Part shown: positions 1 to 64,000 of the stretch, one piece after another
Layout: every line of letters begins with the position of its first letter
Numbering within the stretch: the stretch's first letter is position 1
Assembly (NCBI GenBank): GCA_902786355.1
Contig: CADABZ010000008.1
Location: 1-64,000 of the forward strand
Direction: 5' to 3'
DNA: 64,000 nucleotides
Source of the DNA: an uncultured Eubacteriales bacterium
Lineage (GTDB): Bacteria > Bacillota > Clostridia > Peptostreptococcales > Anaerovoracaceae
Translations under genes and position numbers: made by a program
Notes under the pieces: model-generated
What the model saw: the letters and a program-made list of their open reading frames with translations, nothing else
The model's database searches: none
What the model was told of the DNA's origin: nothing

Positions 1-465
1 TCTCAGAGCTCTTTATTTAAGACCTGTTCTGCACTATGAAGTTTTCAAGGTTCCGCTGTCTTTGTGCTGTGTCTCTCAGCGACAGCTTCATTAGTATACA
101 CAACTCAGAAGTCTTTGTCAACATCTTTTTCAAAGTTTTTTGAAAAAGTTTTGAAGCTTTCTCAGTTATGCTTCGAAACCTGAACGATGGCTGTTTTACC
201 AGATCTATACATTCGGATTTCGGCGCTTTGGCTTAAAAAATCAGGGCGGTTTTCAAAGCCCTGTTCCAAAGCACTCGTTTATAATACTCTTTTTTCAGCA
301 TATGTCAATAGGTTTTTTCAACTTTTTCAACATTTTTCAACACTGTTTGATTGTTTGTTGTTTTTACCAGAAAGATGCCGATTTTACTGTTTCAAAGCAA
401 TTATTCCGGCCTTATTTCCTCTTGCCCGGGCAGCCACATCTGCTCTTCACATAGAAAAAGGACGC
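1..465. other. AT-rich region without a supported gene
   Basis: I find no convincing gene here. A 99-codon open frame at 187-486 on the plus strand has no ribosome site, is rich in Phe/Leu/Cys and overlaps the end of the neighbouring gene, so I reject it. The region has two inverted repeats: GCTGTC (55-60) with GACAGC (81-86), and CTTTTTCAA (125-133) with TTGAAAAAG (140-148) followed by TTTT. The second could be a weak plus-strand terminator for a gene beyond the left edge. Confidence 0.5.
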
Positions 466-475
466 TTACGCGTCC
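455..475 (-). terminator. Intrinsic terminator overlapping a stop codon
   Basis: On the minus strand, GGACGC pairs with GCGTCC around a four-base loop GTAA, followed by TTTTT. The TAA stop codon (466-468) of the DUF308 gene lies inside the loop, so the end of the coding region and the terminator are the same sequence. Confidence 0.75.
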
Positions 476-1200
476 TCGTTCTCTGATCTCATCTCGCGCT
501 CACGCCTTCTGGCTGTAGCGCTGTTCATTACATCGTTTTCTGCTTCAATATCTTCACGTATCTTCTGGATCCTGCGCTGAGCGTTCTTCTGCTCTCTGAT
601 GCCTTCCTTGGCCTTAGCGAGAGCTCGCCTCTCTTCTTCAAGCGCTTCTTCCAGTTTTTCCTCGTTACCTGTAACGAAGCTTGGTCTGCTGTATTCTATC
701 TGGAACGACTGAATAAAACGTCTCAGGCCGAGCATGATAAGCGCTACCCCTATAAGGAGAGTAACAGGCATATTGAAAAGTATTACATTAAAGAAGGTAT
801 ACAGGCCAAACAGGAGCATAAGACTCGTAAGAGCAAAAGACAGCCGTTCTTCTCCGGTAATGTGCATAACATCGACATTCTCGATCCTCAGTGTGAGCAC
901 TCCTTCTATTACAAGCCATAATGCAAACAGCATCTGAGCAGTCATGTCATCAGTGATCATCCCGGATATGATGACCGCTCCGAATATGAGCATTATGATC
1001 CCGTCTTTTGTAATACTTACAGCGTTGGCAGAAACATCGAAGTCAGCCCTTATACCGATCAGCACCTCGATTGCCCCCATCAACAGGTATACAAGTCCGA
1101 TGATAAAAGCAACAGTCAGAAATGCGGCGCTTCCGTTTGCTATACAGAATACGCCGGAAACAGTCATAGCTACGCTGGCAAGCAGCATCAAAGTTCTCAT
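466..1200 (-). CDS. DUF308/HdeD-like membrane protein with charged C-terminal tail
   Basis: A 244-residue integral membrane protein. Residues 1 to about 165 form paired hydrophobic helices with the short repeated glycine-rich loops seen in the DUF308 (HdeD-like) family. From about residue 178 the protein becomes a highly charged Glu/Arg/Lys coiled coil that probably lies in the cytoplasm. The start is set by GGAGG nine bases upstream of ATG. No enzymatic motif is visible; HdeD relatives have been linked to acid stress, but the function here is unknown. The gene follows msrA on the same strand after 151 bases and ends in its own terminator. Family assignment is moderate; the topology is clear from the sequence. 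Confidence 0.7.
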   Translation of the reverse strand: MRTLMLLASVAMTVSGVFCIANGSAAFLTVAFIIGLVYLLMGAIEVLIGIRADFDVSANAVSITKDGIIMLIFGAVIISGMITDDMTAQMLFALWLVIEGVLTLRIENVDVMHITGEERLSFALTSLMLLFGLYTFFNVILFNMPVTLLIGVALIMLGLRRFIQSFQIEYSRPSFVTGNEEKLEEALEEERRALAKAKEGIREQKNAQRRIQKIREDIEAENDVMNSATARRREREMRSENEDA

Positions 1201-1216
1201 TATATATATCCTCCAG

Positions 1217-1244
1217 GCGCGGTTGCCGGTAATGCCCCCCGCGC
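1217..1244 (-). promoter_or_regulatory. GC-rich hairpin just upstream of the DUF308 ribosome site
   Basis: GCGCGG and CCGCGC arms, 16 bases apart, lie immediately before the GGAGG ribosome site of the DUF308 gene. The hairpin could affect translation or end transcription from msrA, although no T tract follows. The role is speculative. Confidence 0.25.
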
Positions 1245-1351
1245 AGTTCTGCTCTACTGATTAAAATTCCGTTTAATAGTACCACGCCTCACAGAAGGTT
1301 GCAAGGCAGAGCCCGGGCATCTTTGTGCCGCTTCGGCCGTGACTTTCATTA

Positions 1352-1849
1352 TTACTTCCCGCTTATGTTCATATAGCTCGTCGGTATGTGGCAGTATCCA
1401 TGCGGATTCTTGTCGAGATACTTCTGATGGTACTCCTCGGCTTTATAGTAATTAGAAAGAGGCAGCACTTCCACAGCCAGCGGTGCACCAAGCTCACCAC
1501 TGACCTTATCGCAGTATCCGGAGATTTCAGGAAGCATTTCTTCATCTATATAATATATGCCCGTCCTGTACTGGATCCCCCGGTCGTTGCCTTGTTTATT
1601 TACAGACAGCGGATCAATGACCATAAAGTACTTGTCCAGAAGTGCACCCAGTGGCATGACCTCTTCATCACAACAGACGCGCACCGTTTCAGCGTGCCCG
1701 CTGCTGCAGCACACATCTTCATACAAAGGTGCTTTGCCGTCATCCGGTCCATTGGCATAACCGACTTCTGTTTCTATTATTCCGTCAAACTGATCGAGGA
1801 ACTTCTGAAGGCCCCAGAAGCATCCTCCGGCGAGGTATATCGTCTTCAT
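1352..1849 (-). CDS. msrA: Peptide methionine-S-sulfoxide reductase MsrA
   Basis: A 165-residue MsrA, the normal single-domain length. It reduces methionine-S-sulfoxide in proteins and as the free amino acid, using thioredoxin-type recycling in the cytoplasm. The signature AGGCFWG places the catalytic Cys at residue 10, and the family motifs GYANG and EYHQKYL are present. The active residue is an ordinary Cys, not selenocysteine. A GGAGA ribosome site precedes the ATG. The nearest promoter-like sequence lies about 150 bases upstream, giving a long leader. No msrB is adjacent. Identification is secure. Confidence 0.95.
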   Translation of the reverse strand: MKTIYLAGGCFWGLQKFLDQFDGIIETEVGYANGPDDGKAPLYEDVCCSSGHAETVRVCCDEEVMPLGALLDKYFMVIDPLSVNKQGNDRGIQYRTGIYYIDEEMLPEISGYCDKVSGELGAPLAVEVLPLSNYYKAEEYHQKYLDKNPHGYCHIPTSYMNISGK

Positions 1850-2078
1850 ATCTACTCTCCATTCCCGTGATTATTTCATCCCTGGTCCAGGCGGCGCTAA
1901 AGGCATGCCCGGGCGTATGCAATTCAGCAACATGCTCCGGCACGCAACAGAGCTTTATCCTCCGACGATGAATGTCTTCATATATAATGTATAGATTGTA
2001 TCACACACATGCATTTTCATCATTAATCTTCATCTTCGCGGTCTGATTACCGACTCCAGTATATTCTGAACTGCGCTG
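1850..2078 (-). promoter_or_regulatory. Long leader upstream of msrA with possible 8-codon mini-ORF
   Basis: Between the iorB terminator and msrA there is no gene of normal length. On the minus strand an extended -10 (TGATACAAT, near 2000) is followed within about 15 bases by ATG at 1981. This opens a nine-codon frame (1981-1955) reading MKTFIVGG then TAA, which resembles the msrA start MKTIYLAGG. No ribosome site precedes it. The rest of the leader is GC-rich, with a GCCCGGGC palindrome, and matches no riboswitch I recognise. Confidence 0.3.
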
Positions 2079-2113
2079 AAAAAACAGGCCGGAGACGCTG
2101 TGTCTCCGGCCTG
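2079..2113 (-). terminator. Terminator of the iorAB operon
   Basis: Perfect 12-bp stem CAGGCCGGAGAC/GTCTCCGGCCTG with a five-base loop. On the minus strand it is followed by TTTTTT. Confidence 0.92.
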
Positions 2114-2153
2114 ATGCATTTAAGAACGCTTATGCCCGTACAGGCGTGTCTTA

Positions 2154-2729
2154 TTACAGATTATAGCCTGCGTGGAACGCCTTCTTGTTGAGTTCTACGA
2201 ACTTAGGCTTTACATTAGCCTCGATCTCTGCATCCCAGTCGATGTCATCGAGTCCGCCCATAGCCTTAACGAGTGCTCCAAGCAGTACGATGTTCATAGC
2301 CTTAGGGTTGCCGAGCTCTGTAGCTACCTCAGCAGCCTTGAACGAAAGAACGTCTACCTTCTCCTTGAGGTGCTCGATGATTCCTTCAGGATATTCAGCA
2401 ACGCCAAGGTTAACAGGTACAGGCTGGATCTGATAATCATTGATTACCATCTTGCCGCCGATCTTGAGGTGGTCCAGCCATCTGAGTGCTTCCATCTCTT
2501 CGAATGCAACGATAACGTCAGCAGATCCCTTGCCAACGATTGGTGAATATACCTTATCGCCATATCTTACCTGTGTGGATACAGAACCGCCTCTCTGGGA
2601 CATTCCGTGGATCTCACTCATCTTAACGTCATATCCAGCTTTCATCAGTGCGCTGGTCAGAATCTTACTTGCGAGGATAGTTCCCTGTCCGCCTACTCCT
2701 ACCAGGAGGATATTCTTTACTTCACTCAT
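2154..2729 (-). CDS. iorB: Indolepyruvate:ferredoxin oxidoreductase, beta subunit
   Basis: A 191-residue gamma-domain-type subunit of the 2-oxoacid:ferredoxin oxidoreductase family. The N-terminus LLVGVGGQGTILASKIL and the HGMSQRGGSVSTQVR segment are typical of IorB. With IorA it oxidatively decarboxylates aryl pyruvates derived from aromatic amino acids to aryl-acyl-CoA, reducing ferredoxin. Its ATG overlaps the iorA stop codon by one base (TAATG), so the subunits are translationally coupled. The length is normal. Substrate preference cannot be settled from sequence alone. Confidence 0.93.
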   Translation of the reverse strand: MSEVKNILLVGVGGQGTILASKILTSALMKAGYDVKMSEIHGMSQRGGSVSTQVRYGDKVYSPIVGKGSADVIVAFEEMEALRWLDHLKIGGKMVINDYQIQPVPVNLGVAEYPEGIIEHLKEKVDVLSFKAAEVATELGNPKAMNIVLLGALVKAMGGLDDIDWDAEIEANVKPKFVELNKKAFHAGYNL

Positions 2730-4516
2730 TATCTTGTCACCTCCTCAATAGCCTTGAATGGGCAAACCTGCTTGCAGACTGTGCAGCCATTGCAGCTTGT
2801 GTAGTCAATAACTACCTTCTCCTTAGTGGAGATCAGTGCAGGGCATCCTGTCTTGACGCACATCTTGCAGTTCTTGCACTTGTCCTGATCGATCTTGCAC
2901 TGTGTCTTGTGCAGCGTCGGGAACTCATCGAGATCCTGCTGGCTGAACTTCTTGAGTACGCACGGCCATCTTGTGATGAGTACTGTAGGCTCATCCTTGC
3001 CGAGCAGTTCGTCGAGTGCAGCTTCGACCTCATCGAGGTGGTTAGGGTTGACGGTCTTGATATTCTCTTCCTTGACACCGATAGCCTTGCAGAGTGCAGG
3101 GATATCTACCTCAGGAGCTTCCTTGCCCATGAGAGTGTATCCAGTACCAGGGTTCTGCTGATGTCCTGTCATACCTGTGATTCTGTTGTCCAGGATGATC
3201 GACAGGTTGCTGCCGCTGTTGTAAACAGCGTCCATCAGGGAGTTGACACCTGTGTGGAAGAATGTGGAGTCTCCGATTACGGATACGACCTTAGTGCTCT
3301 TGCCGGCATCTCTCAGAGCGATGCTTGCACCATGTCCCTGTGAAAGGGATGCGCCCATGCAGATGCAGGAGTGCAGTGCGTTAAGCGGAGCAGCCATACC
3401 GAGTGTGTAGCATCCGATATCTCCGGTGATCATGATGTGATCCTTCTTCTCTCTCTTGGAGAGGCAGTAGAAGAGTCCTCTGTGAGGGCAGCCTGCGCAG
3501 AGTGCAGGAGGTCTTACGACTGTCTGCATGTCTGATGTGTATGTCTCAGGCTCTACGCCGAGGAATGCCTTGCGGACGATATCTGTGTTCAGCTCGTCAT
3601 AGTGAGGAATAACATCCTTGCCGAGGCACTCGATGCCGAGCATCTTGAGGTGCTCTTCAAGATATGGATCCATCTCTTCAACAACGTAGACCTTGTCTAC
3701 CTTGCTGCAGAAGTCTTTCATCAGGTCATATGGCAGAGGGAATGTGAGACCCAGCTTCAGATAGGAAGCGTTGTCACCGAATGTCTCTCTTGCATACTGA
3801 TATGAAACGCCGGATGTGACAACACCGATCTTGGTGTCATGCATCTCGACTTTGTTGAATTCGCAGTCATTAGCATATGCTCTTGCTGCCTCAACTCTCT
3901 CTTCGAGGGTCTTTCTGAGGACCTTGGCATTAGCAGGTGCTGTTACATACTTCCTGATCTTAGGTTCATAGTCAGGAACTTCAGCCTCAACTCTGTCGCC
4001 CAGTTCAACGATGCCCTTGGAGTGGCAGACTCTTGTAGTAACATGCATGAGTACAGGCATATCCATCTTCTCGGACAGAGCGAATGCCTTCTTCATGAAG
4101 TCGTGAGCTTCCTGGCTGTCAGATGGCTCAAGCATGAGAAGTCTTGCTGCCTTAGCCTGATTTCTGTTGTCCTGCTCATTCTGAGAACTGTGCTGTCCCG
4201 GGTCATCAGCTACTACCATTACGAATCCGCCTGTAACGCCGGTATACGCGAATGTGTAGATAGGGTCAGCTGCTACATTCATACCTACGTGCTTCATTGC
4301 GCAGAATGATCTTACTCCGGCGATAGATGCACCGATGGCTGCCTCTGTAGCTACTTTTTCGTTAGGAGCCCACTCTGAATATACGGACTCTCCATACTGA
4401 GGCATGTTCTCAAGGATTTCAGTACTTGGTGTTCCCGGATATGCCGAAGCAAATCTTGCGCCGCCTTCATAAGCTCCGCGAGCGATCGCTTCGTTACCGG
4501 ACATGATTACTTTCAT
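2729..4516 (-). CDS. iorA: Indolepyruvate:ferredoxin oxidoreductase, alpha subunit
   Basis: A 595-residue catalytic subunit. The N-terminal half is the pyrimidine-binding (POR N) domain. The TPP-binding domain follows, with GDIGCYTLG and the GDSTFFHTG...DNRITGMTG region. The C-terminus carries two 4Fe-4S ferredoxin motifs, CKNCKMCVKTGCP and CNGCTVCKQVCPF, near residues 540-590. It catalyses CoA- and ferredoxin-dependent oxidation of aromatic 2-oxoacids in amino-acid fermentation. A strong GGGAGG ribosome site precedes the start. The cotranscribed iorB and the promoter at 4579-4607 complete a two-gene operon. Confidence 0.95.
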   Translation of the reverse strand: MKVIMSGNEAIARGAYEGGARFASAYPGTPSTEILENMPQYGESVYSEWAPNEKVATEAAIGASIAGVRSFCAMKHVGMNVAADPIYTFAYTGVTGGFVMVVADDPGQHSSQNEQDNRNQAKAARLLMLEPSDSQEAHDFMKKAFALSEKMDMPVLMHVTTRVCHSKGIVELGDRVEAEVPDYEPKIRKYVTAPANAKVLRKTLEERVEAARAYANDCEFNKVEMHDTKIGVVTSGVSYQYARETFGDNASYLKLGLTFPLPYDLMKDFCSKVDKVYVVEEMDPYLEEHLKMLGIECLGKDVIPHYDELNTDIVRKAFLGVEPETYTSDMQTVVRPPALCAGCPHRGLFYCLSKREKKDHIMITGDIGCYTLGMAAPLNALHSCICMGASLSQGHGASIALRDAGKSTKVVSVIGDSTFFHTGVNSLMDAVYNSGSNLSIILDNRITGMTGHQQNPGTGYTLMGKEAPEVDIPALCKAIGVKEENIKTVNPNHLDEVEAALDELLGKDEPTVLITRWPCVLKKFSQQDLDEFPTLHKTQCKIDQDKCKNCKMCVKTGCPALISTKEKVVIDYTSCNGCTVCKQVCPFKAIEEVTR

Positions 4517-4578
4517 AAATCATTACCTCCCTTACAATGTAACAGCAGTGCGTTATTGCCTGCCTCATTAGCCTGTTA

Positions 4579-4607
4579 ATTATACTACTAAAAAACAGCT
4601 CGTTCAA
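4579..4607 (-). promoter_or_regulatory. Sigma-A promoter of iorAB
   Basis: On the minus strand, TTGAAC (-35) and TATAAT (-10) are separated by exactly 17 bases, about 60 bases upstream of the iorA start. Confidence 0.8.
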
Positions 4608-4662
4608 CGCATCGTCACTTGTGTACACATGGTCAGAAAAAATAAAACAAACAGATACAAAA

Positions 4663-4691
4663 TTGCGCATTAAGCAGGCTGCTAGTATAAT
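4663..4691 (+). promoter_or_regulatory. Promoter of the pentapeptide-repeat gene
   Basis: TTGCGC and TATAAT with a 17-base spacer, 45 bases before the start codon and divergent from the iorAB promoter. Confidence 0.7.
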
Positions 4692-4735
4692 ATGTAGATA
4701 GTCGAGATCCTAAGTGCATTTAAAAAGGGGGAAAA

Positions 4736-5533
4736 ATGAACTTCAGCGACAGTGAAAAAGACTTTATACAGGACGCCGAACAGTATGTTCCTGTCCCGGA
4801 AAGCGAAAAGCCGGTAATAGAATCAGCAGATGAACTCGCCCGTCTGCTGCAGGAGCGCAGAGCCATGGGAGGTACGCCTGATTTTATGCATACAAAATTC
4901 ATCGGAATGGACCTGTCCGGCTGGGATATGAGAAACCTTAATCTGAAACGGGCAACCTTTGAAAAATGCGACCTGAAAGAGACTGATTTCAGCGGCTCAC
5001 AGATGGACCATGTAGCTTTCTACAACAATGACCTCAGGGGTATGAAACTGAACGGATGCAACGCCAGAGGCTGCAGCTTCAGGTTCCAGGACATGACAGG
5101 CATCGATCTGTCCGGAGCTAATATATATGCGTCTGTCCTCGAGGATGCCATGAACCAGGACAAAGTCATAACCGACGATGATACGAAGTGGTACAAGATG
5201 AGATGCCCGGAATACGGCAAGCCTTTCATCGCCTGGAAATGCTGCACCGATCTCAGAGTAGTGATGATGCTTGTGCCTGCTGATGCCAAGCGCTGTATGG
5301 CCACTATGGAGACCGGACGTGTGTCCAGAGTAAAGGTCCTGTCCATCAAGAGCATCGATGAGTCGGAAAGCTACACATGGGCTCAGTCGACAGTCGATCC
5401 GGATTTCTACTACGAGGTAGGAAAATGGCTCGAACCAGCAAACGGGTTCCAGGAAGACCGCTGGAAAGACTCCTCAGCCGGCATCCACTTTTTCCTTGAC
5501 AGGCAGCAGTGTGTGGATTACCAGGCAAAATAA
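4736..5533 (+). CDS. Pentapeptide-repeat protein with C-terminal DUF5758-like domain
   Basis: 265 residues. Residues about 50-135 contain A(D/N)Lxx pentapeptide repeats (for example NLKRATFEKCDLKETDFSG), which fold as a right-handed beta helix. The C-terminal part has the pattern of DUF5758: CPEYGKPFIAWKCC, a basic VSRVKVLSI segment and a terminal GIHFFLDRQQ. That domain often follows pentapeptide repeats in Firmicutes and phage proteins; its biochemical role is unknown to me. A purine-rich AAAGGGGG ribosome site and its own promoter make it a single-gene unit. No signal peptide is visible. Confidence 0.8.
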   Translation: MNFSDSEKDFIQDAEQYVPVPESEKPVIESADELARLLQERRAMGGTPDFMHTKFIGMDLSGWDMRNLNLKRATFEKCDLKETDFSGSQMDHVAFYNNDLRGMKLNGCNARGCSFRFQDMTGIDLSGANIYASVLEDAMNQDKVITDDDTKWYKMRCPEYGKPFIAWKCCTDLRVVMMLVPADAKRCMATMETGRVSRVKVLSIKSIDESESYTWAQSTVDPDFYYEVGKWLEPANGFQEDRWKDSSAGIHFFLDRQQCVDYQAK

Positions 5534-5584
5534 TCGCAGTTTTGCATTTTTATGCAATAATTTGTTATTTTTCACAGTTTTATG

Positions 5585-5613
5585 TTGACTTGAGCTTCTT
5601 TTATATTTATCAT
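5585..5613 (+). promoter_or_regulatory. Promoter feeding the lysine riboswitch
   Basis: TTGACT and TATCAT with a 17-base spacer, ending about 30 bases before the riboswitch aptamer. Confidence 0.65.
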
Positions 5614-5637
5614 TTGATAAGTTAATTGAATAACACC

Positions 5638-5800
5638 TGACCCGATAGAGGTTGCGGAGATTAAGAGTATGCACATCATATGGGTTCGCACCCTGTGCAG
5701 AAAGGATGATCCGCCGAAGGATAGATGGCCGCAGGCCAGCCGTCCTGGGACGCCGTAATAAGATGCGGCGGACTGTCACGAAAGTGGAGCGCTATCATGG
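5638..5800 (+). ncRNA. Lysine riboswitch (L-box) aptamer
   Basis: The segment contains the conserved L-box blocks in order: CGATAGAGGTTGCG at the 5' side of P1/P2, AAGAGTATG (loop E/turn region), GCCGAAGG, GGACGCCG, CTGTCACGAAAGTGGAG, and the closing GCTATCATGG. P1 forms from GATAG (5644-5648) and CTATC (5792-5796). Size and order match known lysine riboswitches. Lysine binding is expected to stabilise P1 and leave the terminator at 5827-5866 free to form. The 3' P1 strand TCATGG can instead pair with CCATGA of the terminator arm, giving an antiterminator when lysine is low. Confidence 0.93.
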
Positions 5801-5826
5801 TATAAGGGATCAATATGTTTTTCCGG

Positions 5827-5868
5827 ATCCATGACACGTTTCAAGCGTTATTCATGGATTTTTTATTT
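5827..5868 (+). terminator. Riboswitch-controlled intrinsic terminator
   Basis: ATCCATGA (5827-5834) pairs with TCATGGAT (5852-5859), with an inner ACG/CGT extension, followed by TTTTTTATTT. It lies between the lysine aptamer and the transporter gene. Its 5' arm is complementary to the 3' strand of aptamer stem P1. Confidence 0.88.
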
Positions 5869-5924
5869 ATCCGCACAAACAGCGGAATATTGTCTAAGGT
5901 ATTACTTAAATCGGAGGTAAAACA

Positions 5925-7490
5925 ATGGAAGAATATGTACCTGCACTGTACGCAACAGCATGGGCCGTACTGCCGCCTCTTATCGCTATAGTACTGGCTC
6001 TTATTACTAAGGAAGTATACAGTTCCCTCTTCCTCGGAGTGCTCACAGGCGCGATTCTCTACGCAGGAGCTGATTTTGACGGCATCATCAACCACCTTCT
6101 GCAGGATGGTCTTATTGCATCCCTGAGCGATGGATGGAATGTCGGAATCCTGATCTTCCTGGTAATTCTCGGAATCATCGTCGCACTCATGAATCTTTCC
6201 GGAGGTTCAAAGGCTTTCGGCGGCTGGGCACTCAAGAGAGTAAAGACCCGTGTCGCCGCAGAGATCGCTACCGTTCTTCTCGGTGTGATCATCTTCGTAG
6301 ATGACTACTTCAACTGCCTGACAGTAGGATCTGTAATGAAGCCTGTAACAGACGAGTTCAGAGTTTCAAGAGCTAAGCTTGCATACATCATCGACGCAAC
6401 AGCTGCTCCTGTATGCATCATCGCACCTGTATCCTCATGGGCTGCAGCAGTATCAAGCTTCGCAGGCGAAGGACAGGGCATCTCACTGTTCATAAAGTGC
6501 ATCCCTTATAACTTCTATGCACTCTTCACACTTGTAATGATGTTCGCTCTCATCTTCATGAAATTCGATTATGCCACAATGGCAAAATTCGAAATGAATG
6601 CAGTTGAAAAAGGCGATCTGTTCACTGTACAGGACGAAAACGCAACAAGAGCTGACGCTGCTGATACGGGCAGTGATCAGGGAACAGTACTCGATCTGTT
6701 ATTCCCTGTAATCGTTCTCGTAGTAAGCTGTGTACTGGGAATGGTCTACACCGGAGGCTTCTTCAGCGGTGCCGGATTCGTAACAGCTTTCTCTGATTCA
6801 GATGCATCGGTAGGTCTCTCAATGGGCGGCCTGGTCGCACTTGTTATCATAATCATTTACTACATGATCAGACGCACCATCAGCTTCCGGGATATCATGG
6901 GCTGTGTACCTGAAGGCATGAAGGCAATGGCATCGCCTATCCTCGTACTGACACTCGCATGGTCTCTCAAGGCTATGACAGACAGCCTCGGACTTGCAGA
7001 TTATGTAAGCGGCCTTGTAGAAGGAATGAAGGGTGCTGCTGTAGGCATCATCCCTGCAGTTCTCTTCCTGATCGCATGCATACTTGCATTCGCATCCGGA
7101 ACAAGCTGGGGAACATTCGGAATTCTGATCCCGCTCGGACTTGCTATCACAGAATCGCATCCTGAACTTTCTACACCGATCATCGCAGCATGCATGGCAG
7201 GAGCTGTATACGGCGACCACTGCTCACCTATTTCAGATACTACAATCATGGCATCTGCAGGTGCTAACTGCAACCACGTATCACATGTATCGACACAGCT
7301 GCCATACGCAACAACAGTTGCTGTCTGCGCTGCAATATCATATCTGATCGCAGGCTTTGTAAGCAGCCCGATCATCCCTCTGTTCGTAGGTATCGTCCTT
7401 CTCATAGGAACACTTTTCTTCCTGAGAAGCAGAGAAGGTTCCTACATAGTCAGCGAGGAATCCAACAGGAATCGTTCAGCAGAGATATAG
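5925..7490 (+). CDS. NhaC-family transporter, predicted lysine transporter
   Basis: A 521-residue polytopic membrane protein of the NhaC superfamily, with about 12 membrane segments. Family signatures include VDDYFNCLTVGSVM, the ATAAPVCIIAPVSSWAA segment and SGTSWGTFGI...YGDHCSPISDTT. By sequence alone it would be called a Na+/H+ antiporter. The lysine riboswitch directly upstream points to lysine uptake or exchange, a role long predicted for L-box-controlled NhaC relatives (called LysW in comparative genomics). GGAGG lies eight bases before the ATG. It is a single-gene unit closed by a strong terminator. Transport direction and coupling ion are not determinable here. Confidence 0.88.
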   Translation: MEEYVPALYATAWAVLPPLIAIVLALITKEVYSSLFLGVLTGAILYAGADFDGIINHLLQDGLIASLSDGWNVGILIFLVILGIIVALMNLSGGSKAFGGWALKRVKTRVAAEIATVLLGVIIFVDDYFNCLTVGSVMKPVTDEFRVSRAKLAYIIDATAAPVCIIAPVSSWAAAVSSFAGEGQGISLFIKCIPYNFYALFTLVMMFALIFMKFDYATMAKFEMNAVEKGDLFTVQDENATRADAADTGSDQGTVLDLLFPVIVLVVSCVLGMVYTGGFFSGAGFVTAFSDSDASVGLSMGGLVALVIIIIYYMIRRTISFRDIMGCVPEGMKAMASPILVLTLAWSLKAMTDSLGLADYVSGLVEGMKGAAVGIIPAVLFLIACILAFASGTSWGTFGILIPLGLAITESHPELSTPIIAACMAGAVYGDHCSPISDTTIMASAGANCNHVSHVSTQLPYATTVAVCAAISYLIAGFVSSPIIPLFVGIVLLIGTLFFLRSREGSYIVSEESNRNRSAEI

Positions 7491-7528
7491 TATTTCATCT
7501 TCAAGTTTTGTACCAATTATGGTATCAT

Positions 7529-7558
7529 GAGGCGGGTGTTTTCTCACCCGCCTCTTTT
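7529..7558 (+). terminator. Terminator of the lysine-transporter gene
   Basis: Ten-bp stem GAGGCGGGTG/CACCCGCCTC with a TTTTCT loop, followed by TTTT. Confidence 0.92.
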
Positions 7559-7622
7559 ATTGATACAGGGAATATCCTAAGGCATTTGTTCCCTGTCACA
7601 GCACTATCTGAGAAGAGAATTA

Positions 7623-8603
7623 ATGACCGGGAGAAAGCGTTTTACGTACAGATTCATACTTTTACTTACAGCAGCGGCTACATGCCTCCTGCTCTGTTCA
7701 TGTGACCCGATACTGTCGCTCAACCCGAAATACTCATATACAAGTTTTGAGCTGGAACTCGGCCAGCCTATTTCAGACGATATAGCCGAATATGTCGATA
7801 TGAGCCAGCTCTCAGCCGAAGACGCAAGATTCGTGCGGGAGAATACAGACCTGCTCTATGACGGCAACGATATAAAAGACAGCGATCTTGCTGCACCGGG
7901 AGACCACACGCTTACGATCAACTACCGCGGCCACCAGTACCGCAAATACACCATCAAGATATATGATCACGAGCCTCCGGTATTTACCAAGAGCGAACCT
8001 CTCTATACATTCGCAACGCTGCCGCTTGATGAGAGCCTGTACGATACTATGTTTGAGGCCGAAGATAACAGCGGCGAAGTCGATGTAAGCTATGATGTTC
8101 CTGAGGTCGATTACAACACACCGGGTGAGTACAAGATCACCGCTGTCGCTACCGACTCAAGTGGCAATAAGTCAAAGTCTGAGGCAACCATATTTGTTCA
8201 GGAGCCAAAATACGGCGCAGTAGGCACATACGTATTCGTAAGCATAGCAGATCAGCATCTTACTTATTTCCTTGACAGCAAGCCGGTCCTCGACTGTCCG
8301 GTCGTTACAGGCAACGCATACGGCCACAGCACACCGAGAGGCACTTTCACTCTCAATTACAAAACACGCAATATAATCCTGAAAGGCCGTGAAGACAACG
8401 GCTCAGAGTACCAGTCTTTCGTCAGTTACTGGATGGCTTTCATCGGATCGAGCTACGGCCTTCACGATGCCACCTGGCGTTCCGATTTCGGAGGAAGCAT
8501 ATATCAGGGAGGCGGTTCCCACGGCTGCGTCAATATGCCTTATGCATCAGCGGCAGAGCTGTATGGAATGATAGAGCCGGGCACACCGGTCCTGATCTAC
8601 TGA
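7623..8603 (+). CDS. L,D-transpeptidase (YkuD) lipoprotein
   Basis: 326 residues. A hydrophobic signal sequence ends in a lipobox-like LLCSC, with Cys27 the likely lipidated residue. The middle (about 40-200) contains beta-sandwich, Ig/cadherin-like sequence with DHEPPVF and TPGEYKITAVATDSSGN, typical of surface adhesin-type domains. The YkuD catalytic domain occupies about 208-326, with YGLHDATW and the signature SHGCVNMP, catalytic Cys302. It probably makes 3-3 crosslinks in peptidoglycan or attaches ligands to it outside the membrane. An AGAAGAG ribosome site precedes the ATG. The divergent-ended deacetylase beyond the shared terminator is another envelope gene. Confidence 0.9.
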   Translation: MTGRKRFTYRFILLLTAAATCLLLCSCDPILSLNPKYSYTSFELELGQPISDDIAEYVDMSQLSAEDARFVRENTDLLYDGNDIKDSDLAAPGDHTLTINYRGHQYRKYTIKIYDHEPPVFTKSEPLYTFATLPLDESLYDTMFEAEDNSGEVDVSYDVPEVDYNTPGEYKITAVATDSSGNKSKSEATIFVQEPKYGAVGTYVFVSIADQHLTYFLDSKPVLDCPVVTGNAYGHSTPRGTFTLNYKTRNIILKGREDNGSEYQSFVSYWMAFIGSSYGLHDATWRSDFGGSIYQGGGSHGCVNMPYASAAELYGMIEPGTPVLIY

Positions 8604-8624
8604 TCATCAGAGCACAATAAAACT

Positions 8625-8654
8625 ACCCGGGCCTCGCGGTCCGGGTTTTCTTCT
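8625..8654 (+). terminator. Terminator between L,D-transpeptidase and deacetylase genes
   Basis: ACCCGG (8625-8630) pairs with CCGGGT (8641-8646), followed by TTTCTTCT. The opposite strand also ends in a T-rich run, so it may serve both converging genes. Confidence 0.75.
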
Positions 8655-8678
8655 GTTATGGAGCCAGGCTCAGGCTTG

Positions 8679-9638
8679 CTACTTGCTCACCATCATGCTG
8701 CCCGGAAAGAGCGGCAGGAATATGTATCCGCTGCCTCTCAGGGTATCTATTATATCCGGCATAGCCTCAAGAGTAGGCTCGCTCCACTCGTGGAAGAGCA
8801 CCACCATTATATCCTGCTCCTTGGATGCAGAGAGCACGTTGCTCTTGATCAGCGAGGCGTTCGCTGTATCACTCCCCCAGCTGTCGCCTGAATCTACCGT
8901 CCAGTCGACCCATGTATAGCCTTCTTCTCTGAGAGAATCTTCAATGGCTCCGAGCCTGGATCCTGCCATCCCGGTTCCGCCAGGGAATCTGACGATCTGT
9001 GTCTTGTAGCCGCCGGTGGCTTTCTCGGTAAAATCCTGCTGTTCCTCTACAGCCTGCATGAATGCGCCCGTATCCGAGTACAGCCCACCGGATCCGTAGT
9101 CATGGCTGTATGTGTGATTGCCGATCGTATGCCCGAATCTGAGATAATCCGGATATACAGAGCTGGCCGAAATATCAGCCTGGTCAGGCAGCATGTCCCC
9201 GTTTGCGGTAGTCATGAAGAAGGTCGCTTTGACGTCGTATTTGCGGAAGAGCTCCAGAAAATCCTGCCCCCTCCTGTACGGACCATCATCGAGTGTGATG
9301 TAGCAGATCTTCTTATTGCTCTTCCCTTCAGTAATGTCCTTCTCTGTCTTGGCTGCGAGTTCAAAGACCTGACTGCTTAGTTTCTCGCAGTCAGTCTTCA
9401 TTCTGGTCATCTCTTTGACGCTCTGGGCCAGGGCTGCATTGGACTTCTCAGCAGCAGCCTGCTCTGACTGAGCTTTTTTTAGGTCAGCCCTGAGAGCTCT
9501 GTATTCTTTGAAAGTACCGGCGAATTTCGGCACAACAAACACAGTCGCAGCTATTATTGCACACGCGATCAACGCGGCTGCAGCCAGCACTTTTCCGCTT
9601 ACTTTTATTCTTCCAGTTGATCTTTCAGTCTCTGCCAT
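8679..9638 (-). CDS. Membrane-anchored polysaccharide deacetylase (NodB domain)
   Basis: 319 residues. One membrane anchor spans about 17-38, followed by a coiled coil to about residue 100. The NodB/CE4 catalytic domain follows. It shows TLDDGP (115-120) with the metal and base aspartates, and GNHTYSHD with zinc-binding His175 and His179. It likely removes acetyl groups from peptidoglycan or another cell-surface glycan outside the membrane. The start lies within the end of the upstream coiled-coil gene (34-base overlap), with AAGGAAC upstream, so the two are coupled. The exact substrate is unknown. Confidence 0.88.
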   Translation of the reverse strand: MAETERSTGRIKVSGKVLAAAALIACAIIAATVFVVPKFAGTFKEYRALRADLKKAQSEQAAAEKSNAALAQSVKEMTRMKTDCEKLSSQVFELAAKTEKDITEGKSNKKICYITLDDGPYRRGQDFLELFRKYDVKATFFMTTANGDMLPDQADISASSVYPDYLRFGHTIGNHTYSHDYGSGGLYSDTGAFMQAVEEQQDFTEKATGGYKTQIVRFPGGTGMAGSRLGAIEDSLREEGYTWVDWTVDSGDSWGSDTANASLIKSNVLSASKEQDIMVVLFHEWSEPTLEAMPDIIDTLRGSGYIFLPLFPGSMMVSK

Positions 9639-10282
9639 GAGTCTCTGAGTTCCTTGAGCTGATCATAATCTCCAAGAGCATCTGCCTTCTGCTGCAGTTC
9701 TTCAGTCTCTGCGATCATCTCCGCAGTTTCCTTCTGCGCTTCCTCTGTTCTGCCCGGAAGGACTTTGACGCTGTGATTGAGGAAAAGATATCCGATATCG
9801 AAGACGAGCATCAGTACCAGGATCACTGCTACAGCCAAAAGGCGGTTTCTGACCTTCCTGTCCGAAACATTGATGCTGTATACTTTTCTGGTCCGTTTCT
9901 TCTGAGGTTCGGCTTTCCCGGATGTGTCATCATCGAGTCCGCTGCCAAAGCCTGTATAGACTCTCGTCTGAGCCATCTCAAGCCTTGCCGCCTTCTCTTC
10001 CGCCCTTTTGCGGCGTTCAGTCTCAGCTCTGTCTTCAGCGCTTTTCACCTCTTCATCTGTGATAAATCCCTTGTATGCTTTGCGCTGCTTTTCGACAAGT
10101 CTGGTGCTGCGGTCGTCAGTTTCCGCAATGACCTGAGTCATGCGGGTCACCGTCCTCTCCAGATCCGGCCTTATCTCGTTCTTGTCACCGATCCATGTAT
10201 GCCTTGAAGTGTCGCGGGAAAACGTCTTTTTATTCTCTTGTTCTTCTGTCTGCCGGATTTCCTGCTTATTCTCGTCCATCAT
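9605..10282 (-). CDS. Single-pass membrane protein with coiled-coil ends (unknown function)
   Basis: 225 residues from the chosen ATG at 10282. A longer reading to 10327 would start inside the upstream terminator hairpin, so I reject it. The N-terminal 145 residues are very charged and rich in Glu/Arg. One hydrophobic segment (LLAVAVILVLMLVFDIGYLF) is followed by a short extracellular coiled coil ending DSWQRLKDQLEE. No known domain is recognised. Its extracellular coiled coil resembles the one after the anchor of the downstream deacetylase, and the genes overlap by 34 bases, so the proteins may interact. Function unknown. Confidence 0.7.
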   Translation of the reverse strand: MMDENKQEIRQTEEQENKKTFSRDTSRHTWIGDKNEIRPDLERTVTRMTQVIAETDDRSTRLVEKQRKAYKGFITDEEVKSAEDRAETERRKRAEEKAARLEMAQTRVYTGFGSGLDDDTSGKAEPQKKRTRKVYSINVSDRKVRNRLLAVAVILVLMLVFDIGYLFLNHSVKVLPGRTEEAQKETAEMIAETEELQQKADALGDYDQLKELRDSWQRLKDQLEE

Positions 10283-10308
10283 CGTCACTTTTCCGTAAAA
10301 CAAAATCA

Positions 10309-10349
10309 AGCAGCTGCGGGCACACACAATATATGCCCTTACAGCTGCT
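10309..10349 (-). terminator. Terminator of the SDR-Nudix unit
   Basis: AGCAGCTG pairs with CAGCTGCT, with an inner GGGCA/TGCCC stem. On the minus strand it is followed by TTGATTTTGTTTT, 40 bases after the Nudix stop codon. Confidence 0.8.
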
Positions 10350-10387
10350 TATATAATACCACATATGAGGTTTATAGTGCTTATGTA

Positions 10388-10882
10388 TTATTCAATTATG
10401 GTGCATTTTTCTCCTGTATAGCTGAGAGTCATTGTTATTTCCTTCTGACCCTCAAGTATACGTCCGAGAAAGGCTTTATCCCCTTCCCACATAGGCAGCT
10501 GCATGAGCTCATCCGCCGGTATCCACTTAAGCTCTCCCTCGTCACAGTCAGGCAGAGGATAGACTCCGGTTCTCCGGAAAACTTCACGGGCTCCTGCCTC
10601 CTCCGGTTCGAAGTCATCAGATACGAACAGATACATATCCTCATCCTCGTACATATCTGCGCGGAACCGGATCACACCGCAGAAATGTGAAGATCTGAGC
10701 CTCAGACCGGTCTCTTCGAGTACCTCTCTGACGTTGCACTCTTCAGGAGTTTCTCCATCTTTGATCTTACCGCCTATTCCAAGCCACTTCCCCTCGTTGG
10801 GATCATCAGGCTTGCGGTTACGGTAGAGCATCAGATAGCTTCCGTTATTCTCAATATAGCAAAGGGTAGTTTTCTTCATCAT
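10388..10882 (-). CDS. Nudix hydrolase (MutT-like)
   Basis: A 164-residue Nudix protein. The box reads GGKIKDGETPEE then REVLEETGL (about residues 38-61), matching GX5EX7REUXEEXGU in full, so it should be active on a nucleoside-diphosphate-linked substrate such as an oxidised dNTP. The N-terminus TTLCYIENNGSYLMLYRNRK resembles 8-oxo-dGTP diphosphatases. Its ATG overlaps the upstream SDR stop codon (ATGA), indicating translational coupling. The hairpin at 10309-10349 ends the unit. The substrate is a prediction from family only. Confidence 0.85.
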   Translation of the reverse strand: MMKKTTLCYIENNGSYLMLYRNRKPDDPNEGKWLGIGGKIKDGETPEECNVREVLEETGLRLRSSHFCGVIRFRADMYEDEDMYLFVSDDFEPEEAGAREVFRRTGVYPLPDCDEGELKWIPADELMQLPMWEGDKAFLGRILEGQKEITMTLSYTGEKCTIIE

Positions 10883-11535
10883 TCAGGCCAGACGAATTCT
10901 GCGCGGCCTGCCTCCCCGCCGTCTATGAGGAGATTCTGGCCGGTCATGAATCTGTTGATAACAGCGACAAAATATATCCACTCCGCTATCTCTTCAGCTG
11001 ACGCCCACCTTTTGAGCGGAGTGAGCTCCATTATCCTGTTCCAGAGCTTTTCGTCATTCATTACAGGGCTGTTAAGGTCGGTGACGACCCCGCCCGGATC
11101 GATGCTGTTGCATATCGCCTTCGGGGCGAGCCTGAGAGCGACATTCTTCGTATAAGCGAGGATCCCGCCTTTGCTTGCGGCATATTCCGGAAATTCAGAG
11201 CCGGTATGTCCTGCGGCAGAGCCGATATTGACGACAGATCTGATCCTGTTGTTTCCAAAAGCATATCTCTCTGTAATGTTGATCACACCCTTCAGGTTGA
11301 CATCAATGTCCCTTCCGCTCTCCTGGATCCCTGCATTATTGATCAGGACCTCCGGTTCTATGCCTGCAGGAAAAGTGGACGGATCTGTTACATCCGCAAT
11401 ATGGTGTGTATATCTTGCATGGTCGATCGCAGCAGGCCTGATATCAAGCCCGTGGACCTCATGGTCTCTTTCGAGGAAGTATTCCGCCGCCGCTTTACCG
11501 ATTCCGGACGACGTTCCTGTGATCATTATAAGCAC
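10879..11535 (-). CDS. Short-chain dehydrogenase/reductase
   Basis: A 218-residue classical SDR. It has the cofactor-binding TGTSSGIGKAA at the N-terminus, NNAG (residues about 87-90) and the catalytic pair in YAASKGG, with a serine upstream in NIGSAAGH. It is shorter than typical FabG (about 245) because several loops are reduced. The likely start is GTG at 11535, with AGAGG nine bases upstream; an ATG three codons later has poorer spacing. It is coupled to the Nudix gene. NAD(P)-dependent oxidoreductase activity is likely; the substrate is unknown. Confidence 0.85.
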   Translation of the reverse strand: MLIMITGTSSGIGKAAAEYFLERDHEVHGLDIRPAAIDHARYTHHIADVTDPSTFPAGIEPEVLINNAGIQESGRDIDVNLKGVINITERYAFGNNRIRSVVNIGSAAGHTGSEFPEYAASKGGILAYTKNVALRLAPKAICNSIDPGGVVTDLNSPVMNDEKLWNRIMELTPLKRWASAEEIAEWIYFVAVINRFMTGQNLLIDGGEAGRAEFVWPE

Positions 11536-11624
11536 TTATGCTCACCTCTCGCTTCAATGCCGGACGAAGTTCTCTCTGCCCGCACGTATGAGACGCAGCG
11601 GGAAAACCGAGCTCGCCGGAGTTT

Positions 11625-12350
11625 CTATGATACTGCGTAATCCAGATACTGCTCGCCTACATTTTCTGCTTCCCAGCGGCAGCATACCCTGTAACCTATC
11701 GGACTGAAGAGAACTTCGCACAGAAGCTCAGCGACAGCACCGGTGATCGAACACAACAGCACCTGTGCAGCAGTCCATCCGAAGAAATGATACGACACGA
11801 TCAGGGCAAAAGTAAGGTTGTCCACGAACTGTGCTATACCGGTCGAGATGAACGAACGCAGTGCAAAATCTCTGTAGCCGACATTCTTCAGGCCTTTCGC
11901 TATAGCATGGTTCAGGAATGAATTGCACAGAGCAGCAACGAGCATTGCAACACTGCTTCCGAATACAACATACCAGCTTCCTCCGAATGTCGCATTGAGT
12001 CCGTCATTGACCTCTGTCAGGCCTGTGCTGTAATACTCTCCCCACTTTCCCGGTGTCAGCGATATAAGCTTGAATACCAGTGTGGCGAGGAGATTGATCC
12101 CAAGAGCAAGCAAAGAGATCTTGGCAGCCGCTTTGGCGCCAAAACGCTTGCAAATCATATCCATACACAGAAAACTGATCCAGCTGAGAACGAATCCGCA
12201 GTCAAGTGCGAAGTATTTGACGGAAAACAATTCCTTGTTGGCGAGAAGGTTCATCATGATAACGCTCACGACGAACATAGTAACGACGAGTGATGGAACA
12301 CTACGCAGCAGAATGCGGTAGTCCTCCATCTCTTTTCTGATGAGGTTCAT
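11625..12350 (-). CDS. VUT/YhhQ-family transporter, probable queuosine-precursor transporter
   Basis: A 241-residue membrane protein with about six hydrophobic segments. The pattern YFALDCGFVLSWISFLCMDM and the later ALRSFISTGIAQFVDNLTFALI fit the VUT_1/YhhQ family, whose characterised member imports queuosine precursors. An AAAGGAG ribosome site precedes the ATG. The promoter lies at 12439-12467, and the 80-base leader has a hairpin that weakly resembles a preQ1-I riboswitch. It is transcribed away from the XRE/S24-like regulator, whose candidate operators flank this promoter. Family is well supported; substrate is inferred. Confidence 0.82.
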   Translation of the reverse strand: MNLIRKEMEDYRILLRSVPSLVVTMFVVSVIMMNLLANKELFSVKYFALDCGFVLSWISFLCMDMICKRFGAKAAAKISLLALGINLLATLVFKLISLTPGKWGEYYSTGLTEVNDGLNATFGGSWYVVFGSSVAMLVAALCNSFLNHAIAKGLKNVGYRDFALRSFISTGIAQFVDNLTFALIVSYHFFGWTAAQVLLCSITGAVAELLCEVLFSPIGYRVCCRWEAENVGEQYLDYAVS

Positions 12351-12412
12351 ATTCTTTTCTCCTTTGGTTTTAGTATTTTACAAGCAGGATATCGGACCCG
12401 AACTGCTTGGCT
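12351..12412 (-). promoter_or_regulatory. Candidate preQ1-I-like leader of the VUT transporter gene
   Basis: On the minus strand a hairpin AAGCAG/CTGCTT (about 12379-12405) begins its loop with TTC. It is followed by the A-rich tail TGTAAAATACTAAAACC, just before AAAGGAG. This resembles preQ1 type I aptamers, which have a short stem, a UUC-initiated loop and an AAAA..ACUAA tail. The expected loop-tail pseudoknot is poor (about three pairs). It is suggested mainly by the gene it precedes. Confidence 0.3.
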
Positions 12413-12414
12413 CG

Positions 12415-12450
12415 CAGTGATTTACTGCAGCGACTGTTATTATGTCACTG
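12415..12450. promoter_or_regulatory. Inverted ATCACTG-type half-sites flanking the VUT promoter -10
   Basis: CAGTGATT (12415-12422) and GTCACTG (12444-12450) face each other across the -10 box of the VUT gene. The same half-site recurs in front of the divergent XRE/S24-like gene, so both look like operator elements. Confidence 0.4.
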
Positions 12451-12467
12451 CAGAGCAGCAATGTCAA
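12439..12467 (-). promoter_or_regulatory. Promoter of the VUT transporter gene
   Basis: TTGACA and CATAAT on the minus strand with a 17-base spacer. Confidence 0.7.
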
Positions 12468-12594
12468 TCAGCTTTATCGTGCAGCGGTTGACCAGGAAAT
12501 AAATCACGTGCAATTGAAAAATCGCCAGAAATATGTCAGAATTGAGTTGCTACACAACAATTCAACACATTTGAAGCGATTTTCGTGGGTCCCA

Positions 12595-12608
12595 ATGAAT
12601 TAATTCAT
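12595..12608. promoter_or_regulatory. Perfect 14-bp palindrome in the divergent intergenic region
   Basis: ATGAATTAATTCAT is its own reverse complement and lies about 100 bases before the regulator gene. It is a candidate protein-binding site; no other copy was noticed. Confidence 0.3.
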
Positions 12609-12652
12609 CGGTATCAAGATTTTACCAACGGAATGACCTTCAGTCAACACAG

Positions 12653-12693
12653 AATCACTGAAAATCACTGAACTCCGCTGAACTCCAGTGATT
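12653..12693. promoter_or_regulatory. Repeated ATCACTG operator cluster before the repressor gene
   Basis: AATCACTG occurs at 12653-12660 and again exactly ten bases later at 12663-12670. The inverted copy CAGTGATT lies at 12686-12693, directly before the ribosome site of the XRE/S24-like gene. One-helical-turn spacing and inverted copies are typical of a repressor operator, suggesting autoregulation. Confidence 0.5.
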
Positions 12694-12710
12694 TTTCCGG
12701 AGGCATTACG

Positions 12711-13382
12711 ATGAACTTTCTTGATAAAATACTGGCATACTGCCGTGAGCATCACATCTCAACATCTCAGTTCGAAAGAGAGGCCGGACTCTCCGGCGGC
12801 TCTATCTCCAAATGGAAGCATAAGGGCTTTGATCCAAACTACAGATCGCAGCAGAAGATCGCTGCATATATGAATATCAGCGTTGATGATCTGATGCGGG
12901 TAATACCGGATGAAGCCGTTTCTTTCAGCGGTGCCGGAGCAGATATAGTCCGCCAGGCTTCAGTAAAATACATTCCCGTCCTTAATTCACTGCCGGGCGA
13001 TAAGCCTCTCGATCCTCAGATGGTGAGAAGCTATCTGCCTGCGATGCCGGAAAGCATCGGGGACCCAGACAGATGCTTTGCAATGGAGATGCCCGACAGC
13101 AGCATGAGCCCTGAGTATTGCGCCGGAGACATCATCATAGTTCTGAGATGCGATGACCCAGCCAGCGGAGATATCGTCGTCGTAAGTTCACCAGGTGAAC
13201 CCGTCCTGTGCAGGAAGCTCATCCGGGAGGACGATGGCATCATTCTCCAGCCGTTCAGCAGACATTATGATGCTGTAAGTTACAGATATGAGGAGATGGA
13301 TATGCTTCCAGTAGTATTCAGCGGAAAAGTCATTGGCATATTCAGAACAGTACAGAGCTTCTCTGAAAGCGTTAAAGAATAG
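12711..13382 (+). CDS. XRE-type HTH repressor with S24 (LexA/CI-like) C-terminal domain
   Basis: 223 residues. An N-terminal XRE helix-turn-helix (about 5-62; TSQFEREAGLSGGSISKWK) is joined to an S24 peptidase-fold domain (about 86-215). The catalytic-serine region reads MPDSSMSP with Ser131. Aligning VLCRKLIRE with lambda CI FTFKKLIRD puts Arg168 where the catalytic Lys normally lies. The usual Ala-Gly cleavage site is replaced by LPGDKP. The protein may therefore not self-cleave. GGAGG precedes the ATG, and the gene is probably autoregulated through the ATCACTG repeats. No phage genes adjoin it. Its targets are unknown beyond the shared intergenic region. Confidence 0.85.
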   Translation: MNFLDKILAYCREHHISTSQFEREAGLSGGSISKWKHKGFDPNYRSQQKIAAYMNISVDDLMRVIPDEAVSFSGAGADIVRQASVKYIPVLNSLPGDKPLDPQMVRSYLPAMPESIGDPDRCFAMEMPDSSMSPEYCAGDIIIVLRCDDPASGDIVVVSSPGEPVLCRKLIREDDGIILQPFSRHYDAVSYRYEEMDMLPVVFSGKVIGIFRTVQSFSESVKE

Positions 13383-13387
13383 ATCAA

Positions 13388-13414
13388 AAGAAGCCGGTGG
13401 TCACCCGGCTTCTT
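13388..13414. terminator. Bidirectional terminator
   Basis: AAGAAGCCGG (13388-13397) pairs with CCGGCTTCTT (13405-13414). It lies between converging genes; the minus-strand reading ends in TTTT and the plus-strand reading in CTTCTTATATT. Confidence 0.8.
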
Positions 13415-13448
13415 CTTATATTCCCATATATGATACAGATCGTGCTTA

Positions 13449-13928
13449 TCAGTCTTCTACTCTGATGCTGAGAATCTTCTGATCTACGAGCGGCTTGTCC
13501 ATCATGTTTCTTCTGCTCATCACGATCTTGTCAGCGACTTCCATTCCCTCTGTCACCTTTCCGAATGACGCATACTGTCCGTCAAGATGCGGTGATGTGG
13601 AAGTCATGATGAAGAACTGTGATCCGCCTGAATTCGGATCCATAGCTCTTGCCATCGAGAGTACTCCTCTCTCATGCTTAAGATCGTTTTTGAATCCGTT
13701 GGCAGTGAACTCGCCTGGAATAGTGTATCCCGGACCACCCATGCCGTTTCCCTGAGGACATCCGCCCTGGATCATGAAACCCGGGATGACTCTGTGGAAG
13801 ATCAGTCCGTCATAGAATCCGCTGTTGGCGAGCTTCTCAAAGTTCTCAACTGTCTTAGGAGCGATATCCTCATACAGTTCACCTTTCATGATGCCGCCGT
13901 CTTCCATCTCGATCATAAATTTCTTCAT
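13449..13928 (-). CDS. Cyclophilin-type peptidyl-prolyl cis-trans isomerase
   Basis: 159 residues from ATG at 13928, chosen because GGAGG lies eight bases upstream. In-frame starts further upstream overlap that site. The cyclophilin core shows [21 protein letters not shown] (active-site Gln and Phe) and [18 protein letters not shown]. No signal peptide is present, so it is a cytoplasmic foldase. It follows the FtsX-type permease gene on the same strand after a 56-base gap and may be its last cotranscribed partner or have its own promoter. Identification is secure. Confidence 0.93.
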
Positions 13929-13984
13929 TATCATTACCTCCGTGATCATTTGCCGGATGTGTCACGTTTACATACCGGGACACA

Positions 13985-16900
13985 TCATTCTACTGATTTG
14001 AGCGATTCTGTCATTGAGACATTGTTCAGCCTCCTTCGCATAGCCAGACTGACAAGCGCTGAGAACAGGAATGTCAAAGCGACAGCAATCGCAATATCCT
14101 TATTAGCAAGTCTCGGTTCGAAGTATATCATCTTGACGACTATATTGTCGATAACAAAACCAAGCAGCCATTTTCCGACAGGTATACCGGCCAGAGCAGC
14201 AAATGCAGTCAGGAAGATGTTCTCCCTGAACACATACTGCGCCACCTCGAGCTGATTGAATCCGAGCACCTTGATAGTCGCTATCTCCCTGATCCTCTCT
14301 GTTATGTTGATATTAGTCAGGTTGTACAGCACGATAAATGCCAGGAGAGCGGCAGACAGTATTACGACATAGACTACGAGGTTAAGGCTCTCCATCATCT
14401 TCGCAACGCTGTCTTTGACGTCTATGCTGACAGATACAGCAGCAGTATTCTCATACCCTGCCGCCTGCGCCGCAGCCGAGCGGATCGTCTCATCATCAGC
14501 ATGAGCACCCTCAGGAGCGTCAAGTCTTACAAGCGCTGACTTAATATCCGCGTCCCGCCCGAAGGCTTTTCTGTAAGTATCCCTGCTTACATATATGCTG
14601 TCATATACATAGTTGTCGCATACTCCGGAAACAAGGAACTCCGCCTCTTTATATCCGTCCCTGACTCTGATCCTGTCTCCTGTTTTTACACCATAATCAT
14701 GGCTGATCTTCCTGACTATCACGACTTCTCCTTCGCCCGGATATTCAAGAGGCTCACTGCCGTCATGAAGATCTATGTATCTGTCAAAGCCTTCCGGTTC
14801 GGATGCTGTGCAAGTGACGTCATAATTGCCGGTATCTGTTAGGATAGTCACCTCTCCCTGATGGAGGAAAAATATATCGTCAGCTCCGGTTTCTGTATCC
14901 GACATGTGATCAATAAAATCCTGCTGCCTTCCGGCATTCATGTTCTTGCTGAACATTACTCTGAAGTCGTACAGAGAGATCTCACTGAACTGGTGATCGG
15001 CAACTCTTGCGATCGTAGTATCGATACCCATTCCTGCGATCAGAAGAGCAGTGCAGCCGCTTATTCCTATTACCATCATGAAGAATCTCTTCTTGTCGCG
15101 GAAGATATTCCTCAGCGATACCTTATAGAGGAAGCTTATCCTGCTCCACAGAGGCTTTATCCTTTCGAGGAGTATCCTCTTTCCTGCAGGCGGTGTCTTA
15201 GGTCTGATAAGGTCAGCAGGCGCCACCTGGAAATCCTGCGCTATAGATACCCATGTCGATCCCATGGAGCAGAGCAGCGCAGCCGCAAGCGAAATCAGCC
15301 CGAGCTTTATATCCAGGACGTATGCCACATTCTCGCTGAAGTCATACATCATAGTATATGCATCCCAAATGACTGCCGGGAATACCTTGCAGCCGACGAA
15401 GAAGCCGGTCAGTGCTCCGAGGAACGCCGCACTTCCGGAATAGAACATGTACTTTGCCACTATCTGGGCATTGCTGTAGCCGAGGGCTTTAAGGATGCCG
15501 ATCTGTGTCCTCTGCTCGTCTACCATCCTGGTCATCGTGGTCATGCATACGAGTGCTGCGATAAGGAAGAAGAACACCGGAAAGATCTTGGCTATATTGC
15601 TCACGATGCTCGAATTGCTGTCAAAAGAAGAATAGCCCTGATTCTCTGCGCATGAGATCGCATACGAGTTGCCGGTCTCCATGTCGTCTATCTTCTGCTG
15701 AGCTTCATCCAGCTTGTCCTTAGCATCATCGAGCTTCTTCTTAGCGTCACTGAGCTCTTTCTCAGCTTTTTCCTTTTCTCTCCTGAATTCAGCCCTGCCT
15801 TCATCGAGTTCATCCTGCCGGCTGGATAACTCCTCAAGTCCGGCATCTGCCTGGGCAACACCTCCGCGGGCCTGGGCAAGGCCGTTCTCGGCAGCCGTTT
15901 TTCCTGCCTGAGCCTTATTGAGTTCAGCTCTGAGCTGTGCTATCCCGGAATTGATGCCTCCGATGGTCTCATCAGCTGCCGCGATCTTCGCATTGATCTC
16001 TCCGAGCCCCGCATCAACAGCACCGGCCCGTGTCTGCAGCTGAGTCAGCTGCTCATTAAGTGCCGCGATCTGTGCATTGATCTCTTCAGCTGATTCGGGA
16101 TCTGCTTCAGCCTGCGCCTGAAGGTTTTCGATCTGAGTCTGAAGTGCCGTCTCCTGTGACTCAAGCTCTGATTTCTGTGCTTCAAGACCGGCCTTGGCTT
16201 CAGTGAGCTGCTTCTTTCCGGCCTGTGCCTTACTGAGGCCTGATTCTGCCTCCTTTATCTTGCTGTTGATTGTGCTGATACCGGTTTCTGCCGCAGAGAT
16301 TTTTTCCTCCAGATCACTTATCGTAGTCTCAAGACCGGCTTTTGCCGTCTCGATCTCTTCAGTCATATCATCGATCTGAGCCTGCCCGTCATCGAGCTCC
16401 TCCTCTGCATCCCGGAGCTTCTTCTCTGCGTCAGCCTTTTCTTTTTCGTATTTGCTCAGATTGTCCTCATATTCCTGCTTCTTCTCATCAAGCTCCTCCT
16501 GAGCCTCATCCATTGCACTCTGACGCCTTCCGGCAGTGATCCGTTTCGCCAGATCCTTCATGCCGTCTTCTGCAGCTTCAAGCGAATCTGCTTTCTCATC
16601 GGTAAAAGGCTTTTCATCGCCGTCGAGAGTCAGATACAGCTGAGTGTAATAGTCAGTATCGAACTCGGATCTTTTGATGAAAAAGAAAGTCTCCAGGCTG
16701 CCGTTTCCGATATCTGTCGATCCTCTCTGGTAGTCAAGGTATATCGGTGTATTGACAGTTCCTACTATCCTGTATTCATGATGTCTGAATTTCTCCAGAG
16801 TATCCTCGTCATTGCTGTCTGTCAGGACGATAATATCACCTGTCTTGTAGCCTTCACTGTCGATATGATAATCATCGATAACACACTCATCATCTTTCTG

Positions 16901-17266
16901 CGGAAGTCTGCCGCTTACGACTCTGAGCCTGTTGATATTCTCCGGAAGAGATATCGCTTTGAGAGCGACCTCATCTGCTCCGGCAGCAGTTGCAAGGACA
17001 TCCATCTGCACAGAGCCCTCTGCATCTGTCACGTTTTCTTCTGACCTTGCCAGACTGACACTGTCATCATCCGCCCCGTAGGAGGATATGATCATGTAGT
17101 CGTACATATTGTATTTCTCAAGGTATTCTGTGGCCGTCCTGACCATAGATGGCTTGCAGTCCCTGAGGCCGGAAAAAAAGCCCACTCCAAGAGCAACGAT
17201 CGCGAAGATCGCCAGGTATCTAGCCAGCGATGTGCGTATTTCTCTCAGTGTGGACTTCCTAAGCAT
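13985..17266 (-). CDS. Large FtsX/MacB-type ABC permease with long coiled coil
   Basis: 1093 residues, much longer than a usual FtsX-domain permease. An N-terminal membrane segment (about 15-35) precedes an extracellular MacB-like domain. Residues about 240-530 form a continuous Glu/Lys/Gln-rich coiled coil, beginning with MDEAQEELDEKKQEYEDNL. The first FtsX membrane block follows, then a second extracellular domain and the final FtsX block near the C-terminus. Permeases of this shape usually export or release surface or lipid substrates or signal to hydrolases. Its start is adjacent to the stop of the ATPase gene at 17267. Substrate unknown. Confidence 0.88.
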   Translation of the reverse strand: MLRKSTLREIRTSLARYLAIFAIVALGVGFFSGLRDCKPSMVRTATEYLEKYNMYDYMIISSYGADDDSVSLARSEENVTDAEGSVQMDVLATAAGADEVALKAISLPENINRLRVVSGRLPQKDDECVIDDYHIDSEGYKTGDIIVLTDSNDEDTLEKFRHHEYRIVGTVNTPIYLDYQRGSTDIGNGSLETFFFIKRSEFDTDYYTQLYLTLDGDEKPFTDEKADSLEAAEDGMKDLAKRITAGRRQSAMDEAQEELDEKKQEYEDNLSKYEKEKADAEKKLRDAEEELDDGQAQIDDMTEEIETAKAGLETTISDLEEKISAAETGISTINSKIKEAESGLSKAQAGKKQLTEAKAGLEAQKSELESQETALQTQIENLQAQAEADPESAEEINAQIAALNEQLTQLQTRAGAVDAGLGEINAKIAAADETIGGINSGIAQLRAELNKAQAGKTAAENGLAQARGGVAQADAGLEELSSRQDELDEGRAEFRREKEKAEKELSDAKKKLDDAKDKLDEAQQKIDDMETGNSYAISCAENQGYSSFDSNSSIVSNIAKIFPVFFFLIAALVCMTTMTRMVDEQRTQIGILKALGYSNAQIVAKYMFYSGSAAFLGALTGFFVGCKVFPAVIWDAYTMMYDFSENVAYVLDIKLGLISLAAALLCSMGSTWVSIAQDFQVAPADLIRPKTPPAGKRILLERIKPLWSRISFLYKVSLRNIFRDKKRFFMMVIGISGCTALLIAGMGIDTTIARVADHQFSEISLYDFRVMFSKNMNAGRQQDFIDHMSDTETGADDIFFLHQGEVTILTDTGNYDVTCTASEPEGFDRYIDLHDGSEPLEYPGEGEVVIVRKISHDYGVKTGDRIRVRDGYKEAEFLVSGVCDNYVYDSIYVSRDTYRKAFGRDADIKSALVRLDAPEGAHADDETIRSAAAQAAGYENTAAVSVSIDVKDSVAKMMESLNLVVYVVILSAALLAFIVLYNLTNINITERIREIATIKVLGFNQLEVAQYVFRENIFLTAFAALAGIPVGKWLLGFVIDNIVVKMIYFEPRLANKDIAIAVALTFLFSALVSLAMRRRLNNVSMTESLKSVE

Positions 17267-18058
17267 CTACCATTCGATCTTCGAGACCGGCACAGGATGT
17301 CTGTTGATCTCGACACTCTGCACCCTCCCGCTTCTGACGCTGATGACTCTGTCCGCCATCGGTGTGATAGCTTTATTGTGGGTGATTATTATTACCGTGG
17401 TCCCCATATTTCTCGCCTGATCCTGGAGAAGCTGGAGTATCTGTTTTCCCGTTACATAGTCAAGGGCTCCTGTAGGCTCATCGCAAAGGAGCAGCTTTGG
17501 GTTCTTCGCCAGCGCTCTCGCAATAGCGACCCTCTGCTGCTCGCCGCCCGAAAGCTGTCCCGGGAAATTATACAGCCTGTCTCCCAGGCCTACCGCCCTG
17601 AGGGTCTGTTCAGGATCGAGCGGGTCTTTGCAGATCTGCGTGGCGAGAGACACATTCTCCAGTGCCGTAAGATTCTGCACGAGATTGTAGAACTGGAATA
17701 CGAAGCCTATATCATATCTGCGGTACTTCGTCAGCTCCCGCGCGCTCATGCCGCTTATCTCTCTGCCGTCGAGGACTGCCCTGCCGCTTGTCAGAGTATC
17801 CATGCCGCCGAGGATGTTGAGAAGTGTGGTTTTTCCGGCGCCGGACTCGCCAACGACGACCGCAAGCTCGCCCTTTGATACACTGAATGAAGCATCTGCG
17901 AGCGCCTCTATATCCACTTCTCCGACATGGTATACCTTGCGGACATGGTCAAACAGAACGTAGGGTTCTCCTTCGTTCTCACTCTGCTGCTCAGCCTTCT
18001 CTCTGACGGCCGCCATCTTTCTGATCATTTCTATTTCTTCGTGTCTGTCCATAATCAT
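17267..18058 (-). CDS. ABC transporter ATP-binding protein (MacB/LolD type)
   Basis: 263 residues. It has Walker A GESGAGKT (70-77), signature [15 protein letters not shown] and Walker [13 protein letters not shown] with the D-loop and the switch histidine in IIITHN. The TGALD wording is typical of the LolD/MacB/FtsE group that partners FtsX-domain permeases. The first 30 residues are an extra charged leader before the nucleotide-binding domain. It overlaps the DUF445 stop codon (ATGA) and abuts the permease gene, so ATPase and permease are made together. Confidence 0.93.
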
Positions 18059-18945
18059 ATGAAAATATTGACAGAGCCTATTACAAGGCCTATCAGTGCA
18101 CCGAGATTAACTATCATCCGGAGTTCTTCGTTCATTACCTGCAGGACGCCGCGTTCAAGCTCCGCAACAGACATTGAGTTGATCTTGTTTTCGACAACTT
18201 CAGCTACGTCTATACGTCTGAGAGCCGAATTGACGGCATTGACCACCGACTCGCGGTATGCAGCGATGATCTTCGAGCGGACATGTTCCGGATCGTATCC
18301 GGCCTGCTCAAGCACATAGAGAGGCGTCCTGTCTCCAAGATCATGTATCCTGCTCTCTGTTATCTCATTGATCATGCCGGGAGCTTTGGCATCTATGAAT
18401 TCTTCCATCTTCTCGCTTACCGACTTCATGACCATATCGATCAGATTATCGGTGACGAGCATGCTCACGATACCTGATTTTGCCGCCTGCTCTCTTATCA
18501 TCCTCGCCCCTTCATCGCGGACAACAGAAGGGATATCCATGCGATGTACCGCATCGGTTATCTTGCGTTCGAGCAGAGTGATGAAGTTTGCCTCGAGCCT
18601 GTCGTATTTCTCCGGACTCCCGGCGAGCACGGAGCCTGTCTCACGGATAGGCTGATCGAGTATGCTCATCACCTTGTCTATCAGGGGCATTTCAACTTCC
18701 TCTGTCAGAAGCTTGCCGGATATGTCTTCCATGGTAAAAAGATCATTTTTGACTATCCTGCCTGCTGCCTTGGCGAGTCTCGCCTTGCCTTTCGGGATGG
18801 CTCCCGGAGTGAACGGGATCCTGATGCCGAATATCCGCTTCTCCTCATGCGGGAAGAAAAGCATCTTTACCGCTATATAGTTCGTAAAATAGCCTATAAC
18901 TGCTCCGATCAGCGGGGGCAGGATATAGTGTGTGAATGTTTCCAT
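18055..18945 (-). CDS. DUF445 family membrane protein (YheB-like)
   Basis: 296 residues. The N-terminus has the family hallmark GAVIGYFTNYIAVKMLF, then the conserved FTPGAIPKGKARLAKAAGRI. A hydrophobic hairpin closes the C-terminus ([16 protein letters not shown]). The central part is helical and soluble. DUF445 proteins are common in Firmicutes, and I know of no established function. It is translationally coupled to the downstream ABC ATPase and lies 33 bases after the Kef-type antiporter gene, so all appear to be in one operon. Confidence 0.88.
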   Translation of the reverse strand: METFTHYILPPLIGAVIGYFTNYIAVKMLFFPHEEKRIFGIRIPFTPGAIPKGKARLAKAAGRIVKNDLFTMEDISGKLLTEEVEMPLIDKVMSILDQPIRETGSVLAGSPEKYDRLEANFITLLERKITDAVHRMDIPSVVRDEGARMIREQAAKSGIVSMLVTDNLIDMVMKSVSEKMEEFIDAKAPGMINEITESRIHDLGDRTPLYVLEQAGYDPEHVRSKIIAAYRESVVNAVNSALRRIDVAEVVENKINSMSVAELERGVLQVMNEELRMIVNLGALIGLVIGSVNIFI

Positions 18946-18978
18946 TTGTCTCTGTTCCTTGTCTGATGTTTCTGCTAT

Positions 18979-21303
18979 CTACATCCGTTCTCTTATTTCA
19001 GCCGCATTTAAACGCAGAGTTTCGCTGTGTGTGCCGGCTTTGCCTACCAGATGGGATGCTATCCTTTCAAGGTCATTGTATGCGCCGATGATCCAGAGGA
19101 TATCGCCTTCCTCTATAAGCATATTGGCATCCGGCATTTTGTATGCATATCCGCCGCGCTCAAGGCCGAGGATCATGCAGTTGGTCCTTGCGGTAATACC
19201 GCTTTTCTTGATCGGTTTACCGACAAAGTGCTCCATTCCTCTGACAGGTATCGCAGCACAGGCAAGGGCGTGCTCCCTGTCAGGATATGCTCCGTCGAGG
19301 AAATCCCTCAGAGTCCGTATATGGATCGTCTCACTGATCCCGAGCGTCTTGCTGAATATCTCAAGGGACTGCCTGTCTCCTATCACATAGACTCTGTCTC
19401 CGAACTGCAGGGTCATCCTCGCTGTAGGCATCGGTATCCTTTTCTCTCCCCTTTTGACCTTGACGACATAGACCGAGTCCTTCCTGCCCCAGCCCAGATC
19501 CATGATCGACTTGCCTGCATACGGCGCACCTTCCGGGATCATCCAGCTGAATATACTGAAATCTTCCTCAAGCCAGTGCTGTTCCTTTCGGCTGCCGCCG
19601 CGTTCCTCCATAGTCTTCTGATTGAGGTTGGAGAGGAATTTTGCTTCCAGCTGGAGATAATACGTAGCCACAAAATCACTCCTGGCAATAAGATAGATAG
19701 CGACCGGCGGAAGTATCAGCAGCACTCCCTTCAGGTTGAAGAGATCGATCAGCGGGATCGCCGCCACGATCATCATCAGACCAGCCTTGATCATTACTAT
19801 TGCGAGAAGCGGAGGACGGTTGGAAAGGCTGTCCATCCACAGCTTCGTGAAAGCGACATTGCGGGTCCCGAAATACGGTCTGGCGAATATTATCATCACA
19901 GCATATATGAGTGCCGTACAGATGAATTTCGACGGCCGCTCTCCGGCTATTTCGCTGAGAGCCGGCTGGAGCAGATTGCAGCCTGCCAGCGCCGTCACGA
20001 GCATTATGCTTCCATATATACCTATCTTAACAAGGCTGTCTCTGAGCACGATCTTCCACTCTGAAGCATGCTCTGCAGAGGCCTGATCGTCCGATGTGTA
20101 GCTTTCTAGCCTTCGTCTGAGCCGTTCAGGCACTGCCGATGTTATCGCATCTACTATTCTGTCAGACTGCCTTATAAGGACAGGTGTGAATATGATTGTC
20201 AGTATCGAGGAAGCTACGATGACAGGATACAGATAATCTTCTATAACTCCGAGGGAGATTCCCAGGCTCGCAATGATGAATGAGAATTCACCGATAGGCG
20301 CGAGTGATATACCGCCTCTGACAGCTGTATCCAGATCCTGGCCTGAAAGCATCATTCCTATGGTAGCGAAGATCAGCTTGGCAACTACAGCGATCACTGC
20401 AATCGGTACTATAGATGTCCATCTCTCAGCTATGATCGCAGGTTCAACGAGCATTCCTACAGACAGGAAGAAGATCGCTCCGAACATGTCCTTGATCCCG
20501 GATGTGACCCTTTCGACTCTGTGTACATATCTCGTACCTGCGAAAAACGATCCCGCGAGGAAGGCTCCGAGTTCCATGGAGAAGCCGAGCCTCTTGGCCA
20601 GCAGCGCCATAAGGAAGCAGAAGCCCAGGCTCAGAAGGGTAAGCATCTCATCGCTCATATATTCCATAGTCTTGTCAAGAAGTGTCGGGACGAAGAATAC
20701 GCCGAGTATAAGCCAGATGACGAGATAGCAGAGCATCAGTGCCAGATGAGCTGCTATAGCAGCCTTGCTGCCTCCCTGGCTTACTGACATGGTAGTCAGT
20801 ATGACCATCATGAAGACCGCAATAACGTCCTCCATTACAAGCGAGCCCATTACCAGCCCTGCGAATTTCTTTTCAGAAAGCCCCATTTCCTCCAGACATT
20901 TCTGTATGACTACCGTCGAGCTTATGGAGAGCATCACTCCGAGAAAGACTGAGTCCATAACGCTGAGCCCTATCAGCAGTCCGAAGCCGTATCCGACGAA
21001 GAGGACTCCACCCATTTTGACGAGAGCCGAGACGATGGCTGTGCTCCCTATATCTGCTATCTTGTGGAAATCAAATTCCAGCCCGATATGAAACAGTATG
21101 ATGACTACACCTATCTCGCTCCATGTCTCTATGGATGCATTGCTCTCCACATCCATAAACCACGAAAAATGCGGTCCTATCAGAAAGCCCGCGACAATAT
21201 ATCCCAGGATAGTCGGTATCCTGAGTCTTCTGAATAATATCGTTACTACAGCAGCTGTAGTAAGCATAAGAGCGAGATCTGTTATGAGCTGTGGTATTTC
21301 CAT
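18979..21303 (-). CDS. CPA2 family cation:proton antiporter (Kef type) with two TrkA-C domains
   Basis: 774 residues. The first 400 form the CPA2/Na-H exchanger membrane domain, with GYIVAGFLIGP and LFHIGLEFDF. Further membrane segments lie at about 430-545. Two consecutive TrkA-C (RCK-C) regulatory domains follow, near 600-680 and 690-760, each containing a GD+(V/L)WI/YVIG-type strand. There is no full RCK-N nucleotide-binding domain. It most likely exchanges K+ or Na+ for protons at the cell membrane. It starts 11 bases after the YgjP-like gene and is followed by DUF445. Confidence 0.88.
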   Translation of the reverse strand: MEIPQLITDLALMLTTAAVVTILFRRLRIPTILGYIVAGFLIGPHFSWFMDVESNASIETWSEIGVVIILFHIGLEFDFHKIADIGSTAIVSALVKMGGVLFVGYGFGLLIGLSVMDSVFLGVMLSISSTVVIQKCLEEMGLSEKKFAGLVMGSLVMEDVIAVFMMVILTTMSVSQGGSKAAIAAHLALMLCYLVIWLILGVFFVPTLLDKTMEYMSDEMLTLLSLGFCFLMALLAKRLGFSMELGAFLAGSFFAGTRYVHRVERVTSGIKDMFGAIFFLSVGMLVEPAIIAERWTSIVPIAVIAVVAKLIFATIGMMLSGQDLDTAVRGGISLAPIGEFSFIIASLGISLGVIEDYLYPVIVASSILTIIFTPVLIRQSDRIVDAITSAVPERLRRRLESYTSDDQASAEHASEWKIVLRDSLVKIGIYGSIMLVTALAGCNLLQPALSEIAGERPSKFICTALIYAVMIIFARPYFGTRNVAFTKLWMDSLSNRPPLLAIVMIKAGLMMIVAAIPLIDLFNLKGVLLILPPVAIYLIARSDFVATYYLQLEAKFLSNLNQKTMEERGGSRKEQHWLEEDFSIFSWMIPEGAPYAGKSIMDLGWGRKDSVYVVKVKRGEKRIPMPTARMTLQFGDRVYVIGDRQSLEIFSKTLGISETIHIRTLRDFLDGAYPDREHALACAAIPVRGMEHFVGKPIKKSGITARTNCMILGLERGGYAYKMPDANMLIEEGDILWIIGAYNDLERIASHLVGKAGTHSETLRLNAAEIRERM

Positions 21304-21314
21304 CGTTGTTCTTC

Positions 21315-21863
21315 CTAGTATTTGAGACCTGTTCTTACGTTTTTCCAGCCGGGCATGAATCTGTCCATAAGGGCGTAGAAATCCTTTCCATGTCCGGGCA
21401 CAACGGTATGCACAAGTTCATGCAGTATCACATAATCGAGTTCGAGGTCAGTCCTTACCGCAAGCATGAGACTGAAGTTCAGGTGCCCGGTCCTTGTATT
21501 GCAGCTACCCCATCTGGTGTGCATGTCTCTCACAGTCCAGCCTGTGCACTTAAGGCCTGTCCGTCTCTCTATCTCCGGAAGCCTGGCTGCTATCCTCCTC
21601 CTGAGAGCTGCCCGCCGCGCCTCTTTCTCCTGAGGCGTCACCGGCTCAGGATGGGCTGCCGCCCTGCTCCTTACACACACTATCCCCTTGTCTATCCAGT
21701 CGCGTTTTGAGCGCACGAATTCTATTATCTCTCGGTCAGAGACAATATACGGCGCGCTGACCGTGACTCTGCCTTCCGGCTCACGGATGCGGAGATTGAT
21801 TCTTTTGATCCTTTTACGGGTGACTGCTACCGCAAGTCCGTCTATATATATCGTTTTAGTCAT
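21315..21863 (-). CDS. YgjP-like (DUF45/M48-type) metallopeptidase
   Basis: About 182 residues. The family pattern is clear: basic IKRINLRIREPEGRVTVSAP at the N-terminus, WGSCN (RWGSCNT) in the middle, and the zinc motif HELVH followed by a third His in PGHGKDFYAL. I choose ATG at 21863; a TTG two codons earlier is also open. No ribosome site is visible. A TACAAT -10 lies so close that the transcript may begin almost at the start codon. The biological role of YgjP-type proteins is poorly known. First gene of a putative six-gene unit running to 13449. Confidence 0.85.
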   Translation of the reverse strand: MTKTIYIDGLAVAVTRKRIKRINLRIREPEGRVTVSAPYIVSDREIIEFVRSKRDWIDKGIVCVRSRAAAHPEPVTPQEKEARRAALRRRIAARLPEIERRTGLKCTGWTVRDMHTRWGSCNTRTGHLNFSLMLAVRTDLELDYVILHELVHTVVPGHGKDFYALMDRFMPGWKNVRTGLKY

Positions 21864-21936
21864 ACACAATTATTGTATCAAAACAAGCACAGCTTTTAAA
21901 CAAGGAGCAGGAGAACCGGGCTTTTAAGATCGACAG

Positions 21937-21963
21937 AAAAAGCGGAAAGCTCTCGCCTTCCGC
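21937..21963 (-). terminator. Terminator of the alanine-symporter gene
   Basis: GCGGAA pairs with TTCCGC. The minus-strand reading ends in TTTTT, 60 bases after the symporter stop codon. Confidence 0.8.
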
Positions 21964-22024
21964 CCTGTCTGTTCTGCAGTTATCATAAGGCCGCAGCTAT
22001 TGCCTGGCCTGTGAGATCAGTTGA

Positions 22025-23452
22025 TTATTTCCAGCAGTCTACCTTGTTCTCATCCAGACCGATATTCTTAGCGTGGAATACAGGCGCTTTGCCGGCTGCC
22101 TTCTGGTCTGTGTAATCCTTGAGAGCCTTGATAGCAACGCCTCCGAGGATCGCGATGGATGGGATGTTGCATACTACCATGAGTCCCTGGAACATATCAG
22201 CTGTATCCCATACGAGACCTGCGCTTGAAATAGCTCCAAGGAATACAAGAACTATAGCGATCACTCTGAAGATCAGCAGCTCAGTCTTGCTCATATCTCT
22301 CTTGAGGATGAATGCGAAGCATCCTTCACAGTATGAATAGTTGCCGATCAGAGTAGTGAATGCGAAGAGTGACATCGAAACTGCGATGAAGATCGGCCCG
22401 AATGAACCGAGTGATGTGTGCAGGCATGTCTGTACATAGCCGGCAGCATTAGCGCCTCCGTCTTCAAGCACGAAATCTGCAGGTGCAACACCTGTTGTCG
22501 ACAGGCACATAAATGCTGTAGCAGAGCAGATCAGCAGTGTATCGATGAATACTGAAAGTGTCTGAACAAGACCCTGCTTTACAGGATGAGCTACATCAGC
22601 CTTTGCAGCAGCGTTAGGAGCAGAACCCATACCAGCCTCATTGGAGTACAGACCTCTCTTGAGGCCCCACATGATAACAGATCCTGTAAATCCTCCGAAG
22701 ATCGCCTTGAAGTCGAATGCTGTGCTGAAGATCAGACTGAACATTGCTCCGAGGTTCTTTGCATTCATGACCAGAACGACAATGGATATGAGTACATAAG
22801 CAACACCCATTACCGGTACGAGGAATCCTGTTACCTTAGTCAGCTTCTTAGCGCCTCCGAGAATGATGATTCCGAAGAGAACCGCAAGGATTATTCCTAT
22901 GATCATCGGAGTTGTCTTCTCATGATAGAAGCTGAAAGTAGCGAATGTCGACTGCAGGTTGAAAGCAGCGAGCATGTTGTATCCTACTGCATATGTGAAG
23001 ATGATGAGAACAGAGAAGATTATTCCGAGCCATCTTGCTCCGAGAGCATTCTGCATATAGTAGGAAGGTCCGCCGTAGAATGTGCCGTCATCTGCTTTCT
23101 TCTTGTATATCTGAGCCAGTGTTGACTCGATAAAAGCATTGGCACCGCCGAAAATAGCTGTGATCCACATCCAGAAGATAGCTCCCGGACCACCGAGGAT
23201 GATAGCGGTACATACACCGATGATGTTTCCTGTACCTACTCTGGAAGCTGTGGATACCATCAGAGCTCCGAATGACGAAATGGATTTGTCATCTGATGGT
23301 TTCTCAGTTACTACCCTGAACATCTCAGGGAACAATCTGATCTGTACAGCCCCTGTCCTGATTGTGAAGTAGATACCTACAGCGATCAGGAACAGCGGTA
23401 CGATATAAGGCTGATACAGAATGTTGTTCATAAAGCCTACAAAAGCACTCAT
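22025..23452 (-). CDS. AGCS family sodium:alanine (amino acid) symporter
   Basis: A 475-residue transporter with about 11 membrane segments. Family signatures include STASRVGTGNIIGV, GGPGAIFWMW near the N-terminus, GLKRGLYSNEAGMGSAPNAAA in the middle and GNYSYCEG. AGCS members import alanine or glycine with Na+. AAGGAG precedes the ATG. The gene stands alone between a terminator on each side. TTGACA lies about 60 bases upstream of the start, but the matching -10 is not clear. No riboswitch is visible in the short leader. Confidence 0.93.
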   Translation of the reverse strand: MSAFVGFMNNILYQPYIVPLFLIAVGIYFTIRTGAVQIRLFPEMFRVVTEKPSDDKSISSFGALMVSTASRVGTGNIIGVCTAIILGGPGAIFWMWITAIFGGANAFIESTLAQIYKKKADDGTFYGGPSYYMQNALGARWLGIIFSVLIIFTYAVGYNMLAAFNLQSTFATFSFYHEKTTPMIIGIILAVLFGIIILGGAKKLTKVTGFLVPVMGVAYVLISIVVLVMNAKNLGAMFSLIFSTAFDFKAIFGGFTGSVIMWGLKRGLYSNEAGMGSAPNAAAKADVAHPVKQGLVQTLSVFIDTLLICSATAFMCLSTTGVAPADFVLEDGGANAAGYVQTCLHTSLGSFGPIFIAVSMSLFAFTTLIGNYSYCEGCFAFILKRDMSKTELLIFRVIAIVLVFLGAISSAGLVWDTADMFQGLMVVCNIPSIAILGGVAIKALKDYTDQKAAGKAPVFHAKNIGLDENKVDCWK

Positions 23453-23514
23453 AATTGTTCTCCTTAATTATTCCAAAAAATACCTTTGAGCTTGTCAATG
23501 CGCATATCAAAGCA

Positions 23515-23559
23515 CACAAAAGCCCCCGTTTGTGAAATCATTTTAGCAAATCGGGGGCT
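23515..23559 (-). terminator. Terminator of the HerA-deacylase-MFS unit
   Basis: AGCCCCCG (23521-23528) pairs with CGGGGGCT (23552-23559) through an AT-rich inner stem. The minus-strand reading ends in TTTTGTG. Confidence 0.8.
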
Positions 23560-23602
23560 GCTTTGTCTATATAAACAAACGAAATGTATTAATGTATACA
23601 AT

Positions 23603-24979
23603 TTATGCAGGATTCTGGTTTCTGCTGTCCCTTGCAAGGGAGAAAAGCAGACCTGCGACGCTCAGTGCAGCAAACACCAGAAATGCTGTGTGCATCATTG
23701 CGAGGATATCGCCCTGAGGCGAGCCAGCAAGACTTCTGCTCCCGAGAAAAGCTGAGGTTATGACACTGAGTATAGCCATGCCTGAAGACTGTCCGTAGGT
23801 TCTCATAGTAGCGATGATCGAATTGGCTACCGCATAATCTTCTCTGTCGACGCAGCTGAGTATCGCATTAGTGTTAGGCGACGAGAAGAGTGCAAAGCCA
23901 AAGCCTGTAACGCAGAGTGCGCAGATAACATATGCCAGTGAGGTTCCGCTTCCGAGGCGTGAGAACAGCACCAGCGTGAAGGTGCACAAGCCCATCCCGG
24001 CGCTCGCGAGGATCCCCGGCCTTATCCGGTCTGAGAGACTTCCTGTCAGCGGAGACAGCAGAGCCTGCACCGCCGGCATGGATATAAGGATGAGGCCGGC
24101 TTTTGCCGAAGATATCCCGAGGATCACCTGAAGATATATGCTGACCGTGTAGCTTATCGCAAAAGTCGCCCCGTAGTTGAGAAGCGCGGCCAGGCACGAG
24201 AATGTAAAAGTCCTGCTGCCGCTGAACATGCTGACCTTCATGACAGGATCTGCCCTGCGGCTTTCATATATGAAGAAGCAGACAAGCGCGAAGATCCCGG
24301 CGAGGAGCACCGGAACCGCTCTTCTGGCAGCGCCCAGCTCACTCATTCCCTGGAGGCTTGCGATAATCGCGAAGACATACAGAAGAGAGCCTGTAACATC
24401 AAAGTGCATGTGGACATCTTCTGATGCGCTGTCTCTGTATCCTGATCTTACAGCTGCGGCCAGAGCAATGAGAGACACCAGCACCGACACAGCAAAGATC
24501 GACCGCCAGCCCAGAGTGCTGTTGAGAAAGCCTCCAATAACGGGTCCCATCGTAAGGCCGATGTATGTCGCAGCTGTTGAATAGCCGAGCACCCTGCCTC
24601 TGACTTCTGACGGATAAGATGTGATCAGGATAGCATTGTTGGTAGAGAAGATCATGCCTGCACAGACGCCCATCAGAGCTCTGAGGGCGATAAGCGCACC
24701 TATATGCGTCACGAAGATGCACAGCACCGAAAGGATCCCGAAGCCTGCTATGCCTGTCAGGAACACCTTCCTCCTTCCGGCGATATCAGCAACTTTTCCC
24801 ATAGGCAGACTGAAGGCTGCAACAGAAATTGTATAGGCACTCACTATCCAGCCTACCGCAGCTGCGCTCACGTCAAAAAAGCTCTCAAGTGCCGGGATAG
24901 ACAGATTGAGAGCGCTGGACATGAATGTAGTCATAAATGAAGTTATCATCGCCGAAGCGAGGACTTTCCTGTCACCCAT
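23603..24979 (-). CDS. MFS transporter, DHA2/EmrB-QacA-like
   Basis: 458 residues from ATG at 24979, five bases after the deacylase stop codon. A longer open frame to 25078 would overlap that gene and has no membrane-protein character. The motif GKVADIAGRRKVFLTG follows membrane segment 2, and motif C-like GPVIGGFL lies in segment 5. About 14 segments are predicted, as in DHA2 drug:proton antiporters. Substrate unknown; multidrug or metabolite export is likely. A GTAGGG sequence serves as a modest ribosome site. Confidence 0.87.
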   Translation of the reverse strand: MGDRKVLASAMITSFMTTFMSSALNLSIPALESFFDVSAAAVGWIVSAYTISVAAFSLPMGKVADIAGRRKVFLTGIAGFGILSVLCIFVTHIGALIALRALMGVCAGMIFSTNNAILITSYPSEVRGRVLGYSTAATYIGLTMGPVIGGFLNSTLGWRSIFAVSVLVSLIALAAAVRSGYRDSASEDVHMHFDVTGSLLYVFAIIASLQGMSELGAARRAVPVLLAGIFALVCFFIYESRRADPVMKVSMFSGSRTFTFSCLAALLNYGATFAISYTVSIYLQVILGISSAKAGLILISMPAVQALLSPLTGSLSDRIRPGILASAGMGLCTFTLVLFSRLGSGTSLAYVICALCVTGFGFALFSSPNTNAILSCVDREDYAVANSIIATMRTYGQSSGMAILSVITSAFLGSRSLAGSPQGDILAMMHTAFLVFAALSVAGLLFSLARDSRNQNPA

Positions 24980-24984
24980 TTTCC

Positions 24985-25473
24985 CTACAGTTTGACAAAA
25001 TGTATCTCGTTTCCGTGCTCTTTGAGCAGCTTTACAACGTCGCGTGTATTGATGAAGACTGTGGCAGTGTTGTCGCACGGATGGATGCCCATGACACCAT
25101 GCTCATAGTCTTTGTCGAAGTATATGATAACGTCCTTCTCTTCGTTATTGAGGATCCCGAACGGTGTGACCGCTCCGCGATACAGCCCCATCTTGGCCAT
25201 AAGATCTTCTTCTGAAGCGAACGTCAGCGGACGGGTATCCTGCTGTTTTCTGAAATCCTTGAGATTGATCTTCTTATCCTCAAGACATGTGATCAGGTAA
25301 TACTTTCTCTTCTTGTCGTCACGGATGAAGAGATTCTTGGCTATGCGGTCAGGATAAGGAAGCTCGCAGTCGAGCATCTCCTCTATAGTGTACACCGGCT
25401 GGTGTTCAACGATATCATACTTGACCTTCTTCGAATCGAGCAGATCTGTAATGTCCTGTTTAGTAAGCGGCAT
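24985..25473 (-). CDS. YbaK/ProX-type aminoacyl-tRNA deacylase
   Basis: 162 residues matching the prolyl-tRNA editing (INS/YbaK) fold: YDIVEHQPVYTIEEM at the N-terminus, AKNLFIRDDKKRKYYLI, the conserved Lys and GAVTPFGILN, and the terminal GIHPCDNTATVFI. The arrangement is that of the ProXp-ala/PrdX branch, which hydrolyses Ala-tRNA(Pro) mischarged by prolyl-tRNA synthetase. It sits 17 bases downstream of the HerA-like gene. Its presence as a free-standing editing factor is common in Clostridia. Confidence 0.9.
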   Translation of the reverse strand: MPLTKQDITDLLDSKKVKYDIVEHQPVYTIEEMLDCELPYPDRIAKNLFIRDDKKRKYYLITCLEDKKINLKDFRKQQDTRPLTFASEEDLMAKMGLYRGAVTPFGILNNEEKDVIIYFDKDYEHGVMGIHPCDNTATVFINTRDVVKLLKEHGNEIHFVKL

Positions 25474-25490
25474 ATTGTTCCTCCAGTCTG

Positions 25491-27164
25491 TTACTTCCTG
25501 CTGAATGTTCCGAAAAGGTTCCTGCCTATAGCAGATCCGATGTTTCCGCCTATCGTCCTGCCTTTCTTGCCGAGGACAGCTTCTCCCAGGGTCTTGCCTA
25601 TCTCGCGGCCTATGGAGCCTCCGGTGGATCTCATCACCTGACGTGTCCCGCTCTTGCCGAGGAAGTTGTCTGCGATGTCGCCAAGCGACTGCCTTGCAGG
25701 TTCTTCTATCTCTGCATCATATACAGCTGCTCTTTCAGCTGAAGCAGCTCCTGCGGAAGGCGCCTCCGTGATCTCTGCATCATATGCATTCTGGGCCGGC
25801 GATGTGACAGGTGTATTGAAATCTGCACTGTATGTGAAGCCGCCTCCGGCCTGCTGAGGTGCAGAAGATCTGCCTGTTATCACCTCATAGGCAGACACAT
25901 TGTCTACCATCGTCTCATATTTGCTGTTGAGGAAGGACGCGCTGACTATCTCTGCCCTCTCACCCTCTTCGAGAGGTCCCATCCTGCTCTCAGGCGGCAG
26001 GATATATGCGTGCTCAGCCATTGAAGGAGCGCCTTTTTCATCCAGCATCGAGATGACAGCTTCTCCTGTGCCCAGTCCGAGCAGAAGCTCTTCTGTGTCA
26101 AATTCCGGATTGACTCTGAACGAGTCAGCGGCTGCCTTGACGACCCTCTGCTCTGCCGGAGTATAAGCGTGCAGACCATGCTCGATCTTGTTTCCGAGCT
26201 GTGACATGACTGCATTAGGTATATCGCCAGGGCTCTGAGTGATGAAGAATATCGACACGCCCTTGGATCTGATCAGCTTGACGACCTGTTCGATCTTCTC
26301 AAGCAGGCTCTTACTGGCATTTTTGAACAGCAGGTGTGCTTCATCGAAGAAGAAGACGATCTTAGGCTTCTCCGGATCGCCTACTTCAGGGAGGACCTCG
26401 AAGAGTTCCGAGAGCAGATACAGCATGAATGCTGAATACAGTCTTGGTTTATTGATAAGTGTCTCTGCATCGAGGATGTTGATGATCCCGCGGCCGTCAG
26501 GAGCCGTCAGGAAGAAATCCCTGATGTCTATAGCCGGCTCTCCGAAGAACGTATCAGCGCCTTCTGCCTCAAGAGCGACTATTGCGCGTATTATGGTCGC
26601 AGCCGACTGCTGAGGGATGTTGCCGTAGTCCATTTTGAATTCCGCGGAGTGATCAGCGGCGTACTGGAGCATGGCTTTCATATCCTTGGTATCTGTCAGG
26701 ATTAGCCCGCGGTCATCTGCGATCTTGAATATGACCTGCATCAGCTCGCTCTGTGTATCGTTAAGGTCGAGGACCTGAGAGAAGAGCTGCGGCCCCATCT
26801 CAGATACAGTAGTGCGGAGCGGAGTGCCTTTCTGACTGTATATGTCGAAGACTGATACCGGGAATCCTCTGTACATAAAATCATCGCGGATATCAAATCT
26901 GTCGAGTCTTTTCTGCATACCTTCATTGTCATCACCCGCGACTGCGATGCCTGCCATATCTCCTTTTACATCAGACATGAAAACAGGTACGCCAAGGCTT
27001 GAGAAGCTCTCAGCGAGAACCTTGAGAGTCACGGACTTTCCCGTTCCTGTAGCACCTCCGATGAAGCCGTGTCTGTTGGCTTTGTCAGGGCGCATGTACA
27101 GTCTGTCACTCAGACCGTCTTCATTGCCTTTTCTGGCAAAATATATCAAGCCGTTATCTATCAT
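25491..27164 (-). CDS. HerA-like ATPase (DUF853)
   Basis: 557 residues. Walker A GGATGTGKS occupies 36-44, and KIVFFFDEAHLLF is the Walker B region. GVSIFFITQSPGDIPNAV and the C-terminal glycine-rich GGSIGREIGKTLGEAVLG identify the DUF853 (COG0433 HerA-like) family. These are hexameric ATPases related to DNA translocases; the physiological job of this bacterial branch is unclear. First gene of a three-gene unit with the tRNA deacylase and MFS transporter. No NurA-like nuclease is nearby, so a HerA-NurA repair or defence role is not supported here. Confidence 0.88.
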   Translation of the reverse strand: MIDNGLIYFARKGNEDGLSDRLYMRPDKANRHGFIGGATGTGKSVTLKVLAESFSSLGVPVFMSDVKGDMAGIAVAGDDNEGMQKRLDRFDIRDDFMYRGFPVSVFDIYSQKGTPLRTTVSEMGPQLFSQVLDLNDTQSELMQVIFKIADDRGLILTDTKDMKAMLQYAADHSAEFKMDYGNIPQQSAATIIRAIVALEAEGADTFFGEPAIDIRDFFLTAPDGRGIINILDAETLINKPRLYSAFMLYLLSELFEVLPEVGDPEKPKIVFFFDEAHLLFKNASKSLLEKIEQVVKLIRSKGVSIFFITQSPGDIPNAVMSQLGNKIEHGLHAYTPAEQRVVKAAADSFRVNPEFDTEELLLGLGTGEAVISMLDEKGAPSMAEHAYILPPESRMGPLEEGERAEIVSASFLNSKYETMVDNVSAYEVITGRSSAPQQAGGGFTYSADFNTPVTSPAQNAYDAEITEAPSAGAASAERAAVYDAEIEEPARQSLGDIADNFLGKSGTRQVMRSTGGSIGREIGKTLGEAVLGKKGRTIGGNIGSAIGRNLFGTFSRK

Positions 27165-27267
27165 GCTGAAAAGCTCCTTTCATGCTTTAAAATCAGTTCA
27201 ACCTTCTATTTCCATATTTGACAGTAATTATATCACATGAACACCAAGGAACTCCTAACTATTATGG

Positions 27268-27273
27268 TATAAT
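27268..27273 (+). promoter_or_regulatory. Extended -10 element before the M16C peptidase gene
   Basis: TGGTATAAT matches an extended -10 and lies about 50 bases before the start codon. No good -35 is present. CCTAACTATTA is immediately upstream. Confidence 0.5.
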
Positions 27274-27320
27274 AGTACGGTCTTTCGCAGACATCCAATT
27301 AATAAGATGGAGGAAAACTG

Positions 27321-30242
27321 ATGTCGCTTAATATACATGATAAGCTGCATGGCTTCACAGTAACAGCAATTACGGAAATAAAGGAATTTGAAGGCCGTCT
27401 TATCGAGATGACTCACGACAGGACAGGAGCCGGACTCGTATGGGCTGAGAGCAGCGAAGAGAACAAGCTCTTCTCAGTTGGCTTCAGGACGCTTCCGGAA
27501 GACAACACCGGAGTTTTCCATATCCTTGAACACTCTGTCCTCTGCGGCTCTGAGAAATTCCCTGTCAGGGAGCCTTTTGTCGAGCTTCTCAAGACATCGA
27601 TGAATACGTTCCTCAATGCGATGACTTATTCCGACAAAACTCTCTATCCGGTCTCGAGCCGTATGGAGCAGGATTATCTCAACCTCATGGAGGTATACCT
27701 CGACGCAGTATTCCGTCCTAATATACTGACCAACCCTTCCATATTCGCTCAGGAAGGCTGGCATATCGATACAGATTCCGAGGTGCCGGTCTACAGGGGC
27801 GTCGTATTCAATGAAATGAAGGGCGCTATGTCAGATGTGGACCAGATAGCAGAGAGGACTCTGGGCAAGCTTCTCTTCCCGGATACCTGCTATGGTTTCA
27901 ATTCAGGAGGAGACCCGGATGCGATCCCGGATCTTACTTATGAGAGTTTTGTTGAAAGATACAGAAAGTTCTATCATCCGTCCAACGCTTATTTCTATCT
28001 CGATGGAAATATCCCGCTGGACAAGACTCTCGGCATGATAGATTCATATCTTGAGAGTTACGACAGACTGGATGATATCCCTCAGATAGATTATCAGGCT
28101 CCTGTCGTACTTGATGAGAGCTGTGATTTTGAAGTCAGTGATGAAGATGCAAGGGCTATGATCGTATACGGCAGGATAGCCGGCACATGGGAGGACAGGG
28201 ACAAGCTGCTCGCTCTCAGTGTGCTTATCGAGCAGCTTGCCGACTCGAACGAGTCGCCGCTCAAAAGAGCGGTCCTGTCCTCAGGACTTGCTGAAGACAT
28301 GGAGGTATATGTATCTGATGGTATCGCGCAGCCTTATCTTATGCTTGTATTCAGAGGTGTTGACCCTTCTGCCTGCCAGGAAGCTTCTGCTGTTTCTGAC
28401 TATGAAGAGAAGGTTCGCATCGCAGGAGACAGACTCCTTGCAATAGTATCTGAGACTTCTTCACGCGTAATAGATGAAGGCATCCCTGCAAGAGACCTGG
28501 AAGCATCTGTCAATCAGCTCGATTTCAGATTCAGGCAGTATCCTGAGCCTCAGGGATTATACCGCGCCAATGCCGTCTTCAGTTCATGGCTCTATGGTGG
28601 AGATCCGTCTCTCTACCTCAGGACCGACGAGGCGATATCCGTTCTCAGGAAGTCGATATCCGAGAGCATCATGGATGAGCTTCTCCGTGATTTCTTCGTA
28701 GACACTTCTTCTCTTACAAGGCTCGTTCTGCTTCCTTCCCTCACTGCAGGGCAGGAAAAAGCCGAGGCCGAGGCGAAACGCATTGCTGATATCATGTCAT
28801 CACTGGATGATGCCGGAAGAGCAGCTGTCGAAACAAGATGCAGGGATCTCAGACAATGGCAGGAAACCCCTGACAGTGAAGAAGCTCTGGCCACCATACC
28901 GCAGCTGGATCTGAAAGATATAAAACGCGAGCCTGAGCTAATAGGCACCCTTGTCAGCGAAAAAGACGGCGTCACCATTCTCTATCATCCGGTGACGACC
29001 AACGGAATAGTATATATCAACGCTTATTTCCCTGTAACAGACCTCAGTTATGAGGAGCTGCCTGCTGCGGCTCTTATAACAGAATTCTACAAGGATCTTC
29101 CGACAGAGAATTACAGCGTCACAGAGCTCCAGAATGAGCTGCGTATGTATGTCGGCTCCATGACCTTCGGTCTGGATCTGCTCGCCCGTGATGATGACAG
29201 CAGCGTATGCACCCCATGCATCAGATGCCGTGCTGCCGTTCTCAGAGAGAACCTTTCACGCGCCGAAGATCTTATGACCGAGATCCTGACCCGTACCAGC
29301 TTCAGCGACAGGGAGCTTATGAAGGAGCTCATAACTCAGATCGATGATGAGGGCAAGCGCTATGCTGTATCATCGGGCCACAGGCTGGCAGTATATGCCG
29401 CAAGGTCCCAGTATTCCGCAAGGGATGCTGCCTCAGAAGCCGTCAATGGATACACATTCATCCAGTATATGCACAGCATGAATACATCCTTCGATGAGAA
29501 GATCGGCGGATTCATCAGTTTTGCAGAGAACCTAATAGACCGCAGTATAGTCAGGACAGGCGCATATATCAGCGTCACAGCCTCACAGCCGGCTGATGTA
29601 AGCAGATTCATCGGATCACTTGCTCAGGGCGATGCTAGGCCATCCTCAGCCGCCTACAGGACTTCGCTGCCTGCTGCTATGGGCATTCAGGTGCCGGCGT
29701 CAGTCTCACACTCTGTAATGGCATACGATCTCTCTCAGATCAGTGTGAAGCCGGAAGGCAGCCTTTCAGTGGCGGCCAATATCCTGTCACTCGCCTATCT
29801 GTGGAACGAGGTAAGAGTCAAGGGCGGCGCATACGGCGCATCAGTCAACGCAAACAGGACCGGAAGCTATTTCTGCTATTCATACAGAGATCCGGAGCCG
29901 GCAAAATCCCTTGTGACATACAGACACTGCTCAGACTTCCTCGATGCATTCGCAGGCTCGGGCGAGACTGATCTGAGCGGATTCATCATCTCAACCATCG
30001 CTTCTACAGAGCCGCTGGTCTCACCTGCCTCAAAGGGCAGATCGGCCGATGACTTCTGGTTCTCGGGCTTCACAGATGAAGACCGCATACGTGTCCGCAG
30101 GGAGATACTTGAGACAACCCCTGCCGATCTTCTGAGATGGAAGTCCGTATTCGACGCACTTGCTGAGTCGGGATCAGTGTGCGTTATAGGGCCGGCATCA
30201 GCACTCGAACAGTGTGAGGGACTCGAGACCGTTAACATCTGA
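27321..30242 (+). CDS. M16C family metallopeptidase (PreP-like)
   Basis: 973 residues, the normal length for the clam-shell M16C peptidases. The inverted zinc motif HILEH (67-71) and the conserved MNTFLNAMTYSDKTLYPV segment mark the active domain. The C-terminal half has the NEVRVKGGAYGA substrate-closing motif. It degrades small unfolded peptides in the cytoplasm. GGAGG lies eight bases before ATG. Transcribed alone, divergently from the HerA-like gene, and ended by a strong hairpin terminator. Confidence 0.94.
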   Translation: MSLNIHDKLHGFTVTAITEIKEFEGRLIEMTHDRTGAGLVWAESSEENKLFSVGFRTLPEDNTGVFHILEHSVLCGSEKFPVREPFVELLKTSMNTFLNAMTYSDKTLYPVSSRMEQDYLNLMEVYLDAVFRPNILTNPSIFAQEGWHIDTDSEVPVYRGVVFNEMKGAMSDVDQIAERTLGKLLFPDTCYGFNSGGDPDAIPDLTYESFVERYRKFYHPSNAYFYLDGNIPLDKTLGMIDSYLESYDRLDDIPQIDYQAPVVLDESCDFEVSDEDARAMIVYGRIAGTWEDRDKLLALSVLIEQLADSNESPLKRAVLSSGLAEDMEVYVSDGIAQPYLMLVFRGVDPSACQEASAVSDYEEKVRIAGDRLLAIVSETSSRVIDEGIPARDLEASVNQLDFRFRQYPEPQGLYRANAVFSSWLYGGDPSLYLRTDEAISVLRKSISESIMDELLRDFFVDTSSLTRLVLLPSLTAGQEKAEAEAKRIADIMSSLDDAGRAAVETRCRDLRQWQETPDSEEALATIPQLDLKDIKREPELIGTLVSEKDGVTILYHPVTTNGIVYINAYFPVTDLSYEELPAAALITEFYKDLPTENYSVTELQNELRMYVGSMTFGLDLLARDDDSSVCTPCIRCRAAVLRENLSRAEDLMTEILTRTSFSDRELMKELITQIDDEGKRYAVSSGHRLAVYAARSQYSARDAASEAVNGYTFIQYMHSMNTSFDEKIGGFISFAENLIDRSIVRTGAYISVTASQPADVSRFIGSLAQGDARPSSAAYRTSLPAAMGIQVPASVSHSVMAYDLSQISVKPEGSLSVAANILSLAYLWNEVRVKGGAYGASVNANRTGSYFCYSYRDPEPAKSLVTYRHCSDFLDAFAGSGETDLSGFIISTIASTEPLVSPASKGRSADDFWFSGFTDEDRIRVRREILETTPADLLRWKSVFDALAESGSVCVIGPASALEQCEGLETVNI

Positions 30243-30265
30243 TATCTTCTGCCAGAACAATAAAG

Positions 30266-30310
30266 CTCACGGCCGGGACCATTTTTCAGTGGTTCTGCCG
30301 TGAGTTTTTT
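30266..30310 (+). terminator. Terminator of the M16C peptidase gene
   Basis: CTCACGGC (30266-30273) pairs with GCCGTGAG (30297-30304), with an internal GGGACCA/TGGTTCT arm, followed by TTTTTT. Confidence 0.92.
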
Positions 30311-30352
30311 AGTTATGTCATGCCCTGCCGTCTTCCGGATCTCTGCAGGCTG

Positions 30353-30601
30353 CTACAGGCCTTCCGCCTTGTATATCAGCGTATAGCTTCCATCATCATT
30401 ACAGATGACCATCTTCTCCATCTCATCGTGAGCCGGATCGTATAGAGGTTCCGGCGCAGTGTATTTCACGCATGTCCCGCAGCTTGAGCTGAGATTGCGC
30501 GGTACCGGCATAGTCCTGGCCTCATAGCCTTTTGACTTACAGAGTCTCTCATATCTGATCGATCCGAAATGCATGAAGAATGTAGCTATATATGTATTCA
30601 T
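30353..30601 (-). CDS. DUF3343 protein (putative Se/S carrier-like)
   Basis: 82 residues from ATG at 30601, with AAGGAC upstream. A longer frame to 30655 has no ribosome site. The pattern YIATFFMHFGSIRYERLCK...ARTMPVPRNLSSSCGTCV is that of DUF3343, short proteins with a CxxC that usually sit beside YedE/YedF-type selenium genes and are thought to carry Se or S. The chemistry is not established. It follows the YedE-TusA pair but is separated by a terminator, so it may have its own promoter (TTGTAT-16-TAAACT just upstream is a candidate). Confidence 0.8.
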   Translation of the reverse strand: MNTYIATFFMHFGSIRYERLCKSKGYEARTMPVPRNLSSSCGTCVKYTAPEPLYDPAHDEMEKMVICNDDGSYTLIYKAEGL

Positions 30602-30670
30602 GTTATTCTTTGTCCTTATGGTAAAAACCTGTCTCCTGCCCCCATAGTTTAACACACTCAGGGATCAATA

Positions 30671-30703
30671 CAAAACCCGGCTGGCGATCAGGCGCAGCCG
30701 GGT
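30671..30703 (-). terminator. Terminator after the TusA-like gene
   Basis: ACCCGGCTG pairs with CAGCCGGGT around an 11-base loop. The minus-strand reading ends in TTTTGTATT. Confidence 0.88.
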
Positions 30704-30713
30704 CTTTGATGTA

Positions 30714-30914
30714 CTATCTGGAGAGCTTAAGCAGATATTCTCCGCCTTTCTCCTCTACCTCTACCTTGTAGCCCTGACTCTGGGCAAATCGGGTAACGTT
30801 CTCGCAAGGAGTCTTGCTGTCTACTAATACTTCATAGTAGTCTTCGTTGCTCTTCATTGCCTTCTTGGTCATGATAACAGGAATCGGGCAGGACTGTCCT
30901 CTTGCGTCTACCAT
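30714..30914 (-). CDS. TusA/YedF-like sulfur (selenium) carrier protein
   Basis: A 66-residue SirA/TusA-fold protein. It starts MVDARGQSCPIPV with the CPxP active-site cysteine at residue 9 and ends in EVEEKGGEYLLKL. TusA relatives hand persulfide sulfur between proteins. Neighbouring a YedE-type transporter and DUF3343, this copy fits the YedF branch tied to selenium metabolism. GGAGG precedes the ATG, and the gene follows YedE by 14 bases. Sulfur versus selenium cannot be decided from sequence. Confidence 0.88.
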   Translation of the reverse strand: MVDARGQSCPIPVIMTKKAMKSNEDYYEVLVDSKTPCENVTRFAQSQGYKVEVEEKGGEYLLKLSR

Positions 30915-30928
30915 GATATACCTCCGCT

Positions 30929-32017
30929 CTATGCTGCTTCAGAAGCCTTCTCAGCCTTGACGTAAGTGTTAACAACACCGATCAGTGCGACTACAGCGAT
31001 ACCGATAATAACAGCGATCTTTCCTGCAGGTGTAGGGCCCTCTCCGCTTGATGCGAGTCCGAAGTTGTGGCAGAATGCTGCGCCTACGATGAGGCCGAGT
31101 ACTGTAACAGCACTGTCTGCATTTCCTTCACCGGACATAACGAGCTGTCTGAGCGGGCATCCGCCGAGCAGTACGCAGGCAAAGCCAACGAGGAGCATGC
31201 CGAGGCAGTTCCACAATCCGTCAGTATGAGCTACAGGCTGCTCTGTCATTCCGAGCTTGAATCCGCCAAGAATGAGGTTGGTGATGAGAGCTGCTACGAA
31301 GATAGCGATGAATCCCCACAGAAGTCTTGTCTCTTTGAAGAGAGCGAGGTCTCTTACTCCGCCTACCATGCACAGTCTTGTTCTCTGAGCAAGAACACCT
31401 ACAATGAGTCCTGCTGCAAGGGAGAAACCGATTGCTGCGTGCATAGCTCCCGGGCCAGCGCCTTCTTCTGAGAAGAAGATGAATGCAGGCTTAGCGAGGA
31501 GAAGTACGAATACGATAACCTCCATGATCGGGAAGATGTATCCTTCTGCCGGTGTAAGGCTGTAGGTTCTCTTGAGTGAATATCCGTTCTTGAGGAAGAA
31601 GATACCGCAGAAGATTCCGATAACGAATCCTACAAGTCCGAATATTGCATTGAGATCTCCGCCAGCCAGTCTCAGGATCATTCTGAACGGGCAGCCGAGG
31701 AACATAAGACATCCTACCATAGCGAAGAATCCGAGTACGAATCTTGTCATAGGAGCGCTGCCGCCCTTTGAGCCGAATTCCTTCTTAGCAAATGCTGCGC
31801 CGAATGCTCCGAGAACGATTCCGATGATCTCAGGTCTGATGTACTGTACAGGAGCAGCTCTGTGAAGTCCGAGCCCGCCTGCAGTATCACGCAGGAAGCA
31901 AGCGATGCAGAATCCCATGTTCTTAGGATTGCCGAGGAAGGCAAGGCCTGCTGCGATAACACCGATGATAAGACCGGCGATGATGATAAGCAGCTTGTCA
32001 TTTTTCTTTTCTGCCAT
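30929..32017 (-). CDS. YedE family putative selenium transporter
   Basis: A 362-residue YeeE/YedE membrane protein with two repeats of about five segments. Each repeat has a small-residue, cysteine-containing motif (MGFCIACFLRDT and TRLCMVGGVRDL). Two further GCP motifs (MFLGCPFRMI and LLGGCPLRQLV) complete the paired family signature. YedE relatives take up thiosulfate or, as predicted in Firmicutes, selenium compounds for use by the adjacent TusA/YedF-like protein. GGAGG precedes the ATG. The promoter is at 32091-32119, and a large palindrome lies over its start point. Confidence 0.88.
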   Translation of the reverse strand: MAEKKNDKLLIIIAGLIIGVIAAGLAFLGNPKNMGFCIACFLRDTAGGLGLHRAAPVQYIRPEIIGIVLGAFGAAFAKKEFGSKGGSAPMTRFVLGFFAMVGCLMFLGCPFRMILRLAGGDLNAIFGLVGFVIGIFCGIFFLKNGYSLKRTYSLTPAEGYIFPIMEVIVFVLLLAKPAFIFFSEEGAGPGAMHAAIGFSLAAGLIVGVLAQRTRLCMVGGVRDLALFKETRLLWGFIAIFVAALITNLILGGFKLGMTEQPVAHTDGLWNCLGMLLVGFACVLLGGCPLRQLVMSGEGNADSAVTVLGLIVGAAFCHNFGLASSGEGPTPAGKIAVIIGIAVVALIGVVNTYVKAEKASEAA

Positions 32018-32054
32018 GTTTAATTACCTCCATAATTCACATTACCTTAATGAC

Positions 32055-32088
32055 AAAAAATGTAGAGATACACAATGTGCATCTCTAC
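32055..32088 (-). terminator. 28-base inverted repeat: TauE terminator and/or operator at the yedE start point
   Basis: TGTAGAGAT (32061-32069) and ATCTCTACA (32081-32089) with inner CACA/TGTG form a 14-bp stem, with one G-U pair in minus-strand RNA, followed by TTTTTTG. It fits a terminator for the TauE/SafE gene ending 130 bases upstream. It also overlaps the predicted transcription start of the yedE promoter, so it could be an operator. Confidence 0.65.
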
Positions 32089-32090
32089 AA

Positions 32091-32119
32091 ATTGTAGTAC
32101 CTTTGTTCGGTTTTAACAA
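32091..32119 (-). promoter_or_regulatory. Promoter of the YedE-TusA operon
   Basis: TTGTTA and TACAAT on the minus strand with a 17-base spacer, 75 bases before the yedE start codon. Confidence 0.6.
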
Positions 32120-32217
32120 ATTGAGTCCTTTCATCGGACTAACGGTCATTATAGAAATAAGTTATAATCCCGTCCCCGAAATGTATTTGCTCTCTATACC
32201 ATGCGGCACATTCAGTT

Positions 32218-33123
32218 CTATGCTCTGCGTCTTGGCTTTCCGTTCTCATAATCCCTGAAGAACATGATGCCTGTAACGAGAACGACTGCTGCGATTATCA
32301 TGGTCAGGATCGTTACATCAAGCTTCTTTACGAAGAAATAAGCTATAAGCACGCCTATAGTTCCGCCTGCAATCTGAGTGAGAACAGCTACCATGTCGAA
32401 CTTTCCGGCTCTTATGAACTGTGGTCCGTTGCCGAATGCCATCAGAAGAGCTGACGCTCCCATTACTACAGGCAGTGTGGCGGTAACACTCATTCCGAGC
32501 CCGCAGCACAGAGCCATGCAAGGAGCGTACAGGCCTACACCGATATTCATCAGTATGCCAAGTATGATCATCACGACAGCAGCGATCACCAGTCTGCCTC
32601 CTCTGAGGCTGAGTCCGTCACCTGTAAGACCGAACGGCCCGACAGAAAAAACTCTCAGAGCCATGATCACACCGAGTATGATCATACCTATTCCCATCAT
32701 GAGTCTGACGCCCTGGATGTTGAGCTTAGTAACGAGAGACGCTCCAATAAAAGCACCGGCTACAGCTGCGACGATGAGCACGCCGAGTGTAAGTCCGTCG
32801 ACACCCGATATTTTGGCAAAGAGAAAAGCCTCTATGCACATCGGAATGGTGTCACCTACAGTCATTGTTCCCGGTATATCTCCGTCTCTGACAGATTTGC
32901 CGATCTTGAAAGCAGCAGAAGTCGTCGCATATGCACCGATCCCGAATACATCGAGGAAATTGGCTGCAATTCCGACTAATGTGTTATATACAGCATGCTT
33001 TTTGCCCTCTTCCCATTTCTCTGCGCCGTCTTCTCCGGCACGCATCGTCCCGATCTTACGAATCACCAGAAATGCATTGAGAAGAAGCCCTACAGCTGCA
33101 AGAATTCTTAATACATTGACCAT
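32218..33123 (-). CDS. TauE/SafE family anion exporter
   Basis: A 301-residue membrane protein with about eight segments. It has paired GxGG/NxG-type motifs around VGIAANFLDVFGIGAYAT and LMNIGVGLYAPCMALCCGLGM, characteristic of TauE/SafE (DUF81) proteins, which move sulfite, sulfoacetate and similar organosulfur anions. GGAGGGG precedes the ATG. Upstream, AACACA/TGTGTT surrounds its -10 region. Being next to the YedE-TusA operon suggests handling of sulfur or selenium oxyanions, but it is transcribed separately. Confidence 0.85.
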   Translation of the reverse strand: MVNVLRILAAVGLLLNAFLVIRKIGTMRAGEDGAEKWEEGKKHAVYNTLVGIAANFLDVFGIGAYATTSAAFKIGKSVRDGDIPGTMTVGDTIPMCIEAFLFAKISGVDGLTLGVLIVAAVAGAFIGASLVTKLNIQGVRLMMGIGMIILGVIMALRVFSVGPFGLTGDGLSLRGGRLVIAAVVMIILGILMNIGVGLYAPCMALCCGLGMSVTATLPVVMGASALLMAFGNGPQFIRAGKFDMVAVLTQIAGGTIGVLIAYFFVKKLDVTILTMIIAAVVLVTGIMFFRDYENGKPRRRA

Positions 33124-33200
33124 ATATATCCCCTCCGGTCTGAGTTATTTTTGATTGTTGTTGCAAAATCAGGCGTCTGCCGCCCTAACTTCAGTATTAT

Positions 33201-33214
33201 AACACATTTGTGTT
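33201..33214. promoter_or_regulatory. Palindrome beside the TauE/SafE promoter -10
   Basis: AACACA and TGTGTT with a two-base centre lie next to the minus-strand TATAAT (33195-33201 region). Candidate operator for the exporter gene. Confidence 0.35.
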
Positions 33215-33347
33215 CGTACAGCACCTTCGCTTTCTGATTCTCTGCATGCTCCGCTTATGGTATAATATCTGCACATAGTGATGCATGACTTAATGCCGTC
33301 AGATCAGAGAGGAGGCAACTGGGATTCTTTCCCTGCTAACTGAAGAA

Positions 33348-34148
33348 ATGTCATCAGATACAGAACGCAAAGATCTGCTGGAAAAAACAGCAAAAAAAGT
33401 GAAAAAAGTAAAGAAAGGCGTGGACCGGAAGATAGATGATTATCTGGACGGTACATACGATCCGAAGGCTGTAGCACGCAAGGCAGGCGTCCGCGGCGCG
33501 GCGACTTCTCTTGTTGTTCTCTCGCTTCTGACCGGACTGGCTTTTTCCAACCCTGCAGATATTACGCAGAACCAGACCGGCGGTCCTGACTTCAATCAGG
33601 CACCTGTCGTTCTTGATATAGATGAGTTCGCCAACGCACCTGTTGACGATGATGATGAAGACAGCGATGAGCAGAAGGCAGTCAAACAAAGCTTCAGAGC
33701 ACGCTTCCGCCAGACGATCCTGTCTCTGCCTCAATCGGTCAGAATGATCTTCATAGTTCCTCTGTGGGCAGCAGGCACTGCGATCATGACATTGATCACT
33801 TTCCTGTGGAACACGCTGTTCGCTTCGCCGCTCGCAGGCTTTTTCGCTTCGCTGTTCGCAGGATTCGCTATACTCCTCGGACTCTTTACAGTCACAACGA
33901 AAGCACTCTTCCCGGACGTGCCGATCCGCAAGATCCTCACGAAGCGCAATATATTGATTCTCGGATGCCTCGCTCTGCTGCTGTCTGTCTTCGACGCAGC
34001 CGCACCAATGTACTGGCATCAGTATCCTCTGGCCGCCGCACTTCTCAAGCTGGTGCTCGGAGGCGGAGTGATAGGATATCTTTCCCACCGCATTGGAAAG
34101 CTCTTCTCCCTTGCAGGCATCAAGGGCCTTCCGCCGGAAGCGATCTGA
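33348..34148 (+). CDS. Hypothetical membrane protein with acidic loop
   Basis: 266 residues; family not recognised. A basic N-terminus with KKVKKVKKG repeats precedes one hydrophobic stretch (about 49-67). An extracellular or linker region with a strongly acidic run (PVDDDDEDSDEQ, about 101-112) follows. The C-terminal half has four to five membrane segments. The ribosome site is poor: GGAGG lies more than 30 bases upstream, beyond a small GGGA/TCCC hairpin. An in-frame stop just before ATG rules out a longer start. TGGTATAAT about 90 bases upstream is a likely extended -10. Expressed alone; function unknown. Confidence 0.65.
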   Translation: MSSDTERKDLLEKTAKKVKKVKKGVDRKIDDYLDGTYDPKAVARKAGVRGAATSLVVLSLLTGLAFSNPADITQNQTGGPDFNQAPVVLDIDEFANAPVDDDDEDSDEQKAVKQSFRARFRQTILSLPQSVRMIFIVPLWAAGTAIMTLITFLWNTLFASPLAGFFASLFAGFAILLGLFTVTTKALFPDVPIRKILTKRNILILGCLALLLSVFDAAAPMYWHQYPLAAALLKLVLGGGVIGYLSHRIGKLFSLAGIKGLPPEAI

Positions 34149-34180
34149 AGAAATCTATCACCTCAATAGAACAATACAAA

Positions 34181-34217
34181 AGCGCTCTTGCGGTCATCAT
34201 TCGCAGGAGCGCTTTTT
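34181..34217. terminator. Bidirectional terminator
   Basis: AGCGCTCTTGCG (34181-34192) pairs with CGCAGGAGCGCT (34202-34213). The plus reading ends in TTTTT and the minus reading in TTTT. It lies between converging genes. Confidence 0.92.
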
Positions 34218-34232
34218 CGCTGAAGTTATCTT

Positions 34233-34652
34233 CTATTTCCGGTCTGCCTTTGCTCCGAGCGTGTTCGCTGTTCTCTCGAATATTGCAGAGTAGTAAGATC
34301 TTCCCGTTTCCTTTCTCTTGTTGATAAAATACGGGAGCCTGTTCCATGCCATAGACGGCGCTCCGACGAGCGGCAGATACAGCGGCCCCAGAATAAGGGA
34401 CTGTATCGTGTGCCCGTATTCGTGGTCGATCAGGAAGTCACTGCTTTCCTCAGGCACGAATATGAACTTGCCAAGCGACACGCCTCTGTCGCCGTCCCAC
34501 ACTGTAGCTGTCGCACCCCTGTAGCTGAAATGCTCGTTTCTGCGGTGCTTCATATACAGCAAGGCTCCTGCAAGCGTCTGTGGCAGCCCCCAGGTCCACT
34601 GGAGGGCACTATATCCGGCTTTTTTGAGTTTTACTGCGGTCTCTTTCTTCAT
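34233..34652 (-). CDS. Hypothetical protein with HEYGH zinc motif
   Basis: 139 residues; family not recognised by name. HEYGH (77-81) fits the HExxH zinc-peptidase motif and is followed by TIQSLILGPLYLPLVGAPS, a hydrophobic segment, and FERTANTLGAK, where Glu126 could be a third metal ligand. The N-terminal 35 residues include a basic/hydrophobic segment that may touch the membrane. It lies 15 bases after mscS and two genes after tagD on the same strand. A small membrane-associated metallopeptidase is possible, but no activity is known. Confidence 0.7.
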   Translation of the reverse strand: MKKETAVKLKKAGYSALQWTWGLPQTLAGALLYMKHRRNEHFSYRGATATVWDGDRGVSLGKFIFVPEESSDFLIDHEYGHTIQSLILGPLYLPLVGAPSMAWNRLPYFINKRKETGRSYYSAIFERTANTLGAKADRK

Positions 34653-34667
34653 AGCGTCCGGATGCTG

Positions 34668-35498
34668 CTAGTTGCTGACTTTTACCGGTGTTGAAGGTCC
34701 TGCGATCTCAGCATGTCCGAGAGCGGTCGGGATCTCGCGCATCAGTTCAAAATACAGATCCCAGTAATCAGCGGTCTCGCACCATACACGTACAGTGTAT
34801 TCAAGTCCGCCCGGGATGCCTGCTACAGGCTGGACTTCCGGAGCCGGATCTGCCATAGCCTTGTCGGATGCGACAATGACCTTCATGATGGTTGCCTGGA
34901 CCTTCTTGATCGGCTCTGAGCCTGCTATGTTGAATGTCAGGTCTACACGCCTGAGGTCTTCACTGCTGCAGTTTGAGATATTGGAGTTCATGAGAGTACC
35001 GTTCGGGATCGATACAGTCTTGTTGTCCACTGTGTTGAGGACTGTATAGAATGTCGAGATGCTCTTGACTGTGCCTTCTTCTCCTCCGGCGATTATATAG
35101 TCACCGACATTGAAAGGTCTGAAGACAAGGAGCATGATACCGCCTGCCAGATTGCTCAGAGAGCCCTGCAGTGCCATACCGACTGCTACGCCTGCCGATG
35201 CGAGCACCGTAATGACCGATGCCATAGGTACGCCCAGCTCGCTGATGATCGCTACGACAAGCACTATGTACAGGACCGCCTTGATTATATTCCTGATGTA
35301 AGTGCGTGCTGTGGCGTCGAGCTTGCTTGCAGCCTGCATCTTGTCCACTACCTTCATGAGTTTGCCGATGATGAACTTACCTATGCAGTAGATAAGGATC
35401 GCGATCAGTATTTTGACTCCTGCCGATGTGCAGAGTTCGACAAGCTTGTCGAGAAATGCATCCATCCTGCTCACCTGAGCTGCCAGTTCATTATTCAT
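34668..35498 (-). CDS. Small-conductance mechanosensitive channel (MscS family)
   Basis: 276 residues, close to classical MscS (286). Three N-terminal membrane helices are followed by the pore helix and vestibule sequence: VLASAGVAVGMALQGSLSNLAGG matches the Ala/Gly-packed TM3, and PFNVGDYI starts the beta domain. IPNGTLMNSNISN is the conserved middle motif. It releases osmolytes on hypo-osmotic shock. It sits 15 bases after tagD and 15 before the HEYGH protein gene, making a compact three-gene unit. Confidence 0.93.
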   Translation of the reverse strand: MNNELAAQVSRMDAFLDKLVELCTSAGVKILIAILIYCIGKFIIGKLMKVVDKMQAASKLDATARTYIRNIIKAVLYIVLVVAIISELGVPMASVITVLASAGVAVGMALQGSLSNLAGGIMLLVFRPFNVGDYIIAGGEEGTVKSISTFYTVLNTVDNKTVSIPNGTLMNSNISNCSSEDLRRVDLTFNIAGSEPIKKVQATIMKVIVASDKAMADPAPEVQPVAGIPGGLEYTVRVWCETADYWDLYFELMREIPTALGHAEIAGPSTPVKVSN

Positions 35499-35513
35499 TA
35501 GATTTCCCCCTCT

Positions 35514-35969
35514 CTATTTGCCCGGATCAGTATTGATCTCATCATGTGATGTCTTTGATTCGCCGTCCACAGCGTTGGCATCATAGAGATCTTTCTTGAT
35601 CTGACTGCTGCTGATCTCCGGTGTCCTTGGAAGGTAGACGACTTCGACTCCTTCTTCTTTGAGGAAATCGAACTTGCCTTCCCAGTCATCGCCTATTACA
35701 AAAGTATCGATATGATACTCTTTCATGTCTGAACGTTTCTGTTCCCAGTTCTCCTCCGGTATGACCAGATCGACGTATCTGATCGCCTCGACGAGAGCTT
35801 TGCGCTGTTCATATGTAAAATAGCATTTCTTTCTCTTGGCGTTCCAGTTGAACTCATCGGTCGAGATAGCAACTATAAGGTAGTCACCAAGCGCCTTGGC
35901 TCTCCTGAGCAGATTGATATGTCCGTAGTGGAGCAGATCATAGGTACCGTACGTTATTACCTTCTTCAT
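35514..35969 (-). CDS. tagD: Glycerol-3-phosphate cytidylyltransferase
   Basis: 151 residues. Nucleotidyltransferase motif GTYDLLHYGHINLL has the HxGH pair at His14/His17, and the second motif is RTPEISSSQI. The tyrosine/tryptophan-rich NWNAKRKKCYFTYEQR segment is typical of TagD/TarD. It makes CDP-glycerol for teichoic acid or another glycerol-phosphate polymer. The C-terminal tail from about residue 125 is an extra charged extension. No other teichoic-acid gene is in the window. A TATAAT at 36014-36019 (minus) is the likely -10. Confidence 0.92.
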   Translation of the reverse strand: MKKVITYGTYDLLHYGHINLLRRAKALGDYLIVAISTDEFNWNAKRKKCYFTYEQRKALVEAIRYVDLVIPEENWEQKRSDMKEYHIDTFVIGDDWEGKFDFLKEEGVEVVYLPRTPEISSSQIKKDLYDANAVDGESKTSHDEINTDPGK

Positions 35970-36026
35970 ATATACTGTTCTCCCCTGTTATTATTGTATA
36001 GCCTAACTATTAAATTATAACACAGA

Positions 36027-36057
36027 ACTGCTGCATGGTGAATTACCATGCAGCAGT
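36027..36057. terminator. Perfect 13-bp inverted repeat, probable terminator of the EFR1 gene
   Basis: ACTGCTGCATGGT (36027-36039) and ACCATGCAGCAGT (36045-36057) flank a five-base loop. T tracts are modest on both strands. It lies 30 bases after the EFR1-gene stop and just before the tagD promoter. Confidence 0.65.
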
Positions 36058-36088
36058 CTGTTTCTTACATATTATTATCTTTCTGCTG

Positions 36089-36868
36089 TCAGAATGAGAT
36101 GATCTCCTGGTTGAGATCGTCCACTGTTACGTTGACATTGTGATAACGCTCTCTCTTAGCGGTGATCTTGCCGAAGTTGATTGCTTCCTTAGGGCAGTAC
36201 TGTACGCATGCGCAGCATGAGATGCACTTGTCGCCGAATACTACAGCCTTGCCGACGTACCTGATATTCTCTGTCGGGCAGACCTTGGCGCAGGTTCCGC
36301 ACATGATGCAGTTGTCATTGGCTTTGAGAGTCTGTCCCTTTTTGCGGGCGATCTGAGGCCATGCAGCATGCTCAGCTTTGTTGATGATGGCCTTTGACAG
36401 TTTCTTCTTAGTTACCACCTTATTCATGACATCTCTTGCGATCCTGTCTGCAAGATACTCGGATCTTGCCTGAGCTTCCTTGGCGCCCATCTTAGGCAGC
36501 ATCAGATCATGAGGGAAGAGCCATATGCATGTGCACTGATGTGTCACAACTGCCCAGTATTTGAGAGGGATGATGGAATTGATCTTGCTGAGTCCTTCTC
36601 CCTTATATGCTGCACACTGTCCGATTCCGAATGTATATGCGTCAGGGCTTACCTTGATATCTCTGATGTATCTCTCAACATGTCCCGGAAGTCCGCCACC
36701 ATAGCACGGGACTATGAAGCCTACTCTCTTGGCCTCTCTTACATCGGTAACTGCAGGATATTTTCTCATCATGATGATGTCAGTGTCCCCGAGCTTTCTG
36801 GCTATGTTCTTCGCCATATCCAGACAGTTGCCTGTTCCTGAATAACAGAAAATCACGTTCTCTTTCAT
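36089..36868 (-). CDS. EFR1-family flavodoxin/ferredoxin fusion
   Basis: 259 residues. An N-terminal flavodoxin-like FMN-binding fold (YSGTGNCLDMAKNIA, then FIVPCYGGGLPGHV) is joined to a C-terminal pair of 4Fe-4S clusters, CIMCGTCAKVCP and CISCCACVQYCP. This matches the EFR1 electron carriers found in Clostridia. It probably moves electrons among ferredoxin-dependent enzymes such as the Ior complex in this window. Single-gene unit; the partner reductase is unknown. Confidence 0.88.
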   Translation of the reverse strand: MKENVIFCYSGTGNCLDMAKNIARKLGDTDIIMMRKYPAVTDVREAKRVGFIVPCYGGGLPGHVERYIRDIKVSPDAYTFGIGQCAAYKGEGLSKINSIIPLKYWAVVTHQCTCIWLFPHDLMLPKMGAKEAQARSEYLADRIARDVMNKVVTKKKLSKAIINKAEHAAWPQIARKKGQTLKANDNCIMCGTCAKVCPTENIRYVGKAVVFGDKCISCCACVQYCPKEAINFGKITAKRERYHNVNVTVDDLNQEIISF

Positions 36869-36964
36869 TATTCTTTCTCCTCTTATATTTAACAGATGGT
36901 TATTATCATCGTATATCTACCGCTATCAATTATATTGATTTTACAGGAGCTGCGCAATAGCACT

Positions 36965-36994
36965 TAAAAACGCGGGAGTTATATTTCCCGCGTT
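36965..36994 (-). terminator. Terminator of the ATP synthase operon
   Basis: AACGCGGGA (36969-36977) pairs with TCCCGCGTT (36986-36994). The minus reading ends in TTTTTAAG, 19 bases past the atpC stop. Confidence 0.93.
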
Positions 36995-37012
36995 TCAGTC
37001 TTCCGTATAGTG

Positions 37013-37456
37013 TTATAATCTGTGTTTCCGGGTCGCTCCCTGGATACGGCTGAGAGCTCTTGACAGCTCAGCTTCGACCATAGCGTGATCTCTGTTGCTG
37101 TTGGTCCGCCTGAGCTTTTCTCTGGCTTTTTCTTCAGCTCTTCTTGCTCTCGCCTCGTCGATATCTTCCGGACGTTCAGCTGTATCAACAAGGATCATGA
37201 CTTCACCATTCTCGACTTTGAGAAGTCCGTATGACACGATGATCTCCTGTCTGCCATTAAGGCCCGCCTTATCCGCATCTTCGCCGGAAGGCTCGAACTC
37301 AAGCACGCCGGGAACTACGGCCATAATAACATTGGAGTGCTGAGCAAGTATCCCGACGCTGCCTTCTGTTGTAGGCAGTGTGACACTCAGCGCTTTGCCG
37401 TCATATACCATATGATCGCTGGCCATTATCTGAAGTAAGAATGTATTGCCGCTCAT
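37013..37456 (-). CDS. atpC: F-type ATP synthase epsilon subunit
   Basis: 147 residues. N-terminal beta-sandwich with LPTTEGSVGILAQHSNVIMAV and the central rotor-binding GLLKVENGEVMILVDTAER, then a C-terminal helical hairpin (RARRAEEKAREKLRR). It couples and regulates rotation together with gamma. Normal length, last gene of the operon, 21 bases after atpD and just before the operon terminator. Confidence 0.95.
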   Translation of the reverse strand: MSGNTFLLQIMASDHMVYDGKALSVTLPTTEGSVGILAQHSNVIMAVVPGVLEFEPSGEDADKAGLNGRQEIIVSYGLLKVENGEVMILVDTAERPEDIDEARARRAEEKAREKLRRTNSNRDHAMVEAELSRALSRIQGATRKHRL

Positions 37457-37477
37457 GATCTCCTGTCTCTGAAGGCG

Positions 37478-38899
<1,422 letters not shown>

Positions 38900-39799
38900 T
38901 TATCTTTTCTTTTTCCTGAGGCTGCGTGCTCCGGAAGATACCTCTGTTATCTCCTGAGTGATAGCATTCTGCCTCAGATGGTTATACTCAAGTTCGAGTC
39001 TTGCCAGAAGCTCGCTGGCGTTGTCATTGGCCGCATCCATAGCCATCATTCTTGCATTCTGCTCTGATGAATAGCTGTTGACCAGTGCAGAGTAGATATA
39101 GCCGCCCATATAGGATATCAGGCTGCTTTCAAGCACTGTCTCTACATCCGGCTCGAATTCAAAGACTGTGGATGCATCACTTGCAGTCTCCTCTCCTTTC
39201 GGAACGAAATCATCCTTGTCAAAAGGAAGGATCCTGTCACATCTCGTATTGCCTGCGCCCAGGCCGCCGGAGAATTCTGTATAGCATACATATATACGGT
39301 CGAATTCTCTCTTGTCAAAATCTTCCAGAAGCTCCTCTGTGATATCGCGCGCCATGGCAAGCGACGGAACGTTCATCGAATGCTCGAAGCTCAGTTCCAC
39401 GTTAGTGCCGTGGTTCCTGAAATATCTCCAGCCGTAATCTCCGACTACATACATTTCATATGCATCACTCATGTCAGCCTTGGCGAGAGCCTCTCTGATG
39501 ACATTCTGGTTATATGAACCAGCCAGGCCCTTGTCTCCTGTGATGACGAGGATGGCGTTCCTGCCGCCCTTTACATTATCATCGACATTCGGATCAAAAT
39601 ACCTGTTTCTGGCATCCGCACTGACAGCGAACATTCTTCGTATCTCACGTCTGAGCAGACTGAAATATGGTCTGACCTGCTCAGCGTCCCGCCTGGCTTT
39701 ACGCATCTTGGTCGAAGAGATCAGATACATGGCATTCGTGATCTTCTGTGTATCACTGACGCTTTTTATTCTGTTTTTTATCTCCTTGGTCGATGCCAT
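38900..39799 (-). CDS. atpG: F-type ATP synthase gamma subunit
   Basis: 299 residues. The N-terminal helix KEIKNRIKSVSDTQKITNAM and the C-terminal RQNAITQEITEVSSGA form the rotor coiled coil. The Rossmann-like middle has VITGDKGLAGSYN. It is slightly longer than usual in the middle (about 200-215, an acidic FVPKGEETASDAS stretch). The C-terminus ends in a basic RSLRKKKR tail. Placed between atpA and atpD as normal. Confidence 0.96.
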   Translation of the reverse strand: MASTKEIKNRIKSVSDTQKITNAMYLISSTKMRKARRDAEQVRPYFSLLRREIRRMFAVSADARNRYFDPNVDDNVKGGRNAILVITGDKGLAGSYNQNVIREALAKADMSDAYEMYVVGDYGWRYFRNHGTNVELSFEHSMNVPSLAMARDITEELLEDFDKREFDRIYVCYTEFSGGLGAGNTRCDRILPFDKDDFVPKGEETASDASTVFEFEPDVETVLESSLISYMGGYIYSALVNSYSSEQNARMMAMDAANDNASELLARLELEYNHLRQNAITQEITEVSSGARSLRKKKR

Positions 39800-39823
39800 C
39801 TGTCCTCCGGATCTGAACCGTCT

Positions 39824-41563
39824 TTACTGCCATTTTGTGCGGTATTTTGCAGAAATATCTATTATCTCCTGCTTTAGATCGTCATCAAGCACGCCTGTGC
39901 TGTCGATCCTTGTGCAAATATCCTGATGAGCTGTCTCAAACTCCTCGATCAGCCCTTCTATGAACGGTGTGACCTTATCAACATCAAGACCTTTCATAGT
40001 ATGAGCCAGAGCCATTACGAGAGTGATGACCTGCTCGTGCTGTGACTTAGGATGATACTGCTTCTGGCGCAGCATTCTCATAAGGCCCGCGCCGTATTCG
40101 AGCTGGGATCTTGTCTGCTCGTCAAGGTCTGAAGCGAACTGTGTGAAGACCTCCATCTCGCGGTACTGTGCCAGATCGATCCTGAGTGTTCCCGTAGCTT
40201 TCTTCATGGCCTTGGTCTGTGCCGCTCCGCCTACACGGGATACTGACAGTCCTACGTTAACGGCCGGTCTCTGTCCTGCGAAGAAGAGATCAGACTCGAG
40301 GAATATCTGTCCGTCAGTGATCGAAATGATATTAGTAGGGATATATGCGGAAACGTCACCAGCCTGTGTCTCTACGATAGGAAGAGCTGTGATAGAGCCT
40401 CCTCCGATCTTGTCTGACAGTCTCGCAGCTCTCTCAAGAAGCCTTGAATGCAGGTAGAAAACGTCTCCAGGATATGCCTCACGTCCAGGCGATCTGTCAA
40501 GCAGCAGCGAAAGCGCACGATATGCGACTGCGTGTTTTGACAGGTCATCATAGACGATAAGTACGTCCTTGCCCTTGTTCATGAAGTACTCAGCCATAGC
40601 GCATCCGGCATATGGTGCTATGTACTGCAGAGGTGCAGGCTCACTTGCGCTGGCACAAACTATGATGGAGTGATCCATCGCGCCATGCTTTTTGAGTGTC
40701 TGCTGTATCTGCACTACAGAAGAGTTCTTCTGACCTATAGCTACGTAAATAGTTATACAGTTCTTGCCGTTCTGATTGATCATAGCGTCTACAGCAATAG
40801 CAGTCTTTCCTGTCTGCCTGTCGCCTATGATCAGCTCTCTCTGACCCCTGCCTATAGGGAACATGGAGTCTATAGAGAAGATACCGGTCTCAAGTGGTGT
40901 GTCTACCGGCTGCCTGTCCATGATCGACGGTGCCGGAGTCTCGATCGGCATATAGCCTGAAGCCTCGATCTCGCCAAGTCCGTCGATAGGAACTCCCAGC
41001 GAGTCAACGACTCTGCCAAGGAATGCCTCGCCTACAGGTACACCTGCAGTCTTGCCTGTTCTTTTTACACTGGAGCCCTGTTCGACATTTTCGTCATCAT
41101 TGAAAAGAACGCAGCCGATCTCATCTGTACGGATGTCCTGGACCATTCCTCTGACTCCGTCAGTGAAAAGCAGGATCTCCCCGTATGTTGCCTGTCCGAG
41201 TCCTGTTACGGTAGCGATACCGTCACCGACAGTCTTGACTTCGCCGACCTGCTCTGCGAGAGCTGCCGGTGTCCACGAGCTGATCGTCTCCTTGAGGAGA
41301 GGAATAATGTTTCCGTTGGTCGCAGGCACTTTGACGAGTGTATCGCGGAGCTGACGGAATCTGCCTCCGACAGACCAGTCATAGATATCACTGCCGACCT
41401 CCATACGGAAACCGCCCGGGAAAGCCTTTGACTCGACCCATTCGATCGAAACATCGCTACCGTATTTCTTCTCTATGAATTTCTCAAATCTCGCGTACTG
41501 CTCCTTATTCGGCGCTACAGCCGAATAAATTTTAGCCGTGAGTATACTGATATCTGAGTTCAT
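39824..41563 (-). CDS. atpA: ATP synthase alpha subunit fused to a delta-subunit C-terminal domain
   Basis: 579 residues, about 70 more than normal. From residue 82 it is an ordinary alpha subunit: NIIPLLKETISSW is the N-terminal helix, GDRQTGKT (247-254) the Walker A, and SVSRVGGAAQ carries the arginine finger. The Walker A is offset by 78 from E. coli alpha. Residues 1-80 match the delta/OSCP C-terminal domain: ARFEKFIEKKYGSDVSIEW, then FPGGFRMEVGSDIYDWSV and GRFRQLRDTL, where delta has GG(i/l)..r.GD..iDgSv.grL..L. No atpH exists in the 59 bases before it. The fusion probably ties alpha directly to the b stalk. All three alpha copies would carry the domain unless it is removed. Confidence 0.9.
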   Translation of the reverse strand: MNSDISILTAKIYSAVAPNKEQYARFEKFIEKKYGSDVSIEWVESKAFPGGFRMEVGSDIYDWSVGGRFRQLRDTLVKVPATNGNIIPLLKETISSWTPAALAEQVGEVKTVGDGIATVTGLGQATYGEILLFTDGVRGMVQDIRTDEIGCVLFNDDENVEQGSSVKRTGKTAGVPVGEAFLGRVVDSLGVPIDGLGEIEASGYMPIETPAPSIMDRQPVDTPLETGIFSIDSMFPIGRGQRELIIGDRQTGKTAIAVDAMINQNGKNCITIYVAIGQKNSSVVQIQQTLKKHGAMDHSIIVCASASEPAPLQYIAPYAGCAMAEYFMNKGKDVLIVYDDLSKHAVAYRALSLLLDRSPGREAYPGDVFYLHSRLLERAARLSDKIGGGSITALPIVETQAGDVSAYIPTNIISITDGQIFLESDLFFAGQRPAVNVGLSVSRVGGAAQTKAMKKATGTLRIDLAQYREMEVFTQFASDLDEQTRSQLEYGAGLMRMLRQKQYHPKSQHEQVITLVMALAHTMKGLDVDKVTPFIEGLIEEFETAHQDICTRIDSTGVLDDDLKQEIIDISAKYRTKWQ

Positions 41564-41622
41564 ATATGACCTCTGTTTTCTGAATTATAAATAGTGCCTG
41601 AAGTGCTGTGCTGTCTGTCACA

Positions 41623-42108
41623 TCACTCTGCTTCTGCCGCATCAAGGAACTGATCGAAGGCATCCGAAGCGGACTGCTCGAGTGTGAGCTTTTCCATAGC
41701 GCCTGTGACCATATCTGTGATCTCCCTCTGTGCGGAAGCTATTATTTCTTCTTTCTCTCTGTTCGCCTCAACACGCGCATCGCTTACGATCTTCTCGGCA
41801 TCTTCCTTAGCCTGAGCAAGCTGACGATCACGCTGTGCTGCAACCTCCTGGTTCATCTTAGCCTTCTCGGCTCTGGTCTCTTCATCGAAAGTCCTTACCT
41901 TCTCGGCATAGACTTCCTTGCTGCTCTCTGCTTCATGGAGAGCTTCTTCTGCTTTGCTGTCCATATCCGCATAATACTCAGTCCTTTTGGCCATAAAATC
42001 TCTGACCGGTTTGTAGAGCAGGATATACAGAGCTCCGAAGAGGATGGTGAAGTTGAACAGGTGCAGCAAAATCTGCTGAAAATCTATATTAAGCGGTAAA
42101 CCTGTCAT
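41623..42108 (-). CDS. atpF: F-type ATP synthase b subunit
   Basis: 161 residues, normal length. One N-terminal membrane helix (about 10-32) and the family motif YKPVRDFMAKR are followed by a long charged helix that dimerises as the peripheral stalk. The C-terminus ends in DAFDQFLDAAEAE without any fused delta domain, unlike the mycobacterial b-delta fusion. It should dock on the delta-like domain carried by the alpha subunit. It precedes atpA by 59 bases. Confidence 0.94.
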   Translation of the reverse strand: MTGLPLNIDFQQILLHLFNFTILFGALYILLYKPVRDFMAKRTEYYADMDSKAEEALHEAESSKEVYAEKVRTFDEETRAEKAKMNQEVAAQRDRQLAQAKEDAEKIVSDARVEANREKEEIIASAQREITDMVTGAMEKLTLEQSASDAFDQFLDAAEAE

Positions 42109-42136
42109 CTCTTATATCTCCATCTGTTGTCGCTTA

Positions 42137-42517
42137 CTACAATACGAATATTATCAGGATTACAACGAGCAGCGCATAGATGATCGCCGTCTCGATAAAT
42201 ACAAGTCCCAGCATGAAATTCGTACGTATCTTACCGTCTGCTTCAGGCTGACGTGAAATACCCTCTGCAGCCTTACCTCCGGAAATACCCATTCCGATAC
42301 CACCGCCGCATGCTGCAAGTCCGATAGCAATACCGGAAGCGATAGCCTTAAGTCCTGTTGTGTTGTCAGCTGCAGCTGCAACTGTCTCAGTCTGAGCTGC
42401 TGTACCTGCACTGTCTCCTGTAGCGGCGAATGCTCCAACCGTAGCGATCATGCCCATGATCAGGATAACTGCACCGAGTACGATAGCGAGTCTTGCCAGT
42501 TTCTTTGAGTTAGCCAT
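42137..42517 (-). CDS. atpE: F-type ATP synthase c subunit with signal-like N-terminal extension
   Basis: 126 residues against the usual 75-90. Residues 56-126 are the two-helix c subunit with the loop SRQPEADGKI (Arg89-Gln-Pro) and the ion-binding Glu109 in VFIETAIIY. The Gln of known Na+ c rings is replaced by Met76 (GIGMG). Residues 1-55 add a basic start, a hydrophobic stretch (LAIVLGAVILIMGMIATVGA) and an Ala/Thr-rich segment resembling a cleavable signal peptide. GGAGG nine bases before ATG confirms this start. Ion specificity is uncertain. Confidence 0.93.
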   Translation of the reverse strand: MANSKKLARLAIVLGAVILIMGMIATVGAFAATGDSAGTAAQTETVAAAADNTTGLKAIASGIAIGLAACGGGIGMGISGGKAAEGISRQPEADGKIRTNFMLGLVFIETAIIYALLVVILIIFVL

Positions 42518-42536
42518 TTTCAGTTTCCTCCGTTGA

Positions 42537-43421
42537 TTAATTGTGATGCTGCAGCTTAGGCAGGCGCCGCAGTTTCAGTCTTGTTATTTTTCTTCCAGTG
42601 CCGTCAGCGTTCTTGTCCTTCAGCGGCTTAGGTGTGTTGTCTGACACCTGACCGTAGAAGAGTGATGTAAGCATAGTCAGAACGTAAGCCTGTATCAGTG
42701 CATGCAGCAGTGTGAACAGGACGCCGACCAGTACCGGTAGCACATAGCTCAGCGATGAGTAATGGTATACGAGCTCGGTAACGAGCGCGCCTGAGAGCAG
42801 AGCTCCGAAAAGCCTGAAGCTCAGCGAGATAGGCAGCGAGTACTCCTTAAGAGCCTTGCCTATACCCCTGATGCCGTTACCTGCGATACCTCCGGAAACA
42901 ATGACAAGATATGAAAGACATCCCATCATTATCGCACCATTGATATCTGACAGCGGTGCCGGAAGTGATATCGACACTCCGTTAATTGTGACCGCCTGCA
43001 CACCGAACAGCTCGAAAAGTGTGCCTGTAAATATATACGCACCTGCAGCGAATATGTATGCGCCGAGGAATCTGTTGATCTTTGAGTTGCCCTTGGCCAT
43101 GTTTACGAATATGCCAACGGCCGTCTCAAGCACCAGCTGGAATTTTCCCGGTACCATCGTGAACTTCGGAATCACGAATATTCTGCATATCAGGGCGAAT
43201 ACTATCATTATCCCTGAAACTATTACGCCGGCCAGCAGTCCCGGATTGACTTCCAGCCCGAACAGACTGACCTTATTGATATCGTGCAGAACTGCATCGC
43301 GCATGACTTCCTGGATCGTCTCTTTTTCCGGTCCCGCACCGGTCAGGATAGCCCCGACCATGAATACGAGAGCGATCACAGCGAATATCAATATCGCTTT
43401 GCGCCTCTCCTGCTTGCTCAT
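42537..43421 (-). CDS. atpB: F-type ATP synthase a subunit
   Basis: 294 residues from ATG at 43421, with AGGAG eight bases upstream; a GTG three codons earlier overlaps that spacing. The proton-path region has SLSFRLFGALLSGALV with the essential Arg, and HALIQAYVLTMLTSLFY near the end. An additional N-terminal hydrophobic helix (about 9-30) and a 35-residue basic tail (RKITRLKLRRLPKLQHHN) lie beyond the usual ends. First gene of the operon; no atpI precedes it. Confidence 0.94.
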   Translation of the reverse strand: MSKQERRKAILIFAVIALVFMVGAILTGAGPEKETIQEVMRDAVLHDINKVSLFGLEVNPGLLAGVIVSGIMIVFALICRIFVIPKFTMVPGKFQLVLETAVGIFVNMAKGNSKINRFLGAYIFAAGAYIFTGTLFELFGVQAVTINGVSISLPAPLSDINGAIMMGCLSYLVIVSGGIAGNGIRGIGKALKEYSLPISLSFRLFGALLSGALVTELVYHYSSLSYVLPVLVGVLFTLLHALIQAYVLTMLTSLFYGQVSDNTPKPLKDKNADGTGRKITRLKLRRLPKLQHHN

Positions 43422-43524
43422 AAGCAGCACTCCTTTTCTATAGTTTTATGAACCTCTCCTGCTCAGTCATCTGCCGGCAGAAAAGGTATCTTTTTTACCA
43501 TTGTGAGTATATTACCAAGGTTTG

Positions 43525-43552
43525 ATTATATCACGATTTTTTTTTAATGCAA
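43525..43552 (-). promoter_or_regulatory. Promoter of the ATP synthase operon
   Basis: TTGCAT and TATAAT on the minus strand, 16-base spacer with TG before the -10, about 100 bases upstream of atpB. Confidence 0.7.
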
Positions 43553-43646
43553 TGATTTAAAGTGACCATTCGGAAAGCAATCAGAGGAAACTCCCGGAGT
43601 GCGGCCCGGCCATGATGTTTTTAAATATTTTTTAACGCTGTTGTGA

Positions 43647-43652
43647 TATAAT
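43647..43652 (+). promoter_or_regulatory. Extended -10 of pfkA
   Basis: TGATATAAT, 39 bases before the pfkA start; no clear -35 in the AT-rich upstream sequence. Confidence 0.5.
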
Positions 43653-43690
43653 AACCACAATGCGAAATCAGCTATACGGAGGGATATGTG

Positions 43691-44656
43691 ATGAAGAGAA
43701 TAGCAGTACTGACAAGCGGCGGAGACTCGCCGGGAATGAATGCAGCGCTGAGAGCTGTAGTCAGATGCGGCATATACCATGATATGGAAGTCTACGCTGT
43801 CCACAATGGTTATGAAGGGCTTATAGACAACAAATTCGAAAGAATGAGCAGGCGTTCTGTAGCAGATATCCTGCACCGCGGAGGCACTATCATCAAGACC
43901 GCAAGAAGTGAACGTTTCCTAAACCCTGAAGGCAGAAAGATCGCTTACGCCAATCTCAGAAAACTCGGGATCGAAGGCCTGATAGTCATCGGTGGAAACG
44001 GATCTCTTGCCGGAGCTAAAACTCTTGCTGAAGAGAGCGGTATTCCGGTAATGGGTCTGCCGGGCACTATCGATAACGACCTTGCCTACACAGACTACAC
44101 TATCGGTTTTGATACTGCAGTCAACACTGTACTTGAAGCTATAGGCAATATCCGTGATACCAGTTCATCCCATGACAGAAGTACAGTCATCGAGGTTATG
44201 GGAAGACACTGCGGAGACATAGCTCTGTATGCAGGCATCGCCGGAGGAGCAGAGCTCGTTCTCATTCCGGAAGCGGATATACCTGTTGAAGCTATCGTAG
44301 ATAAGGTAAACGAAGGCATCGAGACTGGAAAGCTCCACAACATTATAATCAGAGCTGAAGGTTTTCCAATCAGCTCCCAGGATCTCATCGACATACTCAA
44401 GAAGGGGACCGGACAGGATGTAAAGCTTGTCGTTCTCTCCTACCTGCAGCGCGGAGGGTCACCGACATTCCGCGACAGGATGCTGGCAACAGACTGCGGT
44501 ATGCTGGCAGTTGAGCTCCTCTCTCAGGGCATCACCAACAGGGCCATCGGAGAGGTCGGCGGAGAGATAGTTCATCTTGACCTTGCCAAGGCTCTTGAAA
44601 CCAGGAGAACACTCCCGGAAGAACTTTTCGAAGAGATCAAAGTTCTGAGCATGTAA
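43691..44656 (+). CDS. pfkA: 6-phosphofructokinase (ATP-dependent)
   Basis: 321 residues from ATG at 43691, with GGAGGG eight bases upstream. Bacterial PfkA signatures: LTSGGDSPGMNAA (ATP site), GTIDNDLAYTDYTIGFDTA with the catalytic Asp, EVMGRHCGDIAL and LQRGGSPTFRDR. Single-domain length of the ATP-dependent allosteric enzyme in glycolysis. Divergent from the ATP synthase operon and ended by a bidirectional terminator. Confidence 0.97.
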   Translation: MKRIAVLTSGGDSPGMNAALRAVVRCGIYHDMEVYAVHNGYEGLIDNKFERMSRRSVADILHRGGTIIKTARSERFLNPEGRKIAYANLRKLGIEGLIVIGGNGSLAGAKTLAEESGIPVMGLPGTIDNDLAYTDYTIGFDTAVNTVLEAIGNIRDTSSSHDRSTVIEVMGRHCGDIALYAGIAGGAELVLIPEADIPVEAIVDKVNEGIETGKLHNIIIRAEGFPISSQDLIDILKKGTGQDVKLVVLSYLQRGGSPTFRDRMLATDCGMLAVELLSQGITNRAIGEVGGEIVHLDLAKALETRRTLPEELFEEIKVLSM

Positions 44657-44662
44657 TCAAAA

Positions 44663-44710
44663 ACTCACGGCCATGCAGCCCTTCCGGGCTTCCGGCCGTG
44701 AGTATTTTTT
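44663..44710. terminator. Terminator between pfkA and the SPFH gene
   Basis: ACTCACGGCC (44663-44672) pairs with GGCCGTGAGT (44694-44703), followed by ATTTTTTAT on the plus strand; the minus strand also ends T-rich. Confidence 0.9.
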
Positions 44711-44728
44711 ATTGCCTGAGATCAGGAT

Positions 44729-45772
44729 CTACAGGATGCCTTTCCTTCTGGACTCCAGATCTGCTCTTATAGCGTCTCCGGTTGCTGCTGCGTTGCGTCC
44801 CTCCTTGCTCGTCTTTTCTGTCAGGCACGGATCGGCTTCTGTCTCAATGTGTATATCAGCGCCCTTATCTACAGGTGTTGAATCTCCTATCCCCAGTGAC
44901 TCTGAGATGATACCGAGCGTAGATACAGCCTTGGTGATATCTGTAGGCATGTATATCTTGGTAGCTCTGCCGTCTGCGACGTCTCTGAGAGCCTCAAGGC
45001 CCTTGAGTCTGAGTACACTTTCGTCGATATGAGCTTCTCTGAGCTTTTCAAGTCCGTCAGCCTGCGCCTGATATACCAGCCTGATCGATTCAGCTTCACC
45101 CTGTGCCAGGGCGATCTTAGCTTCTCTCTCTGCTTCGGCAGCAAGGACCTTAGCCTTCTTGTCACCTTCTGCTCTTGATACTACAGATTCCTGATGAGCC
45201 TGAGCCTCAAGTACTGTCTGACGTCTCTCACGCTCAGCTCTCATTTGCTTGGTCATGACTTCCTCTATCTCTCTTGGCGGATCGATATTCTTGAGCTCTA
45301 CTCTGTTTACTTTGATGCCCCATGGGTCTGTGGCCTGATCGAGTATAGCTTCCATCTGAGCATTGATAGTCTCACGGCTGGAGAGTGTAGTATCGAGCTC
45401 CATTCCGCCGATGATGCTTCTGAGAGTAGTTGCTGAGAGATTCTGAAGACCTGCGATTGGGTTCTCGACTCCGTATGTATACTTCTGAGGATCGAACACC
45501 TTGGAGAATACTACCGAATCAACCTTGACCGAAACATTATCCTTGGTAATAACCGGCTGCGGCGGGAAGTCGAAGACCTGCTCCTTGAGCGAGATCTTGT
45601 TGACTATCCTGTCGATGAACGGGATCTTGAGGTGAAGTCCTGCATACCATACAGTCTTGAATTTACCAAGTCTTTCTATGATATATGCGTGCTCCTGCGG
45701 TACGATCCTGATATTGGACAGTATCAGGTAGATCAGAAGTACAAGTACAACTCCTGTAAAAGCATAGTTCAT
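44729..45772 (-). CDS. SPFH/band 7 (stomatin-like) membrane protein
   Basis: 347 residues. One N-terminal membrane helix (about 5-22) is followed by the SPFH domain: RIVPQEHAYIIERLGKF, LSATTLRSIIGGMELD and VELKNIDPPREI. A long helical segment (MRAERERRQTVLEAQAHQE and onward) drives oligomerisation. It resembles YbbK/QmcA-type stomatins that organise membrane domains or proteases. No NfeD partner is adjacent. GGAGG precedes the ATG. The C-terminal 50 residues are polar and variable. It follows the cysteine-desulfidase-family gene by 56 bases. Confidence 0.92.
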   Translation of the reverse strand: MNYAFTGVVLVLLIYLILSNIRIVPQEHAYIIERLGKFKTVWYAGLHLKIPFIDRIVNKISLKEQVFDFPPQPVITKDNVSVKVDSVVFSKVFDPQKYTYGVENPIAGLQNLSATTLRSIIGGMELDTTLSSRETINAQMEAILDQATDPWGIKVNRVELKNIDPPREIEEVMTKQMRAERERRQTVLEAQAHQESVVSRAEGDKKAKVLAAEAEREAKIALAQGEAESIRLVYQAQADGLEKLREAHIDESVLRLKGLEALRDVADGRATKIYMPTDITKAVSTLGIISESLGIGDSTPVDKGADIHIETEADPCLTEKTSKEGRNAAATGDAIRADLESRRKGIL

Positions 45773-45828
45773 ATCAGTTATCCTCCTTTATGATAAATAT
45801 TGTAAGTATCTTCACTGTATGCCTCGCA

Positions 45829-47103
45829 TCAGTCTTCAAGCATCAGGCGTATTATCTCTTCGTCTGTCTGCTTCATGCCGCGCCTTGCAAGTTTTCCGAC
45901 AGTCTTTATGGTGCTCTCTACGCCTTTCTTGACGATTCCGTCGCCGCCGAAGAATTCATTTCCTTTATTGTACATCGCTATGCCCATGATGCCGGCATCA
46001 ACTGCTGAGGCTATTTTGGCAGCACAGCTTGCCTTGGCACCGTCGCATACGATTCCCGAATCTATTGCAATAGCATTGACGACAGTATGGGCAATAGCCT
46101 CATTTCTTCCTCCCTGCAGATAAGCTACTCCGGCCCCTGCTCCGCATCCCGCACTGACAGCTCCGCAGTATGCGCTGAGTCTTCCTATACCTGTCTTGAG
46201 GTGGATCGTAACAAGATTGGATACTACCAGAGCCCTCAGCATCTCATCGTGAGTCTTGTTATTGCATTGCGCATAGATGACGACAGGAACACTCGATGTG
46301 ATGCCCTGATTGCCGCTTCCGGAATTGATGACAACAGGCAGCTCGCATCCGTTCATACGTGCATCACTGGCCGCTGCGGCATAAGCTCTCATCCTGTAGG
46401 TTATGTCTTCCGGATGACTTGCAAGGAGCACGGATCCGATGTTGGCTCCGTAATTTCCCCTGAGGCCTTCTTCTGCTATTGCCATATTATAGCTGATCTG
46501 GCGCTCGATAGTCTCTCTGACATCATCAAGGTCCACTGAATCGGCAAAATCCACGATGCCTTCTATCGACAGGCACTCTCTGTCCGTCAGGCCGTCATCG
46601 ATCGATACTACTTCGCGTTCAAGTATCACCTCGCCGTTCTTACGGATAAGAACAATGTTGGTGTGGAAGTCCACTATACGTACGCTGGCTTCATTGTCCC
46701 CCTTGCACACGGTGATAATGATATCGAAGATATGGCCATTATCCACGTGTCTGACTTCTATATCTGCAGTTTCGAGGTATTTGCCGATCTCTTCGATCTG
46801 CTGAGGCGTTACATTTGAGATGACCTCCAGCTCAGCATCAGCATCGCCGGCTACTGCACCGGCGGCAGCTGCTGCCTGTATTCCTCTGAGGCCTCCTGTG
46901 TGAGGCACAACAACGCTCTTAACGTTCTTGATTATGTTGCCGCTCACCTCAGCAAGGATGCGGTCAGGCGTTTCACCGAGAACAGCCGCCGCTTTTGCAG
47001 CTGCATATGCGATGGCGATAGGCTCTGTGCATCCCATTGCAGGGCGCAGCTCCTCTTTGAGTATCTGTATATAGTTAGTATATCTTATATCCTTTCTGTC
47101 CAT
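45829..47103 (-). CDS. L-cysteine desulfidase / UPF0597 (CyuA-YhaM) family protein
   Basis: 424 residues from ATG at 47103, with AGAGG upstream; a longer frame to 47193 has no ribosome site. The N-terminus RPAMGCTEPIAIAYAAA, the HTGG motif and glycine-rich blocks NSGSGNQGI and GAVSAGCGAGAGVAYL are those of the UPF0597 family, which contains Fe-S L-cysteine desulfidases and is related to the L-serine dehydratase alpha domain. It likely breaks cysteine to pyruvate, ammonia and sulfide. The divergent TetR gene may regulate it. The serine-dehydratase alternative is less likely. Confidence 0.86.
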   Translation of the reverse strand: MDRKDIRYTNYIQILKEELRPAMGCTEPIAIAYAAAKAAAVLGETPDRILAEVSGNIIKNVKSVVVPHTGGLRGIQAAAAAGAVAGDADAELEVISNVTPQQIEEIGKYLETADIEVRHVDNGHIFDIIITVCKGDNEASVRIVDFHTNIVLIRKNGEVILEREVVSIDDGLTDRECLSIEGIVDFADSVDLDDVRETIERQISYNMAIAEEGLRGNYGANIGSVLLASHPEDITYRMRAYAAAASDARMNGCELPVVINSGSGNQGITSSVPVVIYAQCNNKTHDEMLRALVVSNLVTIHLKTGIGRLSAYCGAVSAGCGAGAGVAYLQGGRNEAIAHTVVNAIAIDSGIVCDGAKASCAAKIASAVDAGIMGIAMYNKGNEFFGGDGIVKKGVESTIKTVGKLARRGMKQTDEEIIRLMLED

Positions 47104-47310
47104 GTTTAACCTCTTACAAACTGATGTTATCTTATATGATCTTTTTTGTGTAATATGATTATAGCACCTCTGCTGACAACTTGACACTTTCATCCTGAGA
47201 TTATGTATTTTGTAAAATGTTTTCTGACACAGTGATGAAAATAGTATTATTTTTGACGAGAATACTTTATAATGAATTGATAATAATTATACAAGGACGG
47301 GGACTATTAT
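47104..47310. promoter_or_regulatory. Divergent control region between desulfidase and TetR genes
   Basis: A 207-base AT-rich region. It contains TATAAT on the minus strand near 47160, TTGACA (47181-47186) with TGTATT 17 bases on in the plus direction, and ATTTTGTAAAAT (47207-47218) with five-base inverted arms. TTTCATC and GATGAAA are also inverted about 38 bases apart. Any of these could be the TetR operator; the sequence does not decide. Confidence 0.35.
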
Positions 47311-47892
47311 ATGCCATTAATCGTAGACAAGGATAAAGTAAGGCTGGACATTCTTATGGCGTTCGAAAGATGCATGAAGGAAACGCCTATGATGAATGTC
47401 TCGCTTAGAGATATAGCGAAAGAAGCCGGCATGTCTCATGCCAATCTTCTCAACTATTTCAGCAACAAGGACGATCTTGTGGTCAGCTATGTAAGATATG
47501 TCCGTGATTTTGTGTCTCAGATCTGTATCGACTGGTTCGCTACACACAGCCGCAGGAGATACAAATCCAACATCAATTACCTCAATGCTTTCATGTCCTA
47601 TGTTTCCGAGAACAGCTTCGGTGAGAACCGTCCGGAAGCTCTGGCGCAGATCTACGTTCTGACACACTACAACAAGGAAATCGCTGATCTGGTCAGGAAA
47701 GAATTCCAGCAATGGCGGAGCGTCATGGAAACTGTTCTGGTAGGCATCTACGGTGAAGAGGTCGGCAAGAAAGAAGCTGAGGCTATGGTCATTCTTATCG
47801 TGGGAACTCTGATATGCAATTACTGCGATGTGCATACGGGCCGCATCCAGGACAGTATGGTCAGCCAGTTCGGTCCTCTGATCGATTCCTGA
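47311..47892 (+). CDS. TetR family transcriptional regulator
   Basis: 193 residues. The N-terminal helix-turn-helix is typical: NVSLRDIAKEAGMSHANLLNYFSNKDDLVVSYV. The rest is a helical ligand-binding and dimerisation domain of unremarkable length. An AGGACGGGG ribosome site precedes ATG. Divergent from the cysteine-desulfidase-family gene, a usual arrangement for a regulator and its target. The ligand is unknown. Confidence 0.9.
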   Translation: MPLIVDKDKVRLDILMAFERCMKETPMMNVSLRDIAKEAGMSHANLLNYFSNKDDLVVSYVRYVRDFVSQICIDWFATHSRRRYKSNINYLNAFMSYVSENSFGENRPEALAQIYVLTHYNKEIADLVRKEFQQWRSVMETVLVGIYGEEVGKKEAEAMVILIVGTLICNYCDVHTGRIQDSMVSQFGPLIDS

Positions 47893-47900
47893 AGAAAATG

Positions 47901-47926
47901 AGATCCGGAGTTTTCCGGATCTTTTT
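47901..47926 (+). terminator. Terminator of the TetR gene
   Basis: AGATCCGGA (47901-47909) pairs with TCCGGATCT (47914-47922) with a four-base loop, then TTTTT. Confidence 0.9.
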
Positions 47927-47943
47927 CATATGTGCAGACATCA

Positions 47944-48765
47944 ATGGATACAGCAGAGAAACTAATTGAATATACAGCATGGCACATGGATCCTCCCGTA
48001 ATGTTCGGCAGGCTTCATTTTATCTTGCTCATTTTAACTGTTGCTGCAGCCTTCCTGTGTGCGCACGCAGCAAAGAGCCTTGATGACAAAGGACGTATCC
48101 GCCTGCTCTGCGGCTGCGGCTGGCTGCTTGCGGCCATGGAGGTCTACAAGCAGTTTTTTATATGGCATGTAGTGAATAATGGAGTATACGACTGGTGGTA
48201 TTTCCCCTTTCAGCTCTGTTCTGTTCCTATGTATATGTGCATGATGCTCCCGCTTCTCAGCAGAATGCCTGTGCTCCGCGGATCAGTACTGACCTTTATG
48301 ACCGGATATACTTTCGTAAGTGCTGCAGCCGCTCTCATATACCCTCAGGATTTTCTGCGCTCATATGTGACACTGACGGCTCACGGGTTCATCTGGCACG
48401 GGATACTGCTTTTTATCAGTCTTACGCTGATACTGTCCGGGATGCCGGACCTCTCACGGCGCGGGATACTGAGGTCAGTCATCCTGTTCCTGCTGCTCTG
48501 CACTGCTGCAGTCTGCATCAACATATATGCCGAGCCGCTGATGAGATCAGCCAGCGCTTCAGGTGCCCTGTCTTCCGGGTATGCGGCAATGTTTTACCTC
48601 AATCCTTATCACATTTCGCCTCAGCCTGTCATTGATACAATACAAGAGAGCGCCGGGATCCCCGCAGGGCTGGCGCTCTATATAGCAGCTGTAACGGCTG
48701 CAGCAGTTGCTGCAGATCTTGGAGCCGAATCATTCATCCGAAGATCCGGACGTGAACGTCTGTAG
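47944..48765 (+). CDS. YwaF-like integral membrane protein
   Basis: About 273 residues with seven to eight membrane segments. The features WWYFPFQLCSVPMYMCMMLP and TLTAHGFIWHGILLFISL resemble YwaF/TMEM164-type proteins, with a conserved Cys in QLCS and His residues near membrane faces. I take ATG at 47944; an in-frame GTG at 47932 is also possible. No ribosome site is evident for either, so the start is uncertain. It lies just past the TetR terminator, so its promoter must be within or near that hairpin, or it depends on read-through. Function unknown. Confidence 0.7.
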   Translation: MDTAEKLIEYTAWHMDPPVMFGRLHFILLILTVAAAFLCAHAAKSLDDKGRIRLLCGCGWLLAAMEVYKQFFIWHVVNNGVYDWWYFPFQLCSVPMYMCMMLPLLSRMPVLRGSVLTFMTGYTFVSAAAALIYPQDFLRSYVTLTAHGFIWHGILLFISLTLILSGMPDLSRRGILRSVILFLLLCTAAVCINIYAEPLMRSASASGALSSGYAAMFYLNPYHISPQPVIDTIQESAGIPAGLALYIAAVTAAAVAADLGAESFIRRSGRERL

Positions 48766-48827
48766 ACAGTTCAGCTGTCAGGACCTGGAACAACGTTGAA
48801 TTCCTGATACTGATGCGAATGCGCTCT

Positions 48828-49403
48828 TCAGTATTTCCTGCTCTTTTTCTTATTCAGATTGTATCCTATCACTGCTCCGACAAGGCCTCCGGCAATGTGA
48901 GAGAGGTTGGATACATTGTCCTGAAGGAATACACCTTCATACACCTGCTGTCCTATGAAAATGAAGGCCACCAGTATGACCGTGAGTGGTATCTCGCCCT
49001 CATTGAAGCCCGTAAAAGACGTCAGGAGTATGAACGCGAAGACTACTCCGCTCGCTCCGCACAGTGCGACTCCCGGAAACAGGAAATAATTAAGGAGTCC
49101 TGTGATCAGTGCTGTAGTCAGTATCACTTCGAGGATCTTAGCCGATCCGTATTTCTCCTCAAGCATCGGTCCGAGAAGCAGTATGTACATCATATTGCCG
49201 ATATAGTGGCTCCAGCCTGCATGTCCGAGGACGTGGGTGAAAAATCTCACATACGTCAGCGGATTCGCAAGCGATGAATGATAGGTCATGAACAGCAGCT
49301 TGTTGCTGGCTCCCAGGGTCAGATAGCCGGCGATCATAGCGACGAAGCTCGCGAAGACGAAAGCCAGTATGACCGGTGAGTTGAAAGTTATTCTCTTCTT
49401 CAT
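48828..49403 (-). CDS. Rhomboid family intramembrane serine protease
   Basis: 191 residues with six membrane segments. The catalytic Ser118 lies in GASGVVFAF and the partner His169 in NLSHIAGGLVG. HAGWSHYIGNMMY (His61, Asn70) forms the oxyanion region. The compact form has no added domain. It cleaves membrane-protein segments; the substrate is unknown. It lies 21 bases after nnrD on the same strand and ends with a Lys/Arg-rich tail. Confidence 0.92.
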   Translation of the reverse strand: MKKRITFNSPVILAFVFASFVAMIAGYLTLGASNKLLFMTYHSSLANPLTYVRFFTHVLGHAGWSHYIGNMMYILLLGPMLEEKYGSAKILEVILTTALITGLLNYFLFPGVALCGASGVVFAFILLTSFTGFNEGEIPLTVILVAFIFIGQQVYEGVFLQDNVSNLSHIAGGLVGAVIGYNLNKKKSRKY

Positions 49404-49424
49404 AATATCTGTAGGAACTGTCTC

Positions 49425-50348
49425 CTATGGAACAAGTCTTCCGGCATCTCTTTGCCGGATCATCTCTTCTATCACTTCTGCGACGCAGGCAGCTGTATCT
49501 GAAGACGTCATGGTGACATCGCTTCTCCTGCTCTGTGCGAGTTCTCCCGCAGCTCCGTTGATATATGCTCCGGCTGCTGCAGCGAGGACCGGATCTTCTG
49601 CGTTGACCATCAGAGCTGAGAGGATCCCCGAGAGAACATCTCCGCTTCCTGCTGTAGCCATGCCCGGGCAGCCCCTGTCTGTCGCAAGCACCCTGCCTCC
49701 TTTTCCTGCAACTACTGTCGTGCTTCCCTTGAGCAGTACGACCGCATCAAGCTCGCCTGCCAGGTAAGAAGCCGCCTTTGCAGGATCAGCCTTAGCTTCA
49801 GCAACACTCATACCGGAGAGTCTCGAGAACTCTTTCAGGTGAGGTGTCAGTATGAGGCGTGCCTTCGTGCTCCGGATCAGGCTGTGATCCAGACGTGCCA
49901 TCGCATTGAGGCCATCCGCATCGACTATAAGTGTTTTATCATATGTTCTCAGAAGATAAGAGACAGCCTTCTCCGTCTCATCTGAAAGGCCTATCCCCAT
50001 TCCGAAAGCTATGCAGTCATACCTCCCGCACAGAAAGGTCAGTTCCTCTTCATTGAAAACAAACTCGCCGTCTCGGTCACTTAGAGGATACAGGGTAGGC
50101 TCAATTATCTGCGGCGCGATGAGCGGGCAGATATTGCGTGGCGCTGCGACTGTGGATACGCCTGCCCCGCTTCGCATCGCGGCATCCGCCGCCGATGCCA
50201 GGGCCTGCGCAGCAAGCCTGATCGCGCCGCTGTACCTGATCGATCCTCCTATAAGTGCCACATAGCCGAATGTCCCCTTATGACAGTCAGCCGGCCTCTT
50301 GGGAAACAGTGTCACTATCTGTTCTTCTGTAACATATTCAGTCTTCAT
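49425..50348 (-). CDS. nnrD: ADP-dependent NAD(P)H-hydrate dehydratase
   Basis: 307 residues from ATG at 50348, with AGAGAG upstream; a longer frame to 50381 lacks a site. This is the ribokinase-fold C-terminal half of YjeF-type repair enzymes: GTFGYVALIGGSIRYSGAIRLA, AFGMGIGLS, LTPHLKEFSRLSG and AGSGDVLSGILSALM. It restores hydrated NAD(P)H. The epimerase half (NnrE) is absent here and may be elsewhere. It overlaps the preceding Cys-rich protein gene by 11 bases. Confidence 0.92.
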   Translation of the reverse strand: MKTEYVTEEQIVTLFPKRPADCHKGTFGYVALIGGSIRYSGAIRLAAQALASAADAAMRSGAGVSTVAAPRNICPLIAPQIIEPTLYPLSDRDGEFVFNEEELTFLCGRYDCIAFGMGIGLSDETEKAVSYLLRTYDKTLIVDADGLNAMARLDHSLIRSTKARLILTPHLKEFSRLSGMSVAEAKADPAKAASYLAGELDAVVLLKGSTTVVAGKGGRVLATDRGCPGMATAGSGDVLSGILSALMVNAEDPVLAAAAGAYINGAAGELAQSRRSDVTMTSSDTAACVAEVIEEMIRQRDAGRLVP

Positions 50349-50868
50349 ATCTCTCTTCCGAATCCATCCTGACCAGATCATATATGAGGGGATCTCTTAT
50401 GAGGTGTTTCCACACCGTCAGAGTCGCCTGAATGAAGCGGGGATCAAGCTCCGTTTCATCCTCTATCATAGGGCAGCAATACGGCAGATCCGAATCATTC
50501 CACACCAGAGTCAGTTCTCCTTCCTCTGTTATGTGAGGTGCAAGAGGAAATGTCCTGCATTGTATCGGCCTCATGCTTCGCGGACAGTGAGGCGGATCGA
50601 TGCATCGTATCCAGCTGACCTTGCCATGCCACGATTCAGGGAAGTCGTATTCCTCTGTGCTCTGCGTATGCCAGGTCAGCCAGTCTGCATTTTTGTCGTG
50701 TATCTTCTCCTCTCCGGGCAGAAGATATATCCCCATGTCTTCATCAGCAGCTGCGGTGCAGCATACAGAACCGCATATCATGCCGCAGTCAAACGGCACC
50801 GGTGATACGCGGTCAAGAAGTCTGTATATTGCCCTGTATGTTCTGTTTCTGGTCTTTCCTTTGATCAT
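50338..50868 (-). CDS. Cysteine-rich protein (YkgJ-like cluster), unknown function
   Basis: 176 residues. Cysteines occur as CGMICGSVCC near the N-terminus, single cysteines in WIRCIDPPHCPRSMRPIQCR and a late YCCP. This looks like the zinc or iron-sulfur cysteine cluster of YkgJ-type proteins, including the CRxFPL-like QCRTFPL. No catalytic domain is recognised. It is tightly coupled on both sides: its start overlaps the proC stop (ATGA) and its end overlaps nnrD by 11 bases. The role is unknown. Confidence 0.72.
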   Translation of the reverse strand: MIKGKTRNRTYRAIYRLLDRVSPVPFDCGMICGSVCCTAAADEDMGIYLLPGEEKIHDKNADWLTWHTQSTEEYDFPESWHGKVSWIRCIDPPHCPRSMRPIQCRTFPLAPHITEEGELTLVWNDSDLPYCCPMIEDETELDPRFIQATLTVWKHLIRDPLIYDLVRMDSEERYED

Positions 50869-51656
50869 AATTCTCTTGAGCGGTCTGTAGCATCAACGAC
50901 AGCTTTCATAACTGCATGACGGAAACCGCCTTCTTCAAGCGCCTGTACTCCCTCTATAGTCGTGCCGGCAGGTGAAGATACCATATCCTTGAGTGCTCCC
51001 GGATGCATGCCTGTCTCCAGGATCAGCTTTGCAGTTCCGAGCACAGTCTGAGCAGCCATCTTCATAGCGACAGGTCTTGTCAGTCCCTGCTTGACTCCGC
51101 CGTCAGCAAGCGCCTCGATAAACATAGCTGCATATGCAGGACCGCCTCCCGACAGTCCGCAGATGGCGTCAATGTCATATTCCTTGACCCACTCTACGAT
51201 ACCGATCGATTCATAAAGGCTTACTGCGAATGCCTTTTCATCATCTGTAAAATCCGTCTCCTTGCACAGCCCGAAAGCTCCCTCGAACACCAGCGCCGGA
51301 GTATTAGGCAGCAGCCTTAGTATCCTAGGCTTCTCGCCATCGATGGCATTCTTAAGTCTTTCAATGCTGACTCCGGCAACTATGGACATCATGGCCTTGC
51401 CTGCGAGAGCTTTTTTGCACATCCCGAGTGCCTCTTCCATCTGCTGAGGCTTGACGGCAAGCAGGATGATATCAGACTCTGCACAGAGCGCCTCATCATC
51501 AGCTGAGATATGCAGCCCGAGTTCTGCAGCTTCACTGTTTCTGATATCCAGAATGTCGTAGACATTGACATCTTCCTTCTTAAGCGTACCTCTTTTGAGA
51601 GCTCCTCTTACGATCGCTCCGCCCATGTTGCCGAATCCTATTACTCCGAATTTCAT
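50865..51656 (-). CDS. proC: Pyrroline-5-carboxylate reductase
   Basis: 263 residues. The NAD(P)-binding N-terminus is GVIGFGNMGGAIVRG, then LLAVKPQQ and RLLPNTP. The conserved C-terminal dimer motif GLSGGGPAYAAMFIEALADGG and the terminal SSPAGTTIEGVQALE are intact. It performs the last step of proline synthesis. First gene of a four-gene minus-strand run (proC, Cys-rich protein, nnrD, rhomboid). Confidence 0.97.
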   Translation of the reverse strand: MKFGVIGFGNMGGAIVRGALKRGTLKKEDVNVYDILDIRNSEAAELGLHISADDEALCAESDIILLAVKPQQMEEALGMCKKALAGKAMMSIVAGVSIERLKNAIDGEKPRILRLLPNTPALVFEGAFGLCKETDFTDDEKAFAVSLYESIGIVEWVKEYDIDAICGLSGGGPAYAAMFIEALADGGVKQGLTRPVAMKMAAQTVLGTAKLILETGMHPGALKDMVSSPAGTTIEGVQALEEGGFRHAVMKAVVDATDRSREL

Positions 51657-51726
51657 TTTTTCATTCTCCCTTCTGTCCCCTAGTATAATCTGATAGTTTC
51701 AGCATTATGCTGTTATTTCTCTGCTG

Positions 51727-52431
51727 CTAGACAGTCTGAAAGTCTGCCGGTCCATAATCAAGCAGTGCATCATAGTCTTCCTGCCCGAACAGCCCGATAT
51801 AGTCTCTGACTGCCTTGTCTATTATCGCTCCTGCCTCTTCCGGGAAAGCCTTGCAGATCTCATCGCTGATCGCACAGAAGATATGCGCTGTGTGGTAGGT
51901 AAAATCCTTCATCGCACTCGTTCCGAGCTCAGCTTTTTTGTCAGCGGTCTTTGCCTGCTCTTCAGCAGTGAGAGGCAGTCCCCAGTCGAAGCGGCATATA
52001 TCCCCGCCCCAGCTCATCGACGTGCTTACAGGTGTGCAGACCGCTCCGCATCCGAAGCCTTCGCCAAAACCTTCGTACACCGCTGCATCGACGTTGACGC
52101 AGTATTCACGGCCATACTCGAGGATGTCATACTTCTTCCATGCCTCGCACCATGCACATTTGCTTATATAAGTTACAAGTGTCGGCTCGGTATGCTCAGT
52201 TCCGAATTCCATCTGGCCCGGATAATCAGGCTTCCATTCACCATAAGCCTGGTTGGTCCACAGACATACAGGGTCACCGTTCTGACGGGCCCGCATAGCC
52301 ATACGTGCTCCGCGCTCCCTGCCGTATCTTATCATTCCCTTCTGGATCGCATCGCGTCCCTCTTCGCCTTTTGCAAGCACCGTGTACTTGCAGAGAAAAG
52401 CGAACATCATTGCCTGGTTCTCTATCTTCAT
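51727..52431 (-). CDS. L-2-amino-thiazoline-4-carboxylic acid hydrolase family protein
   Basis: 234 residues. The pattern FCSR-type ISKCAWCEAWKKY, GREYCVNVDAAVYEGF and FGCGAVCTPVSTSMSWGGDICRFDW fits the ATC-hydrolase family (PF14196 type). Its namesake opens the ATC ring during thiazoline-to-cysteine conversion, though most members are uncharacterised. Several Cys and Trp residues are conserved. It lies 57 bases after a D-aminoacylase-like amidohydrolase, so both may act on modified amino acids. Substrate not provable here. Confidence 0.82.
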   Translation of the reverse strand: MKIENQAMMFAFLCKYTVLAKGEEGRDAIQKGMIRYGRERGARMAMRARQNGDPVCLWTNQAYGEWKPDYPGQMEFGTEHTEPTLVTYISKCAWCEAWKKYDILEYGREYCVNVDAAVYEGFGEGFGCGAVCTPVSTSMSWGGDICRFDWGLPLTAEEQAKTADKKAELGTSAMKDFTYHTAHIFCAISDEICKAFPEEAGAIIDKAVRDYIGLFGQEDYDALLDYGPADFQTV

Positions 52432-52488
52432 TCCTCTTCCCCTTCTGTAACCGTCCCGCCGCCTTAAGAAGCGGGATATCAGTGTATT

Positions 52489-54066
52489 CTATTTCTTAAG
52501 GATCACTTCTCCGGCCTTTCCGCCGAGATACTTTCCATCCTTCAGCACTGCCTTGCCGTTGATATACACATAAGAGATACCTTCAGGTCTGAAATCAGGC
52601 TTGCTTTCATCGACCTTCATGTTGTCGATATCGATAACAGTGATATCTGCCTTGTATCCCGGACGGATGTATCCTCTCTCTCTGATGCCGTATCTGTCAG
52701 CGGTAAGTCCTGTCATCTTGCGGACGACCTTCTGCACCGGGATCCCGTCTCTCTTCGCAAGCAGGAAGAACTGAGGGAAGGTCTGGAAAGCAGCGATATT
52801 CTGAAGGCCTTTCTCCTCGACCCATGCATCTGTCATGAATACTGAGAGCTCATCATTCATAAGGCGCCTTACTATCTCTGCACTGTAGTACTTGCCGAGA
52901 TAGATGCTGCCGGCCCTGTCAGAGAGATCAACGAGCTTCAGGTACATATCGAGGTTGGAAAGTCCCTCGGCCTGAGCGCATTCCGGTATTGTCTTCCCCT
53001 CATATTCAGGATGATCATCAGAAATATATGCGACTACCATGTCGTCCCAGTCAATACCGAGCACCTTGCGGTACATGAGGATAGTCAGCTCCAGCTTGCG
53101 GCGGTTGGCCGGCTTCGCTGCCTCTTCACGGCTGAGCTGCGCGTACCATTCAGGAAATACAACTGTAATGACCGATGCTCCGTAATGGAAGGCATAATTA
53201 TCGAATGCGATTGGATTGCCCTTGGCTCTCTCCCTGTAGAAAGTCGCCAGCATCTTGTCAAGGAGCTTCCAGCTTCTCTGACCGGTGAAGATCAGATGGC
53301 TGTATTCCATCCTGCAGCCGGATTTGTGCATGATGTCCACCGCCTCATCGAGGCCCATCTCGAGATGGGATTTTCTGGTCACGAGCGGATAGTCCGCACT
53401 CACTATAGAGCATGCCCTCGGATGTATCGTTACAATGCCGTCGTATTTTGCTATCTCTTTCGCAAAAGCGATTATCTCTTCTTCCGAAGCGTAACGGTCC
53501 GGTTCATACATGAAGCCGAAAGATCCGCCAAAGGCTCCGCCCTCCATAGCCTCACGCACATGAGCAAGCTCCTGCTCAAGCTGCTGCGGTGTAAGCGGCG
53601 CAGGGTCGTATCCGGTAAGTCCTGCACGCACCGATCCCTGACCGATCAGCGGGACCATGTTGACATATATATTTCCTTCTGCGCGTCTCTTGAATTCAGC
53701 AAAACTGCACGGGTGTTTTGCATCAAAGAGTCCTCCGCCTATTTTGTCTCTGTATGGTGTGTCTTCATCGACACCGAACGGCGAAAAGCTGCAGTTTCCT
53801 GTGATCTGTGTTGTGATCCCCTGCTCTATGAACGGCCTGTAGTACTTCTCGGCATCCTCACAGTCATAGAAAAAGTCATTATGTGAATGAGCATCGATAA
53901 GGCCCGGACAGATCTGCTTTCCGTCGAGATCGATGACCTCATCTGCCTTTTCGTCTATCTTCTCTGCTGCTGCGATGATCCTGTCATCCTCGATCAGCAC
54001 ATCGCCTCTGTACGGTCTGGCTCCGCTTCCGTCATATACGATTCCGTTTCTGAACAAAGTCTTCAT
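52489..54066 (-). CDS. D-aminoacylase / N-acyl-D-amino-acid deacylase family amidohydrolase
   Basis: 525 residues. The N-terminal beta-sandwich FRNGIVYDGSGARPYRGDVLIEDDRI leads to the metal-binding CPGLIDAHSHND. ITTQITGNCSFSPFG matches the family's GNCGFS segment with its bridging Cys. GAFGGSFGFMYEPDRYA and the terminal RGYIRPGYKADITVIDID complete the amidohydrolase fold. It removes acyl groups from N-acyl-D-amino acids or related compounds in the cytoplasm. It is transcribed with the ATC-hydrolase-family gene. Substrate range is inferred from family only. Confidence 0.88.
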   Translation of the reverse strand: MKTLFRNGIVYDGSGARPYRGDVLIEDDRIIAAAEKIDEKADEVIDLDGKQICPGLIDAHSHNDFFYDCEDAEKYYRPFIEQGITTQITGNCSFSPFGVDEDTPYRDKIGGGLFDAKHPCSFAEFKRRAEGNIYVNMVPLIGQGSVRAGLTGYDPAPLTPQQLEQELAHVREAMEGGAFGGSFGFMYEPDRYASEEEIIAFAKEIAKYDGIVTIHPRACSIVSADYPLVTRKSHLEMGLDEAVDIMHKSGCRMEYSHLIFTGQRSWKLLDKMLATFYRERAKGNPIAFDNYAFHYGASVITVVFPEWYAQLSREEAAKPANRRKLELTILMYRKVLGIDWDDMVVAYISDDHPEYEGKTIPECAQAEGLSNLDMYLKLVDLSDRAGSIYLGKYYSAEIVRRLMNDELSVFMTDAWVEEKGLQNIAAFQTFPQFFLLAKRDGIPVQKVVRKMTGLTADRYGIRERGYIRPGYKADITVIDIDNMKVDESKPDFRPEGISYVYINGKAVLKDGKYLGGKAGEVILKK

Positions 54067-54181
54067 CTTATTATCGCCCCCTTGCCGCGATCATGGATAA
54101 TCTCAGCGCAGCACCGGCTTACTGTATATGCCGGCACTTTGTTATCTGTTAAACAGTATAGCACAGTTATCAATTATCTTC

Positions 54182-54210
54182 TTGTGTATTGGACTATCTA
54201 GCAATATAAT
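54182..54210 (+). promoter_or_regulatory. Promoter of the acyl-CoA synthetase gene
   Basis: TTGTGT and TATAAT with a 17-base spacer, 46 bases before the start codon. Confidence 0.7.
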
Positions 54211-54221
54211 AACTTAGTTAT
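54209..54221. promoter_or_regulatory. Palindromic operator candidate ATAACTTAGTTAT
   Basis: A perfect 13-base palindrome with central T directly after the -10 of the acyl-CoA synthetase promoter. Similar sequences lie at 57565-57576 and 62509-62521. Confidence 0.5.
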
Positions 54222-54256
54222 TCGATGCAGCTAACAACCAATCAGGAGTATGGGAT

Positions 54257-56107
54257 ATGGAAAACCAGCAGCGTACATATACAGACTATGAATACAGAAA
54301 TATAAAGCAGAGGGAGCGCGAAGTCATCCAGCAGATGCTTGACGAACTCAAGGATTCCAAAGACCGCCGCTACCTCTACAGAGACAAGCATGCAGTCACG
54401 GACATCAAGGACATGCTCGCTTATTCAGCAGAGCACCATCCTGATGAGCCTCTTTTCAAGCAGAAGTACAGCTCAAAGCTTCCTTATCAGGAGATCTCGT
54501 TCAGAAGAGTCTATGAGGATGTCAATGCTCTGGGTACTGCTCTGATCGGGCTCGGTCTCAAGGACAAGCACATCGGAGTCATCGGCCGTAACTCTGCAGA
54601 ATGGGGCGAGTCCTATCTGGCAGTCATCGGCGGAGTCGGTGTAGTTGTCCCTCTCGACAGAGAGCTCAACGAGGATGAGCTCCACCAGCTGACGATCAAG
54701 GGAGAGCTTCAGGCCGTCCTGACAATGAACAACAAGTATTACGAGATGTTCAAAAATATCAAGGCCGCAGGCGATACTGATCTCAGATATGTCCTCAATG
54801 CAGATATGGAGCAGGATGAGTCTGTTGAAGACGGACTTCTCTCATGGAAAGCGCTTCGCGAGGTCGGCCGCAAAAAGGTCTGGAACGGCGACCGCAGCTA
54901 TCTCGACGCACGCATCATCAATACTGATCTGGCAGCTATCCTCTTCACATCCGGCACAACAGGAGTCAGCAAGGGCGTAATGCTCAGCCACCGCAATCTG
55001 CTCCTTGATGCCATCCTCTGCCAGTCGATGTTCGAATGTCATCCGGGAGACACATGTTTTTCTGTCCTCCCTATGCATCACGCATATGAGTGCACAGCGA
55101 CATTCCTGACCTGCGTATACAGCGGAGCAAGCATAGCATTCAGCCGCGGCCTCAAGTACCTGCGCAAAGATATAGTCGAAGCGAAGCCTACGATCATGCT
55201 GGCTGTACCGGTCATCATCGAGAACTTCTACAACAGGATCCTCAGAAGCCTCTATGATAAGGTCTCTGACAAGCTCCTGCTCAAGCTGCTGCTCGTCAAG
55301 ACTGCAGAAAGCCATATACGCATCCGCTACCCTAGAAAGATCCGCAACCAGATCCGCGAGGTATTCGGCGGCGAGCTCAGAGCCATCATCTCCGGCGGAG
55401 CTGCGATCGATGCCAAGATCCTGGATTTCTTCTGTGATCTGGACATCAATGCTATACAGGGATATGGTCTGTCTGAGTGCTCTCCTATAGTAGCTCTCAA
55501 TCCTGATAAGAAGAAATACATAAGGAACGCCAGCGCCGGACATCTCCTCCCATTCGTTGAGTGCAAGATCCTCGACAAGGACGAGAACGGCATAGGCGAG
55601 ATCTGTTTCCGCGGACCTGTAATCATGCTCGGATACTACAAGGACCCTGAGAGAACAGCTGAAGTCCTTGATGAGGAAGGATGGTTCCATACAGGCGACC
55701 TCGGTTACCTCGATAATGACAATTATGTCTTCATCACAGGCCGTAAGAAGAACGTTATCATCGCAGCCAACGGCAAAAACGTCTTCCCTGAAGAACTCGA
55801 GGGTTACCTCCTCGCAAGCAAGTACATCTCTGAGTGTATGGTATGGGGCGGAGATACTGATCCTTCTTCTCCATGGAACGGCATCTGCGCTACAGTCCGT
55901 CTCGACGATGAGGCTCTTCAGAATGCTCTCGGCGAAGGCTACACCGATGAGCAGGCTGCAGCTCTGGTCGAAGCCGAAGTAGACAAGATCAACGAATCAC
56001 ATCCGAGATTCAAGAAGATCGCTCATGTAATAATAAGAAAGCGCGAATTCGACAAGACTACAGGTCTCAAGATCCGCAGATTCGTAGAAGACAACAAACG
56101 CGCATAA
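54257..56107 (+). CDS. Long-chain fatty acid-CoA ligase (AMP-forming)
   Basis: 616 residues. The ATP-binding motif LFTSGTTGVSKG contains TSGTTG at 231-236. IQGYGLSECSPIVALN is the A5 motif and GWFHTGDLGYLDNDNYVFITGRKKN the A7/A8 hinge. The length and long N-terminus match FadD/FACS-type enzymes. It activates fatty or aryl acids to acyl-CoA through an acyl-AMP. AGGAG precedes the ATG. A terminator at 56117 closes the unit. The specific acid cannot be read from the sequence. Confidence 0.93.
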   Translation: MENQQRTYTDYEYRNIKQREREVIQQMLDELKDSKDRRYLYRDKHAVTDIKDMLAYSAEHHPDEPLFKQKYSSKLPYQEISFRRVYEDVNALGTALIGLGLKDKHIGVIGRNSAEWGESYLAVIGGVGVVVPLDRELNEDELHQLTIKGELQAVLTMNNKYYEMFKNIKAAGDTDLRYVLNADMEQDESVEDGLLSWKALREVGRKKVWNGDRSYLDARIINTDLAAILFTSGTTGVSKGVMLSHRNLLLDAILCQSMFECHPGDTCFSVLPMHHAYECTATFLTCVYSGASIAFSRGLKYLRKDIVEAKPTIMLAVPVIIENFYNRILRSLYDKVSDKLLLKLLLVKTAESHIRIRYPRKIRNQIREVFGGELRAIISGGAAIDAKILDFFCDLDINAIQGYGLSECSPIVALNPDKKKYIRNASAGHLLPFVECKILDKDENGIGEICFRGPVIMLGYYKDPERTAEVLDEEGWFHTGDLGYLDNDNYVFITGRKKNVIIAANGKNVFPEELEGYLLASKYISECMVWGGDTDPSSPWNGICATVRLDDEALQNALGEGYTDEQAAALVEAEVDKINESHPRFKKIAHVIIRKREFDKTTGLKIRRFVEDNKRA

Positions 56108-56116
56108 GACTCAAAA

Positions 56117-56145
56117 GGCCCCCGGAATCATCCGGGGGCCATTTT
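56117..56145. terminator. Bidirectional terminator between the two acyl ligase genes
   Basis: GGCCCCCGG (56117-56125) pairs with CCGGGGGCC (56132-56140); the plus reading continues ATTTTA and the minus reading TTTTGA. Confidence 0.9.
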
Positions 56146-56177
56146 AGCAGGCTTTGATTCCTGCCCTGTATCATTGT

Positions 56178-57473
56178 CTACTGGTAATATTTTTTCTGAA
56201 GTTCATAACGTCTCAGCTTGCCTGTGATCGTCCTTGGAAGCGGTCTTCCGAAGACCTCGATATCATCTATCTGCTGAGATTTCATCATAGTCTTATTGTA
56301 TTCCCTGACTACTTCCCAGAGGCTGTCTGTATCTGCGTCAGAACCGGCGACAAGCACCAGCTCTCCGTTGCGGTCGACTAGAGCTACGTCAGGCTCTCCG
56401 CTCATGTCTGCTATATCATGCTCATACTCAGGACAGTTTATCTTGGTCCCGTCGCTCAGTATGAGTACATCATTCTTTCTTCCCTGCAGATGGATCCTGC
56501 CCTGATCGTCAAGCCATCCGAGATCACCTGTGTACAGCCAGTGATCTTCCGTTGTCTCAGGCTGGCTCAGATATCCCTTCATCATGCAGGTTGTCCTGAC
56601 CGCTATCTCTCCGTCAGCTTCTATACGGATCTCCGTATCCGGGCACAGGTGCATGGATTCAAGATCATCTCTGCCCTGTGTGATAGCTATGCCGCTGGAA
56701 GTTTCAGTAAGCCCGTAGCCTATATATACATCTATTCCACGGTCTTCAAGCCTGCAGAGTGTATAATCGCTGCAAGGCGCCGCTCCGATCAGTACAGTCC
56801 TGAGTTCAGGATTGAGAGCATCTGCATCCAGCATAGCATCGATTATAGCCGGTACTGCCGGCAGGATAGTCGGGCGAAGCAGCCCCGGCATCTCAAGCCT
56901 TTTGCTCTGATCCGGGCACAGACATATCACTGCACCGTATGCAAGTCCCCAGAGCATCCCGCATACAAGTCCATATACGTGTGACAGCGGGAGCAGGCAC
57001 AGTATCCTGTCCTCCGGACCGCAGGCCAGCATGGACTGCCCGTTCCAGACGCTGCTGCAGACCGCCTGTGTTGTCAGCCGCACCACCTTGCTCCTGTTTG
57101 TAGTGCCGGATGTGAAGAAGAGAAGCTCTCCCTCCTCATCTCCGCTCATTTTGCTGCAGACAAGTCTGTCAGTGCCTTCTTTCGCTTCGACAAGCACCTG
57201 GTCCGGCATAGTAGGATTTGCCATCAGCACGCAGCGGCCGGCTATTGCCGAAGCGAAGATATCCGCTATCGCATCAGCCGAAGGGACCGCATATATTATG
57301 TCAGTGCCTTTGCCAAGCTTTCGTTTTTCGTCAGCGCGGTTCATTACAGTCTCTGCAAATTCAGCACAGGAGAGGTTTCTTACCGAGCCGTCTTCAGCCG
57401 GGTACTGAAAAGCAGTGCCCTCTCTGCCGGCGACAGCCAGTATCATTTCCCGAAAAGTCTTGTATCTCACCAT
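56178..57473 (-). CDS. Short AMP-forming acyl ligase
   Basis: 431 residues, about 100 shorter than a typical class I adenylate-forming ligase. The ATP motif reads TSGTTNRSKVV (121 onward), with Asn in place of the usual Gly and Val-Val instead of Lys-Gly after SK. VYIGYGLTETSSGIAI and HWLYTGDLGWLDDQGRIHLQGRKNDVLI are intact, as is the C-terminal RPLPRTITGKLRRYEL with the catalytic Lys. The N-terminal part is reduced. The substrate is unknown. Its promoter region carries the ATAGTTAGCTAT motif shared with neighbours. Confidence 0.87.
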   Translation of the reverse strand: MVRYKTFREMILAVAGREGTAFQYPAEDGSVRNLSCAEFAETVMNRADEKRKLGKGTDIIYAVPSADAIADIFASAIAGRCVLMANPTMPDQVLVEAKEGTDRLVCSKMSGDEEGELLFFTSGTTNRSKVVRLTTQAVCSSVWNGQSMLACGPEDRILCLLPLSHVYGLVCGMLWGLAYGAVICLCPDQSKRLEMPGLLRPTILPAVPAIIDAMLDADALNPELRTVLIGAAPCSDYTLCRLEDRGIDVYIGYGLTETSSGIAITQGRDDLESMHLCPDTEIRIEADGEIAVRTTCMMKGYLSQPETTEDHWLYTGDLGWLDDQGRIHLQGRKNDVLILSDGTKINCPEYEHDIADMSGEPDVALVDRNGELVLVAGSDADTDSLWEVVREYNKTMMKSQQIDDIEVFGRPLPRTITGKLRRYELQKKYYQ

Positions 57474-57627
57474 AAATGCTCCTCTCAGTCTTGCGATAAT
57501 CAGAGTGCGTTTTCAGAAAATCCGATCCCCTCCCAAATGTAGGACAATCATATATTATTTTTCGATAGTTAGCTATAGGTAATATTGTTTTTTTGTTGGA
57601 ATTTCAGCTGTTTTGAACATAATAAAA
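57474..57627. other. Intergenic region before the short acyl ligase
   Basis: Holds the ligase ribosome site (GAGAGG, then GGGAGGGG further up), the motif ATAGTTAGCTAT at 57565-57576 and an AT-rich stretch that could contain a minus-strand -10 (TAATAT). No small gene is visible. Confidence 0.4.
57565..57576. promoter_or_regulatory. Operator candidate ATAGTTAGCTAT
   Basis: A near-palindrome (five of six pairs) in the promoter region of the short acyl ligase; related to sites at 54209 and 62509. Confidence 0.45.
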
Positions 57628-57663
57628 GAAGCAGACACAGGCATGCCCGTCTATGTCTGCTTC
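57624..57663 (-). terminator. Terminator of the YhgE/Pip unit
   Basis: GAAGCAGACA (57628-57637) pairs with TGTCTGCTTC (57654-57663); the minus reading ends in TTTTATT, 20 bases after the last gene. Confidence 0.92.
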
Positions 57664-57682
57664 CTTTCATATTTTTGCTCTG

Positions 57683-59830
57683 TTACAGCATTATTTCACT
57701 CTTTTCCTTTGCCTCTGCGATCAGCCTGTTGAGGAAGGATGCCGGCTTCTTAAGCAGCATGCCCAGCACAGCTGAACCAATGAAGAACAGGAACAGGATG
57801 CCCATGTACTTCGCATAGGTATTGCCATATGATCCTGCGATGCACTCTCTCATCGCATCCATTGAATACCTGAAAGGCATGAATGGGTATATCACACGGA
57901 AGACCTTAGGCAGAACCTCTACCGGATAAGTTCCTCCAGAACCTGCGACCTGCAGTACCAGTATGATAACGCCGGCTGCAAGGCCTACATTCTCAAGCGC
58001 GAACGCCAGCGCATAATTGATCATCATGAAAGTGATGCCGTTCATACATGCCTGAAGGACAAACAGTACCGGGTGCACACACTGTATGCCGACATACAGC
58101 AGATCACCAAGTGATACGATCAGAGCCTGTGCCAGTCCGATGAAGAGATAGAGTCCATATCTTGCAAAGAACCCTTCATATATCCTTACATTCGGAAGAT
58201 CCTTGCGCTTTTTGATATTCGTTTTGATCAGTACTGCCGTCAGCAGAGCTCCGACCCACTGAGCAAGCACAGTATAGAACGGTGCCATTGCTGAGCCGTA
58301 CTCCCTGATAGGATATATGACCTCTGTCTTCATCTTGACAGGCGATGCCAGATACTCCGCAACTGATGCCTGATCATTGATAAGAACATCGTTGACCTTT
58401 CCGAGCTGGTCGTTCCCTCCGACTCTGTTGAATATGGCAGCAAGGGTGTTGACTCCATTCCTGACATAATTGAGGGTGCTTCTTGTGTTCGAGAGACTTC
58501 CCTGCAGATCAGAAAGCGAGCCGCTGTATCCGCTCAGTATATCCTGAAGTCCGCTGAGGTCGCCCTGCATATCTGACAGAGCACTCTGAGCTCCTGCCAT
58601 AGAGTTTCTGGCCTCCGTGATCACATTATCGATCCTGTCACTGAGGTTTTCAGCGAGAGAGGAGTCTATAGACTGAGCCTTCTTCCCTGCAGCATCGAGC
58701 TTCTCAGATATTTCAGCAAGTTCCTTGGACTTTTCGTCCCACTTGTCCTGCTGCGTCTTTTTCTGCTCTGCGATTTTATTCTGTACATCTTCGAGCTGCA
58801 GACGTGTATCTCTGTACTGGCTCGCAAGAGAAGTCAGTCCGAGATCTGTGAGATATTTCTCCATTCTCTGGCAGGACTTTATCATCTCAGCTACCATCTT
58901 GCTGTCGGAAGGAAGCTGATCTGCGAGGTACTTGTTGAAATCAGTCACGCTCCTGGCGGCCTTCTCGATGTTCTTTCTGAGCTCCTCTATATCAGTCAGA
59001 AGCTGCTGCTTTTCATTCTCTACCGCCTTAACTGCCTCATCATCTCCCGCACTGGTATCAGGAAGAGCATCTGAAGCACTGTCGATCAGTCCCTTCTGTC
59101 CTTCTACGGCAGTTTCGGCATCTGCAAGCAGCTGATCAGATACATCCATCAGGCTGGCTGCAGAATCTGCCAGTCCGTCTGCTGCGCTGATCATTACTTC
59201 TGCATCTTTCAGCCTTGAGCTGACTTCATCCATTTTGTTTCCCAGATCTGCGAAAACAGTCTGAGGATCGTATCCTGCAGCATCAGCAACTGAGGCAGCA
59301 TCAGATACATACTCTGCGATCGTCTCGATGAAAGCCGCATTGACCTGCTCCTGGACAGCGGTCTTGGCCTTGCCTGTGATCTTAGGAGCTATCGCGTTCT
59401 TTTTCTCATTCTCATAGTAGACCAGCTTAGGATTTTTCAGTTCGCCTGTGACGAATGACAAAGCGTCATTGGTAAAATCCTCCGGCACTATGAGTGCTGC
59501 ATAATAATCTCCGGCATAAACGCCTTCTATCGCTTCTTCAGAATTCTCAGTGAATTCCCAGCCTATTGCGTCATTGGCCTTGAGAGCTTCGATTATCTTC
59601 TCTCCGACATTGACGTCAAGTCCCAGCAGCTGATCGCCTCTGTCTTCATTGGCGACAGCTACCCTTATGCGTCCTGTAGCCTCAGATTCATAAGGCGCCC
59701 AGTTGGAGAAAATGTTGAACCATGCATACAGACACGGGATTATGCAGAGTCCCATTATCGTTATGATGGATACTACGCTTGCTGTGAGCTTGCGGGAATC
59801 ATGCTTGATTATATTGAGGATGTTTTTCAT
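57683..59830 (-). CDS. YhgE/Pip family membrane protein (second copy)
   Basis: 715 residues. N-terminal membrane helix in the family segment VVSIITIMGLCIIPCLYAWFNI, then the conserved RIRVAVANEDRGDQ and DYYAALIVPEDFT. A long coiled-coil extracellular domain (about 190-470) is followed by five to six C-terminal membrane segments with GTYPVEVLPKVFRVIYPFMPFRYSMDAMRE-type sequence. The family includes phage infection protein and EsaA-like secretion factors and resembles ABC-2 permeases. It overlaps the previous small gene by ATGA. Function unknown. Confidence 0.9.
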   Translation of the reverse strand: MKNILNIIKHDSRKLTASVVSIITIMGLCIIPCLYAWFNIFSNWAPYESEATGRIRVAVANEDRGDQLLGLDVNVGEKIIEALKANDAIGWEFTENSEEAIEGVYAGDYYAALIVPEDFTNDALSFVTGELKNPKLVYYENEKKNAIAPKITGKAKTAVQEQVNAAFIETIAEYVSDAASVADAAGYDPQTVFADLGNKMDEVSSRLKDAEVMISAADGLADSAASLMDVSDQLLADAETAVEGQKGLIDSASDALPDTSAGDDEAVKAVENEKQQLLTDIEELRKNIEKAARSVTDFNKYLADQLPSDSKMVAEMIKSCQRMEKYLTDLGLTSLASQYRDTRLQLEDVQNKIAEQKKTQQDKWDEKSKELAEISEKLDAAGKKAQSIDSSLAENLSDRIDNVITEARNSMAGAQSALSDMQGDLSGLQDILSGYSGSLSDLQGSLSNTRSTLNYVRNGVNTLAAIFNRVGGNDQLGKVNDVLINDQASVAEYLASPVKMKTEVIYPIREYGSAMAPFYTVLAQWVGALLTAVLIKTNIKKRKDLPNVRIYEGFFARYGLYLFIGLAQALIVSLGDLLYVGIQCVHPVLFVLQACMNGITFMMINYALAFALENVGLAAGVIILVLQVAGSGGTYPVEVLPKVFRVIYPFMPFRYSMDAMRECIAGSYGNTYAKYMGILFLFFIGSAVLGMLLKKPASFLNRLIAEAKEKSEIML

Positions 59831-60342
59831 TGTTCATCCTCCTTTTCCGTTTCAGCCGGCGCTGCTTCTGCAGCTTTAGCTTCAGCTGCAGCTGCCTCTT
59901 CAGCCCTGATCTCAGATTCTATTTTTGCAGCGGCCTCGTTGATGCGGGCATCTTCTTCTGCAGCTCTGGCAGCAATGCGTTCTGCAAGACGGTCTCTGAT
60001 CCTCTCCTGCAGTTCTCTTCCGCTTGCCTTCGGAAGCAGCCTGTCAAAAGCAGCCTCGCGGTCTGTAACATCCGTCAGTGTCTTGCTGAGCGATTCGTCG
60101 ATATACTCGACGCTTATCAGATAAGCCGAGATCCCGAACATAAACAGTATCCATATCAGAAGGAATACTATCTTGCTGCTATTGGTCACCCAGATGATGA
60201 ATCCCAGTATGAACGGAAGCAGGACAAGCAGTATGAGTCCGTTTTTTATACGCTTTTTATTACTCTTGTGAAGCGCCTCGCCGCGGCTCAGGAGCTGCTC
60301 GTAGAGCTGTTCGTACTGAAGGTCTTTATCTCTATCAGTCAT
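59827..60342 (-). CDS. Small two-helix membrane protein linking two YhgE genes
   Basis: 171 residues; no family recognised. A charged N-terminus (to about residue 32) is followed by two membrane segments (about 33-53 and 57-77). The remainder is a long Ala/Glu/Arg coiled coil with repeated EAAAAEAKAAEAA. It starts directly after the first YhgE stop codon and its end overlaps the second YhgE start, so the three proteins are co-translated. Probably an accessory or scaffolding subunit; the function is unknown. Confidence 0.75.
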   Translation of the reverse strand: MTDRDKDLQYEQLYEQLLSRGEALHKSNKKRIKNGLILLVLLPFILGFIIWVTNSSKIVFLLIWILFMFGISAYLISVEYIDESLSKTLTDVTDREAAFDRLLPKASGRELQERIRDRLAERIAARAAEEDARINEAAAKIESEIRAEEAAAAEAKAAEAAPAETEKEDEQ

Positions 60343-62418
60343 CTACAGCACCTCCGTTTTTTCGAGTTTTTCACCAACGAACTCGTTGATACCTATGAAC
60401 GGACGTCTGACGACCAGTCCGATCAGAAGGCCGACAATTCCGAATATCATCAGTTCAGCCAGATAGATCAGCAAATCATTCTTGTATACTCCGCAGAGAG
60501 TTTCCCTGATCGCATTGATCGCATACGGGAACGGGAAGAACTTGTAAATCTTGCTGAATATATCCGGAAGTATCTCAATAGGATAAGATCCGCTCGAACC
60601 TGCGATCTGCAGAACCATGACAACAACAACGATGGCCTTGCCGATATCTCCGAAAGACAGCGTAAGCGCATATATCAGAGTGATGAATACCATACTCGTT
60701 ATCGCTGCTGCAAGGTACATAAGACCAGGATGCACCGGATCGCAGTGCAGCAGATATATATCACCTGCAACTATGACCGCAGCCTGGATCTGTCCCATCA
60801 GGAAGAAGAGGATCCAGCGTCCGAAGAAATACTGCCCTTCTCTGAGTCCAGGGAACTTCTTTCTGTCAACGTGTGTCTTCAGTATGGAGACGAGGATTAC
60901 TCCTCCGACCCAGATCGCGAGAACTGAGTAGAACGGAGCCATTGCCGCACCATACGAAGCTACAGAGTAGACCTCCTTGACCTCCACGTCCACAAGTGAC
61001 GAGAAGAACTTGCCATACAGGTTCGAGTCGCCTCCCAGCAGATCGATGAGCAGTTCGAGCCTGTCGTCCTCTGACGCGTCTTCAACCTGTTTTATAATAT
61101 CGCCTATGCGGTCTGATGCGGAGCGGAAAACTCTCTGGAGCTGCACGAGTGCGCTGTCCATGCTGTCAACCGTGCTTCCGGTGGCTGCAAGTACAGGATC
61201 GACTCCGTCAAGAACATCTGAAATAGTTCCGACAAAAGGTCCGAGCAGAGCTACAGTCTTGCTCATGCTGTCGATCATGGTTTTGAAGCCTGATCTCAGA
61301 ACATCTCTCTCAAGCGTCCTGAGTGTATCGATCGCAGCAATGATATTCTGTGCATTCTCAGGAATGTTCTCTGCACTGTCCTTCAGATCCTTGACAGTCT
61401 GGATCATGGTGTCAAGTGCTCCTCTGACAGTATCTCCGCTTGGAAGAGTGCTGTCCTCAGGTATCATTGTGCGCAGCATTTCAAGCTCGGCGAGCAGTTC
61501 ATCCGTTCTGTCCTTGACCGCCTGCTTCTGTTCCGGTGTAACAACACTGGATTTCTGGATCTCTTTGATTATCTCTTCGAGCCTGTCGATCTTTTCATCG
61601 AGCTCTGTAAGCTTTTCATCGATTGTCTTTGTAAGAGTCTTTATTGTTGCCTCAGCATCCTGAAGCTTCTTCTGAGCTTCACTGATAGACTGTCTGTTTC
61701 TTGCCCTTGTATCCTCAAGGTCGCTTCTCGCATCACTTATGGAGCTCTGAACAGCAGAACTGTTCGACAGGAATGATCCGATGGTCCTGTCATAGGAATC
61801 GAGTGTCGCCTGCAGCTGTCTGAGCTGAGCTATAGCTTCATCAGCTGTCTCTCCGCTTTCAAGATCGTCCGAGAGCTCCTTAGTCTCATCAAATACCACG
61901 CTGAACACTGTCTGCAGGTATTTTGTATTGATATTCTCCTGGAGAGTAGCTGCAGCTGTCTCGGTTATCTTGGATGCGACCGCGTTTTTCTTGGTGTTCT
62001 CATAGAAGGTGAGCGGCTCCTTGTCATCAAGCAGAGCCTGCTCGAAGTTGTACATGTTATAAGTAAAATTATCTTCGAAAACTATAGCGGCGTAGTATTC
62101 CCCTGACTTTACTCCCTGTATAGCTTCGTCCGGTGTGTCAGGAAACTGCCAGCCGATGCTCGTACTCTCTTTGAGTTCATCGAATACCTCATTCGCCATA
62201 TTGACATGAGTACCGTCTTCGAGGTCTATTCCCGGATCATTAGATGCAACAGCGATCTTAATGTTGCCTGTATTGACGTACGGATTTCCGTTAGCGTAGA
62301 TATTTACCCACGCATAAAGAGCAGGCAGTATGCTGATGGCGATCATAATAGCCAAAGCAAAAAATTGCCTGGAAACCGACTTGATATCATTTGCAAAAAT
62401 CCTGAATACGCTCTTCAC
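60343..62418 (-). CDS. YhgE/Pip family membrane protein (first copy)
   Basis: 691 residues from GTG at 62418. I prefer this to an ATG at 62439 because AGGAAGG lies six bases before the GTG, and VKSVFRIFANDIKSV then lines up with the start of the second copy (MKNILNIIKHDSRKL). The architecture is the same: N-terminal helix ALAIMIAISILPALYAWVNIY, a family segment with NIKIAVASND, a long coiled coil (about 200-470), and a C-terminal permease-like membrane block with GSSGSYPIEILPDIF. First gene of the three-gene unit. Confidence 0.9.
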   Translation of the reverse strand: MKSVFRIFANDIKSVSRQFFALAIMIAISILPALYAWVNIYANGNPYVNTGNIKIAVASNDPGIDLEDGTHVNMANEVFDELKESTSIGWQFPDTPDEAIQGVKSGEYYAAIVFEDNFTYNMYNFEQALLDDKEPLTFYENTKKNAVASKITETAAATLQENINTKYLQTVFSVVFDETKELSDDLESGETADEAIAQLRQLQATLDSYDRTIGSFLSNSSAVQSSISDARSDLEDTRARNRQSISEAQKKLQDAEATIKTLTKTIDEKLTELDEKIDRLEEIIKEIQKSSVVTPEQKQAVKDRTDELLAELEMLRTMIPEDSTLPSGDTVRGALDTMIQTVKDLKDSAENIPENAQNIIAAIDTLRTLERDVLRSGFKTMIDSMSKTVALLGPFVGTISDVLDGVDPVLAATGSTVDSMDSALVQLQRVFRSASDRIGDIIKQVEDASEDDRLELLIDLLGGDSNLYGKFFSSLVDVEVKEVYSVASYGAAMAPFYSVLAIWVGGVILVSILKTHVDRKKFPGLREGQYFFGRWILFFLMGQIQAAVIVAGDIYLLHCDPVHPGLMYLAAAITSMVFITLIYALTLSFGDIGKAIVVVVMVLQIAGSSGSYPIEILPDIFSKIYKFFPFPYAINAIRETLCGVYKNDLLIYLAELMIFGIVGLLIGLVVRRPFIGINEFVGEKLEKTEVL

Positions 62419-62508
62419 GCAAAACCTTCCTGTTTTCATTAATAATGCAGCCGGCCTGCAGAAATATGTCTCTGGCCGTCTGCAGAAAGTGTTTTCTCAT
62501 TCGTAGGC

Positions 62509-62521
62509 ATAGCTAACTTAT
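62509..62521. promoter_or_regulatory. Operator candidate ATAGCTAACTTAT
   Basis: Lies directly after the -10 of the YhgE promoter. In the direction of transcription the -10 plus site reads TATAATAAGTTAGCTAT, which matches TATAATAACTTAGTTAT at the acyl-CoA synthetase promoter in all but two positions. Confidence 0.5.
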
Positions 62522-62548
62522 TATACTACCTTGTTTTTTTCTTGTAAA
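62520..62548 (-). promoter_or_regulatory. Promoter of the YhgE/Pip operon
   Basis: TTTACA and TATAAT on the minus strand with a 17-base spacer, about 100 bases upstream of the first gene. Confidence 0.75.
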
Positions 62549-62673
62549 CAATGGTCAAACATACAAAATTTGAATTTGAATAAGCATCAGGCTTATCCTC
62601 CTTCATTTGATAATCCCCCCTCTGCATGGTAGTATTTTTAGCGAAGCGTATTATGCGGAAAGGAGTTTTTTCA

Positions 62674-63837
62674 ATGCTTGAATATGTTGAACGTAAAGGA
62701 ACCTGCAGCAGCAAGTGGGACGGTCTTAACGAGACATTCGGCGCTGACGGTCTGCTTCCTCTGTGGGTCGCGGATATGGATTTCCGCGTCGACAGTCACA
62801 TAACCGGCGCGATCACCGATTACATAAAGACCGGGATCTATGGATACTATGTCATCCCTGACAGTTACTATGATTCCTTCATTGAATGGGAAAAGAACGA
62901 GCATGGTCTCAGTGTGGAACGTGAGTGGATCAGATATTCTCCGGGGGTCGTCTGCGGTTTCAATTTTGCACTCCAGGTGCTTACCAGCCCGGGCGACGCA
63001 GTTATCGTCACCACCCCTGTCTATTATCCTTTTCTCCATGCTGTCACCAACAATGACCGCAGGCTCGTATGCTCTGAGCTGGTAAACCGCGAAGGAAGGT
63101 ATTATATAGATTTTGAGGATTTTGAAAACAGGATCATAAGCGAGGATGTCAAGGCCTTCATCTTCTGCTCACCTCACAATCCTGTCAGCCGTGTATGGTC
63201 AGCAGATGAGATCAGCCATATTCTGGAGATATGCAGAAAGCATGGCGTTGCTGTTATATCCGATGAGATACATCACGACCTTGTTTTCAACGGATCTGTT
63301 CATACCCCGACAATGAGTCTGGCCGCGAAAAACGACCGTCTGATAATGTTCACCTCTGCTTCGAAGACTTTCAACATTGCAGGTCTCCGCAACTCATTCG
63401 TTGTTATCAGAAACCCTGAAGTCAGGGCTGAGTGGGACAGGTTCATGACAGGTCTCAGGCTCAACATGGGAAATCCTATGGGCTACATCGTATCTGAGGC
63501 TGCATTCAGATACGGAAAAGAGTGGCTCACTGAGATCAGAGAAGTGATCTGCGGAAACTATGAGTATATTAAAGAACAGTTCGCTCTTCATCTTCCGCAT
63601 GTGGTAATGACTCCGCTCGAAGCTACATATCTTGCATGGGCGGATTTCAGCTATTATTTCTCTCCTGAGGAGATACAGCCTTTCATGCAGGACAAATGCA
63701 GACTGGCATTCGACTATGGTTCATGGTTCGGAGGAGATAAGAGCGGTTCCTTCATAAGGATCAATCTGGCCACCAGGAGAGAGAACATCACCGAAATGGT
63801 GAACAGGATCATTACAGAAGCAGGCTGCAGACTCTGA
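62674..63837 (+). CDS. PatB/MalY-type PLP-dependent aminotransferase or C-S lyase
   Basis: 387 residues from ATG at 62674, with AAAGGAG eight bases upstream; a longer frame to 62626 has no site. Fold type I features: WVADMDFRV near the N-terminus, FCSPHNPVSRVW, VISDEIHHDLVF and the PLP-lysine segment FTSASKTFNIAGL. This set is typical of MalY/PatB, which are cystathionine beta-lyase-like (C-S lyase) or aminotransferase enzymes. It could release sulfide and pyruvate from cysteine or cystathionine. Divergent from the YhgE unit; the exact reaction is undetermined. Confidence 0.9.
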   Translation: MLEYVERKGTCSSKWDGLNETFGADGLLPLWVADMDFRVDSHITGAITDYIKTGIYGYYVIPDSYYDSFIEWEKNEHGLSVEREWIRYSPGVVCGFNFALQVLTSPGDAVIVTTPVYYPFLHAVTNNDRRLVCSELVNREGRYYIDFEDFENRIISEDVKAFIFCSPHNPVSRVWSADEISHILEICRKHGVAVISDEIHHDLVFNGSVHTPTMSLAAKNDRLIMFTSASKTFNIAGLRNSFVVIRNPEVRAEWDRFMTGLRLNMGNPMGYIVSEAAFRYGKEWLTEIREVICGNYEYIKEQFALHLPHVVMTPLEATYLAWADFSYYFSPEEIQPFMQDKCRLAFDYGSWFGGDKSGSFIRINLATRRENITEMVNRIITEAGCRL

Positions 63838-63903
63838 ATCATGCAGAAATAGACATGCGATTTTGTATTTTTTTACAAAACATTGATTAGTTTTTATCTG
63901 TTC

Positions 63904-63932
63904 TTGACAATTTTGACGCTTAGTTTTATTTT
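63904..63932 (+). promoter_or_regulatory. Promoter of the gene entering at the right edge
   Basis: TTGACA and TATTTT with a 17-base spacer, 45 bases before the next start codon. Confidence 0.65.
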
Positions 63933-63976
63933 TGTTAGTGAGTAAAAAATCTGATTAATCGGGAGGGACAATCAAG

Positions 63977-64000
63977 ATGACCAACATTGAAATGATCCGC
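63977..64000 (+). CDS. Start of a gene cut by the window edge
   Basis: ATG at 63977 with GGGAGGG upstream and a good promoter; only MTNIEMIR is visible. The product cannot be named from eight residues. Confidence 0.6.

Follow-up and report, generated by a model that had tools for sequence, protein, structure and literature searches.

The locus described here raises the question of how an F-type ATP synthase can attach its stalk when its operon has no separate gene for the delta subunit, and how many stalks such an enzyme would carry. The window (the whole 64,000-nucleotide stretch of DNA that was analysed, from a gut bacterium) contains an F-type ATP synthase gene set in one operon on the minus strand, in the order a-c-b-alpha-gamma-beta-epsilon, with separate atpH absent. 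Pfam matches agree with the original prediction that the operon is complete save for that gene: atpB (subunit a, 297 aa, GTG start; 42537..43430; ATP-synt_A, E 4.7e-15), atpE (subunit c, 126 aa, c domain at residues 59-122; 42137..42517; ATP-synt_C, E 7.7e-17) and atpF (subunit b, 161 aa; 41623..42108; ATP-synt_B, E 2.4e-14) precede the alpha gene, and atpG (gamma, 299 aa; 38900..39799; ATP-synt, E 3.1e-83), atpD (beta, 465 aa; 37478..38875; ATP-synt_ab, E 6.4e-74) and atpC (epsilon, 147 aa, both domains; 37013..37456; ATP-synt_DE_N and ATP-synt_DE) follow it. Subunit b ends in a C-terminal FDQFL motif, presumably part of the helix by which b attaches to the delta C-domain, and comparison of C-termini by eye showed this docking helix to be retained across the window's clade. 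The N-terminus of the window's subunit c (42137-42517) is extended by ~50 residues that include a hydrophobic stretch and by eye resemble a signal peptide; longer c frames are also seen in close relatives and are absent from most f29 fused operons.

The atpA frame (39824-41563, minus strand) encodes 579 aa from an ATG start with a GAGG element upstream. Residues 6-76 match positions 101-172 of the 172 positions of the Pfam OSCP profile PF00213 (E 4e-9; 37.2 bits against a gathering cut-off of 22.3, which places the protein in the delta/OSCP family), and the first 92 residues alone match it with E 1.8e-10. The extra N-terminus of alpha, first described as 78-80 residues with a delta-like pattern, is thus borne out as a delta/OSCP C-terminal domain (deltaC) by profile search; measured up to the alpha N-terminal helix, the extension is ~85 residues. 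The OSCP profile detects no delta N-terminal helical domain (PF00213 positions 1-100), the match starting at position 101, and the 59 bases between atpF and atpA (41564..41622, minus strand), which contain the atpA Shine-Dalgarno element, are too few to encode one, as had been pointed out.

The delta/OSCP C-terminal domain occupies residues 1-76 (41336..41563, minus strand; genome match 41336-41572, with further support from the fold search below). It is followed by a linker and the conserved alpha N-terminal helix (residues 77-104, IIPLLKETISSW; 41252..41335, minus strand; helix at 86-96 in both models), where P88 is invariant and L89 and W97 reach at least 90% among 40 sequences, the window's among them, and then by the alpha core (residue 105 to the stop; 39824..41251, minus strand). 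Pfam finds three alpha domains after the OSCP match, and TIGR00962 scores 721.9 bits over residues 85-574 (cut-off 484.45). The Walker A motif GDRQTGKT lies at residues 247-254, a 78-residue offset from what we take to be the E. coli position, and a normal alpha follows, as expected.

A true alpha start near residue 80, an objection raised at the outset, is unlikely: the sole start codon at the window junction is a GTG at codon 79 without a Shine-Dalgarno element. In relatives, a junction start codon of any kind occurs in 55 of 80 and one with a 4-base element in just 10 of 80; the upstream start has such an element in 77 of 80, a figure inflated by choosing the start partly by its element. 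The dN/dS of deltaC is ~0.12 against locus L048, where dS is already 1.8, and that of the alpha core is ~0.04; in two further pairs synonymous sites were saturated. Judged by these ratios, deltaC is under purifying selection, though evolving faster than the alpha core. At the level of sequence, then, the window atpA is confirmed as a deltaC-alpha fusion with loss of the delta N-terminal domain.

Structure prediction is consistent with this assignment. A model of residues 1-108 (40 sequences) had a mean pLDDT of 70.9, with block means of 74-88 in residues 11-70, and in a PDB fold search with it the first 45 ranks were all chains from ATP synthase structures (nine with E <= 0.001; TM-score to the query 0.42-0.54), matches known by their entry titles and with not every chain identified as delta/OSCP. 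Rank 1 was the Bacillus PS3 delta, ranks 5 and 8 were the engineered chains 9jc1_K and 9jc1_I, and several others were mycobacterial b-delta. For the full-length model (42 sequences; of no more than fair quality, mean pLDDT 66.8), the top three Foldseek matches were the engineered 9jc1_I, 9jc1_K and 9jc1_J, over 572 columns; the model superposes poorly on 9jc1 (rmsd 13.9-14.5, TM-score 0.53). A PDB profile search with the window protein likewise matched delta chains and 9jc1. By homology, the N-terminal domain should have the delta C-terminal fold and, like its counterpart in the engineered PS3 enzyme, would bind b at that subunit's C-terminal helix.

The genome to which the window belongs (2.5 Mb, 63 contigs) is 95% complete, with ~5% unseen. 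A genome-wide check for a separate atpH, which could have overturned the reading, found none in this 95% complete genome, the fused gene being the single OSCP match at E<=10. Nor did the same assembly, at that completeness, contain a second alpha: the window gene is its sole match above the atpA cut-off, and the four further matches to the alpha model are the beta gene, two matches on contig C10 and one weak match on C2. Since the sole atpA above the cut-off is fused, all three F-type alphas should carry deltaC. The genome also has an RnfC match above cut-off and, on contig C10, an A/V-type ATPase D subunit above cut-off; an A/V-type c-ring subunit was not found in the stretch of that contig examined.

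A scan of genome contigs yielded 208 confirmed relatives, the best 80 of which were read at the locus. The survey of related Clostridia proposed with the original prediction gave a clear outcome: deltaC and alpha share one frame in all 80 of these best 80, with a, c and b before and gamma, beta and epsilon after wherever the contig permits, and a class sample (393 Clostridia genomes, >=90% complete) held at least 41 deltaC-alpha frames by hand count among the matches listed, distributed over 17 family codes. Forty of these 41 have no stop in the match and the remaining one (G192) is a 589-aa frame read whole; anatomy was read for 30, and the other 11 were assigned by frame length and match. 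One fused frame (G186) ends early in alpha (509 aa). Three more genomes with deltaC-alpha (G190, G253 and G381) came from 40 hand-picked genomes, and in a phylum sample (398 genomes) seven matches span delta into alpha without a stop, separate genes having a stop between them. Within the sample of the window's own family (119 genomes) the fusion was found in seven (G000, G003, G019, G026, G040, G091 and G102), with G003 having a separate delta besides. Operon anatomy was read for 40 loci and for eight others; the alpha HMM applied to the 40 also labels beta, and the two were told apart by score margin. At five loci (L159, L160, L181, L192 and L193) deltaC scored no more than the script threshold of 15 bits and was assigned from PF00213 or profile matches, PF00213 being below cut-off for L159 and its genome.

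The relatives carry the labels Mogibacterium, Gallimonas, Lachnospiraceae, Christensenellaceae and Oscillibacter sp. ER4, together with metagenome-assembled genomes named Acholeplasmatales and Anaeroplasmataceae. The last two (L097 and L100) have fusions nested among Clostridia, pointing to transfer or misbinning. Fusions are present in four one-contig genomes (G138, G179, G246 and G351) and in Oscillibacter sp. ER4 (L110; Pfam OSCP E 3.9e-6), whose record is not labelled as metagenome-assembled.

Several other arrangements of delta were found. The class sample also contained, among the matches listed, at least 11 full delta-alpha frames (671-691 aa) and at least one tripartite frame, and full delta-alpha fusions were read in G107, G130, G236, G383 and G466. 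Stand-alone deltaC frames of 71-95 aa occur in G476, G330, G305 and G156 (two of the four checked with Pfam); such mini-delta frames, with the C-terminal domain only, lie at L169 6126-6365, L205 5176-5448, L167 5915-6127 and L172 5970-6254, which means that fusion is not the sole way to dispense with the N-domain. A short separate delta (160-aa frame) is found in G011 and G095, and an N-ATPase-like b-deltaC in G037 and G112. Two loci encode, after a separate b, a tripartite protein b'-deltaC-alpha (b' being our label): L033 2964-5198 (745 aa; G105, genome 79% complete) and L198 4676-6898 (741 aa; G492, 99% complete and 6% contaminated). The two genomes belong to different families, and their tripartite proteins share 36% identity in the first 290 residues. 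OSCP is above cut-off in both (E 1.9e-9 in G105, 1.6e-11 in G492); the b-like start barely passes the cut-off in G105 (28.4 vs 28 bits) but falls short of it in G492 (22.0), as does the separate b of L198 (17.9 bits; Pfam cut-off 28). Two other genomes of the G105 genus (both 77% complete) yielded no further tripartite protein; G492 is the sole sampled genome of its family. Unless cleaved, b'-deltaC-alpha would leave every F1 with three b' anchors attached.

Other long frames were seen at these operons. A single open frame without a stop spans gamma and beta at L185 7563-9953 (G228, 797 aa) and L199 7591-9996 (G318, 802 aa), that is, in two of 18 hand-picked genomes, with a profile built from those two. 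A rotor-stator read-through would be odd, and L185 has an ATG with a Shine-Dalgarno-like element before beta, so beta may start on its own. A 907-aa beta frame at L075 was rejected as a fusion because it is out of frame, and L079 has a 440-aa frame upstream of a tagged delta by loose BLAST match.

How often the arrangement changed was read from trees of the alpha core. On a careful tree of 63 rows, deltaC-alpha requires four changes, each of them forced by branches with good support, a count that on this unrooted tree cannot separate gains from losses; deltaC-alpha formed one group in none of 200 bootstrap trees. A quick tree of 93 rows (every fourth of L047-L126 plus L097 and L110, six of L002-L031 and the odd-numbered L132-L156, without duplicates) needs seven changes, at least four of them forced by starred branches, and carries a warning of long branches (L033, L039, L167, L168 and L172); the careful tree drops from it six long or odd rows, including the fused extra-class L166 and L168, and 24 others. 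In the window's clade, a pair formed by G088 (separate delta) and G130 (full fusion) is sister to the rest, and full fusions are placed next to deltaC-only rows; this suggests that genes fuse first and lose the N-domain later, while another clade, with a stand-alone deltaC (G330) as sister, suggests the reverse order. Within the genus to which the window belongs, G082 (locus L044) has a canonical operon with a separate delta, making operon replacement or loss likely.

A fusion of this kind is not without precedent, one case being in Acidaminococcus, a member of the Negativicutes. Ueno et al. 2025 (PMC12229609) deleted the N-domain of Bacillus PS3 delta and fused its C-domain to alpha. The available text of that paper describes an average of about two stalks by SDS-PAGE, as many as three stalks, together with three a subunits, by cryo-EM (very few particles kept three, and single-stalk particles looked intact) and a proton/ATP ratio of 5.8; with one stalk, it states, the number of ions spent on each ATP is set by the size of the c-ring, and the engineered fusion broke this rule. 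The initial idea that a covalent link would make the N-domain dispensable is what this engineered enzyme demonstrated. The accompanying idea that the fusion is undescribed was mistaken: the paper names natural fusions in Acidaminococcus fermentans and in UniProt entries G4Q3K6 and A0A1I2C5T3, the first by its description also a delta-alpha gene fusion without the delta N-domain, and its authors consider a multi-stalk enzyme highly likely in those natural cases. The string "Clostrid" is absent from the main text of PMC12229609. The open literature searched (preprints and most subscription journals lay outside its scope) held no other description of a delta-alpha fusion, and the available parts of PMC5709465 and PMC11738941 mention b-delta fusions without a delta-alpha one. 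The deltaC-alpha kind is therefore already in print; what is added here is its breadth, the repeated state change, the intermediates and the tripartite form.

In the engineered PS3 deltaDeltaN-alpha FoF1 (PDB 9jc1), delta residues 105-178 sit on the alpha N-terminus without a delta N-domain. The window protein is of this same kind, with residues 9-538 aligning to 9jc1 by sequence and a natural linker that in its clade is about three residues shorter. Unlike the engineered enzyme, that of the window is natural, its c is predicted to be proton-type and has an N-terminal extension, and its epsilon has both domains.

Other known systems differ further. In mycobacteria, b-delta is present in one copy per enzyme. 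Its fused delta C-domain was found by profile (PDB 7jg5), but there the full delta is joined to b. The N-ATPase b-delta (PMC11738941, as far as its available text goes; G037 and G112 here) resembles the window in having no free full delta, with a 252-aa b-deltaC in L039 whose OSCP match is weak (E 0.0067, below cut-off); however, its deltaC seems to be fused to b rather than alpha, and its operon begins with beta. The window operon departs from the N-ATPase order beta-epsilon-X-X-a-c-b-alpha-gamma, and its alpha scores 591.7 bits with TIGR03324 (N-ATPase), below the cut-off of 750.5. The Chloroflexus aurantiacus ATP synthase (PDB 9itj and others) has a short delta of 157 aa, but as a separate chain; in the PDB, the window b is most similar to the b of this enzyme (E 1.6e-10). 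Its PDB chains number 12 for delta in 6 entries, 72 for b in 18 and 18 for alpha in 6. These counts imply that each complex has three alpha, four b and two delta, which suggests that an F-type enzyme with two stalks occurs in nature.

Fused and non-fused enzymes also differ in subunit c. At its Na+-ligand position, presumably equivalent to Q32 in Ilyobacter, the window c has Met. Met or Ile occupies this position in 57 of 60 fused rows and Gln, Glu, Asn or Asp in 26 of 31 non-fused ones, counts that cover the tree rows with c found and are uncorrected for relatedness (the c of L034 is broken by a frameshift). Of the genomes with both enzyme types, four (G140, G192, G321 and G773) were compared: Gln or Glu is found at this position in the canonical c, alongside Glu-Thr-Thr and Tyr, and Ile, Met, Met and Asp, respectively, in the fused c. 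Under the ProAD rule as given in the available text of PMC11738941, any missing Na+ ligand means proton use, and the fused enzymes are predicted to be proton-type. In genomes with both, the fused enzyme might then be a proton machine and the canonical one sodium-type, part of a wider reading that, taken jointly, we hold tentatively and at somewhat less than even confidence.

What remains is the number of stalks. The original prediction noted that three alphas would offer three docks to one stalk; three fused alphas are indeed expected, but the published alternative of more than one stalk (PMC12229609) had been overlooked. We lean slightly towards a reading in which delta has lost its N-domain and its C-domain has become the alpha N-terminus, binding b, with the step to several stalks included. 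DeltaC on every alpha would most likely be a dock for a b2 stalk; as the three-fold axis is left uncapped by any delta N-domain, a separate b2 stalk plus an a subunit could attach to each alpha, more ions would be used per ATP, and the raised ratio would aid ATP synthesis at low driving force. We see the odds as about even that two or three stalks are present in the native enzyme and that its ion-to-ATP ratio is raised. This step draws on the engineered enzyme, the tripartite proteins and the Chloroflexus aurantiacus chain counts, the strongest hint being the b'-deltaC-alpha protein of two genomes, a protein that could be cleaved. Counting against it, the genes for a and b occur once each in the operon, as in any other. 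A PDB search with subunit a gave nothing on stalk number.

The same gene content, without sign of extra a or b, fits an enzyme with a single stalk, in which one of three deltaC would bind b2 and the other two would be idle or packed on the crown, the fusion anchoring the stalk and replacing the N-domain. Such an enzyme is a real possibility, if one we rather doubt: single-stalk particles of the engineered fusion are intact in the available account (PMC12229609), and linkers range by eye from ~9 to ~70 residues between clades, implying that strict three-fold packing is not conserved, but uncleaved b'-deltaC-alpha would bring three b' anchors per F1, and the mean of two stalks by SDS-PAGE in the same account suggests that open docks fill given b and a. 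Cleavage of alpha that left deltaC on some copies, giving one delta-like domain per F1, would resolve the asymmetry; we found no evidence in support of it, the window's clade has a short linker and then a conserved helix, and a freed deltaC without the N-domain would have to hold F1 unaided, so we regard it as very improbable. An artefact (chimeric assembly, wrong start or chance similarity) might be suspected given that most relatives are metagenome assemblies, but it is refuted in practice by the agreement of all 80 of the best 80 of 208 relatives, by the fusion in one-contig genomes and Oscillibacter sp. ER4 and by the start analysis, which favours the upstream start.

A layout engineered on purpose for extra stator arms thus turns out to be common in related bacteria, and the genomes with b'-deltaC-alpha and those with both enzyme types make the stalk question directly testable. 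If natural fusions are also multi-stalk, ions per ATP would be an evolvable trait set by stalk number and, if this is true, anaerobes living on small gradients would have used stalk number repeatedly.
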